Source: Nitrospira sp.
Lineage (GTDB): Bacteria > Nitrospirota > Nitrospiria > Nitrospirales > Nitrospiraceae
NCBI GenBank assembly: GCA_015709715.1
Contig: CP054184.1
Location: forward strand, 4,077,001-4,141,000
Direction of reading: 5' to 3'
DNA: 64,000 bases
Both the position numbers and the translations under genes were made by a program. Position 1 is the first letter of the stretch. Each line of letters starts with the position of its first letter. The notes beneath the pieces were generated by a model that was not told where the DNA came from, made no database searches, and saw only the letters and a list, made by a program, of their open reading frames with translations. This document shows, piece by piece, positions 1-64,000 of the stretch.

Positions 1-2
1 CA

Positions 3-512
3 CCGGTGAGGATCGATGGTGAAGTGGTGAGCTCAACGCGGATCCGTCAACTCCTCCAGGCCGGAGAGGTGCAGAAGGCAGCTCGTTTGCTGGGCCGTCC
101 CTATGGGCTCGGCGGAACGGTGATTCCCGGTGCCCACCGTGGAACTGATCTGGGATGGCCGACGGCGAACCTGCGGCTTCCGCCGGGGCGGGTGATTCCT
201 CCGGACGGGGTCTATGCCGCGCACACGATCTGGAAGGATTCCAGTCGCGATTCAATCGTTTACATCGGGACGAGACCGACATTCGGCGCTGGAGAACGGT
301 TGCTGGAAGTCTCCATTCTCGACGAGCGGCTTGAACTGTACGGTGAATCGATCCTCGTGCACTTCATCGGGTTTGTGCGGGGCGATAGGGTCTTTGTTTC
401 CGCATCGGAACTAACCCGGCAGATTAGCCGGGACGTGGAGACCGCGCGGGTGTTCCTTCGCGAAGCGGGGGGGACGGCATCGCGTTTGCCCACGTTGCCT
501 CGGTCGGAGTAA
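3..512 (+). CDS. ribF: Riboflavin kinase / FAD synthetase, C-terminal part (5' end outside window)
   Basis: The reading frame is open to the left edge, so only the last 169 codons of a bifunctional RibF (normally about 300 residues) are visible. They cover the end of the FAD-synthetase domain, with an SSTRIR motif, and the whole riboflavin-kinase domain. The kinase domain begins at GRPYGLGG and contains the flavin/ATP-binding PTANL motif, the GVYA turn and a LEVSILD segment that carries the expected acidic residue. The enzyme phosphorylates riboflavin to FMN and adenylates FMN to FAD in the cytoplasm. A GTG at position 6 lies in frame but is internal to the family alignment, so it is not the true start. 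The TAA stop shares one base with the tilS ATG (TAATG), suggesting translational coupling. Confidence 0.93.
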   Translation, partial: PVRIDGEVVSSTRIRQLLQAGEVQKAARLLGRPYGLGGTVIPGAHRGTDLGWPTANLRLPPGRVIPPDGVYAAHTIWKDSSRDSIVYIGTRPTFGAGERLLEVSILDERLELYGESILVHFIGFVRGDRVFVSASELTRQISRDVETARVFLREAGGTASRLPTLPRSE

Positions 513-1966
513 TGGCGCCTCCGCCAAAGATTCCCCATCAGCCAATTCATCGTCAGGTTGTCCTGGCTCTGCGTACCAAAGGGTTGGTGACTCCTGGAGA
601 GAAGGTCCTGGTAGCTTTGTCCGGCGGGCCTGACTCCGTGGCCCTGCTTTCCATCCTACACGACCTGGCTCCGGCCTGGAACCTGTCGCTTGCGGCGGTG
701 CATTGCAACTTCGGTTTACGCGGAGCCGAATCAGCCGCCGATGAAGCCTTCGTGGCCGATTTCTCCCAACGGCTGCGCGTACCCTGCGTGATCCGAGACC
801 TCAGCTCGCTGTTCCCGCGCGACAAGCCGCCGCGATCGGTGCAGGCCACCGCGAGGGCTGCACGCTATCGCGTGTTCCAGGAAGTGGCGCGCGAGCTGGG
901 AGCGAATCGGGTAGCTCTTGGACACCAGGCGGACGATCAAGCCGAAACAGTCTTGCTCCGGATGTTGCGAGGAGCAGGGCTCCGCGGCTTGTCCGGTATG
1001 CCGCATCGGCGAGGGCTGTTCATCCGTCCGCTCTTGACGGTGTCACGGCGAGAGATTTTGACGTACCTGCAATCTAGGGAGGTGCCCTATCGGCTCGATT
1101 CGAGTAACAGGAAATCCATCTATCTCCGAAATCGTATCCGGCAGGAAGTCTTGCCGGTCCTGACCGCCCTATCCCCCGCCGTGGTTCCATTGTTGGCGCG
1201 ACAAGCCGACCTGGTCCGGGAAGATGATCGATTCTTGGATGCGCTCGCCGCCGGTCGACTGAAGCGGTTGGTTCACTCTCGAGACCGAACGACGATCCTG
1301 GTTGATCGGTACGGCCTGACCGCCCAGCCGACGGCCTTGCAGCGGCGAATGCTCCGGCAGGCTGTGGAGGCTCTGGTATCCCCTCCGCGAGTGATGCGTG
1401 GAGAGGAGCTGTTATCCATCTTGGACACTGTGGCCTCGGCACGGTCTGGCAAGGTATGGAGGGTGGGCGCGGTGACAGTGCGCTGTGAACAACGACTCAT
1501 TCGTCTTTCGGTGGAGCCGTCGCCTGAAATCTCAACTTCTCCACCTCTATCCGTCACCATCCCTTCGCTGCCTTGGAGGGCATTGTGGCCCCCTACCGGG
1601 GAGTCGGTGTCCCTCCACGTGCTGGAGGAGAAAGAGGCGAACAGCATCCTCGACGGGAAATCGCCCGCGCTCGCGCTGTTTGATGCGGACCGCTTGTCGC
1701 TGCCTCTGATGCTGCGTACATGGCAGCCGGGCGATTGGTTTTGTCCTGTTGGGATGGAGGGGCGGCGAAAGAAATTGCAAGATTACTTCGTAGATGCGAA
1801 ACTGGGCCCCTCTGTGCGTCAACGTATCCCTTTGTTGGTGTCCGGTGACGAGATTCTTTGGGTCGTCGGGCGACGGGTTGATGCCCGATTTGCTGCGACG
1901 CGGTCAACCCGCCGATCCCTCGTCGCGCACGTGGCGCCGCCAACAAGCCGGAAAGGAGCCAGGTAG
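512..1966 (+). CDS. tilS: tRNA(Ile)-lysidine synthase
   Basis: A protein of 484 residues. The N-terminal PP-loop ATPase motif SGGPDS lies at residues 37-42, and a GHQADDQAETVLLR segment further on is typical of TilS. The C-terminal TilS domain carries a QPGDWFCPVGM-like stretch and an RKKLQDYFVD motif. The enzyme uses ATP to attach lysine to C34 of tRNA-Ile(CAU), converting it to lysidine so that it reads AUA; this is an essential cytoplasmic reaction. The ATG overlaps the ribF stop by one base, and hpt follows after 2 bp. The tilS-hpt-ftsH order is widely conserved in bacteria and supports the call. Confidence 0.95.
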   Translation: MAPPPKIPHQPIHRQVVLALRTKGLVTPGEKVLVALSGGPDSVALLSILHDLAPAWNLSLAAVHCNFGLRGAESAADEAFVADFSQRLRVPCVIRDLSSLFPRDKPPRSVQATARAARYRVFQEVARELGANRVALGHQADDQAETVLLRMLRGAGLRGLSGMPHRRGLFIRPLLTVSRREILTYLQSREVPYRLDSSNRKSIYLRNRIRQEVLPVLTALSPAVVPLLARQADLVREDDRFLDALAAGRLKRLVHSRDRTTILVDRYGLTAQPTALQRRMLRQAVEALVSPPRVMRGEELLSILDTVASARSGKVWRVGAVTVRCEQRLIRLSVEPSPEISTSPPLSVTIPSLPWRALWPPTGESVSLHVLEEKEANSILDGKSPALALFDADRLSLPLMLRTWQPGDWFCPVGMEGRRKKLQDYFVDAKLGPSVRQRIPLLVSGDEILWVVGRRVDARFAATRSTRRSLVAHVAPPTSRKGAR

Positions 1967-1968
1967 GA

Positions 1969-2520
1969 ATGGAACGCATTTTTGGCCGTCCGATCGTCAC
2001 ACAAGAGCAGATGCGGACGCGCATTCGGGAACTCGGCAGACAGATTGCCTCCGACTATACGGGGAAAGATCTGGTGTTGGTCGGGGTGCTGAAGGGGGCC
2101 TATGCGTTCTATGCCGATTTGGCAAGAGCGATCCGTATTCCGATGCGGGTGGAATTCATCGTGGTGACGAGTTACGGATCCGGAAAGAAAACCTCGGGCA
2201 AGGTCAAACTGGTGTCGGACCTCACCGAACCGATCGCGGGCAAGGACGTGTTGCTTGTGGAGGATATCGTCGATTCGGGTCTCACCATCAGTTACTTGCT
2301 AAAGACCCTGTCCAAACGCAAGCCGCGATCGCTGAAAGTCTGCACCCTCTTGAGCAAGCCGGAGCGCCGGACCGTCGAAGTGGATTTGGAGTACGTCGGC
2401 TTCAAGATCCCAAACAAGTTCGTGGTCGGCTATGGACTCGACTACCGACAGAAATATCGCAATCTGCCGTATCTCGCGGCCCTGGATCAGGACGAGGAGT
2501 TGGAGCAGGAGTCGGCATGA
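1969..2520 (+). CDS. hpt: Hypoxanthine phosphoribosyltransferase
   Basis: A protein of 183 residues, the usual length for bacterial HPRT. The PRPP-binding motif is LLVEDIVDSGLT (about residues 85-96), and a VVTSYGSGKKTSG segment corresponds to the flexible catalytic loop. It salvages hypoxanthine (and possibly guanine) to the nucleotide using PRPP. An AAAGGAG Shine-Dalgarno lies about 10 nt before the ATG, inside the end of tilS. The gene is in the conserved tilS-hpt-ftsH order. The short C-terminal tail (DQDEELEQESA) is acidic and probably disordered. Confidence 0.94.
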   Translation: MERIFGRPIVTQEQMRTRIRELGRQIASDYTGKDLVLVGVLKGAYAFYADLARAIRIPMRVEFIVVTSYGSGKKTSGKVKLVSDLTEPIAGKDVLLVEDIVDSGLTISYLLKTLSKRKPRSLKVCTLLSKPERRTVEVDLEYVGFKIPNKFVVGYGLDYRQKYRNLPYLAALDQDEELEQESA

Positions 2521-2608
2521 GAGGTTGTTCCACTTGCGAGACCTATGGTAACATCCTGCAGGATCATTTCTTTTCGCAGTCTGCCTACAATCCTCAAAGG
2601 AGAGGTGG

Positions 2609-4423
2609 ATGAATTCACGGGTAAAGAATCTTTTATTCTGGGTCGTCGTCGGCCTGTTCATGATTTTGTTATTCAATCTGTTCAGTGTGCCGACCCATGC
2701 ACCGGAAGATGAAGTGATATTCAGTGATTTCATGGCCAAGCTCGATAAGGGCGAGGTCATGAAGGTGACCATCAAGGCCAACCACATCAGCGCAATTTTA
2801 AAGGACCAAAGCCGTATCAGAACCTATACGGCTGAGTATCCGGAATTGGTCAAGCAACTGCGCGAAAAAGACGTGCAGATCGAGGCCCGTCCGCCTGACG
2901 AAAGTCCGTGGTACATCACGTTTTTGGTCACGTGGGGTCCCTTCATTCTCTTCCTCGGTCTCTGGTTCTTCTTGATGCGGCAGATGCAGATCGGCGGCAA
3001 CAAGGCTCTTTCCTTTGGAAAGAGTCGAGCCAGAATGTTGACCGAAGAGCGGAAGAAGGTGACCTTCTCCGATGTGGCTGGGATTGAGGAAGCTAAGGAA
3101 GAGGTGCTCGAGATTATTGAATTCCTCAAGGACCCTCGCAAGTTCCAAAAGCTTGGTGGGCGTATTCCGAAGGGAGTGCTCATCGTCGGTCCTCCCGGGA
3201 CCGGCAAGACCTTGCTGGCTAAAGCGATTGCGGGAGAGGCCGGAGTGCCGTTCTTCAGCATCAGCGGCTCCGACTTCGTCGAAATGTTCGTCGGCGTGGG
3301 GGCGTCGCGCGTGCGCGATCTCTTTGAGCAAGGGAAGAAGCATGCGCCATGCATTATCTTCATCGATGAAATCGATGCAGTCGGACGTTTGCGCGGTGCG
3401 GGGCTCGGTGGAGGGCATGATGAGCGCGAGCAGACTTTGAACCAGCTGTTGGTTGAAATGGATGGGTTCGATACGACGGAAGGAGTCATCCTGATTGCGG
3501 CGACGAACCGCCCGGATGTGTTGGACCCGGCCTTGTTGCGCCCTGGTCGCTTCGATCGCCAGGTGGTCGTCAACCGACCCGACTTGCGCGGGCGCTCGGA
3601 GATCCTGAAGGTCCACACGAAGAAGGTGCCCTTGGCGACCAATGTTGAATTGGAGAAGATTGCTCGAGGGACCCCAGGGTTCTCCGGTGCCGACCTGGAG
3701 AATTTGGTCAATGAGGCCGCACTCTGGGCTGCACGGCAGAACAAGAAGGAAGTTGAGCTGATTGATTTCGAAATGGCCAAGGATAAGGTCCTGATGGGTG
3801 CCGAACGCAAGAGTATGATGCTCAGCGACGAGGAGAAACGCACGACGGCCTATCACGAAGCCGGCCATGCGCTTATGGCCAAACTGCTTCCCGGTACGGA
3901 CCCGGTTCATAAGGTCACGATCATTCCGCGAGGGCGGGCGTTAGGCGTCACTATGCAGCTCCCGACGGACGATCGGCACAGTTACTCGAAAGACTTCTTG
4001 TATAACAACTTGGCGATCCTCATGGGAGGTCGGGTAGCTGAAGAGCTAATCTTCAGCAGCGTGACCACCGGGGCTGGAAATGATCTGGAACGAGCGACCG
4101 AACTGGCTCGCAAAATGGTGTGCGAATGGGGCATGAGCGAGAAGCTGGGGCCGCTCACCTTCGGTAGAAAGGAAGAAGAAATCTTCCTCGGCCGAGAGAT
4201 TGCGACGAAGCGGGATTTCAGTGAGCAAGTGGCTCTGGAAATCGATCATGAGATCAAGCGCCTGGTCACGGAAAACTACGAGCGGGCTAAACGACTGCTC
4301 ACGGAAAATATGACCAGCTTGAAGGCGCTTGCGGAGGCCTTGCTGGAAAAGGAAGTGCTCGACGCGTTAGAGATCGATCAGATCATCGTTCAGGGTTCTT
4401 CGTCACAGACCGTCCCTGCCTAA
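2609..4423 (+). CDS. ftsH: ATP-dependent zinc metalloprotease FtsH
   Basis: A protein of 604 residues with two membrane helices (about residues 8-26 and 103-122) flanking a small periplasmic domain. The AAA+ module has Walker A GPPGTGKT at residues 194-201, Walker [12 protein letters not shown] and an arginine-rich RPGRFDR segment. The peptidase domain carries the zinc-binding HEAGH motif at residues 416-420. It is a membrane-anchored hexameric protease that degrades misfolded and short-lived membrane and cytosolic proteins. A strong AAAGGAGAGG ribosome-binding site sits 3 nt before the ATG. An 88-bp gap separates it from hpt, so it may have its own promoter; a 16-bp stem follows the stop. 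Confidence 0.97.
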
Positions 4424-4432
4424 ATTCCGCAG

Positions 4433-4477
4433 GGCCTGCTTTACAGGATGCTCGGTATGGCTCCTGTGAAGCAGGCC
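4433..4477 (+). repeat. Long inverted repeat (16-bp stem) after ftsH
   Basis: Positions 4433-4448 (GGCCTGCTTTACAGGA) and 4462-4477 (TCCTGTGAAGCAGGCC) form a 16-bp stem with one G-U pair in RNA and a 13-nt loop. It begins 9 bp after the ftsH stop. No T-tract follows on either side, so it is not a classical intrinsic terminator. It may be a transcript-stabilising or processing hairpin, a Rho-independent-like pause, or part of a dispersed repeat family. What is seen is the stem; the role is inference. Confidence 0.7.
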
Positions 4478-4624
4478 TGAGATAGATTCCCTGCTCGCTG
4501 CCGGGAAAATGTTTTGAAGGTATTCGATTCCCGGCGCCGCTTTCCCACCGTCGGGTCGTGTGTCCCTCAGGAGACTTCTTCGGCTCCGTGGTTTCGTCGG
4601 AGCTGCCGCAGATGCGGTTTGGCA

Positions 4625-5503
4625 ATGTCGGCCGACCTTCCTATCTTGACAGCGGGGGCCCATCTGTTTCGGTTCGATAGCGGACCGCTTGTGATGGGCA
4701 TTCTTAATGTCACACCGGATTCCTTTTCCGATGGCGGGTCGTACATGACGGTTGATCGCGCTGTGGAGCACGCCAAGCAGATGGAAGCCGAGGGTGCGGA
4801 TGTGATCGATCTCGGCGCGGAGTCTTCCAGACCTGGCGCCCTGGGTATTTCTGAGGAAGAAGAGATTCGACGTTTACTCCCAGTGTTGGAGGCGGTGCGT
4901 CGCGCGGTCGCCCTTCCTCTCTCAGTCGACACCGCAAAGGCGGGCGTTGCGCGGTTGGCGGTTCAAGCCGGCGCTAGTCTCATCAACGATATTACGGCCC
5001 TACGTGGAGATCCCAAGATGGCCGGGGTGGTTGCTCAAACCGGCGTCGGCGTGGTGCTCATGCATATGCAGGGGACCCCTCAGACCATGCAACAGGCTCC
5101 GCAGTATACGAACGTGGTCCAGGAGGTGCTCGAATTTCTGACCGAACGGATTGCGGTCGCCATAGATCGCGGTATTCTACGGAGGCAAATCGTCCTTGAC
5201 CCGGGTTTCGGTTTTGGTAAGCTCGAAGAGCATAATCTTCAGCTCCTGGCGGAGTTCGATCGTTTGACCCGCCTCGGATATCCGGTGCTTGCCGGTCTGT
5301 CTCGGAAGCAATTCATCGGGAACCTCACGCATCAGCCGGTACAGCAGCGCGGGTATGGGACGGCTGCTGCGGTCGCGGTGGCGATGTTCAAAGGCGCCCA
5401 TATCATTCGAGTCCACGACGTGCGGGCGATGAAGGATGCGGCTGCGGTCGTGTCAGCCATCCGGCGTCATGTGCGTTCTAAGTCAGAGGTAACCAATGCG
5501 TAA
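4625..5503 (+). CDS. folP: Dihydropteroate synthase
   Basis: From the ATG at 4625 this is a 292-residue protein, matching the family length of about 270-290. It shows both signature regions: [15 protein letters not shown] near the start, and [26 protein letters not shown] motif and a GLSRKQFIG motif complete the pterin and pABA sites of the TIM barrel. It condenses 6-hydroxymethyl-dihydropterin diphosphate with p-aminobenzoate in folate synthesis and is the sulfonamide target family. The frame is open upstream to a TTG at 4514, but those 37 residues are Arg/Ser-rich and unlike the family, and neither start has a convincing Shine-Dalgarno. The 3' end overlaps glmM by 8 nt. Confidence 0.94.
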
Positions 5504-6845
5504 ACTGTTCGGCACAGACGGCGTTCGCGGTGTCGCGAACCTTGAACCGATGACGAGCGAAATCGCCATGCAACTGGGGCGGGCTGCGGCGCATATCTTT
5601 ATGCGGCGGGCCGGTCGGCACCAGGTCGTGATCGGGAAGGATACGCGGTTGTCCGGTTACATGTTGGAGTCGGCGCTGACGTCCGGCATCTGCTCCATGG
5701 GGGTGGATGTGTTGCTGGTCGGCCCCATGCCGACCCCCGCCATCGCCTTTCTGACGCGGAGCCTGCGTGCCGATGCCGGCGTGGTGATTTCGGCTTCGCA
5801 TAATCCTTACCAAGACAACGGGATTAAGTTTTTTTCCAATCAGGGTTTCAAATTGCCGGACGAGGTGGAGGCCCGAATTGAACAGCTGATCGTGTCGGAC
5901 GAGATCAAGCATCTCCGCCCGACGGCCGACGCCATTGGGAAGGCCTATCGGATCGGAGACGCCGAAGGACGCTACATTGAGTTCGTCAAACGCTCCCTTC
6001 CTCGCGACCTGGATTTTCAAGGCATCAAACTGGTCGTCGACTGTGCCAATGGAGCGGCTTATAAGGTGGCGCCTTCCGTGCTTCGCGAACTTGGTGCGAC
6101 CATTGAGGTGTTTGGGGACAAGCCGGACGGCATGAACATCAACGATCGCTGCGGGGCGGTGCATCCGGAGCGTTTGCAGGAGCTGGTGTGGGAACATCAG
6201 GCCGATCTCGGCATCGCATTGGACGGTGACGCGGACCGCGCGATCTTCGTCTGTGAACAGGGGAAGGTCGTCGACGGTGACCATGTCATGGCGGCATTGG
6301 GATTGGATCTCTTTGCGCAGGGGCAGCTGGCGAACAAGACCGTGGTCGGGACAGTGATGAGTAATTTCGGATTGGAACTCGCCATGAACAAGGCGGGGAT
6401 TCAATTGGCCCGGACGCCGGTGGGTGATCGCTACTTACTCGAGCGGATGCTGGCCGATGGGCATAATTTCGGTGGAGAGCAATCTGGGCATTTTATTTTT
6501 TTGGATCATAATACGACCGGCGACGGGTTGATCTCGGCGTTGCAGATCCTCTCGCTGATGAAGCGGACCGGGAAGCCGCTGTCCGAGTTGGCCAAGGCGA
6601 TGACGGCCGTCCCGCAGGTTCTCCTGAACGTCCATGTCAAACACAAACCCGATCTGGATCAGATTCCCGATATCCAGTCCGCGATCAGGACCGCCGAATC
6701 CACACTGAACGGCAGCGGTCGAGTGCTCGTGCGCTATTCCGGCACCGAGCCCTTGTTGCGAATCATGGTGGAAGGTGAGCGCGATGTCATGATCCGCGAG
6801 GTGGCGGACCATCTCGCACAGGTTGTTCGGGCTCGTATCGGCTAG
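5496..6845 (+). CDS. glmM: Phosphoglucosamine mutase
   Basis: A protein of 449 residues. The phosphoserine loop ISASHNP puts the catalytic serine at residue 101. The metal-binding loop is DGDADR (about residues 240-245), and the C-terminal phosphate-binding loop [10 protein letters not shown] is present. The N-terminal start [12 protein letters not shown] is characteristic of GlmM. It interconverts glucosamine-6-phosphate and glucosamine-1-phosphate, feeding UDP-GlcNAc into peptidoglycan, lipid A and, here, the amino-sugar steps of the exopolysaccharide locus. The ATG lies inside the end of folP (8-nt overlap); the folP-glmM pairing is common in bacteria. Confidence 0.96.
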
Positions 6846-6871
6846 CAGCGGGTCCTCCCCGAAGGCACCGG

Positions 6872-9403
6872 ATGTTGCCGAGCCTCACCAGCTTCTTTGT
6901 CCTCGGGCTCGCACTCGGTTCTCAATTCACCTACTTCCCTTACAGCATCGCCCTGCTCCTAATTATCGCATCGGGTTTGCTCACTGCCCTGGAGCGACGG
7001 GCTGTGCTTACAGGCCGTCAGAGTCTGGGATTGTTGACGAGTCTCTTGGCCGGCACAATCTATTGGGTCCTCTTCGCCTGGCTCACCGCCGATCCGCCAA
7101 TCCCCGAGCGCGACCGTCACCTCCCAATACAGTGTGAAGGGACCATCGTGGAATCCGTGCGCCATGCTCCTGGTCGATTGACGGCGACCGTATTGGTCAC
7201 GGCCACCGACGACGCGGAGTTGCCGATTCCCTTTCACCTGCGCCTCACCTGGCGGGATCCTGACCGCGGCCTTCATCGCGGCATGAAGATTCGCCTCCGT
7301 ACGCACGTCCACGCGCCACTGGGGACGATGAACCCGAGAGGATTCGATTATGCCGCCTATTTGGATGCCCATGGAGTCGACGCGGTGAGTTCGGTCTCCG
7401 GTCCCGGAGCCGTTGCAATAACGCCCGACAGGAGTGACACCCTCACGGACCGACTTACCGCTCAGGTCGAATCGTGGCGAGATCTCGTGCGGTCGGCGGC
7501 TGACCCACTTCCTCAGCCCAGCCGCGGATTATTCCTGAGTCTTACGGTGGGGGAACAAGGGTTTCTGGATCCGGTCGTTCGCGACTGGTTCATGGCCGGT
7601 GGAACGGTCCACATCCTGTCGATTTCCGGGTCCCATCTCGGGCTGATCGCCCTATTGTCGTTCGCCTCGATCCGTTTTCTCTGCATCCGCTTACCCTCAG
7701 GCTGGTTGCTCCGCCTGTCGCGATGGCTTACCGCCACGCGACTAGCTGCGCTCCTCACGGTGTTGCCGGTTGCGGCCTACACCCTGTTGGCAGGCGCAGA
7801 GACGGCGACGATCCGTTCCGCCATCATGATTGCCATCGGGTTATGGACCGTCTGGCTAGGTGGGGCTCCCTATGTGTTGCATGCCCTCGCAGCCGCCGCT
7901 GCGGCCACGTTGCTCGCAAGCCCTCCTGCGTTATACGACATCTCGTTTCAACTGTCGTATGTATCCGTAATGGCGCTGGCGATCGTATTCGGTCGGCGCT
8001 CTGACCAGGAGATCCGATCGGACGTCGGACCGACCTTCCGGGAACGGGGCCTCAGGTGGCTGCGTGGGTCTCTCAGCGTGACGGCGCTCGTGACGCTCGC
8101 CACGCTGCCGTTGGTGGCGTTCTATTTCAACCAAGTTCCCTGGCTCGGACTGGTGGCCAACCTGGTGGTGGTTCCCTTCGTCGGATTCCTGCTCTTGCCG
8201 CTGAGCCTCCTCTCCGCCCTGTGGGTGATCATCGTGCAGAGCGGTGACTTGCCGTTCGCCGGTCTGCTCGACCTCGCGAGCCGGGCCTTAATCGCCATTG
8301 CCCAGTGGATGGCAGGGCTGCCTGGTGCTGAATGGTATGTGGCGGCGCCGACGGTTCCCATGATGCTGCTCTTTTACGGGTTGGGATGGGCCTTGCTGAT
8401 GCAGGTGCCGACGGGATTCAACTCTTGGCAGAGAGGCGCCATGGTCATCGGTCTCACGCTGATCGTGGGGTGGTGGTTGTGGTCTCCGCGCCCCATCAGC
8501 CGAGAGGGAGAGTGGCGGGTCACCTTCCTCGACGTGGGGCAGGGTGATAGTGCCGTGCTCGAACTCCCGACCGGCGAAGTGGTGTTGATCGATGGCGGTG
8601 CGGCCTATGAGCGTTTTGACATGGGCCGTGGTATCGTGGGGCCGTTTTTGTGGAATCGGGGAATTCGACATATCACCCACGTCGTCGGCACGCATCCCCA
8701 GCTCGACCATGTCGGTGGATTGGCCTGGGTGCTGTCACATTTCCCGGTCGAACAATTCTGGACCAACGGGGCGACCAGGACAGAGGATTTTTGGAAAAGG
8801 ATCGAAGAGGTCGTCGCGCAGCGCAGCGTGCCACTACAGGTCGCGAGTGCGGGACAGGTATTGTCTGCCGACGCGTCCTGTCGTCTGTCGGTCCACAATC
8901 CGCCGATGCCTTCTGCTGGCGGGAATGGAGGCAGGAGTGAGTCGCTCAACAATCGGTCGGTGGTGATGGGCTTGGCTTGCGAAGGACGGCAGGTCTTGTT
9001 TACCGCAGATATTGAGCGAGAGGCTCTGTCGAGGTTGGGAGAGGTTGCGGCGGCAGTTCCCGTTGCGGTGGTCAAAGTCCCACACCATGGGGCCACAAGT
9101 TCGTTCGATCCGCTGTGGATTGCGTCGCTCCGACCGGACGTGGCGGTGGTGTCCGCCGGCCGCCGCAATCCCTACGGCCATCCAGTGCGCGGAGTTCTGG
9201 AGGCGTATCAGGCGGCAGGCGCGCAGGTGCTTCGGACCGATCGAGACGGAGCGGTCTGGGTTACGTGGGATTCTGCGCGACGGCAGATCTCCGTGCATAC
9301 GGCGAGGGAATGGAGGCTGCAACCGGCGGCAGGCCGGTCGGACGTCTGGCGGGTTGAGCAGGAAAACATTCATCGGCTCTGGCAGCGTTGGAACTGGGTG
9401 TAG
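6872..9403 (+). CDS. comEC: DNA internalisation-related competence protein ComEC/Rec2
   Basis: A large polytopic membrane protein of 843 residues. The N-terminal part has membrane helices and an OB-like soluble region. The central Competence domain includes a VHILSISGSHLGL segment and many helices. The C-terminal third is a metallo-beta-lactamase-like domain: FLDVGQGDSAVLE, IDGG, a THPQLDHVGG metal site (His608, Asp612, His613) and VKVPHHGA. It forms the inner-membrane channel for single-stranded DNA uptake, and the hydrolase-like domain is thought to degrade the non-transported strand. A ComEA-like protein at 15.6 kb could be its partner. No pilus genes are in this window, so natural competence cannot be judged here. 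Confidence 0.94.
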   Translation: MLPSLTSFFVLGLALGSQFTYFPYSIALLLIIASGLLTALERRAVLTGRQSLGLLTSLLAGTIYWVLFAWLTADPPIPERDRHLPIQCEGTIVESVRHAPGRLTATVLVTATDDAELPIPFHLRLTWRDPDRGLHRGMKIRLRTHVHAPLGTMNPRGFDYAAYLDAHGVDAVSSVSGPGAVAITPDRSDTLTDRLTAQVESWRDLVRSAADPLPQPSRGLFLSLTVGEQGFLDPVVRDWFMAGGTVHILSISGSHLGLIALLSFASIRFLCIRLPSGWLLRLSRWLTATRLAALLTVLPVAAYTLLAGAETATIRSAIMIAIGLWTVWLGGAPYVLHALAAAAAATLLASPPALYDISFQLSYVSVMALAIVFGRRSDQEIRSDVGPTFRERGLRWLRGSLSVTALVTLATLPLVAFYFNQVPWLGLVANLVVVPFVGFLLLPLSLLSALWVIIVQSGDLPFAGLLDLASRALIAIAQWMAGLPGAEWYVAAPTVPMMLLFYGLGWALLMQVPTGFNSWQRGAMVIGLTLIVGWWLWSPRPISREGEWRVTFLDVGQGDSAVLELPTGEVVLIDGGAAYERFDMGRGIVGPFLWNRGIRHITHVVGTHPQLDHVGGLAWVLSHFPVEQFWTNGATRTEDFWKRIEEVVAQRSVPLQVASAGQVLSADASCRLSVHNPPMPSAGGNGGRSESLNNRSVVMGLACEGRQVLFTADIEREALSRLGEVAAAVPVAVVKVPHHGATSSFDPLWIASLRPDVAVVSAGRRNPYGHPVRGVLEAYQAAGAQVLRTDRDGAVWVTWDSARRQISVHTAREWRLQPAAGRSDVWRVEQENIHRLWQRWNWV

Positions 9404-9487
9404 GCATCATCCGTCCGTCGGATAGCGGGCGGCAGGCTTTATTCTTGCGTAGGGGTTCGGTACTATTCAGCCCGTGAGAAGACCATT

Positions 9488-10545
9488 ATGATTCCGCATT
9501 CGCGTCCCTCGTTGGGGCCAGAGGAAATTCGGGCGGTCACCGATGTGTTGCGGTCTGGCCAGGTCGCCGAGGGGCCTGCCGTCGCACAGTTCGAACGGGG
9601 GATGGCCGCCTATCTCGGCCTTCAAGGTGGCGTCGCGGTCAGCTCCGGTACCGTCGCGTTGGAGCTGGCCCTGCGCGCGTTCGGGGTCGGCCACGGCGAC
9701 AATGTCATCCTGCCGAGCTATGTCTGTTCGGCGCCATGGCTCGCCGTGCAGCGGGTTGGAGCCCAAGCGAGGCTTGTCGACATCGATCCTGAGACCTATA
9801 ACCTCGACCCGCAGAAGGTCCGCAAAGCGAGGACCATGCGCACGCGTGCCGTGATCGTTCCGCATCTCTTCGGCCTGCCTGCGGATCTGACCACGTTGCA
9901 GTCGATCGGGATCCCCATCATCGAAGATTGCGCCCAGACGTTGGGGGCCATAGAGCAGGGGCGGGCGGTCGGCACGGTCGGCCAGCTGACGGTGTGTTCG
10001 TTTTACGCGACCAAGCTCCTTTGTGCCGGTGAAGGGGGAATGGTCCTGTCAAACGACGAAGCTTTGTTGGAGCGAGTGCGTGAGCTCAGGGAATATGACC
10101 AAGCTCCCTCGCTCAACGCCGCAGCCTTTAACTGCAAGATGACCGACTTGCAGGCCGCGTTGGGGCTGGCCCAGCTTAATCGACTCGGAACGTTTCTTGA
10201 GCAGCGGGCCATCTTGGCGTCCTGTTACCGAGGCTGTCTCTCGAAAGACTTCTTTCACCTGCCGTTCGTGCCCCCAGGCACGACGCATTCTTACTATCGG
10301 TTCGTGGTGCGTCTGCCAAAGGGTGTTCAGGCGCCGGATGAGATGACGGCCTACTTGTCACGGGTGGCGCACCGAGGTATCCAATGCCGGAAGCCTGTGT
10401 TCCGTCCGCTGCACCGCTACTTGGACCTCCCGGACTTTCCCTCGAGCGACGAGGCTGATGCGGCGGCCATTTCCTTGCCGATCTATCCGGCGCTCACGGA
10501 AGAGGACGTTGGCCGGATCGCTCAGATCCTGCAGGAAGAGCTGCA

Positions 10546-10549
<4 letters not shown>
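9488..10549 (+). CDS. DegT/DnrJ/EryC1/StrS-family PLP aminotransferase
   Basis: A protein of 353 residues with the fold-type I signatures of sugar aminotransferases: [13 protein letters not shown] near residue 56, [10 protein letters not shown], and the [16 protein letters not shown] segment with the PLP Schiff-base lysine at residue 176. The family usually transfers an amino group from glutamate or glutamine to a keto-sugar nucleotide. It sits between comEC and mtnA, far from the sugar genes, and its stop overlaps the mtnA start (ATGA). The substrate therefore cannot be told. Membership of the family is clear; the role is not. Confidence 0.85.
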
Positions 10550-11604
<1,055 letters not shown>

Positions 11605-11625
11605 CTGCTCCATCCGGCCCTTATC

Positions 11626-11655
11626 TTGCCAGTACTTCCACGGTTTCTTTATAAT
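11626..11655 (+). promoter_or_regulatory. Sigma70-type promoter upstream of ndk
   Basis: TTGCCA (11626-11631) and a perfect TATAAT (11650-11655) are separated by 18 bp. They lie 62 bp before the ndk start and 21 bp after mtnA ends. This is one of the best-scoring -10/-35 pairs visible by eye and fits an independent ndk transcript. Confidence 0.7.
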
Positions 11656-11717
11656 GCCGCTGGAGTTCTTTTGATCGAACCGTCCGGTTATTTTTAGCCC
11701 AAGGAGCGCGACGACCC

Positions 11718-12137
11718 ATGAGTGAACGAACCCTTGCGATCATCAAGCCCGATGCCGTCAAGAAACATGTCATCGGCGACATCATCTCTCGTTATGAAAA
11801 GGCCGGCCTTAGGCCGATTGCGGTGCGCCTGATGCAGCTATCGAAGTCGACGGCCCAGGGGTTCTATGCCGTGCATAAGGCCCGTCCATTCTATGACAGT
11901 CTCTGTACGTTCATGTCTTCCGGGCCTTGCGTGGTGTTGGTGCTGGAGGGCGACAATGCCATCAAGGCGAATCGTGACCTGATGGGGGCCACGGACCCGG
12001 CAAAGGCCGAGAACGGAACCATCCGTGCCGCCCATGGCGCGAATATCGAATTCAACGCCGTGCATGGCTCCGATGGGCCGGATACGGCGAAGTTTGAAAT
12101 CGGATATTTCTTTCCGGAAATGGAGTTGGTCGGGTAG
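11718..12137 (+). CDS. ndk: Nucleoside-diphosphate kinase
   Basis: A protein of 139 residues, typical for bacterial Ndk. It starts with the conserved [12 protein letters not shown] segment. The active site NAVHGSD places the phospho-accepting histidine at residue 116, and the family's GTIR and EIGYFFPE motifs are present. The enzyme equilibrates NTP and dNTP pools by phosphate transfer through the histidine. An AAGGAG ribosome-binding site lies 11 nt before the ATG, and a strong promoter lies about 60 bp upstream. The AAHGANIEF stretch replaces the more usual GDFG form, a minor loop variation. Confidence 0.97.
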
Positions 12138-12142
12138 GCGCC

Positions 12143-13690
12143 TTGGGCGCGCATCCCGTTCAAGCCCGGGAGGCTCGACGCGCCGGACGAGGGCGTCGAG
12201 CCGGCCTCTCTCTTGTCGCTCCGGCGCTCGCCGCGTTGCTGTCGGGCTGTAGCTTCCTCTCCAGCGCTCCTTCCGTACAACCGCCCCATGCGCCGGCCAT
12301 CGAGGCTGAGGCCAGACTCTGGCACCAGGCCTCCACGGCTTTTTCCGACGGGCGGTACGCCGCTGCCGTACATCTTTACGAGCGGTACTTGACCACCTAC
12401 CCAAAGTCGAGGCGGGTCCCGGAGGCCCACTGGGAGCTTGGGCAATCCTACGAACAAATGGGAGAAGTCACGGCGGCCTTAAAGGAATATCGGACGTTGA
12501 CCACTGCCGGGGGAGCGACAGCCGCCATCCTAAGCACCTACGCCGATCGTGCCCTCCATCGGATCGAGTCCTTGAAGAATCACACGATTCCCACCGCAGG
12601 GGCCGGCTCCGGCCACACGGCGATGTATATCTCCTTTGCGAGCCTGCCTCCGATGGGCCAGGTGCAAACGTGGTTGCGTCAGTTAAGTGCCCAAGGGATC
12701 AGTGCGGTGGTGATGGACGCCAGCCCGGATGCCTCTTTCAGCAGACCCGCACTGCCGCTCTCTGCCGGAGTTGCTGAGCAGGCCAGGGATCAGCCGACGG
12801 GAGCGTTATTTGCCACGTCACGCGCGCCGGTCGTGGCTGACTGGTTGGGCGTGGTCGTACCGCAGGCCCATGAGCTGGGGCTCTCCATCTATGCCGTCGT
12901 TGATCTGTGGCGCGCACCCCTGTTCGAGCGGCGTCCGGAGTTCCGCAGCCTGATCTATGATCCGACGCGTCGCCGTCTCCATCCCTGGAGGCAGTTCGAC
13001 CTCTTGTCGCCGGCCACGCAATCCTTGATCGCGCCGTTCCTGACAGACCTAGCACGGACCGGGGTGGACGGCATGGTGCTCCGAGCCCGGACAGACAACA
13101 GTTTTGCCTATGAAATCAGCGACAGTACGTTGCGCCGGTTTGAGGCACACTTCCAGCAGCCGTCCTCAGACGTGGCGCAGGCGTTGCGTGACCGGATGGC
13201 CGTCAGGCCGAACGAGCCGGTGCCCACCTCGGATAAAACACTGTGGCGATGGGTAGGTTGGAAAGCTCGTGAGGAACTTGAAGTATTAGGTGGGTGGCGC
13301 AAGCAACTCCAGAAGGCCATGCCCCGTTTGCGGCTGGTCTTGGAAATCCACCCTGAAGCCCTATCTAATCCGACCGCTGCACTTGTGAATTGGGGTGAAG
13401 ATGCGGCGGAAGCGCGCCGACGAGGATTCGATCTCTTGTTAGGTGGAACGTCCCGTGAGGCTTCCGATGTCCGCGCCTTTGCCGGGGCCTACAAGGGGTG
13501 GAGCCGTGATGTCGTGCAGCAGGAAAAGGGCGAACCGCAGACTTTGCCGCAAGGATGGGTGATGCTTCGAACCCCTGCCGATCATCAGAACGGTATGTTT
13601 CTGGGCCTCGCTCAGCAGGCTGATGAACTGCGTACGCCCGATATCCGGCATCTCGTTTTCGTTCCGTCTGCCGTCGGGACGCTTCCTTGA
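12143..13690 (+). CDS. Lipoprotein with TPR-like and PgaB-like glycosidase domains
   Basis: From a TTG start the product is 515 residues. Residues 1-36 form a lipoprotein signal: an Arg-rich N-terminus, a hydrophobic core, and an LLSGC lipobox with Cys36. Residues about 50-140 form a TPR/Tol-Pal-like helical repeat (AVHLYERYLTTYPKSRRVPEAHWELGQ). From about 160 on the sequence resembles the (beta/alpha)-barrel C-terminal domain of poly-GlcNAc deacetylase PgaB: MYISFASL, GISAVVMDA, FDLLSPATQ, DLARTGVDGMVLRAR. The acidic catalytic pair usual in that domain is not obvious. No ATG or GTG lies in frame before the signal sequence, so TTG is chosen. It may act on, or bind, a surface polysaccharide; this is inference. 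Confidence 0.7.
   Translation: MGAHPVQAREARRAGRGRRAGLSLVAPALAALLSGCSFLSSAPSVQPPHAPAIEAEARLWHQASTAFSDGRYAAAVHLYERYLTTYPKSRRVPEAHWELGQSYEQMGEVTAALKEYRTLTTAGGATAAILSTYADRALHRIESLKNHTIPTAGAGSGHTAMYISFASLPPMGQVQTWLRQLSAQGISAVVMDASPDASFSRPALPLSAGVAEQARDQPTGALFATSRAPVVADWLGVVVPQAHELGLSIYAVVDLWRAPLFERRPEFRSLIYDPTRRRLHPWRQFDLLSPATQSLIAPFLTDLARTGVDGMVLRARTDNSFAYEISDSTLRRFEAHFQQPSSDVAQALRDRMAVRPNEPVPTSDKTLWRWVGWKAREELEVLGGWRKQLQKAMPRLRLVLEIHPEALSNPTAALVNWGEDAAEARRRGFDLLLGGTSREASDVRAFAGAYKGWSRDVVQQEKGEPQTLPQGWVMLRTPADHQNGMFLGLAQQADELRTPDIRHLVFVPSAVGTLP
12172..12202 (+). terminator. Hairpin after ndk, inside the start of the lipoprotein gene
   Basis: GGCTCGACGC (12172-12181) and GCGTCGAGCC (12193-12202) form a perfect 10-bp stem with an 11-nt loop, 35 bp after the ndk stop. 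A pyrimidine-rich run follows (CCTCTCTCTTG) rather than a pure T-tract. It could end or attenuate the ndk transcript. If so, it lies within the signal-peptide codons of the next gene and would make that gene depend on read-through. Confidence 0.45.
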
Positions 13691-13787
13691 CAAAGCCGCC
13701 GGCAACTTTTACGATCGCGCCACAGCTCGGTTCCATCCCCGTGTCTACACCTACGTCACTTAATCGGAGGCCGCTGAGAGGAGTGCC

Positions 13788-14174
13788 ATGATACCGTCCA
13801 ATCTTCGTTATCACCAAGAGCATGAGTGGGCCCGTGTCGACGGTGCGCAGGCGACGATCGGCATCAGCCATTTCGCGCAGGACGCATTGGGCGACATCGT
13901 CTTTATCGATCTGCCCAAGGTCGGCGCCAAAGTCACCGCCGGTCAGCAGATCGGCGAAGTCGAGTCCACCAAGACCACCTCGACGATTTACACCCCTCTG
14001 AGCGGCACCATCGCCAAGATCAACACGGACCTCAAGGACCATCCCGAAGTCGTCAACTCGGACCCCTACGGCAAGGGTTGGATGGTGGTCATCGAACTCT
14101 CGGCTCCCGCTGAGGTGGACCAGCTCATGACGTCCACCCAATACGAGGAGTTTCTGAGCAAACAGAAACACTGA
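13788..14174 (+). CDS. gcvH: Glycine cleavage system H protein
   Basis: A protein of 128 residues, the normal length. The lipoylation motif is GEVESTKTTSTIYTPLSG, with the lipoyl lysine at residue 62. It shuttles the aminomethyl group from the P protein to the T protein and its dithiol is reoxidised by dihydrolipoyl dehydrogenase, which is encoded next. A GAGAGGAG ribosome-binding site precedes the ATG. The gcvP and gcvT genes are not in this window. H-like proteins can also act as lipoate relay proteins, so a function outside glycine cleavage is possible. Confidence 0.95.
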   Translation: MIPSNLRYHQEHEWARVDGAQATIGISHFAQDALGDIVFIDLPKVGAKVTAGQQIGEVESTKTTSTIYTPLSGTIAKINTDLKDHPEVVNSDPYGKGWMVVIELSAPAEVDQLMTSTQYEEFLSKQKH

Positions 14175-14206
14175 CCATCTCATCGACCATTCCACATCAG
14201 CTGACG

Positions 14207-15628
14207 ATGGCGAAGCACCTGCTCATTCTCGGCGCCGGACCCGGCGGGTATGTCGCGGCGATTCGCGCGGCCCAGCTCGGCGCGCGCGTCACCGTGATCG
14301 AAAATCAGGCGCTGGGCGGGGTCTGCCTCAACTGGGGCTGTATCCCCAGCAAGGCGCTACTCTCGGTCGTGGAGCTGGGCGACAAGGCGAAGAAAGCCAA
14401 AGAGGTCGGCCTTCTGCTGAACGGGTCGGTCGCATACGATCCCACCGCCATGGTGGCCAGAAAAAACAAGGTCGTCGCTGCCTTGGTGAAGGGAATCGCC
14501 ACACTCTTCAAAACGTGGAATATCGCGCTGGTGGAAGGCACGGGTGAGTTGGTGGATGCGCGGACGATTCGCGTCGTGAGGCCGGATGGAAGCGACCTTC
14601 GGGTGGAGGGCGACGGCATCATCATCGCCACCGGTTCCTCCTGGCCGAAGCTGCCGTTGTTTCCTATCGATGGGACGCAGATTATCACCAGCAAACAGGC
14701 CTTGGACTTGGCCCAGGTTCCGGAGCGTCTGCTGATCGTGGGCGGCGGCGTGGAAGGCTGTGAATTTGCGTCGCTCTACAGCGGGCTCGGTACGCAGGTG
14801 ACGATGGTCGAGCTCCTGCCGCGTGTCTTGCCTCTGGAGGATGAGGAGATCAGCCAGACGATGGAGCGCGAGCTGAAAAAGCGTGGCGTAGACGTGCGAG
14901 TCGGCGTCACCGTCGAGAGCCTGGCCCGACAGGCTGATGTCGTCTCCGTCCATCTGCAGGACGGACAGTCTTTGAATGTGAATCAGGTCCTCGTCTCAGT
15001 CGGACGCAGGTTCAATTCACGGGGAATCGGGCTCGAGCGGGCGGGGGTGCACCTCGGGAGCCGCGGGGAAGTGGTCGTGAATGACCGGATGGAGACCAAC
15101 GTGCCCGGCATCTATGCGATCGGGGATGTGGTCGGAAAGGCCATGCTGGCGCACGTGGCGTCGGCGCAGGGAAAGGTAGCCGCCGAACAGTTTCTTGGGC
15201 ATGGCAGCACCATGAACTATGAGGTCATTCCCACGGGGATTTTCACGCTACCGGAGGTCGGGCGGGCGGGCTTGACGGAACAGCAGGCGCGGGACCGTAG
15301 TCTGGCCGCGGGCCAGGATCCGCAGCTGGCGATCAAGGTTGGCCGGTTTCGTTACGGGGGGTTGGGGAAGGCTCAGGCGACGGGGGATATTCAAGGCTTT
15401 GTGAAGGTGATCTCCGATGCGAGCACGGATCGGATTCTGGGGGTACACATTCTCGGAGCCCACGCAACCGATCTCATTCATGAAGCCGCCCTGGCCATGC
15501 AGGTGAAGGCGTCGGTGACGGATCTGGCCGGCATGATTCACGCGCACCCCACTTTTTCCGAGGGGCTCATGGAAGCCATGGAGGATGTCCATGGGAAGGC
15601 GATTCATCTTGCGCGCAGACCGTCTTGA
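14207..15628 (+). CDS. lpdA: Dihydrolipoyl dehydrogenase
   Basis: A protein of 473 residues. The FAD-binding motif GAGPGGYVAA lies at the N-terminus, and the redox-active pair is GGVCLNWGCIPSK with Cys40 and Cys45. A second dinucleotide motif (IVGGGVEGCEFA) binds NAD, and the C-terminal HAHPTFSEG carries the catalytic His447 and Glu452. It reoxidises the dihydrolipoyl groups of GcvH or of 2-oxoacid dehydrogenase complexes using NAD+. It lies 32 bp after gcvH, which suggests a functional unit for glycine cleavage. Confidence 0.96.
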   Translation: MAKHLLILGAGPGGYVAAIRAAQLGARVTVIENQALGGVCLNWGCIPSKALLSVVELGDKAKKAKEVGLLLNGSVAYDPTAMVARKNKVVAALVKGIATLFKTWNIALVEGTGELVDARTIRVVRPDGSDLRVEGDGIIIATGSSWPKLPLFPIDGTQIITSKQALDLAQVPERLLIVGGGVEGCEFASLYSGLGTQVTMVELLPRVLPLEDEEISQTMERELKKRGVDVRVGVTVESLARQADVVSVHLQDGQSLNVNQVLVSVGRRFNSRGIGLERAGVHLGSRGEVVVNDRMETNVPGIYAIGDVVGKAMLAHVASAQGKVAAEQFLGHGSTMNYEVIPTGIFTLPEVGRAGLTEQQARDRSLAAGQDPQLAIKVGRFRYGGLGKAQATGDIQGFVKVISDASTDRILGVHILGAHATDLIHEAALAMQVKASVTDLAGMIHAHPTFSEGLMEAMEDVHGKAIHLARRPS

Positions 15629-16040
15629 GATGCTCCAGTCGTTTCTGATCAAGTTGGCGATGGTCGGCGTGACGCTGGGGGCTTTGATTTGGATCGGCTC
15701 GGTCGCCCCCGCGAATCAAACGAGAGTCATGCCCTTGGAAACGGCCGAGCCGGTCGCCGCACAGGTCGCTGTGCAAGGGGAACGTCATTCGGACGACGTT
15801 AATCTCCCGCGGCAGGTCGATCTGAATGAGGCGACGCAGCTCGATCTGGAGACCTTGCCCGGGATCGGACCCAAACTGGCGCAGCGGATTCTTGACCATC
15901 GGCTCGCGCACGGCTCGTTCGAGCGTATTGAGGACCTTCGCCAGGTGAAGGGGATCGGCCAGAAAACATTTGAGCGGCTGCGGCCGCACGTGCTCGTCTC
16001 ACGGCGGGCGACGTCTCCTGAGCGTAAAGGAACCCTGTGA
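15591..16040 (+). CDS. ComEA-like helix-hairpin-helix protein
   Basis: About 149 residues from the ATG at 15591, which has a GGAGGA sequence 6 nt upstream. A later ATG at 15630, just past the lpdA stop, gives 136 residues and is a real alternative. After a hydrophobic segment ([19 protein letters not shown]) and a linker comes a ComEA-type double HhH domain: [20 protein letters not shown] and [18 protein letters not shown]. Such proteins bind double-stranded DNA outside the inner membrane and pass it to ComEC, which is encoded at 6.9 kb. Similar short HhH proteins are sometimes not competence-related, so the role is inferred. The stop overlaps the tyrS start. Confidence 0.82.
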
Positions 16041-17254
16041 CGTCCCTCACGCAACAACTGGATCTCATTCGTCGGGGTACGGTGGAGGTCATCCAGCAAA
16101 ACGAGTTGGAGGCAAAGCTGGCCCGTTCCATCAAAGAGCAGCGCCCGCTTCGTGTGAAGGCCGGCTTCGATCCCACGGCCCCCGATCTTCACCTCGGGCA
16201 TACCGTCCTGATCCACAAGCTGAAACACTTTCAGGACTTGGGGCACCAGGTGATTTTTCTCATCGGCGATTTTACCGGCATGATCGGCGATCCGACCGGT
16301 CGGTCGGAAACACGGGTGGCCCTGTCCAGAGAAAAGGTTCTGGAGAACGCCAAGACCTATGAACGGCAAATCTTCAAGATTCTGGATCCGGATAAAACGC
16401 AGGTAGCGTTCAACAGCCGCTGGATGAGCAAGATGACTGCGGACGGCCTGATCGAATTGAGCGCTCACTACAATGTTGCGCGGATGTTGGAACGGGAGGA
16501 TTTTCACAAGCGTTATACGGAGCAGAAGCCGATCAGCATTCATGAGTTCCTGTATCCCTTGATTCAGGGTTACGATTCCGTCGAACTGAAGGCCGATATC
16601 GAGCTGGGCGGTACCGATCAGAAGTTCAACCTGCTGATGGGCCGTGACTTGCAACGGGATTACGGCCAGGACGCGCAAGTGGTGATCACGATGCCGCTCT
16701 TGGAGGGAACGGACGGCATCCGCAAGATGAGCAAGAGCATCGGCAACTATATCGCGCTGGAGGATACTCCCGGCGACATGTTCGGCAAGCTGATGTCGAT
16801 CAGCGATGTGCTGATGCATCGCTACTATGAGCTGTTGACGACGGAAGATCTGGCGTTGGTAAAGACTCAACATCCGATGGAGTCCAAGCTCAATCTCGCC
16901 TACGGGATTGTTGCGCGGTATCACGGAGCTGCGGCAGGCGAGGCAGCCAGAGCGGCCTTTCGACAGAAGTTCACGGAGCGCGAGTTTCCGGAACAACCGG
17001 ACGCCCATGTGCTCTTGACGTCGGCTGATGTCAAGGATCGGTCGGCACCGGCCATCGGCCTCGTCGACCTGATCGCCCGAACCGGCCTGGTACCGAGTAA
17101 GAGCGAGGCTCGGCGGCTCATCGCGCAGGGCGGAGTCGAAGTGGACGGGCAAAAGTTGACGGACGCCAACGCGATGCTGCCCCTGACGGCCGGCCGGTTG
17201 TTGCGATTACGGGTGGGCCGCCGCAAGTTCGCGGTGGCGGAATATAAGAACTGA
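16037..17254 (+). CDS. tyrS: Tyrosyl-tRNA synthetase
   Basis: A protein of 405 residues from a GTG that overlaps the previous stop (GTGA). The class I HIGH-like motif is HLGH at residues 52-55, and KMSKS is at residues 230-234. A C-terminal S4 RNA-binding domain includes [19 protein letters not shown]. The N-terminus ([17 protein letters not shown]) matches the roughly 400-residue TyrRS branch. It charges tRNA-Tyr. The gene is followed directly by a promoter and tRNA-Gly. Confidence 0.96.
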
Positions 17255-17274
17255 GCCGTGCGTGAGCCGTTGCC

Positions 17275-17303
17275 TTGACTTAGGCACGCTCGCGGCGTAG
17301 GAT
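17275..17303 (+). promoter_or_regulatory. Promoter of tRNA-Gly
   Basis: TTGACT (17275-17280) and TAGGAT (17298-17303) are separated by exactly 17 bp. They lie 21 bp before the 5' end of the tRNA, the right place for a strong stable-RNA promoter. Confidence 0.65.
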
Positions 17304-17324
17304 TCGATCTCTCGTTCTCATGGG

Positions 17325-17399
17325 GCGGGCGTAGCTCAGTGGTAGAGTCCTTGCTTCCCAAGCAAGTTGTCGTGGGTTCAAATCCCATCGCCCGCTCCA
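17325..17399 (+). tRNA. tRNA-Gly (anticodon CCC)
   Basis: A complete cloverleaf can be drawn. The acceptor arms are GCGGGCG (17325-17331) and CGCCCGC (17389-17395), the D-arm region is TAGCTCAGTGGTAGAG, the anticodon stem is CTTGC/GCAAG, and the T-loop is TTCAAAT. The anticodon CCC is at 17357-17359 and reads GGG glycine codons. The discriminator is U, and CCA is encoded in the genome (17397-17399). It marks the boundary between the housekeeping block and the exopolysaccharide locus. Confidence 0.95.
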
Positions 17400-17598
17400 C
17401 TTTTCTCCAGTTTCCCTCATACCAACCTCCATTCAACGCAACGGTTCCCCGCGTTTGTTTCTAGTCGACGTCTGGATCCTGATGATGGCGGATCGGACAC
17501 GATGCTTGAAGCTCGCGGCCGAGGTGGCTGCTACAGACGCTTGTGATGAAAACAGGAAGAAATTCCCCGTGGACTCGAGGGGACGTGCGACATGCGCT

Positions 17599-18294
17599 CT
17601 AGGCCGACGCGGTCAGTTCGACCAGGCCGTACTGATGGGCGCGGATGAGGAGTTTCTGGCGGTTCGGGACACCAAGTTTATCGAAGATGCTGGTCAAATG
17701 GTGGCGGACGGTTGTTTCCGAAATGCAGAGCTGGCCGGCAATGTCTCGATTCGAAAGCCCTTTGCCGAGCAGCGCAATGACGGTTCGTTCGCGGTCCGTC
17801 AAGGAACTCGGCCATGCTGGTGGGGATGAGGTGCCAGGGCTGACCGGCTGTTCCGCCCTATTATTGATCAGGGCTTGGTTAGAGGAAGCCAGTAACGCAG
17901 CCGTGGCAGCTTCGGCCAGGCTTTCGACGGTGGCCAAAAGAACGGACGGCGGTTGGCATTTGAGCACGATGCTGCTGGCTCCCGCCGTCAAGGCCTGTTT
18001 CGCTTGAGCAATGTCATCCCATCCGCTCAGCAGAATGATCTTCAACGACGGGACGGATTTCCGTAAATTTCTGGTCAATTCGGTGATGCGCATGTCGGGC
18101 TCGATATCAAGAATGGCGATGTCGGGGCGTTCATGCAACACGAGGTCCTGAGCAGAGGCTCCACCGTGCGATTCTCCTACGAGGATCACACCGAGGGTAT
18201 TTTCCATAATTCGTCGCAACCCCACCCGAACCAGATAGTTACTGCTCACCAGCACCATTCGCACGGAAGAGGGAATTTGTCTCGACAGGGTCAT
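17599..18294 (-). CDS. LuxR/NarL-type regulator with degenerate receiver domain
   Basis: A protein of 231 residues read leftward. The N-terminal receiver-like domain has the usual phospho-acceptor position (Asp63 in IAILDIEPD) and the conserved lysine (GASSIVLK). The two acidic residues that normally bind Mg2+ after beta-strand 1 are serines (VLVSSNYLVRVGL). The C-terminal LuxR helix-turn-helix is intact (SLTDRERTVIALLGKGLSNRDIAGQLCISETTVRHHL). The gene diverges from the exopolysaccharide operon and is its likely regulator. Loss of the metal ligands suggests phosphorylation-independent activity or a different signal. No partner kinase is nearby. Confidence 0.87.
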   Translation of the reverse strand: MTLSRQIPSSVRMVLVSSNYLVRVGLRRIMENTLGVILVGESHGGASAQDLVLHERPDIAILDIEPDMRITELTRNLRKSVPSLKIILLSGWDDIAQAKQALTAGASSIVLKCQPPSVLLATVESLAEAATAALLASSNQALINNRAEQPVSPGTSSPPAWPSSLTDRERTVIALLGKGLSNRDIAGQLCISETTVRHHLTSIFDKLGVPNRQKLLIRAHQYGLVELTASA

Positions 18295-18377
18295 TCGTGA
18301 ATCGCTTTCTTTCCGGTGAGGCGCTGTTCGGCGAGAGTCATTGCCGTATCGCGTGCGTTCATTTTCTCGCGGATGTC

Positions 18378-18403
18378 AGTCGAATAAATACGTACATTCG
18401 ACT
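18378..18403. promoter_or_regulatory. Candidate operator: 8-bp inverted repeat with 10-nt spacer
   Basis: AGTCGAAT (18378-18385) and ATTCGACT (18396-18403) are perfect reverse complements separated by 10 nt, giving half-sites about 1.7 helical turns apart. It lies 84 bp upstream of the LuxR-type start. This is a plausible dimeric regulator site, possibly for the divergent LuxR protein itself; binding is inference. Confidence 0.45.
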
Positions 18404-18452
18404 AGATTGAATGGCTGTATGTCTCATCCTGCGGATGAGGATAATCGCATAA

Positions 18453-18469
18453 TTGGTCAGGTTACTGCA
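18453..18469 (+). promoter_or_regulatory. Weak sigma54-like promoter element
   Basis: The sequence TTGG-N9-CTGCA places GG (18455-18456) and GC (18467-18468) exactly 10 nt apart, as the -24/-12 sigma54 consensus requires. The other consensus positions match poorly, and no sigma54 activator is encoded in this window. Chance occurrence is quite possible. Confidence 0.2.
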
Positions 18470-18847
18470 ACTGAATCTGGGCACTCCCGATCGCGGCAAA
18501 ACCCCTCAGGACAAGGGATTGTAAGGAATCGAGACCTACCGAAATTAGCGATGTACAGAATTGTGCGAATGTGGAGCGAGCAGAGAGAGTCGGAGGGCGA
18601 GGTGGTCAAACCTAAAGCCTGAATGTCATCCAGTATAGATGTGTTTTTGCTGGGTTTTTGCCATCTCGATGGAACCTTTTTATTCGCCGATCAATTTTTG
18701 GCTCGTATATTTACCAGGCGATACGGGGCACAAATGTGCCAAACAGAATGTGGCGATGCTCCAAAGAAAAGCACAATTGTCCGATGTGCATCGGGACTCG
18801 AGCCATGTAAAACGAAGCCCGCTTACTGGGACTCAGAGGGCGAAGCT

Positions 18848-19411
18848 ATGTCGATACTCTCTCCGCCGGAACTTCAATTCGCCGATGCCTCATCGCGACT
18901 GGTCTCTACGGACGCTCACTGGTATGCCGTCAGCACCAGATCACGTCATGAGAGGTCAGTCCGCGATCGGCTCGCGGCCATCGGGGTCGAACCGTTTCTT
19001 CCCCTGACGAAAACTCTGCGCCAGTGGTCAGACCGAAAAGTCTGGACGGAGATGCCGCTTTTCAGCGGGTACTGCTTCGCAAGATTTTCGCTCCGCGATA
19101 GTCTGTCGATTCTCCAAACTCCTGGTGTCGTCAGAATTGTAGGGTCGATCGGGCCGGAATCAGTGCCGGACGAAGAGTTGATGGCGTTGAAGGCCTTATC
19201 TACCAGCGAGCGCGCGATGGAGCCTCATGAGTATTACATCGAGGGAGCGTGGGTGGAAGTCATCCGAGGTCCCTTGGCCGGCATTCGAGGGCAGCTGATA
19301 CGACGGGCTGGAGCTCATGGTTTAGTCATTCGGGTCCATCTCATACAGCAGGCGGCCGCCGTACATATTGATATGACCGAAGTGCGGATTCTTGATGGCG
19401 TGGCCTCCTGA
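18848..19411 (+). CDS. NusG/RfaH-like transcription antitermination factor
   Basis: From the ATG at 18848, preceded by GAGGG at a 7-nt spacing, the product is 187 residues. The N-terminal NGN domain starts with HWYAVSTRSRHERSVRDRL and includes FLPLTKTLRQWSDRK and PLFSGYCFARFS. The C-terminal KOW motif is GAWVEVIRGPLAGIRGQLIRR. Such NusG paralogues (RfaH, UpxY, LoaP types) travel with RNA polymerase and prevent early termination in very long polysaccharide operons. It is the first gene of the locus, the typical place for an operon-specific antiterminator. The frame is open upstream to about 18623, but the added residues do not match the family. Confidence 0.88.
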   Translation: MSILSPPELQFADASSRLVSTDAHWYAVSTRSRHERSVRDRLAAIGVEPFLPLTKTLRQWSDRKVWTEMPLFSGYCFARFSLRDSLSILQTPGVVRIVGSIGPESVPDEELMALKALSTSERAMEPHEYYIEGAWVEVIRGPLAGIRGQLIRRAGAHGLVIRVHLIQQAAAVHIDMTEVRILDGVAS

Positions 19412-19460
19412 CGGTTCGTGTTTCCCCGCCTGCTTTTCATTCCCCGGACGGAATCTATCA

Positions 19461-19751
19461 ATGCGATCCAAATCTCGTAAACCAGTTCGATTTACCGAGG
19501 ACCAGAAAAAGCGAATCGTAGCCAAAGGTGTTCATGTCCCGGTGGCGACGGTCTGTCAGGAATTCAACATCTCCCTGAGCACGTTCTACCGCTGGCGATT
19601 GCGATTTGCACAGCCCAAAAGCCAGGAGGGAACGCGCTTGCACGACCTTGAATCAGAAAACCGACGCCTGAAACGGCAGGTGGCCGAACTGTGGCTGGAC
19701 TACACCAGCCTCAGAAACGCGCTGATCAACGGGATGGGACGGGAGTGTTGA
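19461..19751 (+). CDS. Orphan IS3-type OrfA-like helix-turn-helix protein
   Basis: A protein of 96 residues from the ATG at 19461. The helix-turn-helix (RFTEDQKKRIVAKGVHVPVATV, then FNISLSTFYRWR) is followed by a leucine-zipper-like coiled coil (LHDLESENRRLKRQVAEL). This is the layout of IS3/IS911 OrfA transposase subunits. No OrfB integrase-like frame, inverted repeats or target duplication is seen around it; the next gene starts 143 bp later. It could be an insertion-sequence remnant or a domesticated DNA-binding protein acting with the adjacent antiterminator. Confidence 0.65.
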   Translation: MRSKSRKPVRFTEDQKKRIVAKGVHVPVATVCQEFNISLSTFYRWRLRFAQPKSQEGTRLHDLESENRRLKRQVAELWLDYTSLRNALINGMGREC

Positions 19752-19894
19752 ACCGGTAGCCGAGACGATACGCGAGTGCCGGTGCGAGAAGTGCGCGCGA
19801 GGCAGGTCTGGTCCATGTGCATTCATGAGGCTTGGAATGCGCGCTAAGAGTGCGCGATCGCGTCGTCATGAAAAAGGGGTAGTGGAGTACCACG

Positions 19895-21340
19895 ATGACT
19901 CGGGGTGGGCAATTGATGCACAGGTGTGGGTTCTATCGACTACAGGCTGTTGCCGCCCTCTGCCTGATAGTGATCCTGTGGTCCATGCTCGTGCCTTCGC
20001 CCGGGTTCGGGCAGCAGTCTTCATCTCCACTGCCATCGGGTCCGCGCAGCCTGTCGTTCGGCGGTATGGGATGGGCGTGGTTCTCCCAGTTTGCGAATCC
20101 TGCGCTCGTGGGAGCGCTCTACATGACTCCCGATTGGCCGAAAACCGGGTATTATCCCGTCTATCCGGGCTCCTTCTCCAGGCCGACCGGGGAGGAGGGT
20201 ATTGCGGTCGGTGCTGCGCGACTGCATCCGATGATCGGAGTGGCGGAAATTTATACGGACAACGTGTTCCGAACGAATACCAATCGACGCAGTGATTTCG
20301 CGACGACCCTGGCACCGGGAATCCAGGCTGAGTTGCCGTTTGCGGGCCGCCACACCTTTGTGGCCGATTATCGCAGCAACATCCAATTGTTTCACCAGAA
20401 TCCCTCGAATAACGTCCAGGATCAAACCGCGTCCGGACGATTCAGCTTCGATTTTCCCGGCGGCATGCGGATCGACCTGCAGGGCGAGCACAAGTTGGGA
20501 CACGATCCCCGTGGCTCGGCCCTCGATACCCAAAACGTGGAGGTCAACAAGTGGACCGCCAACAGCGTGCTTGGCCGCCTGACTTATGAAGGGGCCATGG
20601 CGGGTGTCCGGCTCAACCTCTCATCGACTCGTTGGACGTACTTGAACAACGAGCAGAACCTGTTCCGCAATCGCTTGAGCAATTATGCCGGGGTGACGCT
20701 CTTTGGGAACTTGACGAGCAAGACGGCGCTGGTGGCCAACTTTGCAGCCAATCAAGAGGTCTACGACGAAAGTAAGACGCTGAACAGCACAACCTACAGC
20801 GCCAGCACGGGGCTCCAATGGAATGTGACGGAGAAGACTTCAGGCGAAATTTTGGCCGGCTACCAGCATCTCAAGTTTGCCAATGCCGAATCCGGACAAA
20901 CGGTGGCAGGACTTCAGTTCCCGAGGAGTAGCGACTCGTACGGCAATTTCTTTTTTGTCGGCAACCTATCGTGGAAACCGACGCCGTTCTTGACTCTGTA
21001 CCTTCAAGGGTATCGGAGTTTTCAGCAATCGGTCGTGCTGAACACGCTGTTCTTTACATCAACGGGAGCCAACTTTTCCGCCATCCACACGTTGACGGAT
21101 AGCACCGCGTTGACGCTGAATGCCGGCGTCGAAAACGATAGTTTCGAAAATCCGGCTCCCACGCCCGACAATCCCAACAGGGTGGACCTGATCAAAAATG
21201 TGGCGGTCGGAGTTCGATACCGAACCGTGAAGTGGGCGGGCCTGGCGCTGCAATACATTTTCGAAGATCGAAGCTCCAACGTCGACCGATTCAACTATTA
21301 TGCTAATTCGGTCATGCTTTCGCTGCAAGCCACCTTTTAG
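19895..21340 (+). CDS. Outer-membrane beta-barrel protein (BBP2-like) of the exopolysaccharide locus
   Basis: A protein of 481 residues with a signal peptide (LQAVAALCLIVILWSMLVPSPG, cleavage likely before QQSSS). The mature part is rich in alternating beta-strand segments with aromatic girdles. It matches the putative beta-barrel porin 2 family found in exopolysaccharide and PEP-CTERM-type loci (VAEIYTDNVFRTNTNRRSDFATTLAPGI is a typical opening). It probably helps polysaccharide cross or anchor at the outer membrane. The start is supported by GGAG 7 nt upstream. It lies 30 bp before the BY-kinase gene. Confidence 0.75.
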   Translation: MTRGGQLMHRCGFYRLQAVAALCLIVILWSMLVPSPGFGQQSSSPLPSGPRSLSFGGMGWAWFSQFANPALVGALYMTPDWPKTGYYPVYPGSFSRPTGEEGIAVGAARLHPMIGVAEIYTDNVFRTNTNRRSDFATTLAPGIQAELPFAGRHTFVADYRSNIQLFHQNPSNNVQDQTASGRFSFDFPGGMRIDLQGEHKLGHDPRGSALDTQNVEVNKWTANSVLGRLTYEGAMAGVRLNLSSTRWTYLNNEQNLFRNRLSNYAGVTLFGNLTSKTALVANFAANQEVYDESKTLNSTTYSASTGLQWNVTEKTSGEILAGYQHLKFANAESGQTVAGLQFPRSSDSYGNFFFVGNLSWKPTPFLTLYLQGYRSFQQSVVLNTLFFTSTGANFSAIHTLTDSTALTLNAGVENDSFENPAPTPDNPNRVDLIKNVAVGVRYRTVKWAGLALQYIFEDRSSNVDRFNYYANSVMLSLQATF

Positions 21341-21370
21341 TGCCATGAATGGATGGTCAAAGGAGACAGT

Positions 21371-23566
21371 GTGAACGCAAAACCTATGGTATTGGATGAA
21401 GCCGAGCAAACACTCAGCGAGTATGCGACCGCCTGTTGGCGACATCGCTGGTTGATCGTGCTCGTGGCCGGATGTTTTGGGTTCGGGGCGGCGGTCTGGT
21501 CTTTTCTCCAAGTTCCGGTCTATCAGGCCAAGGCCACCGTGGTGATCGATAATCCGACCCCTGGTGGGTTGGACAAGGATAAGTCGTTCTACCCGGACAA
21601 TAGTCCCGAGTATTTTCAAACCCATTTTGAGTTGATGAAGAGCCATTTTGTGCTGCAGCGGACGGCCAGGTTGCTGGATTTGGCGGAGCGCGACGAGTAT
21701 CAACCCAAGCCCTCCGTGATCAGGCAATTCGTCAAGTCGCTCATGCCGGAATCGGTACTCGCGTTCGTGCGGCCGCCCAAGAAAGAGGAGGTCGATCCCG
21801 CCGACGACGCCGAGGAAGCCTTGATCAAGCAGTTTGCCCAGGACATCGAAATCATGCCGATCCGCGGTGCGCGGTTGGCGCATGTCACGGCCAATGCCAT
21901 CGAACCGGAACTTGCCGCCCAGATCGCCAACACGCTCGTGTCGGTTTATATCGAGCGTAATCAGGAACTCAGCGCCAATTCCAAGGAACAGGCTGCGCAA
22001 TGGTTCACGACCCACCTCGAAGAGTTGCGGCAAAAGGTACAGAACTCCCAGCAGGCACTCTATCTGTTTCGAGCCAAGCACGGGTTGTTGACCGGCGAAG
22101 AGCGAAAATCGGTCGCGGCCCATACATTGGCGGAGTTGAATTCACAGTTGGTCAAGACCGAGATGGCCAAGGCCGAAGCACACTCGCGGTTTCTGCAAAT
22201 TCGATCGGTGCTGAATCCGCAAGGAGCGGGAACGGCGGGGTTAGATTGGTCGAAGCTGGATTCCCAGATTCAGGTCCTGAATTCGCCGTTGATACAAACC
22301 CTCCGTGCGCAAGAAATCACCGTGTCGGCGCAGGTGGCGGAGCTGTCGGAAAAGTATGGGCCGCTCCATCCCAAATTGGCACATATGAAGGCAGAGTTAC
22401 AGGACCTGCGGCAGCGGACTCAGCAAGAGGTCCAAAAGATCTACGATTCCGTCAAACATCAATATGACATGGCCTTGGCGCAGGACAAAGCCGTGAAGGA
22501 GGCGATCACTCGGTACAATACCGATAAGATCCGTCTGGAGCAGAACGAAATCGAGCACAGCATGCTGGAACGTGATGCCGAAACGAGCCAGCATCTGTAC
22601 GACGTCTTCCTCAAGGCGACGAAGGAAACGGATCTCTCCTCGGGGATGCGGGCCAACAATGTGTACTTGGCCGATCCGGCCGCTCCAAGTTCGGTCCCCT
22701 CCAAGCCGCGGACCAAGCTCAACATTATGTTGGGGCTTTTGGCTGGATTGATGAGCGGGGTCGGGTTGGCGATATTCGTCGAAGGCCGAAGCAAGAAACT
22801 CATGGCGCCGGCCGACGTCGAACGTTATCTCCCAAATGTGTCTTTACTCGGGGTCGTGCCGCGACTCTCTAAGGCCGCAGCCCAAAAGAAAGCCTTGGCG
22901 CCGCCCAACGCGTTGACACCGGTCGCAGAAAGTTTCCGCATCATTCGCACCAGTCTTCTCTTGTCGAACCCCGACATGCTGCCCTCTCGCATCTTAATCA
23001 CGAGTCCCGGGGAAAACGAAGGCAAGACGACCCTGGCGGTCAACTTGGCGATGGCGATGGCTCAGTTGGAGGATACGCAGGTCGTTCTCATCGACGTGGA
23101 CTTCCGCAACCAACAAATTCATCCCCTCTATGAAGTGGGGAGTCCCGAGCAGCCGCCCAAAGGATTGGGACATCTCTTGCGAGGCGAGGCGAGCTTGGCC
23201 GACGTCGTGCACCAGACGTTCGTCAGCAACCTTTCCGTCATCCCGCACGGAGGGCGTCCGGCGAATCCGACGGAATTGCTCCACTCCAAATCCATGGCCC
23301 AATTGCTCAACTGGGGAGCCACCAATCGCTATCACATCATCCTAGACTGTCCGCCGGTCCTGCCCATCGCCGATGCCGCGGTGCTGGCCTCCAAGGTGGA
23401 CGGCGTCTTATTGGTCGTGAGTGCGGGAGAAACGACCCGCGATGCGTGCCACCTCGCCATACAACGCATCAAGCAAGCCGGCGGGCGGCTGCTGGGGGTG
23501 GTGATGCAGAAGGCGCCCGTGGCCGACTCGCCCTATTACTACGGGGCCTACCAGCAGCAGCGTTGA
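21371..23566 (+). CDS. Polysaccharide co-polymerase / tyrosine autokinase (Wzc-like)
   Basis: The GTG at 21371 has an ideal AAAGGAG 5 nt upstream and gives 731 residues; an ATG at 21353 is in frame but has no such site. The N-terminal Wzz domain has a membrane helix near residue 27 and long periplasmic coiled coils (about 190-420). A second membrane helix (KLNIMLGLLAGLMSGVGLAIF) is near residue 460. The cytoplasmic BY-kinase domain has Walker A SPGENEGKTTLA (Lys552), a VVLIDVDFRNQ Walker A' motif, LDCPPVLPIADA and a C-terminal tyrosine cluster (YYYGAY). It controls chain length and export of the polymer through autophosphorylation cycles. No cognate phosphatase is in the window. Confidence 0.92.
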   Translation: MNAKPMVLDEAEQTLSEYATACWRHRWLIVLVAGCFGFGAAVWSFLQVPVYQAKATVVIDNPTPGGLDKDKSFYPDNSPEYFQTHFELMKSHFVLQRTARLLDLAERDEYQPKPSVIRQFVKSLMPESVLAFVRPPKKEEVDPADDAEEALIKQFAQDIEIMPIRGARLAHVTANAIEPELAAQIANTLVSVYIERNQELSANSKEQAAQWFTTHLEELRQKVQNSQQALYLFRAKHGLLTGEERKSVAAHTLAELNSQLVKTEMAKAEAHSRFLQIRSVLNPQGAGTAGLDWSKLDSQIQVLNSPLIQTLRAQEITVSAQVAELSEKYGPLHPKLAHMKAELQDLRQRTQQEVQKIYDSVKHQYDMALAQDKAVKEAITRYNTDKIRLEQNEIEHSMLERDAETSQHLYDVFLKATKETDLSSGMRANNVYLADPAAPSSVPSKPRTKLNIMLGLLAGLMSGVGLAIFVEGRSKKLMAPADVERYLPNVSLLGVVPRLSKAAAQKKALAPPNALTPVAESFRIIRTSLLLSNPDMLPSRILITSPGENEGKTTLAVNLAMAMAQLEDTQVVLIDVDFRNQQIHPLYEVGSPEQPPKGLGHLLRGEASLADVVHQTFVSNLSVIPHGGRPANPTELLHSKSMAQLLNWGATNRYHIILDCPPVLPIADAAVLASKVDGVLLVVSAGETTRDACHLAIQRIKQAGGRLLGVVMQKAPVADSPYYYGAYQQQR

Positions 23567-23568
23567 GC

Positions 23569-24948
23569 ATGATTCACGGCCTTCGGATCGGATTGAACTG
23601 GTGGACCGCATGGCAACGTCAAGCCTCCAACCGCCGGGTGTTAGCGGCTTTGTTCACGGTCGGGGGTTGCTCGCTGCTCGCCAAGGTGTCGGCCTTCGCC
23701 AAGGATGCGGTCGTGGCCTATCAATTCGGGCGGGGCGACGAGTTGGACGCGTTTCTCATTGCGCTGGTCGTGCCCCAGTTCACCATTACTCTGCTGGGCG
23801 GATCGCTGAATGCCGCTCTGATCCCTACCTATATTCAGGTTCGAGAGCAGGAAGGGCCGGAAGCGGCGCAACGAGTGTTCTCGACGGTCACGATGTTGAC
23901 CGGGAACTTTCTGCTGTTGACCTGTCTGGTGCTGATGCTGTCCGCACCATGGCTGATGCCGATCTTGGCCGGGGGGTATGCTCCCGAAAAACTCTCCCTG
24001 GCAAAGGCGTTGTACGCAGTCCTCTTGAGCACGGTCTTGTTCAGCGGGATCGGAACGACCTGGGGAGCGGTGTTGAATGCCGGAAACCGGTTCGCGTGGG
24101 CTGCGGCGGTTCCCATGGTGACGTCGTTCACTACCATGCTGGCGGTGCTGTTGCTGGCTCGTTTTTGGTCGGTGTATGCGTTGGCGGCTGCGGCGGTCAT
24201 GGGAGCGTTCATCGAGGCTGCGTTGCTCGGATGGCAGTTGAAGCGGGTGGGGGTCTCGTTGGTTCCCCAGTGGTACGGTCTTAACCAGGCGACCAGACAG
24301 GTGCTCGGGCAGTACTGGCCCATGGTTGCGGCGGCATTTCTGATGGGAAGTACGCATCTCATCAGTCAAGGGATGGCTGCGATGTTGGATCCTGGTAGCG
24401 TGTCGGCCCTGGGGTATGGAAACAAACTGACGGCCGTCTTGCTGGGTATCGGAGCAACAGCCGTGGGCACGGCCTTTCTGCCGCACTTCTCCAACATGGC
24501 CGCATCGGGTGATTGGGTCGGTATGCGCCACACCCTGGTGACGTATAGCGGGCTTTTGCTTGCTGCGACAGTCCCGCTGTCGGCCTTGCTGATCTACCTG
24601 TCGGAGCCCCTTGTCGGAATCTTGTTTCAACGAGGCGCATTCAATGCCGGGGATACGCATGTCGTGGGACAGGTGCAGGCTGCCTATCTGCTGCAGGTCC
24701 CATTTTATCTGATGGGCATGTTGTGCGTCCGCTGTGTGACGGCACTCCGCTCTACACAGGTGATGGTCTGGGGCAACATCATCAACCTGGTGGCATGCAT
24801 CCTTTTGACGTACCTGTTCATGCGCCTGTTCGGGGTAGTGGGGATTGCTCTTGCCACCAGCGCGATGTACGGCATTTCCTGCCTGTTTTTGATGGTGGTC
24901 TCCTGGATGCTGTTGCAGGCCCATCTCAGCCGTGCCAAGGTGGCCTGA
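23569..24948 (+). CDS. MurJ/Wzx-type lipid-linked oligosaccharide flippase
   Basis: A polytopic membrane protein of 459 residues, about 12-14 helices, of the MviN/MurJ branch of the MOP superfamily. The N-terminus (KVSAFAKDAVVAYQFGRGDELDAFLIALVVP) is characteristic. In this context it most likely flips undecaprenyl-linked repeat units to the periplasm (Wzx role) rather than lipid II. It starts 2 bp after the kinase gene. The frame is open further upstream inside the kinase gene, but the ATG at 23569 matches the family start. Confidence 0.88.
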   Translation: MIHGLRIGLNWWTAWQRQASNRRVLAALFTVGGCSLLAKVSAFAKDAVVAYQFGRGDELDAFLIALVVPQFTITLLGGSLNAALIPTYIQVREQEGPEAAQRVFSTVTMLTGNFLLLTCLVLMLSAPWLMPILAGGYAPEKLSLAKALYAVLLSTVLFSGIGTTWGAVLNAGNRFAWAAAVPMVTSFTTMLAVLLLARFWSVYALAAAAVMGAFIEAALLGWQLKRVGVSLVPQWYGLNQATRQVLGQYWPMVAAAFLMGSTHLISQGMAAMLDPGSVSALGYGNKLTAVLLGIGATAVGTAFLPHFSNMAASGDWVGMRHTLVTYSGLLLAATVPLSALLIYLSEPLVGILFQRGAFNAGDTHVVGQVQAAYLLQVPFYLMGMLCVRCVTALRSTQVMVWGNIINLVACILLTYLFMRLFGVVGIALATSAMYGISCLFLMVVSWMLLQAHLSRAKVA

Positions 24949-24973
24949 GGCACTGTCCCGACGGTCTTCACCT

Positions 24974-26113
24974 ATGCGTATCACACTGGTCATTTCGACA
25001 TTCGGAGCCGGCGGGGCCGAACGGGTGATGGCTCTCATGGCCAGCTATTGGGCCGAGCGCGGCCATGAAGTCACGCTCGTCACGCTGGCTCGATCCGATG
25101 AGGACTTCTATCCGCTTCATCCGGCCGTTCAGCGGGTGGGACTCGGCGTGATGAAGGTGTCCTCCGGTCTCGGGGATGCATTGTGGAACAATGTTGCGAG
25201 ACTCAAACGATTGCGGGACGTCATTCGTGTTTCGCAGCCTGGCGTGGTCATCAGCTTCATCGAACGAACGAACATTCTCGTGCTGTTATCGACGATCGGC
25301 CTGCAGGTTCCCATCGTCGCCTGCGAACGAATCGACCCCCGCCACCATTCCATAGGAACGGTGTGGTCCTGGCTTCGATGGTGTCTGTACAGAAGGGCGG
25401 CTTCATTGGTCGTGCAGACCGAAGGGCTTCGATCTTGGGCCGAAGGATTTGTGCCCGCCCGGTCTGTTCATGTGATTCCGAATCCCATTGCGACCATTCC
25501 AGGCGAGGCCTCGACGGAAGCTGGGACCAAGGGGAGAACAAAATGCGTGTCGGCGTTGGGCAGACTGGTTCCGCAGAAGGGGTTTGACACCCTGCTCCAG
25601 GCTTTCGCACATTGCACGCGGACACACGAGGACTGGTCTCTTACGATCATTGGAGAAGGGCCGGAGCGCTCTCGGTTAGAGGCCCTCTCTGCCCGATTAG
25701 GCATCGGAGATCGCGTCTCCATGATCGGCCGCCGATCCAATCCATTTCCGATCCTCCGTCGGACTGATCTGTTTGTGCTGTCGTCCCGCTATGAAGGGTT
25801 TCCGATGGCGCTGGTGGAGGCCATGGCCTGCCGCCTTCCCGTGATTAGTACAGATTGTCCGAGCGGTCCCAGGGACATCATTCGGGACGGAGTGGACGGC
25901 GTGTTGGTTCCACCCGACGACGTGCCGGCTTTGACCGAGGCGATGACGCGTTTGATGGACAATCCCGAGGAACGAGATCGATTGAGGAGGCGGGCCGTGG
26001 AGGTGGTCGACCGCTTCGGCACCGAGCGAATCATGGCCTTGTGGAACGAGGTAGTGGCGCGCGTCGTCAGCCCGTCCTCCTGCTGGTCGATTACGTCAGG
26101 ACGATCCGTATGA
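24974..26113 (+). CDS. Glycosyltransferase family 4 protein
   Basis: A protein of 379 residues with a GT-B fold. The N-terminal domain opens with ITLVISTFGAGGAERVM, a typical acceptor-side glycine-rich loop. The C-terminal nucleotide-sugar domain has GRLVPQKGFDTLL, SSRYEGFPMALVEAMA (the EX7E-like motif) and GVLVPPDD. It adds one sugar to the lipid-linked repeat at the cytoplasmic face. The donor sugar cannot be predicted. Its stop overlaps the next gene (ATGA), which encodes a second GT4 enzyme. Confidence 0.88.
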   Translation: MRITLVISTFGAGGAERVMALMASYWAERGHEVTLVTLARSDEDFYPLHPAVQRVGLGVMKVSSGLGDALWNNVARLKRLRDVIRVSQPGVVISFIERTNILVLLSTIGLQVPIVACERIDPRHHSIGTVWSWLRWCLYRRAASLVVQTEGLRSWAEGFVPARSVHVIPNPIATIPGEASTEAGTKGRTKCVSALGRLVPQKGFDTLLQAFAHCTRTHEDWSLTIIGEGPERSRLEALSARLGIGDRVSMIGRRSNPFPILRRTDLFVLSSRYEGFPMALVEAMACRLPVISTDCPSGPRDIIRDGVDGVLVPPDDVPALTEAMTRLMDNPEERDRLRRRAVEVVDRFGTERIMALWNEVVARVVSPSSCWSITSGRSV

Positions 26114-27261
26114 AAGTTCTGTTCCTGACACGGGCGCTGAACGTGGGCGGAGCGGAACGCCAACTGGTCGTGCTGGCTAGGGGGCTTCGAAAGCGAGGGC
26201 ATGAGGTGGCAGTGGCAGTGTTTTATCCTGGCGGCCTGTTGGAAGCGGAGCTGAAGGATGTCGGTATCCCCATCCTCTCGTTGGCGAAACGCGGACGTTG
26301 GGATCTCGTGGGGTTCGTTCTCAGGCTGATTCAGATGACGCGGCGCTATCGACCTGACGTGTTGCATAGTTATATCAGTAACCTGGTCACGGTGGTGGTG
26401 CAGCCATTCTTGACGTCGACCAAGATCGTGTGGGGCGTACGGAGTTCCTACATGGATTTCAGCCGATATGACTGGCTCTTTCGCGTGAGTTATGGGTTAG
26501 CTTGCCGACTGTCGCACTCCGCAGATTTGATTATTGCCAACTCGCACGCTGGGCGGCGAGGCCATGTGGCCGACGGATATCCGGCCGACAAAATGGTGGT
26601 GATCCCGAACGGTATCGATATCGAACGATTCCGTCCCAGTCCGGAGGCGCGCGTGCGGATTCGAGGCGAGTGGGGCCTATCGGAGGACGCATTGCTGATT
26701 GGTATGGTGGGTCGGCTCGATCCGATGAAGGACGTGGAGACGTTTTTATCGGCTGCGGCCGCCGTTGCCTCGACGCGTCACGCCGTCCATTTTGTCTGCG
26801 TCGGCGACGGCCATCCTGAGTATAAAGCCGTCTTGCAAGAACAGGCGCGCACTCTGGGCCTTGCCGATCGCGTCCGCTGGACCGGCACGCGGACGGATGT
26901 GGCCGATGTCTATAGCGCACTCGATCTCTTGGTGAACTGTTCCTATGGGGAAGGTTTCTCCAACGTCATCGGAGAGGCGATGGCCTGCGGTATTCCCTGC
27001 ATCGCGACCGACGTCGGGGATTCCGGCGTCGTCCTTGGGTCGCTGGGGGAGGTGGTCGAGCCCAAGAACGTGGAGTCGCTCGTGCAAGGGATCGAACGGT
27101 TGCTCCGGCGCCGGCCCGCACCGGCCCAGATCAGGCAACGGATCATCGACCATTTCTCCCTGGACGCGCTGGTGCTGAACACTGAGCGCGAGTTGCTGGC
27201 TCTCTGCGGCTCCTCATCCGGAAATCGGATTCCGGCGGGCGAAAACCAGCCCGTCTGCTGA
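26110..27261 (+). CDS. Glycosyltransferase family 4 protein
   Basis: A protein of 383 residues starting MKVLFLTRALNVGGAERQL. The C-terminal domain has GMVGRLDPMKDVETFL, NCSYGEGFSNVIGEAMACG and a CIATDVGDSG segment typical of GT4 retaining enzymes. It starts within the stop of the previous transferase (4-nt overlap), so the two are co-translated and probably act consecutively on the repeat unit. The specificity is unknown. Confidence 0.88.
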   Translation: MKVLFLTRALNVGGAERQLVVLARGLRKRGHEVAVAVFYPGGLLEAELKDVGIPILSLAKRGRWDLVGFVLRLIQMTRRYRPDVLHSYISNLVTVVVQPFLTSTKIVWGVRSSYMDFSRYDWLFRVSYGLACRLSHSADLIIANSHAGRRGHVADGYPADKMVVIPNGIDIERFRPSPEARVRIRGEWGLSEDALLIGMVGRLDPMKDVETFLSAAAAVASTRHAVHFVCVGDGHPEYKAVLQEQARTLGLADRVRWTGTRTDVADVYSALDLLVNCSYGEGFSNVIGEAMACGIPCIATDVGDSGVVLGSLGEVVEPKNVESLVQGIERLLRRRPAPAQIRQRIIDHFSLDALVLNTERELLALCGSSSGNRIPAGENQPVC

Positions 27262-27290
27262 AGTGTCGCTCCCGACGCGGTATCACACCG

Positions 27291-28523
27291 ATGAACTCGA
27301 CCATTCGAATCGTCTATGCCGTCTGTGCGGTGGTGGTGTTCTATGGCAATGTCCACAACTATCTCCACGACCACCATGGGATAGGCGTACCGTGGCACTG
27401 GGTCCTGGCTTTTATCGTCTTTTCGCTGCCCGTGCTGTTCAGGCAGGTGATGCAGACCGATCTGTTGCGGCAACCAATCGTGCTCTGGTGTCTCGGGTAT
27501 GCGTGGTTGACGATGGTGTGGTTCCTGTGGGGCCCGCAGTCGGACATGGCCTGGCAGGAGGTACGATGGCGGGTGCTTGCCATCGTCGAAATGCTGAGCT
27601 TCCTGGCCGTGTTCATGGATCCGCAGGCCGATCGATTCGCTCGAATCACCTTGGTGGTCGGGGTGCATGTCGGGATTGCAATTAATGTCTATGAACTGTT
27701 CGTGCCGATGTCGTTTAGCAATGTCTTCGGGCGCTCGGCCGGCCTTTACCTGAGCCCTAATTTATCCGGGGAGGCTCTGGTCTTAGGCATGATTCTGGGC
27801 ATCACAGTGTTGCCGGTCTGGTATCGAGGCATTTTCGTATTGCTCACTGCCGTCGGAGTGTTTGTGACCTTTTCCCGAGGGGGACTGGTCGGGTGGGGCA
27901 TCGGCCTGCTCGGATTGCTGGTGGGGAGATTCATGGGCGTGGCGCATCTGATGCGGACCGGCCTGGTGGTCATGGCAGTCGTCACCCTCGTCCTCCTACC
28001 GAAGGCCGATGACATCATGGCGACGCTCGAGCGAACCGGATCACTGAATGCCAACGTGCTGGAGCGGTTGGCATGGCTGATGGACCCGTCGGGCGTGTCG
28101 GATGCTTCGAGTTGGTCACGGAAATATGTCGCGCAACAGGCGTGGGAACGAGTGGCGGAACAACCGTTCTTGGGCGGAGGAACCGGGGCGGTCCATGAGC
28201 GCTTGGATATTCCTCCGCACAACCAGTTTTTGGCCTACATGATGGATCATGGCTTGTTGGGAGCCATGCTGCTGCCGCTGTTGTTGCTGGCCTTGCTCTG
28301 GAGGGCTCAAGAGGAGAGTCTGCGTGTGGGGCTGATTTTCTGTTGCGCCGTGTTATGGTTCAGCTTTTTTACCCATACGATGCTGAACAATTCTCATAGC
28401 CTGCTGCTGTTTTCTTTGATGGCCGCCCTCGCTTCGGCCGGCCTGCGGCCGGTGGACCGTGTAGTTCTCAGCAGGACGGTCGCCGAACATCCGTCGCCGA
28501 CCTTGGTGCGAACTCATTCGTAG
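27291..28523 (+). CDS. O-antigen ligase/polymerase-like membrane protein (Wzy/WaaL type)
   Basis: A protein of 410 residues with roughly ten membrane helices and one larger periplasmic loop after TFSRGGLVG. It carries the Wzy_C-type features: an arginine-containing SRGGL segment and a periplasmic His in PPHNQFL. In a locus with a flippase and a Wzz/BY-kinase it is best read as the polymerase (Wzy) joining repeat units in the periplasm. WaaL-type ligation is the alternative, since the two families cannot be separated by sequence alone. Confidence 0.82.
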   Translation: MNSTIRIVYAVCAVVVFYGNVHNYLHDHHGIGVPWHWVLAFIVFSLPVLFRQVMQTDLLRQPIVLWCLGYAWLTMVWFLWGPQSDMAWQEVRWRVLAIVEMLSFLAVFMDPQADRFARITLVVGVHVGIAINVYELFVPMSFSNVFGRSAGLYLSPNLSGEALVLGMILGITVLPVWYRGIFVLLTAVGVFVTFSRGGLVGWGIGLLGLLVGRFMGVAHLMRTGLVVMAVVTLVLLPKADDIMATLERTGSLNANVLERLAWLMDPSGVSDASSWSRKYVAQQAWERVAEQPFLGGGTGAVHERLDIPPHNQFLAYMMDHGLLGAMLLPLLLLALLWRAQEESLRVGLIFCCAVLWFSFFTHTMLNNSHSLLLFSLMAALASAGLRPVDRVVLSRTVAEHPSPTLVRTHS

Positions 28524-28550
28524 CCCCGCATTCATGGGGAATCTCACGCG

Positions 28551-29837
28551 ATGACCCGCATGCGCAATCTTTTGCTGGTCGGAATCGGTCTTTTGATCGG
28601 GGTCGTCGTGTGTGAACTCGGCCTGCGCCTAGCCGGAGTGTCTTACCCCATTTTTTCCAAAATCGACGGTGATCTGGGCGTGGCGTTACGACCGGATGCC
28701 GAAGGTTGGTGGAAAACAGAGGGAGAAGCGTACGTGCGCATCAACGGCGATGGTCTTCGAGATCGCGATCATTCTCGAGCGAAGCCTACGGAAGTGCTGC
28801 GGATCGCGGTGTTGGGAGACTCGTTTGCCGAAGCTGTTCAAGTACCGAGCGAGGACGCCTTTTGGTCTGTCTTGGAACGGGAACTCCGCGGCTGCCTTGC
28901 CCTCGAGGGGCGCGAGCCGGAAGTCATCAATTTCGGCGTCTCGGGCTATGGCACTGCACAAGAACTCATCATGCTGCGGCGGCGCGTGTGGGCCTATTCG
29001 CCGGATGTGGTGCTCTTGGCCGTGACCCCCACGAATGATATTCGGAATAACTTTAAGGCGTTGGAGAAGGATGAGCGGCGCCCGTACTTTGTTCGCGACG
29101 GTGGGCAGCTGCTGGAAGACACCTCCTTTCGCGATCGGATGGCGTTTCGCCTCCGCTACTCATCGGTGGGACAAGCGTTGACGTCCATTCGTGATGCGTC
29201 CCGGTTCTTTCAACTGGTGAACGAGGCCCTCCGTCGTGTCAGCCGGCCCGTCCGTCCGGGCCCCTCAGTTCCGTCCCAGGAGGGACGCAATGGCGTCGGT
29301 CAGGCCGACGCGGCGCAGCCGGGAGACCTCCCGGCTTGGTTGCGGGGTGAGGTGGGGTTGGACATGGCCACCTATACCGACCCGCCGAATCAGGCATGGC
29401 AAGAGGCATGGCTGGTGACGGAAGCTCTCGTGCGTCAGATGCATGCGGAAGTCGAAGCGCACGGCAAGTTATTCATGGTGCTGACGGTCAGCAGCGGTCC
29501 GCAGGTGGGGCCGGATCAGGGGGCGCGGCGCGCGTTGGAGCAGCGTCTGGGCGTGTCGGATCTTTTTTATGCCGAGAAACGGTTGCAAGACCTTGGCAAG
29601 TATCGCTTCCCCGTCGTGCCTCTTGCGCCGCTGTTCCAAGCCTATGCCGAGGAGCGCAAGGTCTTTCTTCACGGCTTTGCGAATTCAGGTCTTGGGCAGG
29701 GCCACTGGAATGTGGCCGGTCATCGGTTGGCTGGCCAAGTGGTTGCAGAGCGGCTCTGTCATGCCCTGCAAGGGCCGCGACCGAATCAGACTGCGGGGAC
29801 TACGGTGGCGTCGGGCGCCGTCCATCGGGCGCCCTAG
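28551..29837 (+). CDS. Membrane-anchored SGNH/GDSL-family hydrolase
   Basis: A protein of 428 residues with an N-terminal membrane anchor (LLLVGIGLLIGVVVCELGL). It has an SGNH block I motif (AVLGDSFAEAVQV, nucleophile Ser91), block II glycine (INFGVSGYGTAQE) and block III-like Asn (TPTNDIRNNF). Such proteins in polysaccharide loci often act as O-acetylesterases or O-acetyltransferases on the polymer in the periplasm. A proline/glycine-rich insert (about residues 238-275) looks disordered. A second SGNH protein is encoded at 37.8 kb. The gene converges on the beta-propeller gene with 31 bp between them. Confidence 0.78.
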   Translation: MTRMRNLLLVGIGLLIGVVVCELGLRLAGVSYPIFSKIDGDLGVALRPDAEGWWKTEGEAYVRINGDGLRDRDHSRAKPTEVLRIAVLGDSFAEAVQVPSEDAFWSVLERELRGCLALEGREPEVINFGVSGYGTAQELIMLRRRVWAYSPDVVLLAVTPTNDIRNNFKALEKDERRPYFVRDGGQLLEDTSFRDRMAFRLRYSSVGQALTSIRDASRFFQLVNEALRRVSRPVRPGPSVPSQEGRNGVGQADAAQPGDLPAWLRGEVGLDMATYTDPPNQAWQEAWLVTEALVRQMHAEVEAHGKLFMVLTVSSGPQVGPDQGARRALEQRLGVSDLFYAEKRLQDLGKYRFPVVPLAPLFQAYAEERKVFLHGFANSGLGQGHWNVAGHRLAGQVVAERLCHALQGPRPNQTAGTTVASGAVHRAP

Positions 29838-29868
29838 CCTCGACCTCAGGCTGCTCTCCTCCCCCGGC

Positions 29869-31173
29869 TCACCGGACGACGAGGTTGCGGGGAGTGTTGG
29901 GAGGGGTGGTGTCGGCCGTGATGCCGCTTTCGATCTGCACCACATACACGTCCGTTCGCCCGCCGGAGTTACCCCAATTGCTGGTGAAGGCGATGAGGTT
30001 TCCGTCGCGGCTGATCGCCGCCTTGGGTTGTGCGCTGTAATTGTTGTTCAGCACGACGCTGCGATGATGTGCAATGCGCTGCACCCGATTGGTTCCGTCA
30101 GTGGCCACTTTCACGATCTCGTTGTCGAAGGTCCGGAGAACCGGACCTCCGTTGGTCGAATAGCGGCTGGCCATGGCCCATTCCTCGTTGTCGGCCAGCA
30201 TCGAAAAGTGATCCTGCTGCCCAGAATAGGACCAGTAGCCCGGAACCAGTTGTTGGATGGTGAAGGGCGTAGCCAATTGCCGATAACTCAGGGCGCTTCC
30301 GGAAGTGGCGGCAAAAACGGTCCCCACTCCGCAGTCATGGTGGTTGAAGCCGCTTGAACCGCTGAGGTAAGCCACAAAACGAGGCGGGCTGGTGGTGAGA
30401 TCATAAATCTCGTCCGTGCCGTTGTTGTAGACCACAAGCAGATACCGGCCTGACTTGTCGACCTGCACTTCATCCAGATTGCCGACCAGCTTTCGAAGCA
30501 AGACCGTGTCGGTGCTTCGTTTGTAGACGACATACCCCACGATATCACCACCAGCGTCGACGATCGAGGCGGCAAAGACGTCGTCATCGAGGCTCTTGAG
30601 CATTTGCGTGAGGTACCCTCCCGCTCCTTGGCTGCTCAGATCCTTCACCAGCGTGGCCTGTTGAGTCTCGATATTGATTTCCCAGATTTTGTGGCCGCCG
30701 ACACCGTACGTGAGACTCGGAGAAATGCCCGACCACGACAAACCATATTCCTGCAATCCGGACGGTGGAGAACTGAGGATGAAACCTGGTCCGGCTGTGA
30801 AGTTGACGGCATCGAAACGAAAAAATTTGGCGCGGGAATATCCCAGCGCTTCTCGCACGACCAGATACGTGTTGTCCCGATTGAAGGCCGGATAATACGA
30901 ATACAAGGTTCCGGCCCCGGTGTTTCCATCCGCAGCGTCGGTCAGGCGAAGAATCCTGGTGCCAAACACAGGATCCGTAATCTTAGCGCCCGCCTGCGTC
31001 AGTGGTTGAAGAGGTGGCTCAGGATAGACGCCGAAGTCGGTCTTGAGTTCGGCGGCGGCGGGGGTCAGGGAGCAAGCCAGCAAAAATCCGGTGATGATGA
31101 GAACGGCTTTGCTCAACGGGAAATTCTTTCTATGCGACTGCGTTTGGATTGTGACGTCGGTAGTGGATGTCAT
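29869..31173 (-). CDS. Secreted beta-propeller protein ending at a fibronectin-III-like linker
   Basis: A 434-residue protein on the minus strand. The start at 31173 is supported by GGGAGGA 8 nt upstream. A signal peptide (LSKAVLIITGFLLACSLTPAAA) is followed by TolB/WD40-like repeats: LRLTDAADGNTGAGTLYSYY, DKSGRYLLVVYNNGTDEIYD, and ISRDGNLIAFTSNWG. It ends in DTTPPNTPRNLVVR, which looks like the first strand of an Fn3 domain, so a C-terminal module may have been lost. It is the only minus-strand gene inside the exopolysaccharide block and may be a polysaccharide-binding or surface protein. The function is not established. Confidence 0.7.
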   Translation of the reverse strand: MTSTTDVTIQTQSHRKNFPLSKAVLIITGFLLACSLTPAAAELKTDFGVYPEPPLQPLTQAGAKITDPVFGTRILRLTDAADGNTGAGTLYSYYPAFNRDNTYLVVREALGYSRAKFFRFDAVNFTAGPGFILSSPPSGLQEYGLSWSGISPSLTYGVGGHKIWEINIETQQATLVKDLSSQGAGGYLTQMLKSLDDDVFAASIVDAGGDIVGYVVYKRSTDTVLLRKLVGNLDEVQVDKSGRYLLVVYNNGTDEIYDLTTSPPRFVAYLSGSSGFNHHDCGVGTVFAATSGSALSYRQLATPFTIQQLVPGYWSYSGQQDHFSMLADNEEWAMASRYSTNGGPVLRTFDNEIVKVATDGTNRVQRIAHHRSVVLNNNYSAQPKAAISRDGNLIAFTSNWGNSGGRTDVYVVQIESGITADTTPPNTPRNLVVR

Positions 31174-31317
31174 GGGTGCTTCCTCCCGTGTGCGTGCCGA
31201 TATTAGAGCAATCAGCATGCCAAATGGACCCGAGAGGAATGCTCCCAGGTTAGCACCTATGTAGTTGTTTTTCTGGTGCGTCTTCATGACCGCATGGTAG
31301 TCCAGAATCGTCCAAGC

Positions 31318-31347
31318 TTGGACGGAGTGTAGAGTACTCCATACAGA
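31318..31347 (+). promoter_or_regulatory. Possible promoter for the second glycosyltransferase operon
   Basis: TTGGAC (31318-31323) and TACAGA (31342-31347) are separated by 18 bp in the 206-bp divergent gap between the beta-propeller gene and the GT4 gene at 31380. The match to sigma70 is moderate. Confidence 0.35.
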
Positions 31348-31379
31348 TCGGCCACTGCCGTCATCTCGAAGGCTTGTAT

Positions 31380-32576
31380 ATGCCGTCCCAGTCAAAGGCC
31401 TCTGCCCCCGTGTCTCTTCTCTGTCTGATTACCGCCCTCACGGGGGGCGGGGCGGAGATGATGCTCTACCGCCTGATGTCGCGTCTGGATCGTACCCGGT
31501 TTCGACCGCAGGTGGTGTCCATGATGGAACTGGGGCCTGTGGGAGAGAAGATTCGGGCATTGGGAGTGCCGGTGCGATCGCTCGGCATGCGTCAGGGGAA
31601 ACCCAACCCATTTGCATTGGTCAGGTTGGTGCAATGGCTGAAACAAGATAAGCCGGATGTCATGCAAACTTGGATGTACCATGCAGACCTCTTAGGGAGT
31701 CTGGCGGCCAAACTCATTGGCGATATTCCCATCTCGTGGAACATCCGCCACAGCGACCTCAGCGGGCAGGAGTCCAAGCGGCTCACCCACCTCACGGCCG
31801 GCTTCTGTGCGAAGCTTTCACGGTGGGCTCCTCAGCGCATTGTCTGTTGTTCCGAATCGGCTCGGACGGTGCATGCGGCGTTGGGTTATGCCGTTGAGAA
31901 AATGGTGGTCATTCCGAACGGGTACGATTTGGAGACCTTTCGGCCCGACTCTGCAGCTCGTCACGCCATTCGAGAGGAATTGAAGATCCCCGAATCGGCG
32001 CCCGTGATCGGACTGGTGGGACGGTTTGACCCTCAAAAAGATCATCGCACATTTCTCAAAGCCGCGTCGCTCCTCCATCGCGACAAGCGAGGGGCGCAGT
32101 TCATTTTATGCGGAGAAGACATCGTGCCTCAAAACGGGACGCTCATGGGGTGGGTCGGTGAAGCGAACCTTGGCGATCGTTGCCACGTCCTGGGGCGACG
32201 CGAGGATGTTCCCAGGTTGATGGCGGCCTTCGATATTGCGGCACTGTCGTCTTCTTTTGGAGAGGCCTTTCCCAACGTGGTCAGCGAGGCGATGAGCTGC
32301 GGGGTGCCATGTGTCGTGACGGACGTGGGAGATGCCGCGTTGATCGTCGGAGAAACGGGGTTGGTTGTTCCGCCCAGGGATCCCGCCGCGTTGGCCTCCG
32401 CTTGGCGGCGCCTCCTGGACATGGATGATCACACACGCAGACAGCTAGGCTTGGCGGCCAGACAACGGGTCACGGAACGGTATAACTTGCCGGACATCGT
32501 GTCTCGCTACGAACGCCTCTTTGAAGACTTGGCCGGTCGCGTGACGCTGTCGGATGGGCTGGTTCGCCAGGGATAA
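31380..32576 (+). CDS. Glycosyltransferase family 4 protein
   Basis: A protein of 398 residues from the ATG at 31380 (GAAGG upstream). The N-terminus LCLITALTGGGAEMML and the C-terminal GLVGRFDPQKDHRTFL, SSSFGEAFPNVVSEAMSCG and GLVVPPRDP motifs mark a GT4 GT-B enzyme similar to those of O-antigen and capsule loci. It heads a rightward run of genes after the divergent beta-propeller gene and is followed 2 bp later by the asparagine-synthase-like gene. The donor and acceptor are unknown. Confidence 0.88.
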   Translation: MPSQSKASAPVSLLCLITALTGGGAEMMLYRLMSRLDRTRFRPQVVSMMELGPVGEKIRALGVPVRSLGMRQGKPNPFALVRLVQWLKQDKPDVMQTWMYHADLLGSLAAKLIGDIPISWNIRHSDLSGQESKRLTHLTAGFCAKLSRWAPQRIVCCSESARTVHAALGYAVEKMVVIPNGYDLETFRPDSAARHAIREELKIPESAPVIGLVGRFDPQKDHRTFLKAASLLHRDKRGAQFILCGEDIVPQNGTLMGWVGEANLGDRCHVLGRREDVPRLMAAFDIAALSSSFGEAFPNVVSEAMSCGVPCVVTDVGDAALIVGETGLVVPPRDPAALASAWRRLLDMDDHTRRQLGLAARQRVTERYNLPDIVSRYERLFEDLAGRVTLSDGLVRQG

Positions 32577-32578
32577 TT

Positions 32579-34558
32579 ATGTGTGGAATCAGCGGGTACA
32601 TCAATGCGGCCAGGAACCAGGATGAGCGTGAACTTACGCTGACCGTTCTACGGATGGCGTCGACCCTCCATCACCGTGGGCCGGATGATGTGGGAACGTG
32701 GGTCGATCCGGTCGCCGGGGTGGCATTCGGACATCGACGGTTATCGATCCTCGATCTCTCCTCGCTGGGGCATCAACCCATGGAGTCCGCCTGTGGCCGC
32801 TATGTGACAACCTTTAACGGGGAGATCTACAACTTTAGAGCGTTACGCCAGGAGCTAGAAGGGTGGGGACATCGCTTCCGAGGGCACTCGGATACCGAGG
32901 TGATGCTGGCGGCGTTGTCGCAGTGGGGCGTGGAGTCAGCCGTTCGGCGCCTTAACGGCATGTTTGCCATTGCCCTGTGGGACCGGGAGACCAGGCTCCT
33001 CCATCTCGTACGTGATCGGATGGGCGAAAAGCCGCTATATTATGGGTGGATGGGGAAGCATTTCGTGTTTGCGTCGGAGCTCAAAGCGATCCGCACCCAT
33101 CCGCAATTCGACCGAGCCATCGACCGTGGCGCCGTGGCCCTCTTCCTCCGGCACAACTATATTCCAGCTCCTTATTCCATCTATACGGGCATCGCCAAGC
33201 TGCCCGCTGGGAGCATCGCGACGATCGCACCGGATCCGGCTGTCGCGCCCCATGTCCGACCCTATTGGACGGTCCGTGGGGCGGCAGCGCAGGGCCAATC
33301 GCATCCCTTCCGAGGCACGGAAGAAGAGGCGATCGAGACGTTGGACGATCTGCTCAGGGATGCGGTTAAGATACGGATGGAGTCGGATGTGCCTCTGGGA
33401 GCCTTTCTGTCCGGGGGGATCGATTCTTCGACCGTGGTGGCCTTGATGCAAGCGCAAAGCAGCCGCCCGGTTCAAACGTTTTCGATCGGGTTTCATGAAG
33501 CGGAGTACAACGAGGCCCACCATGCGAAGGCGGTGGCGGAGCATCTGCGCACGGCCCATACGGAGTTGTATGTCTCACCGGCGGAGGCGATGAACGTCAT
33601 CCCGAAGCTCCCGGCCTTGTACGATGAACCCTTCGCCGATGCCTCGCAAATTCCGACCTACCTTGTCTGTGAGCTGACCAGACGTCATGTCACCGTGGCG
33701 CTCTCGGGAGATGCCGGGGACGAACTGTTCGCCGGCTACAACCAATATCGGTGGGCGTTGCGTTTCTGGAGCCATGTGTCGGAGGTGCCGTCGGTGCTCC
33801 GGACCCTCCTCGCCAACGGTGTTACCGGCCTTGATCCGGAATCGTGGGAGAGGGGGCTGCGGTTGGTCGGCCCGCTGTTGCCCGCTCGGTTTCGACGGCG
33901 AGGCAACGGACATACACTGCACACGCTTGCCGAGATGGCGCGAGCCGACTCACCCGAAACGATGTATCGAACGATCGTCTCGCATTGGCACGATCCAGCC
34001 TCGCTGGTGATCGGGGCGGCGGAACCGCGCACGGCATTGACGGATCGGGATCAGTGGGGAGATATCCCCGACGTCATTCAGAAGCTGATGTATGTCGACA
34101 TGATGATGTATCTCCCGGACGACATTCTCGTCAAAGTCGACCGAGCCAGCATGGCCGTGAGCTTGGAGGCTCGAGTGCCATTTTTGGATCACCGCCTCGT
34201 GGAGTTTGCCTGGCAACTGCCGGTGCAGATGAAGCTCCGTCAGGGGCAGGGAAAGTGGATTTTGCGGCGAGTGCTGGATCGGTACGTGCCGGCTGCGCTG
34301 TTGGACCGTCCGAAGATGGGGTTCGGTGTGCCGATCGACAGCTGGCTGCGTGGTCCCATGAAGGAATGGGCCGAGACGCTGCTGGAGGAAAAGCGGCTTC
34401 GAGACCAGGGATTTCTTGAGCCCGGCCCCATCAAGCGAAAATGGGAGGAACACTGTTCCGGCTCCTACAACTGGAAAGGACAGCTTTGGGTCGTGCTGAT
34501 GTTTCAGGCCTGGTTGGACCATGTGCAAAACGATGCGCCGATGGTCGCAGAACGATGA
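32579..34558 (+). CDS. Asparagine synthase (glutamine-hydrolysing)-like amidotransferase
   Basis: A protein of 659 residues. Cys2 of the mature MCGISGYINA N-terminus is the glutaminase nucleophile, and the class II amidotransferase domain follows (HHRGPDD, FNGEIYNF). The synthetase domain has the PP-loop SGGIDSS at residues 278-284 and ALSGDAGDELFAGY. Enzymes of this type inside polysaccharide loci often amidate sugar uronic acids rather than make free asparagine (known for WbpS-type proteins). The context favours such a role. True AsnB activity cannot be excluded. Confidence 0.85.
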   Translation: MCGISGYINAARNQDERELTLTVLRMASTLHHRGPDDVGTWVDPVAGVAFGHRRLSILDLSSLGHQPMESACGRYVTTFNGEIYNFRALRQELEGWGHRFRGHSDTEVMLAALSQWGVESAVRRLNGMFAIALWDRETRLLHLVRDRMGEKPLYYGWMGKHFVFASELKAIRTHPQFDRAIDRGAVALFLRHNYIPAPYSIYTGIAKLPAGSIATIAPDPAVAPHVRPYWTVRGAAAQGQSHPFRGTEEEAIETLDDLLRDAVKIRMESDVPLGAFLSGGIDSSTVVALMQAQSSRPVQTFSIGFHEAEYNEAHHAKAVAEHLRTAHTELYVSPAEAMNVIPKLPALYDEPFADASQIPTYLVCELTRRHVTVALSGDAGDELFAGYNQYRWALRFWSHVSEVPSVLRTLLANGVTGLDPESWERGLRLVGPLLPARFRRRGNGHTLHTLAEMARADSPETMYRTIVSHWHDPASLVIGAAEPRTALTDRDQWGDIPDVIQKLMYVDMMMYLPDDILVKVDRASMAVSLEARVPFLDHRLVEFAWQLPVQMKLRQGQGKWILRRVLDRYVPAALLDRPKMGFGVPIDSWLRGPMKEWAETLLEEKRLRDQGFLEPGPIKRKWEEHCSGSYNWKGQLWVVLMFQAWLDHVQNDAPMVAER

Positions 34559-34584
34559 GTGCCCCCTGTAAGGAATGACTCGAC

Positions 34585-35496
34585 ATGCTTCCCACCGCAC
34601 AAGATTTATTTCTCACGCCCGCGACCACTCCGACAGACAGCCAGGCGACCCGAGATCGCCTGGAAGAGCAGTTCTTCTATTCCATCGAATTGAGCAACGG
34701 GACTCACAAGAGAACCTGGGCCGGTCGGTTGGACGATGTGGACCAAAGGGTGGTGGCGGCGTTCCGGAAACTCGGCATCGCTCCGACGACGTTTATGGAT
34801 GTCGCGGTCTCATCGGGTGTGTCGACGGTCTCCTGGTTCGACGCCTTGCGGCAGGCGGGACTTCGTCCGCGCATGGCCGCGACCGACCTGACGATGACCG
34901 CCTATCTGATTCGATTGCGTTCCTGGTTGCATGTCCTTGTCGACAAGCAGGGGTTTCCGCTGCAATACGACGTGTGTGGCTATGTCTGGCGTCCCCGCTG
35001 CCGACTCAGATACTACCCCTTGGGAAACGGCCTGCTCACGCTGCTTTGGGATCGCTTGTACCGCGAGGTGGCCGGGCGGCATGACCTCCTGGGCCGATTG
35101 AAATCCCTCGGGAGTCAGCCGCCGGCAGCCGACGACCCGTTGATCAAGGCAGAGATCAAATTGGTTACCCATCGGCTCCGAAACAATCGCGACATCGAAC
35201 TGCTGGACGACGATATCCTAGCGCCGAATCCCTTGTCGCTAAGGCGCCGGTTTGACGTCATCCGAGCCGCCAACATTCTCAATCGCAGTTATTTTCCGGC
35301 GGAACAGTTGCGAGTAGCGATCAGCAATCTCCGTGAGCGCCTGACCGGAGCCGGCGCCTGTCTATTGATTGTTCGAACCGATGAAAGCTCGACCAATAAT
35401 GGGAGCCTCTTCTCGTTGAGTCCCGATGAAACCTTTTCGGTGGTGGAGCGAATGGGGAAGGGATCGGAAGTCGAAGACATCGTATTGAGTCTGTGA
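34585..35496 (+). CDS. Putative class I SAM-dependent methyltransferase
   Basis: A protein of 303 residues. A motif-I-like strand and loop (TTFMDVAVSSGVSTVSWFDAL) is followed by an acidic motif-II strand (RMAATDLTMTAYL). Later come RFDVIRAANILNRSYF and ACLLIVRTDES, the layout of CheR-like methyltransferases. The glycine-rich loop is less canonical than usual. It is next to the polysaccharide deacetylase and may modify the polymer or its precursor. AAGGAA precedes the ATG. The family assignment is moderate and the substrate unknown. Confidence 0.6.
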   Translation: MLPTAQDLFLTPATTPTDSQATRDRLEEQFFYSIELSNGTHKRTWAGRLDDVDQRVVAAFRKLGIAPTTFMDVAVSSGVSTVSWFDALRQAGLRPRMAATDLTMTAYLIRLRSWLHVLVDKQGFPLQYDVCGYVWRPRCRLRYYPLGNGLLTLLWDRLYREVAGRHDLLGRLKSLGSQPPAADDPLIKAEIKLVTHRLRNNRDIELLDDDILAPNPLSLRRRFDVIRAANILNRSYFPAEQLRVAISNLRERLTGAGACLLIVRTDESSTNNGSLFSLSPDETFSVVERMGKGSEVEDIVLSL

Positions 35497-35549
35497 CCGG
35501 GAATCGTCGGCTTTCTGGACAGGCGACGGCAGGACAAGGGGCAAGTGGT

Positions 35550-36524
35550 ATGAACGGACAGCGCGGAACCATGGTGGTGAGTCTGGATCTCGAGCTCTGC
35601 TGGGGACGGTTCGACAAGGTTCCCGTTTCCGCCTTGGAGGCGGATGCCCAAGAGGAGCGGGTTCAAATCAGGCGGTTGTTGGCGTTGCTTGACCGGTACG
35701 AGATTCCCGCCACGTGGGCGATGGTAGGCCATTTGATGTTGCCCGGCTGTTCGCGCAAGGCCGGTGCGGCGCATGCCGACGTGATGCCGCGTCCCGCCTA
35801 TTCGTGGTTCCCCAAGGACTGGTACGTCCACGATCCCTGCACCCCGGCCGGGCACGCACCAGGGTGGTATGCCCCCGACATCCTCGCCTGGATCCGGGGG
35901 ATGAAGGTGCGGCATGAAATCGCGTCCCATTCCTTCGCGCACATCTATTACGGCGATCCGGAATGCAGCGCCGCGGCGGCACGAGCCGATCTGAGCGCAG
36001 CCGTGGCGGCGGCTGCAGACCAATCGGTCTCGCTCAAGAGTTTTGTGTTCCCTCGCAATCAGGTGGGGCATCTCGAGGTGCTGCGTGAGCAGGGGATTCG
36101 CACCTATCGCGGCGCAGATCCCACGCGGTTTCGCACCTTCAAGGGTATGCTGTACAAGACATTGAGCTTTCTCGATCAATTGCTGGGCCTGCCTCCCAAG
36201 GCCGTGCGACCGGAGGAAGTGATGCCGGGGCTCTGGAATATTCCAGGCAATCACTTCTACATGGCCCGTAACGGCATCCGGAAGCTGATCCCGATCGCCA
36301 GTCGCGTGTGGAAGGGCAAACAGGGGATCAGGCAGGCCGTCAAGACCGGCGGCGTCTATCACCTGTGGTTTCATCCGTTCAATTTGAATGCGGATGCCGA
36401 TGCCATGCTGTCCGGCCTTGAGCGACTCTTTGCCTATGCCGACCGGCTGCGGGCGCAGGGTGTGCTCGAGATCGCGACCATGGATGAGTACGCAGCTCGA
36501 CTGGCGGCGACGGACTTCGCCTAG
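35550..36524 (+). CDS. Polysaccharide deacetylase (NodB-type)
   Basis: A protein of 324 residues from the ATG at 35550; a GTG at 35493 overlapping the previous stop adds 19 low-complexity residues and is the alternative. The catalytic core begins VVSLDLELCWGRFD, and the metal-binding SHSFAH triad motif lies in HEIASHSFAHIYYG. No signal peptide is visible, so it would act in the cytoplasm on a lipid-linked or nucleotide-linked sugar, unlike exported PgaB. It presumably removes an N-acetyl group from an amino sugar in the repeat unit. The SLDLE form of the first motif is a variant of the usual TFDD. Confidence 0.82.
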   Translation: MNGQRGTMVVSLDLELCWGRFDKVPVSALEADAQEERVQIRRLLALLDRYEIPATWAMVGHLMLPGCSRKAGAAHADVMPRPAYSWFPKDWYVHDPCTPAGHAPGWYAPDILAWIRGMKVRHEIASHSFAHIYYGDPECSAAAARADLSAAVAAAADQSVSLKSFVFPRNQVGHLEVLREQGIRTYRGADPTRFRTFKGMLYKTLSFLDQLLGLPPKAVRPEEVMPGLWNIPGNHFYMARNGIRKLIPIASRVWKGKQGIRQAVKTGGVYHLWFHPFNLNADADAMLSGLERLFAYADRLRAQGVLEIATMDEYAARLAATDFA

Positions 36525-36571
36525 TGCTCTCGGTTCCTCTCCAAATCGACGTTCGACTCTTAAGGGGCGCG

Positions 36572-37825
36572 ATGGTTTCCATCAAAATCGTGCATGTCAC
36601 CACGGTGCCGCAGTCTCTCTTTTTTCTCCGGGGACAGGTCGGCTACATGAAGGAACGCGGTTTTGACATTCACGGCCTGTCATCGCCTGGTGAGTTCTTG
36701 ACGAGGTTCGCCGAGCAAGAACAGGTGCCGGTCTATCCGGTGGAGATGCCGCGGCGTATCACTCCTTTGCGGGATCTCGTTGCGGTGGCCGGAATTTGGA
36801 GAGTGCTGCGGACCATTCGGCCTCAGATCGTTCATGCCCATACACCGAAGGGCGGCGTACTGGGGATGGTCGCGGCCTGGCTGGCTCGCACTCCCGTGCG
36901 CATGTATCACATGCGCGGCTTGCCCTTTACGACCGCATCCGGCTGGAAGCGGATGCTGCTGATCTGGAGCGAACGGATCTCCTGCGGTCTTGCCCATCAG
37001 GTGTTCTGTGTGAGTGCGTCGATTCGTCAGGTAGCCTTGGAGACCGGGCTCTGTCGGCCGGCCAAGATCGCCGTCTTGGCGCGAGGGAGCGGGAACGGAG
37101 TCGATGCGACCCAGCGTTTCAACGGTACGCAGGTGGCGTCGCTACGAGAGGAGACGAGAAAGCGGTACGGCATTCCGGCCGACGCGCTGGTCGTAGGGTT
37201 CATCGGCCGCATCGTGCGCAACAAGGGCATCGTCGAATTGGCCGGAGCCTGGACGCGACTGCGGGAAGCGTTCCCGCAACTCCATCTGTTACTCGTCGGA
37301 CCCTACGAACCGCAAGATCCCATCCCTCCCGAGGTCGACGCCGGGTTGCGTCAGGATCCACGGGTGCACCTCATCGGCGAAGAATGGAATACCCCGCCCT
37401 TGTACGCCGCCATGGATGTCCTGGCGTTGCCGACCTACCGCGAAGGGTTTCCGAATGTGTTGTTGGAGGCGGCCGGAATGATGGTCCCGGTCGTGGCGAC
37501 TCGCGTGCCGGGCTGCGTGGACGCGGTGCAGGACGGGGTCACCGGGCAGTTGGTGCCACCCTTCGATCCTGAGCGGCTGGCGGCGGCTCTCAAGGCTTAT
37601 CTCGCCGATCCCGAGCTGCGCCGTCGACATGGCGCGGCGGCTCGCGAGTGGGTCCTGCATGAATTCCGTCCGCAGGGCATCTGGCAGGCCCTGCATGACG
37701 CCTATGTGCACTGTTTGCGAGGCAAGGGATTGCTTTCGGCGGATCAGTCGGAAAACGAAGGAACTCAATCGGTTCCGCCGGGGGTGCCCGCAGAAACGCG
37801 CGCCTCCGGTGCAGGGAATCGATAA
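36572..37825 (+). CDS. Glycosyltransferase family 4 protein
   Basis: A protein of 417 residues from the ATG at 36572, which has AAGGGG 4 nt upstream. It resembles the WbpH/WfgS-like branch: VHVTTVPQSLFFLRGQVGYM, then HAHTPKGGVLGM, MYHMRGLPFTT and FIGRIVRNKGIVELAGAW, PTYREGFPNVLLEAA. This branch often adds the second sugar to an undecaprenyl-PP-linked bacillosamine or GlcNAc-type residue, which would fit the PglC-like transferase encoded two genes later. The sugar is not proven. The tail after about residue 385 is disordered. Confidence 0.85.
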   Translation: MVSIKIVHVTTVPQSLFFLRGQVGYMKERGFDIHGLSSPGEFLTRFAEQEQVPVYPVEMPRRITPLRDLVAVAGIWRVLRTIRPQIVHAHTPKGGVLGMVAAWLARTPVRMYHMRGLPFTTASGWKRMLLIWSERISCGLAHQVFCVSASIRQVALETGLCRPAKIAVLARGSGNGVDATQRFNGTQVASLREETRKRYGIPADALVVGFIGRIVRNKGIVELAGAWTRLREAFPQLHLLLVGPYEPQDPIPPEVDAGLRQDPRVHLIGEEWNTPPLYAAMDVLALPTYREGFPNVLLEAAGMMVPVVATRVPGCVDAVQDGVTGQLVPPFDPERLAAALKAYLADPELRRRHGAAAREWVLHEFRPQGIWQALHDAYVHCLRGKGLLSADQSENEGTQSVPPGVPAETRASGAGNR

Positions 37826-37835
37826 GGGAACTGCG

Positions 37836-39101
37836 ATGGACGCGGCAGACGTGGGCAAAGCAAGTGGAATGGGATCGACTGCGGCGGTAGCGCCGGCGCG
37901 GCGGCGCATTTCCAGGCTGGCGCTGGTCGTGGGGCTGTTATTGACCGCGCTGGTGGGGGGCGCGCTGCTCGAAATCGTGTCTTATCTCTATTTGCGCATG
38001 GCGGAGGGCTACGACGGCGAGCACCTGATGATGCACCAATTCGACGATTACAAGAACATTCACCCGACGCCGCACTATCAGGACACTCGGGGCGTGATGC
38101 ACAACGCCCAGGGTTTTCGCCGCGCCGAGGACGTGCCGATGGAGAAACCGGCCGGCACGTACCGCATTTTCCTGATGGGCGGATCGACCGCCTACGGGCT
38201 CGGGTCCTTGTCCCCGCAAGGCCATCAGAAGTATCCCGTGCTGAAGAACAGCGAAACGATCGACCACTATCTGGAGGGCTACCTGAAGGACCTGCTGCCC
38301 TCTCGTCGCATCGAGGTGATCAACGCGGCCATTCCTAGCCACTCCAGCCACCATCATCTTATCTATCTGAATCAGACGATCCTGAAATACCATCCCGACA
38401 TGGTGGTGTTCATCGACGGCTACAACGACTATTACCCGTGGGAGCGCGGGTACGATCAATTCCGCGACTACCCCTATCGGCAATGGTCCCATCTCTATCT
38501 CGACGAACCGTCGCTCAAGGCGTGGGCCGGATACACGGGCTTTTGGCTCTATCGGAAGAGTCACTTCGTGTACCTGGCCGGAAAAAAACTGCGTCCGCTC
38601 TGGTGGGCCATTCAGAACCTGCGTCCGCAGCCGCGACGTGAACTCAACGTGGAGGAGGCGCTGCGAAATCTCGAGGTCAATGCGGAAGGCAACTTCCTTC
38701 GCATGGTGGAACGAGACGCCCTCATCCTCAATCACGAGGGCATCGTTCCGGTCTTTACGTTGCAACCGGATCTCTTGTTCGAACAGCGAAAGGTGCTGAC
38801 GGACTTCGAACAGCGATTGTCGGCGGAAGTCGATCAGGCGCAGCCGATCAACTACCGGCAATTCAAGAATCGAGCGCGCCCCTTCGTGACCGCCAAGCTG
38901 CAGCAGGTCACAGCGGCACAGGACGCGCCGTTCATCGACATGACGGACATCCTCGGCGAGATCAAGGACGATGCCTTTACGGACGATTGCCACCTGACGC
39001 CGACGGCGAACGAGACAGTGGCGCGGTACATCGGGCATCGCATCGCGCCGCTCATTACCGCCTCGATCGAGCGAAAGGAAAAGGGGAGCCGAGCCTCGTG
39101 A
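37836..39101 (+). CDS. SGNH/GDSL-family hydrolase with N-terminal membrane anchor
   Basis: A protein of 421 residues. A single membrane helix (ISRLALVVGLLLTALVGGALLEI) anchors it. The SGNH features are FLMGGSTAYG (nucleophile Ser117), NAAIPSHSSHHH, IDGYNDYYPWERG and the C-terminal DDCHLT, where Asp383 and His386 complete the triad. It is predicted to work in the periplasm as an esterase or acyltransferase on the polysaccharide. AAGGGA precedes the ATG, and the stop overlaps the next gene by one base (TGATG). Confidence 0.8.
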   Translation: MDAADVGKASGMGSTAAVAPARRRISRLALVVGLLLTALVGGALLEIVSYLYLRMAEGYDGEHLMMHQFDDYKNIHPTPHYQDTRGVMHNAQGFRRAEDVPMEKPAGTYRIFLMGGSTAYGLGSLSPQGHQKYPVLKNSETIDHYLEGYLKDLLPSRRIEVINAAIPSHSSHHHLIYLNQTILKYHPDMVVFIDGYNDYYPWERGYDQFRDYPYRQWSHLYLDEPSLKAWAGYTGFWLYRKSHFVYLAGKKLRPLWWAIQNLRPQPRRELNVEEALRNLEVNAEGNFLRMVERDALILNHEGIVPVFTLQPDLLFEQRKVLTDFEQRLSAEVDQAQPINYRQFKNRARPFVTAKLQQVTAAQDAPFIDMTDILGEIKDDAFTDDCHLTPTANETVARYIGHRIAPLITASIERKEKGSRAS

Positions 39102-39712
39102 TGGTTGATCGGTGGGATAAATGGGTGCTGGACTTGACCCTCATCCTCCTGGCTGCGCCGATTGCCTTGCCGCTTCTGGCAGCACTTGCGCTGGCGACAT
39201 GGGCTATTCAGGGCTCGCCCGTGTTGTTCCGCCAGCAGAGGCCAGGCCTCCACGGAAAACCCTTCACTATCTATAAGTTCCGCACCATGCGTCAGCTCCC
39301 TCCCGGGGTCGCAGCCGACGCGAAATCGGACGGGCAGCGGCTGACAAGGTTCGGGAAGCTGCTCCGGAGCACGAGTCTCGATGAACTGCCAGAATTGATC
39401 AACGTCCTCAAGGGCGACATGAGCCTCGTCGGTCCGCGGCCCCTGCTCATGCAATACCTCGACCGTTATACCCCGGAGCAACAACATCGGCATGATGTCT
39501 TACCGGGGATCACAGGGTGGGCCCAAATCAACGGCCGGAACGCACTCACCTGGGAACAGAAGTTCGACCTCGATCTCTGGTATGTCGCGCATCATTCGTT
39601 CTGGGTCGACGTGAAGATCCTGGCTCTGACGTTGTGGAAAGTCATCCGTCGCGAGGGGATCCAGCACCCCGGTCAAGTGATCATGGAAGAGTTCAAAGGC
39701 TATCGCAATTGA
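39101..39712 (+). CDS. Small monotopic phosphoglycosyl transferase (PglC-like)
   Basis: A protein of 203 residues, the minimal length of the PglC-type bacterial sugar transferase fold. A re-entrant hydrophobic helix lies near residues 10-30. The family core follows: PVLFRQQRPG, KFRTMR, and STSLDELPELINVLKGDMSLVGPRP, with the Asp-Glu dyad at residues 94-95. It transfers a phospho-sugar from UDP-sugar to undecaprenyl phosphate, the first committed step of repeat-unit assembly. PglC enzymes use UDP-diacetylbacillosamine. PglD-, PglE- and PglF-like enzymes are encoded at 43.7, 47.0 and 48.9 kb, which supports this kind of substrate here. Confidence 0.87.
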   Translation: MVDRWDKWVLDLTLILLAAPIALPLLAALALATWAIQGSPVLFRQQRPGLHGKPFTIYKFRTMRQLPPGVAADAKSDGQRLTRFGKLLRSTSLDELPELINVLKGDMSLVGPRPLLMQYLDRYTPEQQHRHDVLPGITGWAQINGRNALTWEQKFDLDLWYVAHHSFWVDVKILALTLWKVIRREGIQHPGQVIMEEFKGYRN

Positions 39713-39901
39713 CGGCCGTCTCCCGCTAATCGCTCACAACCCGACAGGCGCCCGAAAGCCCGCAGCGACCGTATGGATGGGCGTCGCCATGCCAGGGGAT
39801 CCGCACTGCGGCGTGCGCCGCTGACTGCTTGATCCATCGCAGTTCTGTGTACACCGGTTCCGTCGTCGGCCACCCGATATTTTTGGCAAAGGAAGGTCCC
39901 T

Positions 39902-40924
39902 ATGAAAACTCACTCGTTCGGCGATGCGGTTGAAGTATTCGCGACCAGCCCCCAGTCTGCGGAAAGCACTACGGATGCGTATGTGAAGGAAGTCATCGAC
40001 GTGGCGCAATGGAGCGAGCAGGAAGGATGCACGGGCACGCTCGTCTATACCGACAATCGGCTGGCTGATCCCTGGCTGGTCGCGCAGATCATTCTGCAGA
40101 ACACGAAGACCCTCTGTCCGCTCGTGGCAGTGCAACCTCTCTACATGCATCCCTATGCGGTGGCCAAGATGGTCAGCACCCTGGCCTTCCTGCATGGGCG
40201 ACGGGTGTATCTGAACATGGTCGCCGGTGGGTTCGCGTACGATCTCAAGACGCTCAAGGACGCGACACCTCATGATAAGCGGTATGATCGATTGCGTGAG
40301 TACACGCACGTCATCAAGGCCCTGCTCTCCGGAGGCACGGTCACGTTCCAGGGCGAGTATTATGCGGTGGACAATCTCCGCCTGACCCCTGCCTTGCCGC
40401 CGGAGCTGTTTCCTGGAATTTTCCTGTCGGGTTCATCCGAAGCGGGGCTCGATTGCTGCCGCGCCTTGGGTGCCACCGCCATCAAATATCCGAAGGCGCC
40501 GAACGAAGAGATGAATGCGCTCGACGGGCTTGAGAAGGCCGGGATCAGAATCGGTGTCATCGCGCGACCCGAAGAAGACGTGGCCTGGAACGTGGCCTAC
40601 AAACGGTTTCCGGAAGACCGAAAAGGGCAGTTAGCCCACCAATTGACGATGAAGGTATCGGATTCCACCTGGCACAAGCAGTTGTCCGAGTTGGCGGAGA
40701 GCAAGACGGTCGACCGCAATCCCTACTGGCTGGTGCCCTTCCAGAACTACAAGACCTTCTGTCCCTATCTCGTGGGCGGCTATGAGACCGTGGCACGGGA
40801 GATCGCTCGGTATATCGGCGCGGGGTACCGGAGTTTCATCCTGGATATTCCGCCCGACAAGGAGGAACTGCGGCACACAGGTATTGCGTTTCAACAGGCC
40901 TGGACTCTCGCTGAAAAGGGGTGA
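39902..40924 (+). CDS. Luciferase-like (LLM class) flavin-dependent monooxygenase
   Basis: A protein of 340 residues with a TIM-barrel LLM fold (SsuD/alkanesulfonate monooxygenase branch): VVAQWSEQEG-like helix, CPLVAVQPLYMHPYAVAKMVSTLAFLHGRRVYLNMVAGG spread over residues 60-105, and KRYDRLREYTHVIKALLSGG. It uses FMNH2 and O2 to oxygenate a substrate. The needed flavin reductase is encoded at 46.5 kb. LLM enzymes found beside adenylation and carrier proteins often oxidise carrier-bound amino acids. It has AAGGAAGG 5 nt before the ATG and is separated by 189 bp from the upstream gene, so it probably heads a new transcription unit. Confidence 0.83.
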   Translation: MKTHSFGDAVEVFATSPQSAESTTDAYVKEVIDVAQWSEQEGCTGTLVYTDNRLADPWLVAQIILQNTKTLCPLVAVQPLYMHPYAVAKMVSTLAFLHGRRVYLNMVAGGFAYDLKTLKDATPHDKRYDRLREYTHVIKALLSGGTVTFQGEYYAVDNLRLTPALPPELFPGIFLSGSSEAGLDCCRALGATAIKYPKAPNEEMNALDGLEKAGIRIGVIARPEEDVAWNVAYKRFPEDRKGQLAHQLTMKVSDSTWHKQLSELAESKTVDRNPYWLVPFQNYKTFCPYLVGGYETVAREIARYIGAGYRSFILDIPPDKEELRHTGIAFQQAWTLAEKG

Positions 40925-40928
40925 CCAT

Positions 40929-42536
40929 ATGGAGATACAGCAACCGATAGGCGGCCCCCTGAGGGGGTTTCTGGAATCCACGCGGAGAGTCGGATCGAGG
41001 CCGGCCCTCTTCGTCGACGGCAAGGTGCACTCCTACGAGGACCTGGGCCGCTTGGCCGGAAACATCGCGACGACGATTCGCAAGACCTCTCCCCCTTCCA
41101 TGCCGCTCGTGGCGTTGCTGGCTCACCGGAGTCTCACAGCCTATGCGGGGGTGTTGGGGATCCTGGGTGCGGGCAAGGGCTACGTGCCGCTCAATCCCAA
41201 GCTGCCGACCGAACGGCTCTTGCGGATCTTGACGTTGGCCGGCCCCGATACCCTCGTTGTCGGCAAGGAGGTGAAAAAACATCTGGAACTGCTGCTCCCG
41301 AAGCTACCCCAACGGACCAGCATCATCTGTCCGGACTTGGAGGACCTCGAGAGCGTGAGCCTGGCGCATCCTCAACACCAGTTCGTGGTCGGAAGCGCCA
41401 TGGCGGAGGGGAGCCTTACCGACGGGTCGTCACGGGAGGGAAACGACCCGATTGCGTACCTGCTGTTTACGTCGGGAAGCACCGGTGATCCTAAGGGGGT
41501 ACCGGTTCGGCAGAGCAACCTGGCGGCCTACGTCGGGTACATTGCCGATCGGTATGGAGTCACGGAGGAAGATCGCTTCTCGCAGATGTTCGAGATGAGC
41601 TTTGATTTGAGCGTCCATGACATGTTTGTCTGTTGGGAACGGGGCGCCTGCCTCTATGCCATGCCGGACCATACCGTCATGGCGCCATCCAAGTTCATTC
41701 GAGACCATGGGATCACGATGTGGTTTTCCGTCCCGTCGGTGATCGGGGTCATGGATAAACTCGGGATGCTGAAGCCTGGGGCGTTCCCGACGTTGCGCGG
41801 AAGCCTGTTTTGCGGAGAGCCGTTGTTGAGCCGGCACGCACAGGCCTGGCAGGAGGCGGCGCCGAATTCCTTCGTTGAAAATCTCTATGGGCCGACGGAG
41901 GCGACCATCGCCATCACGCACTATCGCTGGACTCCCGCCACGTCGCCGGCTCTAAGCAAAGCGGGGATTACGCCCATCGGCCAGGCCTTTCTCGGCCAGG
42001 CCACCTGTGTGGTCGATGCCGAGCTCCGGTCGGTGGCGGCAGGGGAGAACGGCGAGCTCTGTCTCTCCGGATCCCAGGTTACACAAGGATATTGGAACAA
42101 TCCCGAACAGACCAGGAAGCAGTTCGTAACCCTGCCCGACAGGGGCGATCAAGTCTGGTATCGAACGGGTGATCTGGTCATGGAAGATCAGGACGGCTGT
42201 CTCCAATATCTCGGCCGTATCGATCACCAAGTAAAAATTCGTGGCCACCGGGTTGAGTTGCCGGAAGTTGAGTTTACCCTTCGCGAAGCGTCGGGGTCGC
42301 AACAGGTGGCCGCGCTGGCTTGGCCGGTGAAGGAAGGACTGGCCGAGGGAATCGTGGCATTCGTCGCCGGCGGAGCCGAGGGCGAGGCCGGAGCCATTCT
42401 GCAACATTGTCGGCGGGTCTTGCCCGATTACATGGTGCCGAGTCAGATCAGGTTTCTGGAGCACTTACCGTTGAACGTGCATGGAAAGACGGATCGATTG
42501 AAGTTGCGTGAACTATTGAAGGAGGAACCACGATGA
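40929..42536 (+). CDS. Stand-alone amino-acid/acyl adenylating enzyme (DltA-like)
   Basis: A protein of 535 residues of the ANL superfamily. The ATP loop is LFTSGSTGDPKGVP (about residues 180-193); other core motifs are FVENLYGPTEATIAITHY, WYRTGDLV, YLGRIDHQVKIRGHRVELPEVE, and the catalytic lysine in NVHGKTDR near the C-terminus. The pattern is closest to NRPS adenylation domains and DltA rather than acyl-CoA ligases. It would activate an amino or hydroxy acid and load it on the ACP encoded immediately downstream (ATGA overlap). The substrate cannot be read by eye. Confidence 0.85.
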   Translation: MEIQQPIGGPLRGFLESTRRVGSRPALFVDGKVHSYEDLGRLAGNIATTIRKTSPPSMPLVALLAHRSLTAYAGVLGILGAGKGYVPLNPKLPTERLLRILTLAGPDTLVVGKEVKKHLELLLPKLPQRTSIICPDLEDLESVSLAHPQHQFVVGSAMAEGSLTDGSSREGNDPIAYLLFTSGSTGDPKGVPVRQSNLAAYVGYIADRYGVTEEDRFSQMFEMSFDLSVHDMFVCWERGACLYAMPDHTVMAPSKFIRDHGITMWFSVPSVIGVMDKLGMLKPGAFPTLRGSLFCGEPLLSRHAQAWQEAAPNSFVENLYGPTEATIAITHYRWTPATSPALSKAGITPIGQAFLGQATCVVDAELRSVAAGENGELCLSGSQVTQGYWNNPEQTRKQFVTLPDRGDQVWYRTGDLVMEDQDGCLQYLGRIDHQVKIRGHRVELPEVEFTLREASGSQQVAALAWPVKEGLAEGIVAFVAGGAEGEAGAILQHCRRVLPDYMVPSQIRFLEHLPLNVHGKTDRLKLRELLKEEPR

Positions 42537-42805
42537 GGACAGCGCAGGAAGAAGCATTGGCGAAACATCTCACTGAATGGGTGAAGCAGGGACGGGGAAC
42601 GGTCGGAGCGGATCTGCCGGAATTTTCCGAGGACACCGACTTGATTGCGGCCGGGATTTTGGACTCCCGGGGATTCATAGAAATGATGCTTGAAGTCGAG
42701 CAACAGACGGGCAATCGGATCGATTTGAACGATGTCGACCCGAGCGAATTCACCACGATCAGGGGCCTGTGCCGTTGCGCCGTGTCGCAAGGTTCACCCT
42801 GCTGA
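42533..42805 (+). CDS. Acyl/peptidyl carrier protein
   Basis: A protein of 90 residues with an acidic four-helix carrier fold. The phosphopantetheine attachment site is GILDSRGF with Ser45 (DSRG instead of the more common DSL). It starts within the stop of the adenylating enzyme and has an excellent GAAGGAGGA ribosome-binding site, so the pair is made in step. This resembles the DltA-DltC arrangement. The C-terminal tail contains three cysteines, unusual for a carrier protein. Confidence 0.85.
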   Translation: MRTAQEEALAKHLTEWVKQGRGTVGADLPEFSEDTDLIAAGILDSRGFIEMMLEVEQQTGNRIDLNDVDPSEFTTIRGLCRCAVSQGSPC

Positions 42806-42818
42806 AAGGAACGGTACC

Positions 42819-43634
42819 ATGAATAAAATCGTCGAAACATACTCGCGCTTGGCGGATGAATACCGTCGGGACGAGGCGTCACAATCCTGTTGGTTTCTGG
42901 CTGCGGAAAAGGCGTTGGCTGCGATCGAACTCAAGGATCGCTACCGGACGGTCGCCGATATCGGCTGCGGGACCGGCCGGGCCCTCTGCGAGTTGGCGTC
43001 TCGTGGAGGAGACGACCGCCGGTTTATCGGCGTGGAGCCGGCCGACAACATGCGAGCGTTGGCCGCCGAATTGGCGCGCGGGCAAGCCAACATCCGCCTG
43101 TTTAACGGGTCATTCGAGCAGATCCCGTTGGAGTCGAAGAGTATCGACTACCTGTACAGCATTTTAGCCTTTCATTGGACGACGAACCTCACCCGCTCGG
43201 CGGAGGAGGTGGCGCGTGTGCTCAAGGACGACGGCGACATGGACCTGTTCTTCATTGGCCGCAACAACGGGTATGAATTCATTCGCAAAACGACGCCGGT
43301 CTTCTTGAAATATATGGGGCCGGTGGCGTTGCTGCGGTCGGCGGGGATGCGCCAGCAGTTGACGAAGGATGAGGCGCAACAGCTGTTCAGTAAGGCCTTT
43401 GCGGGACGAGAGGTGACGGTGGAGGAATCCCACGACACCTACTTCGATACCCTGGAGGGCCATTGGACCTGGTGGGTGCGCATCGAGGGCCAACTGGTCG
43501 ACATTCCGGCCGAGAAACGGGCCGATTGCGACCGTGCGGTGAAGGATGCCATTGCCGCTCTTCAGACTCCTGAAGGCATCCCCTACACGATCCACATGTT
43601 GCGCGTAAAAGTCCGCAACCAGGCGGGCGCGTAG
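42819..43634 (+). CDS. Class I SAM-dependent methyltransferase
   Basis: A protein of 271 residues with a clear motif I (TVADIGCGTGRAL, Asp47 onwards), motif II (FIGVEPADNM), motif III/IV (GSFEQIPLESKSIDYLYSILAFHW) and LKDDGDMDLFFIG. It resembles the BioC/UbiE-like Methyltransf_11 group. Located directly after the ACP, it could methylate a carrier-bound acyl or aminoacyl group or a sugar. GAAAGGA precedes the ATG at a 9-nt spacing. Confidence 0.83.
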   Translation: MNKIVETYSRLADEYRRDEASQSCWFLAAEKALAAIELKDRYRTVADIGCGTGRALCELASRGGDDRRFIGVEPADNMRALAAELARGQANIRLFNGSFEQIPLESKSIDYLYSILAFHWTTNLTRSAEEVARVLKDDGDMDLFFIGRNNGYEFIRKTTPVFLKYMGPVALLRSAGMRQQLTKDEAQQLFSKAFAGREVTVEESHDTYFDTLEGHWTWWVRIEGQLVDIPAEKRADCDRAVKDAIAALQTPEGIPYTIHMLRVKVRNQAGA

Positions 43635-43651
43635 GTGGCGCGATTGGATGC

Positions 43652-44359
43652 ATGGCTATGAAAACACTCTTCATCGTCGGTGCAGGCGGATTGGGGAAGG
43701 AAGTCGTGGACATCGTTCAGTCGTCTTCCGAGGCGGCGGAGTACGCACTGGCGTTCATCGATGACACCATCGCGCCGGGGACGATCGTCCATGGGATTGA
43801 GGTCGTCGGCGCTCGGGCCTTCCTGAGAGCGGTCGATCCCGAGCAATCGGCGGTGTGTGTCGCCATCGGCAGTCCAGCGGTCCGCCGCGACCTTATCGGA
43901 GAGATCGAAGGCTGGGGGCTACCGCTTCCGGCGATCGTGGACGCGTCCGCCCTGATCCGGCCGTCTGTCGTGCTGGGTCCCGGCGTGATCGTCGGGGCCC
44001 GGGCCTTTCTGAGCACTCAGAGTGTGATCGGTGCCCATGCGGTGATCAATCCGGGGGTGCTTTTGGGGCATGACGTCGTGATCGGACCCTATGCCGTCAT
44101 CGGAGGGGGCGCGATGTTGTCCGGCGGGGCGAAGGTGGGCGAAGGGGCTTTGATCGGAGCCGGAGCCTCCGTGCTCTTGAATACGTCAGTCGGGGATTGG
44201 GCAACGGTCGGCATGGGAGCCGCCGTCTATGCCGCTGTGGAAAACGGCGTCACAGTGCTTGGAAATCCAGCCAGGGCTCTCCCGGTCGTGCGGAAGAAGG
44301 GCGAAGGGGCCGGCACGGCTCCCGGGACCGCTACGAACGCCGCGCCGGCGGTGCCGTAG
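43652..44359 (+). CDS. NeuD/PglD-family sugar O- or N-acyltransferase
   Basis: A protein of 235 residues. The N-terminal Rossmann-like domain (TLFIVGAGGLGKEVVDIV) binds the UDP-sugar, and a left-handed beta-helix of hexapeptide repeats follows (residues about 100-215). The likely catalytic base is His140 in LLGHDVVIG. PglD acetylates UDP-4-amino-sugar to UDP-diacetylbacillosamine; NeuD and VioB relatives act on other amino sugars. With PglE- and PglF-like genes in the same cluster, acylation of a 4-amino-sugar nucleotide is the best guess. The tail after about residue 215 is disordered. Confidence 0.82.
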   Translation: MAMKTLFIVGAGGLGKEVVDIVQSSSEAAEYALAFIDDTIAPGTIVHGIEVVGARAFLRAVDPEQSAVCVAIGSPAVRRDLIGEIEGWGLPLPAIVDASALIRPSVVLGPGVIVGARAFLSTQSVIGAHAVINPGVLLGHDVVIGPYAVIGGGAMLSGGAKVGEGALIGAGASVLLNTSVGDWATVGMGAAVYAAVENGVTVLGNPARALPVVRKKGEGAGTAPGTATNAAPAVP

Positions 44360-44408
44360 GGCTCTGGGCGGTTCCGTCATAGCGGTTCGGTTGGACGGGG
44401 GTGTTGCG

Positions 44409-45524
44409 ATGCATGCGGAATTTATCTCGCCCGATGATCCACGGTGGCAGCGGTATCTCGAATCAAACTGGCACGATTTCTACCATCTGCCGGAATATGT
44501 GAAGTTGTGCGCGTACCATGAGGGCGGGATCCCCATGGCCTTCTACGCCCAGTATCGCGGCGCTTCGTTTTTAGCCCCCCTGATCATTCGTCCCCTGCCG
44601 GAGTCGCTGAATGCCTCTCCCGGCTGGTGCGATTGCGTCTCGCCCTACGGGTATTCCACGCCGCTGGTGGCTCCGACACAGGAGCAATTGCCGGCCTTTA
44701 TCGAGGCCTTCTCCGCGCTGGCAAAGGAACGCAGCATAGTGTCGGCATTCTTCCGCCTCCATCCCTTCTCAGAGCTTAACAAGGGAGACCTGTGCCGATT
44801 CGGGCAGTTGGTGCACCATGGACCGACCATCTATCTCGACCTGTCCCTCACGCAGGATGAGTTCTGGAAGCAGGTGCGAAGGAATCACAAACAGAATTAC
44901 CAGCGGTTGGTCCAGGATGGTTTTGACGTGTCGGTCGACGACTGGGCGCGCTTGGGAGAATTCGCGGCACTCTACCGTGACACCATGCTGCGGGTGGGGG
45001 CGGTGACCTGTCTGTATTCGGAGCAATATTTCACCGACCTGAAGACCATTCTCGGTCCTGCCATTCATCTCTGTTGTGTTCGGTCCCAGACAGGATCGGT
45101 GGTGGCGGGCGGCATTTTCGTCGAGATGGGTGGCTTGGTGCATTATCACCTGTCGGCGACGGCGACGGAGTACCTGCGCCTGGGACCCAATAAGCTCATT
45201 ATCCCTTTCATGCGTGCCTGGTCGCAGGAACGATTGAACCGCGTCTTGCATCTGGGCGGTGGAGTCGGCGGCGCGTACGATTCGTTGTTCCACTTCAAGG
45301 CGGGATTTTCCGATGCTCGGGCGGATTTCTACTCTTACCGCCTGATCGTGGATCAATCCAAGTATGAAAGTCTGTCCCGCGTGGCGGCGACACAAGCCGG
45401 GGGAGACCTCTCGATCCCGGCCAACTTTTTCCCTGCCTATCGGCGGGCCGTCCCCCATGCACCCCATTTGCCGCCGGTCCCGGCGGCCACAGCGGTCACG
45501 CAGGAGCCAGAGGTAGAAGCCTGA
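44409..45524 (+). CDS. FemAB-like / GNAT-fold acyltransferase
   Basis: A protein of 371 residues from the ATG at 44409, with GGGGG 7 nt upstream. It resembles the BioF2/FemAB type: YLDLSLTQDEFWKQVRRNHKQNYQR, then a second GNAT-like half (GGIFVEMGGLVHYHLSATATEYLRLGPNKLIIPFMRAW) and LHLGGGVGGAYDSLFHFKAGFS near the end. FemX/FemAB enzymes form amide bonds using aminoacyl-tRNA; related GNAT-like proteins occur in PEP-CTERM/exopolysaccharide loci. Here it is a candidate for moving the activated acyl group from ACP or tRNA to an amino sugar. Confidence 0.75.
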   Translation: MHAEFISPDDPRWQRYLESNWHDFYHLPEYVKLCAYHEGGIPMAFYAQYRGASFLAPLIIRPLPESLNASPGWCDCVSPYGYSTPLVAPTQEQLPAFIEAFSALAKERSIVSAFFRLHPFSELNKGDLCRFGQLVHHGPTIYLDLSLTQDEFWKQVRRNHKQNYQRLVQDGFDVSVDDWARLGEFAALYRDTMLRVGAVTCLYSEQYFTDLKTILGPAIHLCCVRSQTGSVVAGGIFVEMGGLVHYHLSATATEYLRLGPNKLIIPFMRAWSQERLNRVLHLGGGVGGAYDSLFHFKAGFSDARADFYSYRLIVDQSKYESLSRVAATQAGGDLSIPANFFPAYRRAVPHAPHLPPVPAATAVTQEPEVEA

Positions 45525-45605
45525 CTCCGGCTGCCCTCGTTTCTAATCTCCAGTAACGGACCTCTGAGTTTCGAATTCCATCACCCGCGAGAGAGTGGTG
45601 CATCG

Positions 45606-46457
45606 ATGGTTCGGGCTGCCCCTCCCGTCATCAGGCCGGCGTTGCCGGACGACAGTGCCGCCATGGCCGCGGTCGTTCGCGCGGCTTCGAGCCCGCTCAT
45701 GCGGGAGACGACGATTCTCGGAGGTACGGGGCTCGATCATTTTCTTCGCGATCAGATGACATCCGAGTCGGCGAACCGATTTCTGGTGGCCGAGGTCGGA
45801 GGGCATATTGTCGGGATGTCGGCCTGGCGGTACGAGGGGGAAGACTTGTTCCTCAACCACTTGTTCGTGCACCCGTCGACACAGGGCCGTCGGGTAGGTA
45901 CGTCGTTATGGGCGCGGGGGATGGCTGTCATGGAACAGGCCGGAATCCGCGGTCTCTCAGTGGATGTGTACGAGGACAATATCCGCGCCGCGACCTGGTA
46001 TCGATCGCTCGGCCTGGAGCCGGTCGCAAGACGTCTGCTGATGGCCCTGCCCGTTGCAGCAGGGACGGATGGCCGGTCCGTGTGGACGTCGACCTACCTG
46101 GGGGAGGCGGACGAAGTCTATGCCCGTTACGGATTTTCCCAGTTCACGCTGACGACGGAACGCGGCGCTTACGCGATCGGGCGGTTGGGCTCGAGCTATT
46201 TTCGCAGCCCGGCGGCGCTGTTGGACGACGAGGCGGCCCACGTTGCGTTGCGCCGGTTGGACCCCCATCGTCGCGTGCTCTGTATCGATGGGCCGGAATG
46301 GTGGGAGGCGGCGTCCGAACGGGGGGCCGTGCTCCTGGGGCGGACGGTCCGACTCCAGGCGCCCATCGAGCAGGTGGTCGCCCGTTTGGATCGGGTGTTG
46401 TCGGCGTCGGGTTCTGAGTCGGTCAGGCAGTCTTCAGCCGATGGGGAGTACGTATGA
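45606..46457 (+). CDS. GNAT-family N-acetyltransferase with YitH-like C-terminal domain
   Basis: A protein of 283 residues. The N-terminal GNAT domain has the acetyl-CoA-binding region LFVHPSTQGRRVGTSLW and VYEDNIRAATWYRSLGL (about residues 80-138). A second, more divergent domain from about residue 170 (FTLTTERGAYAIGRLGSSYF, and VALRRLDPHRRVLC) resembles the Acetyltransf_18/YitH extension. It overlaps the flavin reductase gene by 4 nt. It may N-acylate an amino sugar or amino acid of the cluster. The substrate is unknown. Confidence 0.78.
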   Translation: MVRAAPPVIRPALPDDSAAMAAVVRAASSPLMRETTILGGTGLDHFLRDQMTSESANRFLVAEVGGHIVGMSAWRYEGEDLFLNHLFVHPSTQGRRVGTSLWARGMAVMEQAGIRGLSVDVYEDNIRAATWYRSLGLEPVARRLLMALPVAAGTDGRSVWTSTYLGEADEVYARYGFSQFTLTTERGAYAIGRLGSSYFRSPAALLDDEAAHVALRRLDPHRRVLCIDGPEWWEAASERGAVLLGRTVRLQAPIEQVVARLDRVLSASGSESVRQSSADGEYV

Positions 46458-46933
46458 ATGTCACCGCAAAGAAACACACGCTTCGCATGTTCACGAACGG
46501 CGTCTACATCCTTACCTCCCGTAACGACGAAGAGATCGGGGCCGCGACGGTCACCTGGGTTTCGCAAGCCTCGTTTACCCCGCCGCTGCTGACCGTGGCG
46601 GTCCGGCCGACCAACAGTGTCTTTCGATGTCTGGCCAAAAGTGCCGTCGCGGTGCTTCACGTCTTGGGGCATCACCAGACGGACCTGGCCAAAAAGTTCT
46701 TCACGCCGACTGCGGTTCAGGACGGCACGATCAATGGGGAACCGTTTTGCGACGGCGCCACGCGGGCTCCGATCCTGAGTAATGCGCCGGCCTACTTGGA
46801 ATGTACCGTGCGCCAGATCGTCGACCAGGGAAGCGATCATGCGGTGGTCATCTTGGAAGTCGTCGACGCCGTCTGTCGCGAACGCGTGAAGCCCCTCACC
46901 ATGGCCGATACGCCCTGGGAATACGGCGGCTGA
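46454..46933 (+). CDS. Flavin reductase (FMN-binding split-barrel)
   Basis: A protein of 159 residues with the flavin-reductase-like fold. The N-terminal LRMFTNGVYILTSRN and the SFTPPLLTVAVRP segment fit the FMN-binding core; a conserved His near VAVLHVLGHHQ follows. It reduces free flavin with NAD(P)H and would supply FMNH2 to the LLM monooxygenase encoded at 39.9 kb, giving a two-component oxygenase. A GGGGAG site precedes the ATG by 5 nt, and the start overlaps the GNAT gene stop. Confidence 0.85.
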   Translation: MNVTAKKHTLRMFTNGVYILTSRNDEEIGAATVTWVSQASFTPPLLTVAVRPTNSVFRCLAKSAVAVLHVLGHHQTDLAKKFFTPTAVQDGTINGEPFCDGATRAPILSNAPAYLECTVRQIVDQGSDHAVVILEVVDAVCRERVKPLTMADTPWEYGG

Positions 46934-46998
46934 ACGATACGGACGCCCCTCGACTTGTCACTACGGCTCTCTGCTTCACCTACATTACGGAGGACATC

Positions 46999-48117
46999 GT
47001 GATCACCATGCCGATCATCAGACCCACGCTCCCTTCCTTGGAAGACATTCTCATCATGATGCACAACGGGTGGGAAACGGGAATCGTGACCGTCGGTCCG
47101 GTTGTGCGCAGTTTGGAAGAACAGGCGTGCCGCGTGACCGGCGCGCGTCATGCGATCGCGCTGTCGTCCTGTACGGCGGGCCTTATGCTGGTGCCGCAGG
47201 CGCTCGGACTCAAGCCCGGTACCGAGGTCATCGTGCCGTCTTTCACCTTTGCGGCTACCGCCCAGGCGCTGCTCTGGAATCGGCTGGTGCCGGTGTTCTG
47301 TGACTGCCTGCCCGGGACCTGCACCATCGACCCTGAGGATGTGGAACGGAACATTACGCCGCAGACCGGCGCGATTTGCGGTGTCTCGGTCTATGGGCTG
47401 CCGCCCGATGTCGATGCGTTGTTGGAGATCGGGCGACGAAAGGGAATTCCCGTGTATTTCGACAGCGCCCAGGGGTTGGGGGCCACGTATAAGGGGCAGC
47501 CGCTCGGGCAATTCGGGGTGTGCGAGGTCTTTTCGCTCAGCCCCACGAAAGTGGTGACCGCGATCGAGGCCGGTTTGTTGACCACGAATGACTCGGCGCT
47601 CGCCGAGCGGGTCCGCTCCATGCGCGATTACGGCAAAGACCTGGTGAAGGGAGAAGAGATGGTCCATCTGGGTCTGTCGGCCAGAATGAGCGAACTCCAT
47701 GCGGCCATCGGGCTGCTGGGTCTCCAGCGGGTGCAGGACCTGGTGAAGGCGAGAACCGAACGGATTGCACTGTACCGTGATCGCTTGGGCCGGTTGCCCG
47801 GCTGTCAGGTGCAGGAATACCCCTATGATCGCACCACCAGCGGCAATTACTTCGTCCTCTTCATCGGGGAACAAGCCAAACGCAGTCGCGATCAGGTCTA
47901 CGACGACCTCAAGCAGGCCGGGATCCAGACGAAGCGATACTTTTACCCGCCGGTCCACGCGCAGGCCATTTTCCAGCAGTATCCGATGAGGCTGAGTGCC
48001 AATCTGACGCACACAGCGAAGGCGAGCCGAGAGGGATTGGCCCTGCCGCTGTACTCGCACATGACCGATCAGGAAATCGAATCGGTCTGTGCCGCGGTGA
48101 AGCAGCTGTTGGCCTGA
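46999..48117 (+). CDS. DegT/DnrJ/EryC1-family sugar aminotransferase (PglE-like)
   Basis: A protein of 372 residues from a GTG at 46999, chosen because GGAGG lies 5 nt upstream; an ATG at 47008 is the alternative. Core motifs are ALSSCTAGLMLVPQAL, VPSFTFAATAQALLW, DSAQGLGA and EVFSLSPTKVVTAIEAGLL with the PLP lysine at residue 184. It would transaminate a 4-keto-6-deoxy sugar nucleotide, the step between the PglF-like dehydratase (48.9 kb) and the PglD-like acyltransferase (43.7 kb). The exact sugar is inferred from context only. Confidence 0.85.
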   Translation: MITMPIIRPTLPSLEDILIMMHNGWETGIVTVGPVVRSLEEQACRVTGARHAIALSSCTAGLMLVPQALGLKPGTEVIVPSFTFAATAQALLWNRLVPVFCDCLPGTCTIDPEDVERNITPQTGAICGVSVYGLPPDVDALLEIGRRKGIPVYFDSAQGLGATYKGQPLGQFGVCEVFSLSPTKVVTAIEAGLLTTNDSALAERVRSMRDYGKDLVKGEEMVHLGLSARMSELHAAIGLLGLQRVQDLVKARTERIALYRDRLGRLPGCQVQEYPYDRTTSGNYFVLFIGEQAKRSRDQVYDDLKQAGIQTKRYFYPPVHAQAIFQQYPMRLSANLTHTAKASREGLALPLYSHMTDQEIESVCAAVKQLLA

Positions 48118-48145
48118 ATCGGGAGGGGCGGCGAGCGGTTCTGGT

Positions 48146-48775
48146 ATGGCTGTGGCGTCCACTCACTCGGCTGGAGGATGGGGCCTGCTTGGATACGTGA
48201 CTGCAGCCCTTGTCTCGGCCGGGTTGCTGGCATGGCTCGGGCTGTCGTGGCTCGTAGCCCAGACGGAAGGCGTGTCCCCGGACGATCTCGGCAAGGTCGA
48301 CATGGTCGTCGCTCTGGCTGGAAGTCCCGATCGAGCCCTGTATGCCAAGGCCCTCGTCACGCAGGGAGTGGCGCCGGACAGCATGACCACGCTCGTTGAT
48401 CCCTACTGCTTGCGCCTGCGTGGCGTCCGGACGGTCTGCAGAACCTCGGTGCGCAACACGATCGATGAAGCCGTCATCTTGCGGCGCATCTTTGCCCGCG
48501 AGCGGGTGAGCAGGGTGATTGTGGTGACCTCGCGTTACCACCTCGCCAGGGCGAGCGCGGTGTTTGCCACCGTGTTCGCGGGCGCGGGGACGACGATACG
48601 GGTGGTGGCGCCGCCGGGCGATCGGCTCAGCGCCGAACGGGTCGGGCGGGAAGCCCTGTCCTATCTCCCCAGCCTGATAGCCGCCGCCTTGGCGCGATCA
48701 ATGCCAGCGGCCTACGAATGGCTGGTGCGCCATCAACAAGTCTGCCCCGACCCGGCCGACTCCTCCACCACCTAG
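48146..48775 (+). CDS. YdcF/ElyC-like DUF218 protein
   Basis: A protein of 209 residues with one N-terminal membrane helix (LLGYVTAALVSAGLLAWLGL). The DUF218 fold is recognised by DMVVALAGSPDRALYAKAL, SVRNTIDEAVILRRIF and VIVVTSRYHLARASAVF. Relatives (ElyC, SanA, YdcF) affect cell-envelope and undecaprenyl-linked glycan metabolism in enterobacteria, but the reaction is not defined. It lies between the aminotransferase and dehydratase genes. Confidence 0.78.
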   Translation: MAVASTHSAGGWGLLGYVTAALVSAGLLAWLGLSWLVAQTEGVSPDDLGKVDMVVALAGSPDRALYAKALVTQGVAPDSMTTLVDPYCLRLRGVRTVCRTSVRNTIDEAVILRRIFARERVSRVIVVTSRYHLARASAVFATVFAGAGTTIRVVAPPGDRLSAERVGREALSYLPSLIAAALARSMPAAYEWLVRHQQVCPDPADSSTT

Positions 48776-48867
48776 TCGATGGGGCTTCGACATTCGACCG
48801 CCGGCCTTCCCCTTCGGTCCGGTCCACTCCGACGGTTCATTCACCTTCAATTGATCGGTCTATTACC

Positions 48868-50910
48868 ATGTTGACACTGTCTCGATTCTCCAATCCGAAG
48901 TGCCTGTTCGTGTTGTTGGTGCACATCGCCTTGATGGGAATTGCCAATTACGCGGCCTTCTGGCTCCGCTTCGACGGCCAGATCCCGCCATGGGCGATGG
49001 AAATATTCTTGCGCACCCTGCCGCTCCTGATCTGCGTGCGTCTCATGATGTTCATCCCGTTCCGGCTGTACGGTACGGTCTGGCAGTACACCAGCCTCTG
49101 GGACCTCCGCAACATCGTCGGGGCCACGGCCAGCAGCACCGTCGTATTCTTCCTGGCCACCCGCTATGTGCTCGGACAGACCGCTTATCCCCGGACGGTC
49201 TATGTGATCGATGCGTTGCTCCTGATCGTCTTGACCGGCGGGATGCGGGTCGCCCGACGTCTCGGCAATCCCTTGTCCACGACGTCCGATATGAAGCGCG
49301 TGTTGATCTATGGAGCGGGCGATGCGGGGGAGCGGCTGGTGCGCGAACTGCGACAGAATCGAGCCTTTGGGTATCACCCGGTCGGTTTCATCGACGACAA
49401 CCGTCGCAAAATCGGCCAGCGCATCCATGGCGTCAAGGTCTTGGGCACGCGGGCGGAGCTCTCCAGCATGATGACGCGCGTCAAGCCCGACGCCATCCTG
49501 ATCGCGATGCCGAGCATCGGCGCCGCGGCCATCAGGGAAATCGCCAAGGCGTTGCTGGCGTACAACGTGTCGATCAAGATTCTACCGGATCTGAGCGTCT
49601 TGTTGGACGGCAAGTCCGAGGTCAACCAACTTCGCAATCTGTCGGTGGAGGATTTGCTGCACCGGCCACGCGTCGATCTGGATCGATCCCTGACGGCGGC
49701 GTTGCTCAAGGGCAAACGCGTGCTGGTGACCGGGGCGGGCGGGTCCATCGGGTCCGAACTCTGCCGGCAGATTGCGTCGTATGAACCGGAATGCCTGGTG
49801 CTTTTCGAACGTTATGAGAATGGGCTCTATGCGATCCACAGTGAACTGAGTCCAGGCACGGCGCCGCCCGCCATTTATCCGGTGATCGGCGATGTGACCG
49901 ATGCGGATCGGCTGCGCTCGACCATGGAGGCCTATCAGCCGCAGATTGTGTTCCATGCGGCCGCGCATAAGCATGTGCCCTTGATGGAGTACAACCCCTG
50001 TGAGGCGGTGAAGAACAATGTCATCGGCACACGCACGGTGGCCGGCCTGTCGGAGGAATTCGGTGTCGAACGCTTCATCATGATTTCGACCGACAAGGCC
50101 GTGCGCCCGTCCAGCGTCATGGGCGCGACGAAGCGGGTGGCGGAACTGATCATTCAGGACATGGCTCGGACCGGCAAGACGAACTTCATCACGGTCCGGT
50201 TCGGCAACGTGTTGGGCAGCAACGGCAGCGTGGTACCGCATTTTCTGCAGCAGATCAAACGGGGCGGCCCGGTGACCGTGACCCATCCGGAGGTGCAGCG
50301 GTATTTCATGTTGATTCCGGAAGCGGTCGAGCTGGTCTTGCAGGCCGCCTCGCTGGCGCATCCCGGCGCCGTCTACGTGCTGGAAATGGGCGAACAGGTC
50401 AAACTCCAGGACCTTGCACGGCACTTGATCAGGTTGTCGGGGTTCGTGCCGGATCAAGAGATCCCGATCAGCTTCACCGGCCTCAGGCCGGGCGAGAAGC
50501 TGGCCGAAGAACTGGTGGGGCCCGATGAAACCGTGACGGCGTCGCCCCTGAAAGAGATCTTGTCCGTCCGATTGAACGAGGTCCCCGAGCGCGAGGTGCT
50601 TCGGACCGCGATCGCCGACCTGGAGGAAATGGCCTATCTGCAGAATGCTCCTGAAGTCTTGGCCCGGATCGGCTTGCTGGTGCCGGCGTTTCAGCCCGCC
50701 CAGCGCGATGCGGTGCTGGCGGTCGAACGGGATTGGCTCGGCACTGAGGGCGAACAGGAATCCGCGAACCACGAAACACGAGGTGGGGCAGATGGTCACA
50801 CGCTTTCTACTGGGGTTGTTCGGTCTCTGGCTCGTCGTCGGATTCGGCGCGACGTCGCGGGCGGGGTCGTTGTCTCCCCAGCCGGAACCCTATCGGATCG
50901 GCCCGAATGA
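48868..50910 (+). CDS. Nucleotide-sugar 4,6-dehydratase, membrane-bound (PglF/WbpM-like)
   Basis: A protein of 680 residues. Four N-terminal membrane helices are followed by a CoA-binding-like Rossmann domain (VLIYGAGDAGERLVREL, near residue 147). The catalytic SDR domain starts at VLVTGAGGSIGSEL near residue 286. Its active site ISTDKAVRPSSVMGATKR has Met418 and Lys422 where ordinary SDRs have Tyr and Lys, as in PglF/WbpM. It converts UDP-GlcNAc to UDP-4-keto-6-deoxy-GlcNAc. The C-terminal 40 residues are Arg-rich, unlike the family, and are read in the 119-nt overlap with the following export gene. No clear Shine-Dalgarno precedes the start. Confidence 0.9.
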   Translation: MLTLSRFSNPKCLFVLLVHIALMGIANYAAFWLRFDGQIPPWAMEIFLRTLPLLICVRLMMFIPFRLYGTVWQYTSLWDLRNIVGATASSTVVFFLATRYVLGQTAYPRTVYVIDALLLIVLTGGMRVARRLGNPLSTTSDMKRVLIYGAGDAGERLVRELRQNRAFGYHPVGFIDDNRRKIGQRIHGVKVLGTRAELSSMMTRVKPDAILIAMPSIGAAAIREIAKALLAYNVSIKILPDLSVLLDGKSEVNQLRNLSVEDLLHRPRVDLDRSLTAALLKGKRVLVTGAGGSIGSELCRQIASYEPECLVLFERYENGLYAIHSELSPGTAPPAIYPVIGDVTDADRLRSTMEAYQPQIVFHAAAHKHVPLMEYNPCEAVKNNVIGTRTVAGLSEEFGVERFIMISTDKAVRPSSVMGATKRVAELIIQDMARTGKTNFITVRFGNVLGSNGSVVPHFLQQIKRGGPVTVTHPEVQRYFMLIPEAVELVLQAASLAHPGAVYVLEMGEQVKLQDLARHLIRLSGFVPDQEIPISFTGLRPGEKLAEELVGPDETVTASPLKEILSVRLNEVPEREVLRTAIADLEEMAYLQNAPEVLARIGLLVPAFQPAQRDAVLAVERDWLGTEGEQESANHETRGGADGHTLSTGVVRSLARRRIRRDVAGGVVVSPAGTLSDRPE

Positions 50911-51565
50911 TGTCGTGCGGATCCAGGTCTATGGGGAAGACGATCTCACCGTCGAGCGGAAAGTGGGAGGAGACGGGAAGATCGACTATCCGCTGCTCGG
51001 ATTGATCCACGTCACGGGGCAGACCACGGAGGCCGTGCAGGCCGATCTGACCGCGCGGCTGGGTGCGGGCTACTTGAAACAGCCCCGCGTCACCGTGTCG
51101 ATCACGCGACACCGCAATTTCTATGTCAGCGGCGAGGTGAAGGGGGCCGGCGGATATCCCTATGAGCAGGGTCTCACGGTTCAGAAGGCGATCAGCATGG
51201 CCGGAGGATTCACCGAGCGGGCCAGCAAGACCGATATCCGGGTCGAGCGCCATCGGGAGAGAGGCGGCGTCGAAATTCTCGATGCCGGAGCGACCACCAC
51301 GATTCTCCCGGATGATCTCATTTTGGTCGCAGCCGCTCAGCGCTTCTACGTGAATGGGGAAGTGCATAAGCCGGGAGGCTACGGATACGAGCGCGGCCTG
51401 ACGATCCATATGGCCATTACCATGGCGGGAGGGTTTACCGAGAAGGCATCGAAGAAACCCAAGGTCCTTCGGATCGTCGACGGGAAGGAACAGACGTTCG
51501 AATTGTCGTTGAACGCGCCTGTGTTGCCCGACGACATTATCGTGGTGTCGCAACGATTCTTCTGA
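50792..51565 (+). CDS. SLBB polysaccharide export protein with two SLBB units
   Basis: A protein of 257 residues with a signal peptide (FLLGLFGLWLVVGFGATSRAG). The Poly_export domain starts YRIGPNDVVRIQVYGEDDL; two SLBB units follow (FYVSGEVKGAGGYPYE and FYVNGEVHKPGGYGYE). There is no lipobox cysteine and no long C-terminal amphipathic helix, so it is unlike enterobacterial Wza. It ends in QRFF, as do its two larger neighbours. It probably forms part of a periplasmic or outer-membrane export ring for the polymer. Its first 119 nt lie inside the dehydratase gene. Confidence 0.88.
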   Translation: MVTRFLLGLFGLWLVVGFGATSRAGSLSPQPEPYRIGPNDVVRIQVYGEDDLTVERKVGGDGKIDYPLLGLIHVTGQTTEAVQADLTARLGAGYLKQPRVTVSITRHRNFYVSGEVKGAGGYPYEQGLTVQKAISMAGGFTERASKTDIRVERHRERGGVEILDAGATTTILPDDLILVAAAQRFYVNGEVHKPGGYGYERGLTIHMAITMAGGFTEKASKKPKVLRIVDGKEQTFELSLNAPVLPDDIIVVSQRFF

Positions 51566-51631
51566 GGCGACGCGCTCGTCCGGATACGACGCCACTGGCT
51601 CACCACCTGGAACGTGGAGGCGAGGCAGCGT

Positions 51632-53965
51632 ATGGGTACACGAGTCATCTCCTGTTGGCTGGCGGTGCTCCTGCTGGTCCTGACGACATGGCACGCAGTC
51701 GCAGGAGAGACGAAAGGGCCGCCGGCCGGCTACCGCATCGGCCCCAACGATGTGATCCGGATCCAAGTGTTCGGCGAAGAAGACTTGTCGGTGGAGGCCC
51801 GAGTCAGCGGAGACGGCAAGTTAGATTATCCGCTACTGGGGGTGTTGCAGGTCGGCGGGAAGACCACCCAGGATTTGCAGGCGCTGCTGACGAAGCGATT
51901 GTCCGCAGGGTACGTGCGATCACCCAAAGTCACGGTCTCCATCGCCCGCCATCGCAACGTGTATGTCAGCGGCGAGGTCAAGACGCCGGGGGGGTTTCCC
52001 TTCGAAGACGGCCTGACCGCGCAGAAGGCCGTGACCATGGCCGGCGGCTTCACCGACAAGGCGGTGCGCAACGGGCTGACCATCACGCGCCGTTCGGAGG
52101 GGCACGAACAGACCTTCAACGCGCCCCTGACCACGCCCTTGTTGCCCGACGATATGCTCGTCGTGGCGCAATTGCAGAAGTTTTATCTGATGGGCGAGGT
52201 GATGCGCCCAGGTCCCTATCCCTTCGAAGAGCAGCTGACCGCGAAAAAGGCCGTGTCGTTCGGCGGTGGCTACACCGACAAGGCTGACAAGAAGACTCTC
52301 AAGGTGACGCGCGTCACGGAGAGCGGTGCTCAAACCATCGCGATCGGCCCGGATGACCTGATCTTGCCCAGCGACATCCTGGCGGTCGGCAGTCATAATT
52401 ACAAGGTCTACATCAGCGGTGAGGTGCGGGCTCCGGGAGCCTATCCCTACAGCGAAAATATCAGCCTGCAGAAGGCCCTCACCCTGGCCGGCGGGGTGAC
52501 GGAGAAAGCCGACCGGAAGGAGATGACCGTCCGGCGCGTCGTAGGGGGGCAGGAGCAGACGCTGGTGCTGCCGCTGGAGGCTGCCGTTCAGCCCGAAGAC
52601 CTCATTGTGGTGCGTGAGGGACAGAAAGTTTACGTCACGGGGGAGGTGAAGACGCCGGGCCGCTACGCGTATGAAGCGGGGGCGACGGTGCAGCGGGTGC
52701 TGACGTTGGCGGGTGGGGTGACGGAGAAGGCGGAGGCGAGCGTCATCAAGCTGACGCGGATAACGGCGGCGGGGGTGGAGACGAGGGTCGTGGCGTCGGA
52801 CGCGGCGGTGGTACCGGAGGACATCATCCTGGTGGTGCCGAAGAGCGATCAATTTTATATCAGTGGCGAAGTCAAGACGCCCGGTAGCTACGCGCACAAG
52901 GAGGGGCTGAGCCTGCAGAAGGCGTTGGCGATGGCGGGGGGGGCGACGGAGAAGGCGGACCGGCAGGCGCTGACGGTGCGGCGGGTGGTGGGGGGGCAGG
53001 AGCAGACGCTGGTGTTGCCGCTGGAGGCGGCGGTGCAGCCGGAAGATCTGATCATCGTGCGGGAGGGGCAGCGGGTGTATGTCACGGGGGAGGTGAAGAC
53101 GCCGGGGCGGTACCCGTTCGAAGCGGGGGCGACGGTGCAGCGGGTGCTGACGTTGGCGGGCGGGGTGACGGAGAAGGCGGAGGCGAGCGTCGTCAAGCTG
53201 ACGCGGACGACGGCGGAGGGGGTGGAGACGACGGTCGTGGCGTTGGACGCGGCGGTGGTACCGGAGGACATCATCCTGGTGGTGCCGAAGAGCGATCGGT
53301 TTTATGTGAGCGGGGAGGTCAAGAATCCGGGGGGCTACGCGCACAAGGAGGGGCTGAGTCTACAGAAGGCGTTGGCGATGGCCGGGGGCGCGACGGAGAA
53401 GGGGGATGTGGAGCGGGTGCAGGTGGTGCGGATCGTGAACCACCAGGAAGAGCATGTGGCGGTGACGCTGGAGTCGCTGGTGTTGCCGGAGGATACGATC
53501 GTGGTGGCGGAGCGGCAGAAGGTGTATGTGACGGGCGAGGTGCGGACGCCGGGGCGGTATACGTATGAGGCGGGGCTGTCGGTGCAGAAGGCGGTGAGCA
53601 TGGCGGGCGGGTTCACGGAGAAGGCCGACAAGCTGGACGTGCGGGTGGAGCGGCGGGGGGCGGGCGGGGTGACGACGGTGCCGGTGGAGCCGCAGGCGGT
53701 GCTGCAGCCGGAGGACCTGGTGGTGATCCCGCAGGCGCGGCGGTTCTATGTGAACGGGGAAGTGAAGAAGCCGGGGGACTTTTGGTATGAACGGGGGCTG
53801 ACGCTGCACATGGCCATTACGATGGCCGGGGGGTTCACGGAGAAGGCGTCGAAGACGCCGAAGGTGTTGCGGCGGGTGAACGGGCAGGAGCGGACGGTGG
53901 AGGTCGCGTTGGATGCCCCCATCCAACCCGACGACATCATCGTCGTCGTCCAACGCTTCTTCTGA
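51632..53965 (+). CDS. Large SLBB-repeat polysaccharide export protein (nine SLBB units)
   Basis: A protein of 777 residues: signal peptide, Poly_export domain (YRIGPNDVIRIQVFGEEDL) and nine consecutive SLBB units, each opening with a (V/F)Y-x-x-GEV-x-x-PG pattern about 75 residues apart. Wza-type proteins usually have two or three such units. A two-unit block of 149 residues is tandemly duplicated inside it (52465-52911 and 52912-53358). From about 52,660 the codons are almost all G-ending. The last 1,054 bp are nearly identical to the next gene. It presumably builds an unusually long export channel or scaffold. GGAGG lies 11 nt before the ATG. Confidence 0.88.
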   Translation: MGTRVISCWLAVLLLVLTTWHAVAGETKGPPAGYRIGPNDVIRIQVFGEEDLSVEARVSGDGKLDYPLLGVLQVGGKTTQDLQALLTKRLSAGYVRSPKVTVSIARHRNVYVSGEVKTPGGFPFEDGLTAQKAVTMAGGFTDKAVRNGLTITRRSEGHEQTFNAPLTTPLLPDDMLVVAQLQKFYLMGEVMRPGPYPFEEQLTAKKAVSFGGGYTDKADKKTLKVTRVTESGAQTIAIGPDDLILPSDILAVGSHNYKVYISGEVRAPGAYPYSENISLQKALTLAGGVTEKADRKEMTVRRVVGGQEQTLVLPLEAAVQPEDLIVVREGQKVYVTGEVKTPGRYAYEAGATVQRVLTLAGGVTEKAEASVIKLTRITAAGVETRVVASDAAVVPEDIILVVPKSDQFYISGEVKTPGSYAHKEGLSLQKALAMAGGATEKADRQALTVRRVVGGQEQTLVLPLEAAVQPEDLIIVREGQRVYVTGEVKTPGRYPFEAGATVQRVLTLAGGVTEKAEASVVKLTRTTAEGVETTVVALDAAVVPEDIILVVPKSDRFYVSGEVKNPGGYAHKEGLSLQKALAMAGGATEKGDVERVQVVRIVNHQEEHVAVTLESLVLPEDTIVVAERQKVYVTGEVRTPGRYTYEAGLSVQKAVSMAGGFTEKADKLDVRVERRGAGGVTTVPVEPQAVLQPEDLVVIPQARRFYVNGEVKKPGDFWYERGLTLHMAITMAGGFTEKASKTPKVLRRVNGQERTVEVALDAPIQPDDIIVVVQRFF
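52465..53358 (+). repeat. In-frame tandem duplication of a 447-bp two-SLBB module
   Basis: The module at 52465-52911 is repeated at 52912-53358 with a period of exactly 447 bp (149 codons). The encoded segments both run from SLQKAL-AGG-TEKADR through TLVLPLEAAVQPEDLI and VTGEVKTPGRY to AAVVPEDIILVVPKSD, with scattered substitutions. The seven-unit neighbour gene has only one copy, which accounts for the difference of two SLBB units. Confidence 0.75.
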
Positions 53966-53967
53966 GC
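52914..53967 (+). repeat. 1,054-bp direct repeat, copy 1 (3' end of nine-unit SLBB gene)
   Basis: Copy 1 of a direct repeat; copy 2 is at 54888-55941, a constant offset of 1,974 bp. It runs from within an SLBB unit to two bases past the stop codon. By reading, the only difference I find is G at 53896 against A at 55870, which is silent. Confidence 0.9.
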
Positions 53968-54061
53968 ACCCTTGTGCCCTTGCCGAGTGAGTGGAGAGAG
54001 AGGCAGAATGGGACGGCAGTCCGGCCGTTCCTATCGTTCGAATCGGAGGTAAAAGTCGTTT

Positions 54062-55939
54062 ATGGTCAAGCGGGTCCTCTTGTGCTGGGTCAACGCCGTG
54101 ATGGTGCTGCTCCTGGCTTTCGGTGTGGCGGCGGCGGAGTCCGGGTACCGTATTGGGCCTAACGATGTCATTCGAATCCAGGTGTATGGTGAGGACGATT
54201 TGACCCTTGAGAGTCGGGTCGGCGGGGACGGCAAGCTGAATTATCCGCTGTTGGGCATGTTACAGGTCGGAGGACAGACCACCGAAGATCTGCAGGCCGA
54301 TCTCACCAAGCGCCTCGCCGCGGGCTATGTGCGGTCGCCCAAGGTGAGCGTCACCATTGTTCGCCATCGCAACGTCTATGTCAGCGGCGAGGTCAAGGCG
54401 CCGGGCGGCTTTGCGTTTGAAGACGGGTTGACGGTGCAAAAGGCCATTACCATGGCCGGCGGCTTCACCGAGAAAGCGGCCAAGAACACCCTGAGCATCA
54501 CACGCCGGAAGGCCGAAAAGGAAGAGCTGCTGTCGGCTCAGCTCCATACCCCCCTCCTGCCGGACGACACGATCGTCGTGGGACAGTTACAGAAGTTTTA
54601 TCTGATGGGCGAGGTGACGCGTCCCGGTCCGTATCCCTATCCTTCGGAGGATCAATTGACGGCCAATAAGGCCATTTCACTTGCGGGGGGCTTCACGGAC
54701 AAGGCGGAACGACAGGTGCTCAAGGTGACGCGGGTCACGGAGAGCGGCGCCTTGACGGTGGCGATCGGACCGGACGACGTGGTGCTGCCGAACGACATCC
54801 TGGCGGTGAGCACGCAGAATCGAAAGTTCTACATCAGCGGTGAGGTGCGCACCCCCGGCGCCTATCCGTTCAACGAGACCATCAGTTTGCAGAAGGCGTT
54901 GGCGATGGCGGGGGGGGCGACGGAGAAGGCGGACCGGCAGGCGCTGACGGTGCGGCGGGTGGTGGGGGGGCAGGAGCAGACGCTGGTGTTGCCGCTGGAG
55001 GCGGCGGTGCAGCCGGAAGATCTGATCATCGTGCGGGAGGGGCAGCGGGTGTATGTCACGGGGGAGGTGAAGACGCCGGGGCGGTACCCGTTCGAAGCGG
55101 GGGCGACGGTGCAGCGGGTGCTGACGTTGGCGGGCGGGGTGACGGAGAAGGCGGAGGCGAGCGTCGTCAAGCTGACGCGGACGACGGCGGAGGGGGTGGA
55201 GACGACGGTCGTGGCGTTGGACGCGGCGGTGGTACCGGAGGACATCATCCTGGTGGTGCCGAAGAGCGATCGGTTTTATGTGAGCGGGGAGGTCAAGAAT
55301 CCGGGGGGCTACGCGCACAAGGAGGGGCTGAGTCTACAGAAGGCGTTGGCGATGGCCGGGGGCGCGACGGAGAAGGGGGATGTGGAGCGGGTGCAGGTGG
55401 TGCGGATCGTGAACCACCAGGAAGAGCATGTGGCGGTGACGCTGGAGTCGCTGGTGTTGCCGGAGGATACGATCGTGGTGGCGGAGCGGCAGAAGGTGTA
55501 TGTGACGGGCGAGGTGCGGACGCCGGGGCGGTATACGTATGAGGCGGGGCTGTCGGTGCAGAAGGCGGTGAGCATGGCGGGCGGGTTCACGGAGAAGGCC
55601 GACAAGCTGGACGTGCGGGTGGAGCGGCGGGGGGCGGGCGGGGTGACGACGGTGCCGGTGGAGCCGCAGGCGGTGCTGCAGCCGGAGGACCTGGTGGTGA
55701 TCCCGCAGGCGCGGCGGTTCTATGTGAACGGGGAAGTGAAGAAGCCGGGGGACTTTTGGTATGAACGGGGGCTGACGCTGCACATGGCCATTACGATGGC
55801 CGGGGGGTTCACGGAGAAGGCGTCGAAGACGCCGAAGGTGTTGCGGCGGGTGAACGGGCAGGAGCGGACAGTGGAGGTCGCGTTGGATGCCCCCATCCAA
55901 CCCGACGACATCATCGTCGTCGTCCAACGCTTCTTCTGA
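54062..55939 (+). CDS. Large SLBB-repeat polysaccharide export protein (seven SLBB units)
   Basis: A protein of 625 residues with a signal peptide (LLCWVNAVMVLLLAFGVAAAES), a Poly_export domain (YRIGPNDVIRIQVYGEDDL) and seven SLBB units. It corresponds to the previous protein minus one 149-residue pair of units. Its last 351 codons are identical in sequence to the end of the neighbour apart from one silent difference that I can see. GGAGGT lies about 10 nt before the ATG. Like its neighbours it lacks a lipobox and ends QRFF. The near-identity means a recent duplication or ongoing gene conversion. Confidence 0.88.
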   Translation: MVKRVLLCWVNAVMVLLLAFGVAAAESGYRIGPNDVIRIQVYGEDDLTLESRVGGDGKLNYPLLGMLQVGGQTTEDLQADLTKRLAAGYVRSPKVSVTIVRHRNVYVSGEVKAPGGFAFEDGLTVQKAITMAGGFTEKAAKNTLSITRRKAEKEELLSAQLHTPLLPDDTIVVGQLQKFYLMGEVTRPGPYPYPSEDQLTANKAISLAGGFTDKAERQVLKVTRVTESGALTVAIGPDDVVLPNDILAVSTQNRKFYISGEVRTPGAYPFNETISLQKALAMAGGATEKADRQALTVRRVVGGQEQTLVLPLEAAVQPEDLIIVREGQRVYVTGEVKTPGRYPFEAGATVQRVLTLAGGVTEKAEASVVKLTRTTAEGVETTVVALDAAVVPEDIILVVPKSDRFYVSGEVKNPGGYAHKEGLSLQKALAMAGGATEKGDVERVQVVRIVNHQEEHVAVTLESLVLPEDTIVVAERQKVYVTGEVRTPGRYTYEAGLSVQKAVSMAGGFTEKADKLDVRVERRGAGGVTTVPVEPQAVLQPEDLVVIPQARRFYVNGEVKKPGDFWYERGLTLHMAITMAGGFTEKASKTPKVLRRVNGQERTVEVALDAPIQPDDIIVVVQRFF

Positions 55940-55941
55940 GC
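54888..55941 (+). repeat. 1,054-bp direct repeat, copy 2 (3' end of seven-unit SLBB gene)
   Basis: Copy 2 of the direct repeat that starts at 52914. The boundaries are sharp: the sequences differ immediately before 54888 and after 55941. The repeat covers five SLBB openings and the common C-terminus. Confidence 0.9.
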
Positions 55942-56047
55942 GAATCCTCGTAGTCTTGTTTTCAACCTTCCTTGTTCAGGCAATCGCCTCAGCCAGGTGC
56001 TTGCTCCAGTCAGGTTCCTTTCACTCACGATTCCCGCCGCACAGGTA

Positions 56048-56416
56048 TTATTTTAGTGTCTGATCTTCCGGAATGCATTCCGTCGGCATCAGCTCGCCGC
56101 CATGGAAGTGCGAGAGCTGTCGCCAGCGGCGAAACAGGCCTGTGGCGTCAAAGATCAGTCGATATTCTTCGCACCACATTCCGGGAGCCGTCAGGCGGTT
56201 GCCGGATTGTTGCTCCCACAACTCGTACACCCAGATCGTTTCTCCCGCTTCCCCCTGCCGTACTGATTTCGGCGACCCCAGCTCCTGTTTGATCTCCGCC
56301 TGGGTCGCCCGTCCCTTGACCTCATCCAAGTAGGCGGCCTCTCGTCCCTGTAGATGACTGCAGGCTGCGAGGAACAGGGCGGCCGCCACGATCCCATACA
56401 CTGTTCCGCCATTCAT
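56048..56416 (-). CDS. Small lipoprotein with BamE/OmlA-like domain
   Basis: A 122-residue protein read leftward from 56416, with GGAGG 7 nt before the ATG. The lipoprotein signal ends in LFLAAC (Cys near residue 19). The mature part has ATQAEIKQELGSPKSVRQGE followed by WVYELWEQ, the pattern of SmpA/OmlA (BamE)-like small lipoproteins. It also has a conserved-looking WCEEYRLIFDATGLFRRW strand pair. It is probably attached to the outer membrane, with unknown role. It converges on the SLBB gene. Confidence 0.72.
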   Translation of the reverse strand: MNGGTVYGIVAAALFLAACSHLQGREAAYLDEVKGRATQAEIKQELGSPKSVRQGEAGETIWVYELWEQQSGNRLTAPGMWCEEYRLIFDATGLFRRWRQLSHFHGGELMPTECIPEDQTLK

Positions 56417-56631
56417 GGGTATCCTCCAGATTCCGGCGTGAGTGTCGATCTTCCAGCTGTTTGTCCGGGGATTGTACACCGATCGCTGCGATCCGTCTTC
56501 TGTTGAGCAACATTGTGGGCGGTGAGGCGGTTGACAGAGTGAGACGGCGTGAGAGGGCAGCCGTTACAGAACGGATGCGGCCGGCACCCTTGTGCCTGGA
56601 AGAATCGGCGTAGATGGGAAAGGGAGAGTGA

Positions 56632-56823
56632 TCAGACGGCTTTTTTGACCAGTCCGGACCGCAGGCAACGGGTGCAGACGCGAATGCGCAAGGTGGAGCC
56701 GTTGACCAAGGCCCTCACACGCTGCAAATTCGGATTGAACACGCGCTTCGTCTTGTTGTTCGCGTGGCTGACGTTGTTTCCGGTTTGATGCTTCTTTCCA
56801 CAGAGATCACAGGCAAATGCCAC
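56632..56823 (-). CDS. rpmB: 50S ribosomal protein L28 (zinc-binding C+ form)
   Basis: A protein of 63 residues on the minus strand. It begins [27 protein letters not shown], the characteristic L28 start, and contains CDLC and CTRC pairs, which make it the zinc-binding (C+) paralogue. The start is a GTG with CAAAGGAG about 8 nt upstream. L28 binds 23S rRNA in the large subunit. It stands alone, not beside rpmG. Confidence 0.95.
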
Positions 56824-56877
56824 GGCCCTACTCCTTTGTTTCGGCGTCGCAATACGACTGGCCCTCGACCGGGGGGG

Positions 56878-56907
56878 ATGCTACCATAGCGCCGCAGCTC
56901 AACACAA
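56878..56907 (-). promoter_or_regulatory. Candidate promoter of rpmB
   Basis: On the minus strand, TTGTGT (complement of 56902-56907) and TAGCAT (complement of 56878-56883) are 18 bp apart, about 55 bp upstream of the rpmB GTG. The match is moderate. Confidence 0.35.
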
Positions 56908-56972
56908 GCCGTTGCCGTGAATTCTCCCATCGAGATGGGCAGGCGACGGAGGCATTTCATTCGGGACGCGTT

Positions 56973-57245
56973 ATGGACCATGTCACACTCATCGGACTGC
57001 TGGCAGGTGCCCTCACCACCATCGCCTTTATTCCTCAGCTCCAACAAACCTGGCAGACCAGATCCGCCAAGGACGTCTCGCTGGGGATGTTGCTCACGTT
57101 TACGACCGGCGTGGCCCTCTGGTTGCTGTATGGTCTGTTGCTCGGCGCCCTGCCGATCATTCTGGCCAACCTGGTGACCCTCGTCTTGACGCTGGCCATC
57201 CTCATCCTGAAGTTGCGTTTTCGCCGTCGTCAAGATTCAGCTTGA
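56973..57245 (+). CDS. SemiSWEET-type sugar transporter
   Basis: A protein of 90 residues with three membrane helices, the size of bacterial SemiSWEETs (half transporters that dimerise). The PQ-loop signature is TTIAFIPQLQQTWQTRSAKDVS. These proteins move small sugars across the inner membrane. It diverges from rpmB, and its stop codon overlaps the -35 box of the following cobalamin-riboswitch promoter. No good Shine-Dalgarno is seen before the ATG at 56973. Confidence 0.88.
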   Translation: MDHVTLIGLLAGALTTIAFIPQLQQTWQTRSAKDVSLGMLLTFTTGVALWLLYGLLLGALPIILANLVTLVLTLAILILKLRFRRRQDSA

Positions 57246-57271
57246 CAAGATCCTGCGGCCTCTCCTACAGT
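57242..57271 (+). promoter_or_regulatory. Promoter of the btuFCD operon
   Basis: A perfect -35 TTGACA (57242-57247) is followed after 18 bp by TACAGT (57266-57271). The -35 box overlaps the stop codon of the SemiSWEET gene. A transcript starting about 57,278 would begin just upstream of the cobalamin riboswitch. Confidence 0.65.
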
Positions 57272-57282
57272 CTGCTCCGTTC

Positions 57283-57436
57283 ATAGACACCTTGGGCCAA
57301 GGGAAGAGGGTGCGAAGCCCTCGCGGTCCCGCCGCTGTAAACGGGGACGAAACCCGCAGGCGCCACTGTTCACCGGTCGGTGAACGGGAAGGCGCGGGGA
57401 GTAGGACGAACCATGAGCCAGAAGACCTGCCCGAGG
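57283..57436 (+). ncRNA. Cobalamin (AdoCbl-type) riboswitch upstream of btuFCD
   Basis: All conserved elements of the cobalamin aptamer occur in order: GGGAAGAGGGTGCGAAGCCCTC, with the core GCCGCTGTAAACGGGG, then GCCACTG, GGGAAGGC, and the B12-box AGCCAGAAGACCTGCC (57416-57431). It binds adenosyl- or related cobalamin and lowers expression of the downstream uptake genes. An intrinsic terminator at 57493-57530 is the likely expression platform. The limits are approximate. Confidence 0.92.
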
Positions 57437-57492
57437 GGAGACCCTTTATTCCCTCGTGGGCTGGGGAATAGGCGAGGATGAGGTGCGGGTGT

Positions 57493-57530
57493 AATCCTCA
57501 GGGTACCGTGGAGGCCCTGGGGATTTTTTA
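57493..57530 (+). terminator. Riboswitch-controlled intrinsic terminator before btuF
   Basis: AATCCTCAGGG and CCCTGGGGATT (57493-57503 and 57515-57525) form an 11-bp stem with one G-U pair and a loop of about 11 nt. A run of six T follows (57524-57529). The right arm also contains GGGGA, which may serve as the ribosome-binding site of the TTG start at 57532 when the stem is open. Termination or RBS masking would both shut off btuF at high B12. Confidence 0.8.
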
Positions 57531-57531
57531 T

Positions 57532-58551
57532 TTGCGCAAAGTTCATCCGTTCCACCTGCAGCGACTGTCTGCCGTCTGCCTGGGAGTCTGGTGCTGTGTC
57601 GTTCTGGCTTGGTGCTCCATCGCATTCGGCGAAGGCTCTGGTGACCCCACCGTGATGAAACGACGACAACAGGGCATCCTCACGGGGATGCCGTTTATGG
57701 CGAACATCACGCCGCGCACCTTCATCGACGATGCGGGGCGGAAACTGTATATCGCCAAGGCGCCCATGCGTGTCGTTTCGCTGGCGCCGAGTATTACGGA
57801 AATGTTGTTCGCCTTAGGGCTGGACGAGCAGATCGTCGGCGTGACGGACTTTTGTAACTTTCCCCCGGCTGCGAGTTCGAGACCCAAGATCGGATATGCC
57901 CATCCCAACCTGGAGTCGCTGCTGGCCCTGAATCCGGACCTGGTGGCGGCCCCGAAAGAGTTCGCGCGTGCGAATCTCCTGACCAAGCTGGATGAATTGA
58001 AAATTCCGGTCCTGTTGCTCGAAGCCACCTCGGTGGAGAGCGTGTTCGCGCACATCCACACGCTTGGCAGAATCTTCGACCGTGTGTCCGCCGCCCATGC
58101 GCTGACCCGCGCCATGCGGGAACGAATGGCTGCGATCACCGCTCGAGTGGAGGCCCTCCCACGGCGGCGAGTGTTGTATGTGATCAACAGCGAACCCCTG
58201 ATCACCGTGGGGCCTGGCAGTTATCTCCATCAAATGATCGGCTTGGCCGGCGGGATCAATATTGCAGCAGGCGCCTCCTCACCCTACCCCAGACTGACCA
58301 TGGAAATGGTTCTGAAGGAAGATCCGGAGGTGCTCATCTTCCCGATGGGCTCCGTCGAAACGGTGCCGCGGAGCGAGCAGCAGGCATGGCGACGCTGGAC
58401 CACTCTGTCCGCCGTCAAGCAGGAACGCCTGCGTCAGGTGCCCGCCGACGCGCTCAACCGTCCTGGCCCGCGGGTCATGGAGGGGCTGGATGCGTTGGTC
58501 GCGGTCATTCACCCCGAAGCCGCCGTCGCGACGCCGACGGAACGCCCATGA
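57532..58551 (+). CDS. btuF: Periplasmic cobalamin-binding protein
   Basis: About 339 residues from the TTG at 57532, chosen because it lies after the terminator hairpin and has GGGGA 8 nt upstream. An ATG at 57478 is in frame but would place coding sequence across the terminator. A hydrophobic signal (LSAVCLGVWCCVVLAWCSIAFG) is followed by the class III binding-protein fold: MRVVSLAPSITEMLFALGL, GYAHPNLESLLALNPDLV and GGINIAAGASSPYPRLTMEMV. It captures corrinoids for BtuCD. The riboswitch and neighbours support B12 over haem or siderophores. The stop overlaps btuC. Confidence 0.88.
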   Translation: MRKVHPFHLQRLSAVCLGVWCCVVLAWCSIAFGEGSGDPTVMKRRQQGILTGMPFMANITPRTFIDDAGRKLYIAKAPMRVVSLAPSITEMLFALGLDEQIVGVTDFCNFPPAASSRPKIGYAHPNLESLLALNPDLVAAPKEFARANLLTKLDELKIPVLLLEATSVESVFAHIHTLGRIFDRVSAAHALTRAMRERMAAITARVEALPRRRVLYVINSEPLITVGPGSYLHQMIGLAGGINIAAGASSPYPRLTMEMVLKEDPEVLIFPMGSVETVPRSEQQAWRRWTTLSAVKQERLRQVPADALNRPGPRVMEGLDALVAVIHPEAAVATPTERP

Positions 58552-59708
58552 TGCCCTCCCTCGGTCATTCCACTACCCCGAGCACCTCGACCGAGCCGAG
58601 CTGCCTCTCTCCGGAAACCATCCCGCCGGCTGCCCGTTCGATCGACCCCCGTGCCTCTCTTGAAGGAGCCGTTCTGACCTCTGCACGTTGGTGGAGCGTC
58701 ATGGGCGGGCTTTCCCTGGCTGCCCTGTTATCGGTGGTGATCTGTGTTCAGGTCGGCACGCATTTCGTCGGGATCGGCGAACTGTGGCAGGTTGTCGCCA
58801 GCGCGCTGGTCGGGCTCTTTCGCGAACAGGAACCCTTGGGCACGACCGGCGTCATCTTGCTTGAGGTACGGTTGCCGCGCGTGTTGCTCGGATTCCTCAC
58901 GGGGCTCTGCCTGGCATCCGTCGGCGTGACGCTCCAGGCGCTGCTCCGGAATCCCTTGGCGGATCCCTACGTGCTCGGCGTCTCCAGTGGTGCGGCCTTG
59001 GGGGTGGCCCTGGCGGTGCTGTTGGGAATCGGCACCACCCTCTGGTCCCTCTCCGCCTTGCCGCTCTTCGGCTTCGCGGGAGGGCTAGTGGCGTTGCTGG
59101 TCCTGTACCGAATGGCCGCGACGGCCGACCGGCTGCCGGTCCATTCGATCTTGCTGGCCGGGGTGATTTTGAACGCCATTTTCTCGGCGCTGATCATGTT
59201 CATTACCTCCATCATGGAGCCGAACCGATCGTTCGGGATGATGGCCTGGCTCATGGGGTCGCTCATGGCGCCGGCCTCCCCGAGCTTCCTGGCGCTGTCG
59301 CTCTACCTGCTGCTCGGGTGGGTCTTGCTCATGAAACAGGTGCGAGCGCTCAATCTGCTGGCCATGGGGGAGGAGGTGGCACGATCGTTGGGGGTGGATA
59401 CGGAAGGCATCAAGCGCCGGCTCTTTTTGCTCTCCGCCCTGTTGACCGGGGCGGTCGTGTCGGTGAGCGGAATGATCGGCTTCATCGGGATGGTGATTCC
59501 CCACGCGGTGCGGTTGGTGCTTGGCGCAGACCACCGCCTGTTGTTGCCGGCGTCGGCCTTGGTCGGCGGCATGTTCTTGATGCTGGCCGATACGGCTGCG
59601 CGGACATTGTTCGTACCGTCGGAAGTGCCGGTCGGCATCATCACCGCCTTGGCCGGGGGGCCGTTTTTCATCTATCTCCTGGTCTGGCGAAAGGATCGCC
59701 TGGCATGA
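58548..59708 (+). CDS. btuC: Cobalamin ABC transporter permease
   Basis: A protein of 386 residues of the FecCD/BtuC family with about ten membrane helices. It has family motifs RLPRVLLGFLTGLCLASVG, RNPLADPYVLGVSSGAALG and MIGFIGMVIPHAVRLVLGADHR. The first 45 residues are a Ser/Thr/Pro-rich extension not usual for BtuC; an internal start cannot be excluded. The ATG overlaps the btuF stop (ATGA) and the stop overlaps btuD in the same way. Confidence 0.92.
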   Translation: MMPSLGHSTTPSTSTEPSCLSPETIPPAARSIDPRASLEGAVLTSARWWSVMGGLSLAALLSVVICVQVGTHFVGIGELWQVVASALVGLFREQEPLGTTGVILLEVRLPRVLLGFLTGLCLASVGVTLQALLRNPLADPYVLGVSSGAALGVALAVLLGIGTTLWSLSALPLFGFAGGLVALLVLYRMAATADRLPVHSILLAGVILNAIFSALIMFITSIMEPNRSFGMMAWLMGSLMAPASPSFLALSLYLLLGWVLLMKQVRALNLLAMGEEVARSLGVDTEGIKRRLFLLSALLTGAVVSVSGMIGFIGMVIPHAVRLVLGADHRLLLPASALVGGMFLMLADTAARTLFVPSEVPVGIITALAGGPFFIYLLVWRKDRLA

Positions 59709-60601
59709 GGTCGCCGTTGCGACAGGACGGCCAGGTGACTTGCGAAGAGACGCGCTCCCGTTTGGCGCCGGCTTATGAGGTGTGCGGCCTAGAGTTCGGC
59801 TACGACCAAGGCCGTGGCCGGATCGGCCGACTGGTGCTCCAGGACGTGGCGCTGCAGGTGGAATCCGGAACCATGCTCGGCATCGTGGGGCCGAACGGTT
59901 CGGGCAAAACGTCGCTGCTTCGGTTGCTGGCGAAGCTGGCCGTTCCGCAACAGGGGACCATCAGGCTGTTCGGGCGGCCACTCACCGAGTGGTCGCAGGA
60001 GGAGGCGGCGAGGCATCTAGCCTTCGTGGCGCAGGACCAGGCCCAACCCTTTCCCTTCACAGTGGCAGAAACCGTCTTGATGGGGCGGTTTCCCCATCGC
60101 CGGCGCAGCCGATGGGATCTCGGGTTCGGATGGGAGAACCAAGAGGACCGTGCGGCGGCGACGCACGCGATGGCGACCCTAGATATCGCCCATCTCGCCT
60201 CGCGCCTTATCACGGAGCTCTCCGGAGGAGAACGGCAGCGCACGATGATCGCCCGCGCCTTGGCGCAAACAACGGAGGTGTTGCTGCTGGATGAGCCGAC
60301 CGCGTTTCTCGATCTCCAGCACCAGCTCGACATTTGTACGGTCTTGCGTCGGCTGTGCGACCGGCTGGGACTGACCGTCGTCATCGTCTCCCACGACCTG
60401 AACCTCGCCAGCCAGTATTGTGACCGGATCGTCATGTTGCGCGACGGGCGGGTGTGGGCACAGGGGCTCCCTCAGGAGGTGTTCACGGTCGAGACGTTGC
60501 GTGGTGTGTATGGCTGCGAAGTCTTGATCGATGTCCATCCAGACTCGGGCCTTCCGCGTATGACCTTGCCGCGATATGCGGGGTTGCCGAGACAGGGGTG
60601 A
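59705..60601 (+). CDS. btuD: Cobalamin ABC transporter ATP-binding protein
   Basis: A protein of 298 residues. Walker A is GPNGSGKTS (Lys68), the Q-loop is FVAQDQAQPFPFTV, the signature motif is LSGGERQR (Ser173), Walker B is VLLLDEPTAFLD and the switch His is in IVSHDLN. It powers corrinoid import through BtuC. It overlaps btuC by 4 nt. FecE-type siderophore ATPases are close relatives; the cobalamin riboswitch decides the call. Confidence 0.92.
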   Translation: MRSPLRQDGQVTCEETRSRLAPAYEVCGLEFGYDQGRGRIGRLVLQDVALQVESGTMLGIVGPNGSGKTSLLRLLAKLAVPQQGTIRLFGRPLTEWSQEEAARHLAFVAQDQAQPFPFTVAETVLMGRFPHRRRSRWDLGFGWENQEDRAAATHAMATLDIAHLASRLITELSGGERQRTMIARALAQTTEVLLLDEPTAFLDLQHQLDICTVLRRLCDRLGLTVVIVSHDLNLASQYCDRIVMLRDGRVWAQGLPQEVFTVETLRGVYGCEVLIDVHPDSGLPRMTLPRYAGLPRQG

Positions 60602-60687
60602 ACGTAGAGCGGGAGGGGTTCGCGCCCGGCCCACCCGCGTGAACGACAGGGGCGCGTCACCATTGGAGAACGGAGTGTCAGGAAGAC

Positions 60688-60833
60688 GCCGTCAGCGTCG
60701 GGGAAGATGGTGCAACTCCATCACGGTGCCGCCACTGTAAACGGGGAGTGACCCTGCAGCGAGCCACTGGCACGTTGTGCCGGGAAGGCGCAGGGAAGCG
60801 ATGAGCCGTAAGTCAGGAGACTCAACTGACGGC
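60688..60833 (+). ncRNA. Second cobalamin riboswitch, upstream of btuB
   Basis: The core elements are present in order: GGTGCAACTCCATCACGGTGCC, then GCCACTGTAAACGGGG, GCCACTGG, GGGAAGGC and the B12-box-like AAGTCAGGAGACT. The closing stem P1 is seen directly: GCCGTCAG (60688-60695) pairs perfectly with CTGACGGC (60826-60833). It should repress btuB and cobB when cobalamin is plentiful. Confidence 0.92.
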
Positions 60834-60846
60834 TGTTACGACTGAG

Positions 60847-60865
60847 CCCTTCGAGCGAAAGGGAG
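60847..60865 (+). promoter_or_regulatory. RBS-masking hairpin of the btuB riboswitch
   Basis: CCCTT (60847-60851) can pair with AAGGG (60859-60863), covering most of the AAAGGGAG ribosome-binding site that lies 7 nt before the btuB ATG. No T-tract follows, so this riboswitch probably controls translation, unlike the terminator-based one upstream of btuF. Confidence 0.6.
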
Positions 60866-60872
60866 TGTCAGT

Positions 60873-62855
60873 ATGTCGTGTCGTGTCAGGGCATGGTCCG
60901 TCTATGTGCTGTTGGTCTGTACTGTGAGTTGCCCGCCTGTGTGGATGTCCATCGCCTCCGCCGAAGACCCTCCGGAGCCTGAGCCCGTGGTGCATGCCGA
61001 AGAAGTCGTGGTCTCGGCCACAAAAACTCCGGTGCCGGTGGGCCAAGTGACCAGCGCCGTGGAGGTCATCAGCGCGCAGGACATGAAGCGACAGAACATC
61101 AGGAGCGTGGTCGACGCCCTTCGGCTGGCTCAAGGATTGGCGGTCTTTTCGAACGGCGGGCCAGGGACCGAAGTTACGGCTAGGATTCGCGGCGGCGGGG
61201 CGAATCAGACCCTCGTGCTGATCGACGGCGCGATCGTCAACAGCGGAACCGTGGGGAGTTATAACTTCGCCAACCTGACCACCGACAACATCGAGCGGGT
61301 CGAAATTCTCCGCGGGTCACAGAGTATGTTGTGGGGGTCGGACGCCATGGGTGGGGTCATCAACATCGTGACGAAGAAGGGCCAAGGACCGTTCTCGGCC
61401 ACCGGATTCATGGAATACGGCTCCTTCGCGTCGATGCGCGAAGGGGGCACCGTGTCAGGAAAGCACGGCGCGGTGGATTACAGCCTCTCTCTCTCCCGCT
61501 GGGACACCTCCAGTTTCTCCGCGGCGAACTACCGACGCGGGGCCACGGAGCGGGATTCCTATCGTAACTGGCAAGGATCGGGGCGCGTGGGGGTGGATCT
61601 TCCGCACGACGGCCGCCTCGATTTCACCATGCGCTGGATGAACTCCGATGTGCAGTTGGACAATCTGTCGGCGACGGCACCCAATGACGTGTATGGCTCG
61701 AAGATTCGGAGTCAAGAATACGTCTTCAGTGGCAGTTATGAGCAGCCGATCACGACCTGGTGGACGCAGAAACTGACGCTCGCCCGCTCCCAAGAAGCCT
61801 CACTCTTTCTCCCCGGCACCTTGCAGCGCAGTCTCGTCACCGGCGCCTTCAGCACGCCGTTCGGCGACCCGAACGAAACCCGGGTCTTGTCGAATCGGCT
61901 CGAATGGCAGCACAACGTTCAGGTCACGAAGCTGTTGCTGCTGAGCGCGGGATACCAGTTTCGCGAACAGCAGGGTGAAAACGACACCGGTCTCACCAAT
62001 CGCATCTTGAGTTCGCACGCCGGATTCGCGCAGGCCCAATTCAACCTCTGGGATCGCCTGTTCGCCACGGCCGGTGTTCGGCAGGACAGTTACAACGTCT
62101 TCGGCGACGCCACGACTTATCGCCTGACCGGCGGGTACTACCATAAAGAAACGGATACGAAACTGCGGGCTGGGTATGCCACCGGCTTTCGAGCGCCCAG
62201 CATGAACGAATTGTACTTCCCCAATTTCGGCAATCCGAATTTGGGGCCGGAAAAGAACCAAAGCCTGGATGTGGGGATCGACCAGTATGCCCTGTCGAAG
62301 CAATTGAAACTTACCGGAGGATTCTTCTGGAATCGCTACCGGAATCTCATCACCACGACCTTCGATCCCGGGTTTTGCGCGCCGTTCAGTACCTTTGGAT
62401 TTTGTCCTCAGCAGATCGGCGAAGCTTCGACGAAGGGGTGGGAAGCCGGGCTCTCCTATACCTATTCCGGCGACCACCCCTTCCTCAAGGGGCTCGTGGT
62501 GCAGGCGAATTATACCCACACCATGACCCGCGACCTGATGACCCAGACCCGTCTGCCCCGCTGGCCCGCCGACCAGTGGAGCGCAGCGGTCAGTTACCAG
62601 CCTATCGAGCCGCTGTGGATCACGCTCACGGGCCGCTATGTGGGGTCGCGCTACAACACGACCGGTGACCGGCAGAACTTGCCGGCGTTCGATGTCTGGT
62701 CGCTGGCCGTCACCTACGATGTGACCAAGCGCCTGCAGGCCTATCTGCGGGCGGACAATCTCTTCAATGAAAAATACGAGGAGATCACCAGCGGCGGGAC
62801 GCCGATCCGCTCCATTTTCGGCGGCCTTCGCATCACCTTCGGCGAGAAGGCGTGA
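60873..62855 (+). CDS. btuB: TonB-dependent outer-membrane cobalamin receptor
   Basis: A protein of 660 residues. The signal peptide ends near ASA-E (residue 30). The TonB-box region is EEVVVSATKTP (about residues 43-53), and the plug domain has IRGGGANQTLVLIDG and NIERVEILRGSQSMLWGSDAMGGVINI. The barrel ends with the TonB-dependent C-terminal signature (AYLRADNLFNEKYEE and a final aromatic strand). It imports corrinoids across the outer membrane with TonB energy. Its riboswitch makes BtuB the best name. Confidence 0.92.
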   Translation: MSCRVRAWSVYVLLVCTVSCPPVWMSIASAEDPPEPEPVVHAEEVVVSATKTPVPVGQVTSAVEVISAQDMKRQNIRSVVDALRLAQGLAVFSNGGPGTEVTARIRGGGANQTLVLIDGAIVNSGTVGSYNFANLTTDNIERVEILRGSQSMLWGSDAMGGVINIVTKKGQGPFSATGFMEYGSFASMREGGTVSGKHGAVDYSLSLSRWDTSSFSAANYRRGATERDSYRNWQGSGRVGVDLPHDGRLDFTMRWMNSDVQLDNLSATAPNDVYGSKIRSQEYVFSGSYEQPITTWWTQKLTLARSQEASLFLPGTLQRSLVTGAFSTPFGDPNETRVLSNRLEWQHNVQVTKLLLLSAGYQFREQQGENDTGLTNRILSSHAGFAQAQFNLWDRLFATAGVRQDSYNVFGDATTYRLTGGYYHKETDTKLRAGYATGFRAPSMNELYFPNFGNPNLGPEKNQSLDVGIDQYALSKQLKLTGGFFWNRYRNLITTTFDPGFCAPFSTFGFCPQQIGEASTKGWEAGLSYTYSGDHPFLKGLVVQANYTHTMTRDLMTQTRLPRWPADQWSAAVSYQPIEPLWITLTGRYVGSRYNTTGDRQNLPAFDVWSLAVTYDVTKRLQAYLRADNLFNEKYEEITSGGTPIRSIFGGLRITFGEKA

Positions 62856-62874
62856 ACGGCATGGGGAGCGTCTG

Positions 62875-64000
62875 ATGCACTGTCCGCGTCTGGTCATTGC
62901 CGGCACCCAGAGCGGTGTCGGCAAAACTACGGCCACCCTCGCGCTCTTGGCAGCATTAAAGGCCAGAGGGCTGGTGGTCCAGCCCTTCAAAGCGGGGCCG
63001 GATTTTATCGATCCGGGGCACCATCGCGCCGCGACCGGCCGCGCATCGCGGAACCTGGACGGATGGATGTTAGGGGAAGCCGTCAATCGCTCCCTCTTTG
63101 CGCGCGCCTCAGCCGATGCAGACCTATCGATCATCGAAGGGATGATGGGGTTGTTCGACGGAAGTTCGTCGGTGCATGAACGGGGCAGCACGGCGGAATT
63201 GGCCAAACAATTGGCTGCGCCGGTCTTGCTGGTGATCGATGGGAGCGCCATGGCGCGGTCCGCCGCCGCCATGGCCTCGGGGTATGAGCGATTCGATCCC
63301 GCCCTGCAGGTGCGGGGAGTCCTGTTTAATCGCGTTCGCAGCGAGGGCCATTATCGGCTGCTGCGGGAGGCCGTGCAGGCGGAGACGGACCTCACGGTCG
63401 TAGGGTACCTGAGGCCGGACGAGGGCGTGACGATTCAGGATCGCCATCTCGGATTGCGAACCGCCATCGAGGTGGGGGCTGGTGATCTCTACGACCGGCT
63501 GGCGCGATCCGCAGCAGATACGATCGACTTGGAACAGATAGAAACCTTGGCTCGTGCCGCGGAGACCTTTCCGGAAACCACGCTGCCGGTTGCTCCACCG
63601 CGAGCGCACCGGCAACAGGTGCGAGTCGGCGTGGCCTACGATCCGGCCTTTTGTTTTTACTATCAGGACAACCTGGACTCGCTCGAAGCGGCGGGTGCTA
63701 CGCTCGTGATGTTTTCACCATTGCGGGATGCCCAGGTGCCGGATGCTGACCTGTTGTATTTCGGCGGTGGGTATCCCGAACTCTACGGCGAGGCCTTGGC
63801 GGCCAATGGTTCCCTGCGTAGGGCAGTGTGGAGTTTTGCCCGAAACGGAGGCGCCATCTACGCCGAATGCGGCGGGTTGATGTTCTTGACGGAGGCGATT
63901 CGCGACGCTGCGGGGCGACGACATGAGATGGTGGGCTTGTTTCCGGCGGAAGCGGTGATGCGAAGCGATGGGATGACGTTGGGGTACCGGACGGTGCGGG
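62875..64000 (+). CDS. cobB/cbiA: Cobyrinate a,c-diamide synthase, 3' end outside window
   Basis: The frame is open from the ATG at 62875 to the right edge (375 codons; the full family length is about 450-470). The N-terminal P-loop is IAGTQSGVGKTTATLAL, with PFKAGPDFIDPGHH, and NLDGWM and GMMGLFDG are typical of CbiA/CobB. The class I glutamine-amidotransferase domain has YAECGGLMFL with nucleophile Cys332. It amidates the a and c side chains of (hydrogeno)cobyrinate using glutamine and ATP. GGGAG precedes the ATG, and it lies 19 bp after btuB, so it shares the riboswitch. Confidence 0.94.
   Translation, partial: MHCPRLVIAGTQSGVGKTTATLALLAALKARGLVVQPFKAGPDFIDPGHHRAATGRASRNLDGWMLGEAVNRSLFARASADADLSIIEGMMGLFDGSSSVHERGSTAELAKQLAAPVLLVIDGSAMARSAAAMASGYERFDPALQVRGVLFNRVRSEGHYRLLREAVQAETDLTVVGYLRPDEGVTIQDRHLGLRTAIEVGAGDLYDRLARSAADTIDLEQIETLARAAETFPETTLPVAPPRAHRQQVRVGVAYDPAFCFYYQDNLDSLEAAGATLVMFSPLRDAQVPDADLLYFGGGYPELYGEALAANGSLRRAVWSFARNGGAIYAECGGLMFLTEAIRDAAGRRHEMVGLFPAEAVMRSDGMTLGYRTVR

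Follow-up and report, generated by a model that had tools for sequence, protein, structure and literature searches.

How do two neighbouring genes come to be almost identical over their last thousand bases and clearly different before them? The question is raised by a window of 64,000 nucleotides (G000:C1:4077001-4141000) of a Nitrospira genome, G000, which consists of one contig of 4,156,062 bp and for which the nearest named genome we found is Candidatus Nitrospira defluvii (FP929003.1). A sequence-only reading of this DNA had reported a near-identical repeat of 1,054 bp with a single silent difference, and an exact comparison confirms both. Positions 52914-53967 and 54888-55941, on the forward strand and offset by 1,974, differ at one mismatch (53896 G, 55870 A), which makes the codons ACG and ACA, both Thr. 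What that reading overlooked is the base composition of the block, which sets it apart within this genome.

The repeat joins two of three OPX genes that Pfam identifies in tandem on the forward strand, and that we call A, B, and C. Gene A (50792..51565; the open frame begins at 50645, and the likely start is 50792) encodes a Poly_export domain and 2 SLBB domains, gene B (51614..53965, 783 aa, with an alternative ATG start at 51632) Poly_export and 9 SLBB, and gene C (54062..55939, 625 aa) Poly_export and 7 SLBB. Gene calls are mechanical throughout. The three genes are the end of a long same-strand polysaccharide cluster with a MurJ-like flippase (23446), glycosyltransferases, and Wzy_C (27291) among its members, and a CapD-type epimerase (48718) lies directly 5′ of gene A. 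The first gene of the cluster is NusG-like (18623-19411), a candidate antiterminator of the long operon with the OPX genes at its end. Gene A is not homogenised with B or C; its last unit is 73% identical to the last unit of B.

The tract starts within SLBB 5 of B and SLBB 3 of C. Its edges are sharp: identity falls to ~60% just upstream of 52914, and is wholly lost 2 bp past the stop codon. A search of the whole genome finds only these two full-length copies. The 5′ halves had been described as diverged, and indeed the heads (Poly_export and SLBB 1-2) have 73% DNA identity and a dS of ~1.2. Unequal crossover, which had been offered together with gene conversion as the origin of the repeat, we reject: the sequences that follow B and C are unrelated, and both the number of genes (3) and the SLBB numbers (2/9/7) are the same here and in N. 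defluvii. It had also been proposed that recombination between the copies would delete or duplicate 1,974 bp and produce a fused gene. The change in dosage stands, as the predicted deletion loses C and leaves B, and the reciprocal product has an additional C. The new fusion protein does not, because both tails translate to the same amino acid sequence, and wherever in the tract a crossover falls, its product is B or C again, unchanged. Both genes are kept in both species.

Gene conversion, on the other hand, is backed more strongly than had been claimed, since it recurs over the same block in two lineages. The B and C blocks of N. defluvii have 4 mismatches in 1,055 bp, with a left edge 1,056 nt before the end of the stop codon (1,052 in G000), and the gene order CapD-A-B-C-periplasmic-binding-protein is conserved in both species. 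Between the two species, the block has diverged by 14.5%. In a quartet test using one sequence per species, the heads group by gene (alternatives, AU p<1e-4), whereas the tracts group by species (delta lnL 509; AU p<1e-4). The dS of the heads is 1.2-1.4 between paralogs and ~1.0 between orthologs, which together with the conserved synteny indicates a duplication older than the species split. So, on these alignments, both lineages have homogenised the same block, and recently relative to that split. As far as sequence comparison can tell, the identity of the tails is the result of recurrent gene conversion (concerted evolution), neither an artefact nor a single event.

Plain dS misleads in such tracts. 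The raw ortholog dS of the tract is 0.46 in comparison with ~1.0 for the heads, and resembles half the head divergence. Slower evolution or an inter-species transfer of the tract, either of which that value could suggest, was dropped after correcting for composition: the corrected fourfold distances are equal, 0.97-1.07 for the tract and 0.86-0.92 for the heads. Between species, a fraction 0.30 of the fourfold sites of the tract differ, where unrelated sites with this composition would give 0.31; these sites are near saturation.

Homogenisation within SLBB arrays recurs. A third Nitrospira genome, G020, has an OPX gene (L040:8413-10905) with three tandem 447-bp modules of two SLBB each and one mismatch among them. 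The modules are G-rich, with G at a fraction 0.69 of the fourfold sites in comparison with 0.40 for the remainder of the gene.

We use that fraction, G4, as our measure of composition. The background for G000 is 0.38 over 809 genes, and G4 in the tract is 0.88 in both copies. In a sample of 1,357 genes (~40% of the genome), the two highest values belong to B and C, and all others are at or below 0.57. Moreover, the step in composition coincides with the edge of identity in three of the four genes. The identity edges are at 351-352 codons before the stop, and the change points in G content are at 347 (C of G000), 352 (B of N. defluvii), and 350 (C of N. defluvii). The exception, which counts against a bias of conversion, is B of G000. 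Its change point is at 442 codons before the stop, and the G-rich zone begins 91 codons upstream of the tract, with an extension (52629..52913, forward strand) that takes in SLBB 4 and the start of SLBB 5 and lies within an internal 447-bp repeat found by TRF. With fourfold sites near saturation and the excess present in both species, the G excess appears to be maintained and not merely inherited.

Is such an excess also found in other duplicates? The two tuf copies of G000 are 16 kb apart and have 0 mismatches in 1,206 bp, with identity that stops at the gene ends. Their G4 is 0.80, while that of the unduplicated fusA and ribosomal protein genes beside them is 0.18-0.47. The two nxrB copies, at 3.43 and 3.46 Mb on the same chromosome arm (~31 kb apart) and in opposite orientation, are identical over 1,292 bp with a G4 of 0.72, and the nxrA copies of the same operons are 85% alike with a G4 of 0.39-0.47. 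For N. defluvii and G020, G4 is 0.60 and 0.78 in tuf, and 0.56 and 0.70 in nxrB. We also observe that in the nxrAB clusters of three Nitrospira genomes (L118/L119, L120/L121, and L122/L123) nxrB is 99.2-100% identical and G-rich, with identity that stops at the nxrB gene ends, and the adjacent nxrA is just 82-85% alike and not G-rich. Across Nitrospirales, tuf exceeds its flanking frames in G4 in 22 of the 22 readable genomes (0.55-0.89 vs. 0.32-0.49). Outside the order, three genomes with two copies have a tuf G4 of 0.45, 0.25, and 0.33. Two genomes in which one copy is seen have 0.56 and 0.58, above the flanks; this counts against the bias, although the comparison is weak, since a single copy may be a collapsed pair.

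Scanning the sampled part of the genome for G-rich windows provides a blind test. After B and C, the next patch (0.78) is in an NRPS gene, and a subsequent blastn search finds two more copies of it, 98-99% identical over 1.7 kb. The three copies of this adenylation-domain block are at G000:C1:653654-655345 (L140), 670323-672051 (L192), and 676883-678574 (L191, a locus for which we find no clean frame across its whole length), and their G4 is 0.65 inside the block vs. 0.44 outside. The same approach fails for an 893-aa multi-SLBB OPX gene (L064:6756-9434; G000:C1:1506756-1509434), where the 3′ end has 0.75 G in 60 fourfold sites. We find no partner for it in the genome, which counts against the bias. 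A weaker patch in a PurL-like gene (L144:7724-9970; 0.72 in 60 fourfold sites), with no known partner, also counts against the bias and may be due to chance. Controls for recent copying are IS-like elements with 99.8-100% identical copies (L057:9538-10723, with copies in L069, L137, and L182; L147:14918-16199, with a copy in L186). Their G4 is mild, 0.48-0.50, as expected if their identity stems from recent transposition. A probable prophage stretch with a P22-like portal protein (L138:3721-7701) has a fairly high G4 of 0.54-0.57. Windows of 60 sites do not exceed 0.70 in the samples of G001, a genome with the same locus as FP929003.1, or 0.68 in those of G020. Our list of duplicates is a partial one, drawn from the ~40% of the genome that was sampled.

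The excess has a direction. Over the four families, A/G sites have G at 84% in comparison with a background of 60% (odds ratio 3.5), and C/T sites have C at 69% in comparison with 57% (odds ratio 1.7, not significant for OPX and NRPS combined). Sites are non-independent trials, and the very small Fisher p-values are to be taken as effect sizes. At fourfold sites A+T drops from 0.23 to 0.01-0.05, and C also drops, from 0.39 to 0.11-0.31; G rises twofold. A skew between replication strands was considered as the source and rejected: the fourfold skew by strand is only ~0.1-0.2 genome-wide, and the identical nxrB copies are in opposite orientations, which indicates that the bias tracks coding sense and not replication sense.

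We think it probable, with a good deal of confidence, that B and C are tandem OPX paralogs of long standing, and that repeated conversion, biased to coding-strand G, keeps their final ~1,052 bp alike. Non-reciprocal recombination between the two copies would homogenise the tails again and again. Its right limit would be the loss of homology at the stop codon, and its left limit the point from which the paralogs, ~60% alike, are too diverged to recombine. Such limits could keep the edges of the block in place through speciation, as the pattern in the two species suggests. Over many rounds, biased conversion would turn degenerate sites into G, chiefly at the expense of A and C, with far less change from T to C. 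A fixed strand polarity of conversion, perhaps set by transcription, might combine with unequal mismatch repair, for example of G-G against C-C, to give this result. From the sequences we infer G-biased, strand-asymmetric gene conversion as the cause of the composition, and the several families together suggest a bias in the way these bacteria copy one duplicate onto another. The more general proposition is one on which we are evenly divided: that in Nitrospirales conversion between duplicates is strand-asymmetric, follows coding sense, and drives degenerate sites to coding-strand G, such that third-position G may serve as a detector of long-lived partners.

Could the G come instead from selection on codons, for expression or for mRNA structure, and not from the conversion process? 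This seems to us unlikely, but it is the alternative to take most seriously. Both tuf and nxrB belong to the most strongly expressed genes, and C at C/T sites is also somewhat higher in them (0.70 and 0.75). Selection of this kind would not readily explain why the switch occurs at the conversion edge inside single reading frames, or why fusA, the ribosomal protein genes, and nxrA, from the operon of nxrB itself, have the ordinary values given above. NRPS and OPX genes, in addition, are not expected among the top-expressed.

Causality could also run the other way, with G-rich coding strands provoking conversion when R-loops or quadruplexes break the DNA, and thereby keeping G-rich duplicates identical. 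R-loops do form on G-rich non-template strands, and the coding strand of B has two quadruplex-like motifs, at least one of them inside the tract. The G-rich single-copy starting material is missing, however, given that none of the sampled genes other than B and C exceeds 0.57, and the homogenised repeats of N. defluvii and G020 are without such a quadruplex motif. We consider this reversal improbable. Ordinary, symmetric GC-biased gene conversion would account for the loss of A+T at fourfold sites, but the gain of both G and C that it implies is not found: C is lost, and a strong A/G shift stands next to a weak C/T shift. We give it just as little credence. Finally, that a single tail was copied into both genes by the assembler, although our comparison rests on assembled sequences, is barely credible, as each copy has its own flanks and the same arrangement, with different mismatches, is present in the separately assembled FP929003, which strongly disfavours the artefact that the sequence-only reading had asked to have checked.

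Pfam reports for A, B, and C an N-terminal Poly_export (PF02563) followed by SLBB (PF10531), and neither Wza_C (PF18412) nor GfcC (PF06251) at the C terminus (E 0.001). The predicted structure of B, at a low pTM of 0.26, ends in a C-terminal strand without a terminal helix. A BBP2_2 barrel gene (PF10082; 19895..21340, forward strand), a candidate outer-membrane partner, is in the same cluster ~30 kb upstream of the OPX genes. A Wzz/GNVR/AAA polysaccharide co-polymerase (21353..23566, forward strand) is a candidate inner-membrane partner. By domain content, A-C fit the definition of class 3 OPX proteins given in PMC9603273. They share with that class Poly_export followed by SLBB, the lack of Wza_C and GfcC, and the presence in the cluster of a beta-barrel gene, here a candidate partner. 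The first set described there has 1-7 SLBB, while B has 9, and here, unlike there, we have three tandem paralogs that differ in length. By analogy with the OPX family, A-C would be periplasmic conduits with a separate outer-membrane barrel. The B and C proteins are probably tall conduits of a Wzx/Wzy-type exopolysaccharide system, and their inner-membrane-facing heads would differ while the outer end is common to both. The Nitrospira periplasm is described as large (PMC3600790, PMC13049253), and one idea is that 7-9 SLBB rings may bridge it, for which the model of B, with its pTM, is too weak to provide inter-domain distances.

The debate over a bias in bacterial gene conversion is an old one, and the usual tests of it are genome-wide correlations, which are weak. 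In the present genome, a very large strand-specific shift is seen in several duplicates that are unrelated to one another; single-copy neighbours and a diverged sister gene from a shared operon act as internal controls. A shift of this size makes the question directly testable. Moreover, the composition of one copy could reveal its conversion partners, with one blind success (NRPS) and one failure (the 893-aa SLBB gene). A partial search of the literature turned up no account of conversion tracts in bacteria that are biased to G on the coding strand.

Long-lasting concerted evolution of prokaryotic duplicates is documented, with tuf as an example (PMC6053082) and kinetics measured for tuf in Salmonella (PMC5485169). 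The OPX pair shares with the tuf type paralogs that are closer within than between species, tract ends that are the ends of homology, and old duplicates in fixed contexts. Unlike in the tuf type, homogenisation is confined to the 3′ part of two repeat-domain genes, and an internal edge is retained. The OPX segment also has the coding-strand G excess; the main text of PMC6053082 mentions neither GC content nor Nitrospira. GC-biased gene conversion has been described for palindromes (PMC8981503) and is debated in bacteria (PMC2936529, PMC6867656). Our tracts share with it that recombining copies drift away from A and T, and differ from it in that fourfold C is also lost and coding-strand G is gained, a strand-asymmetric pattern.
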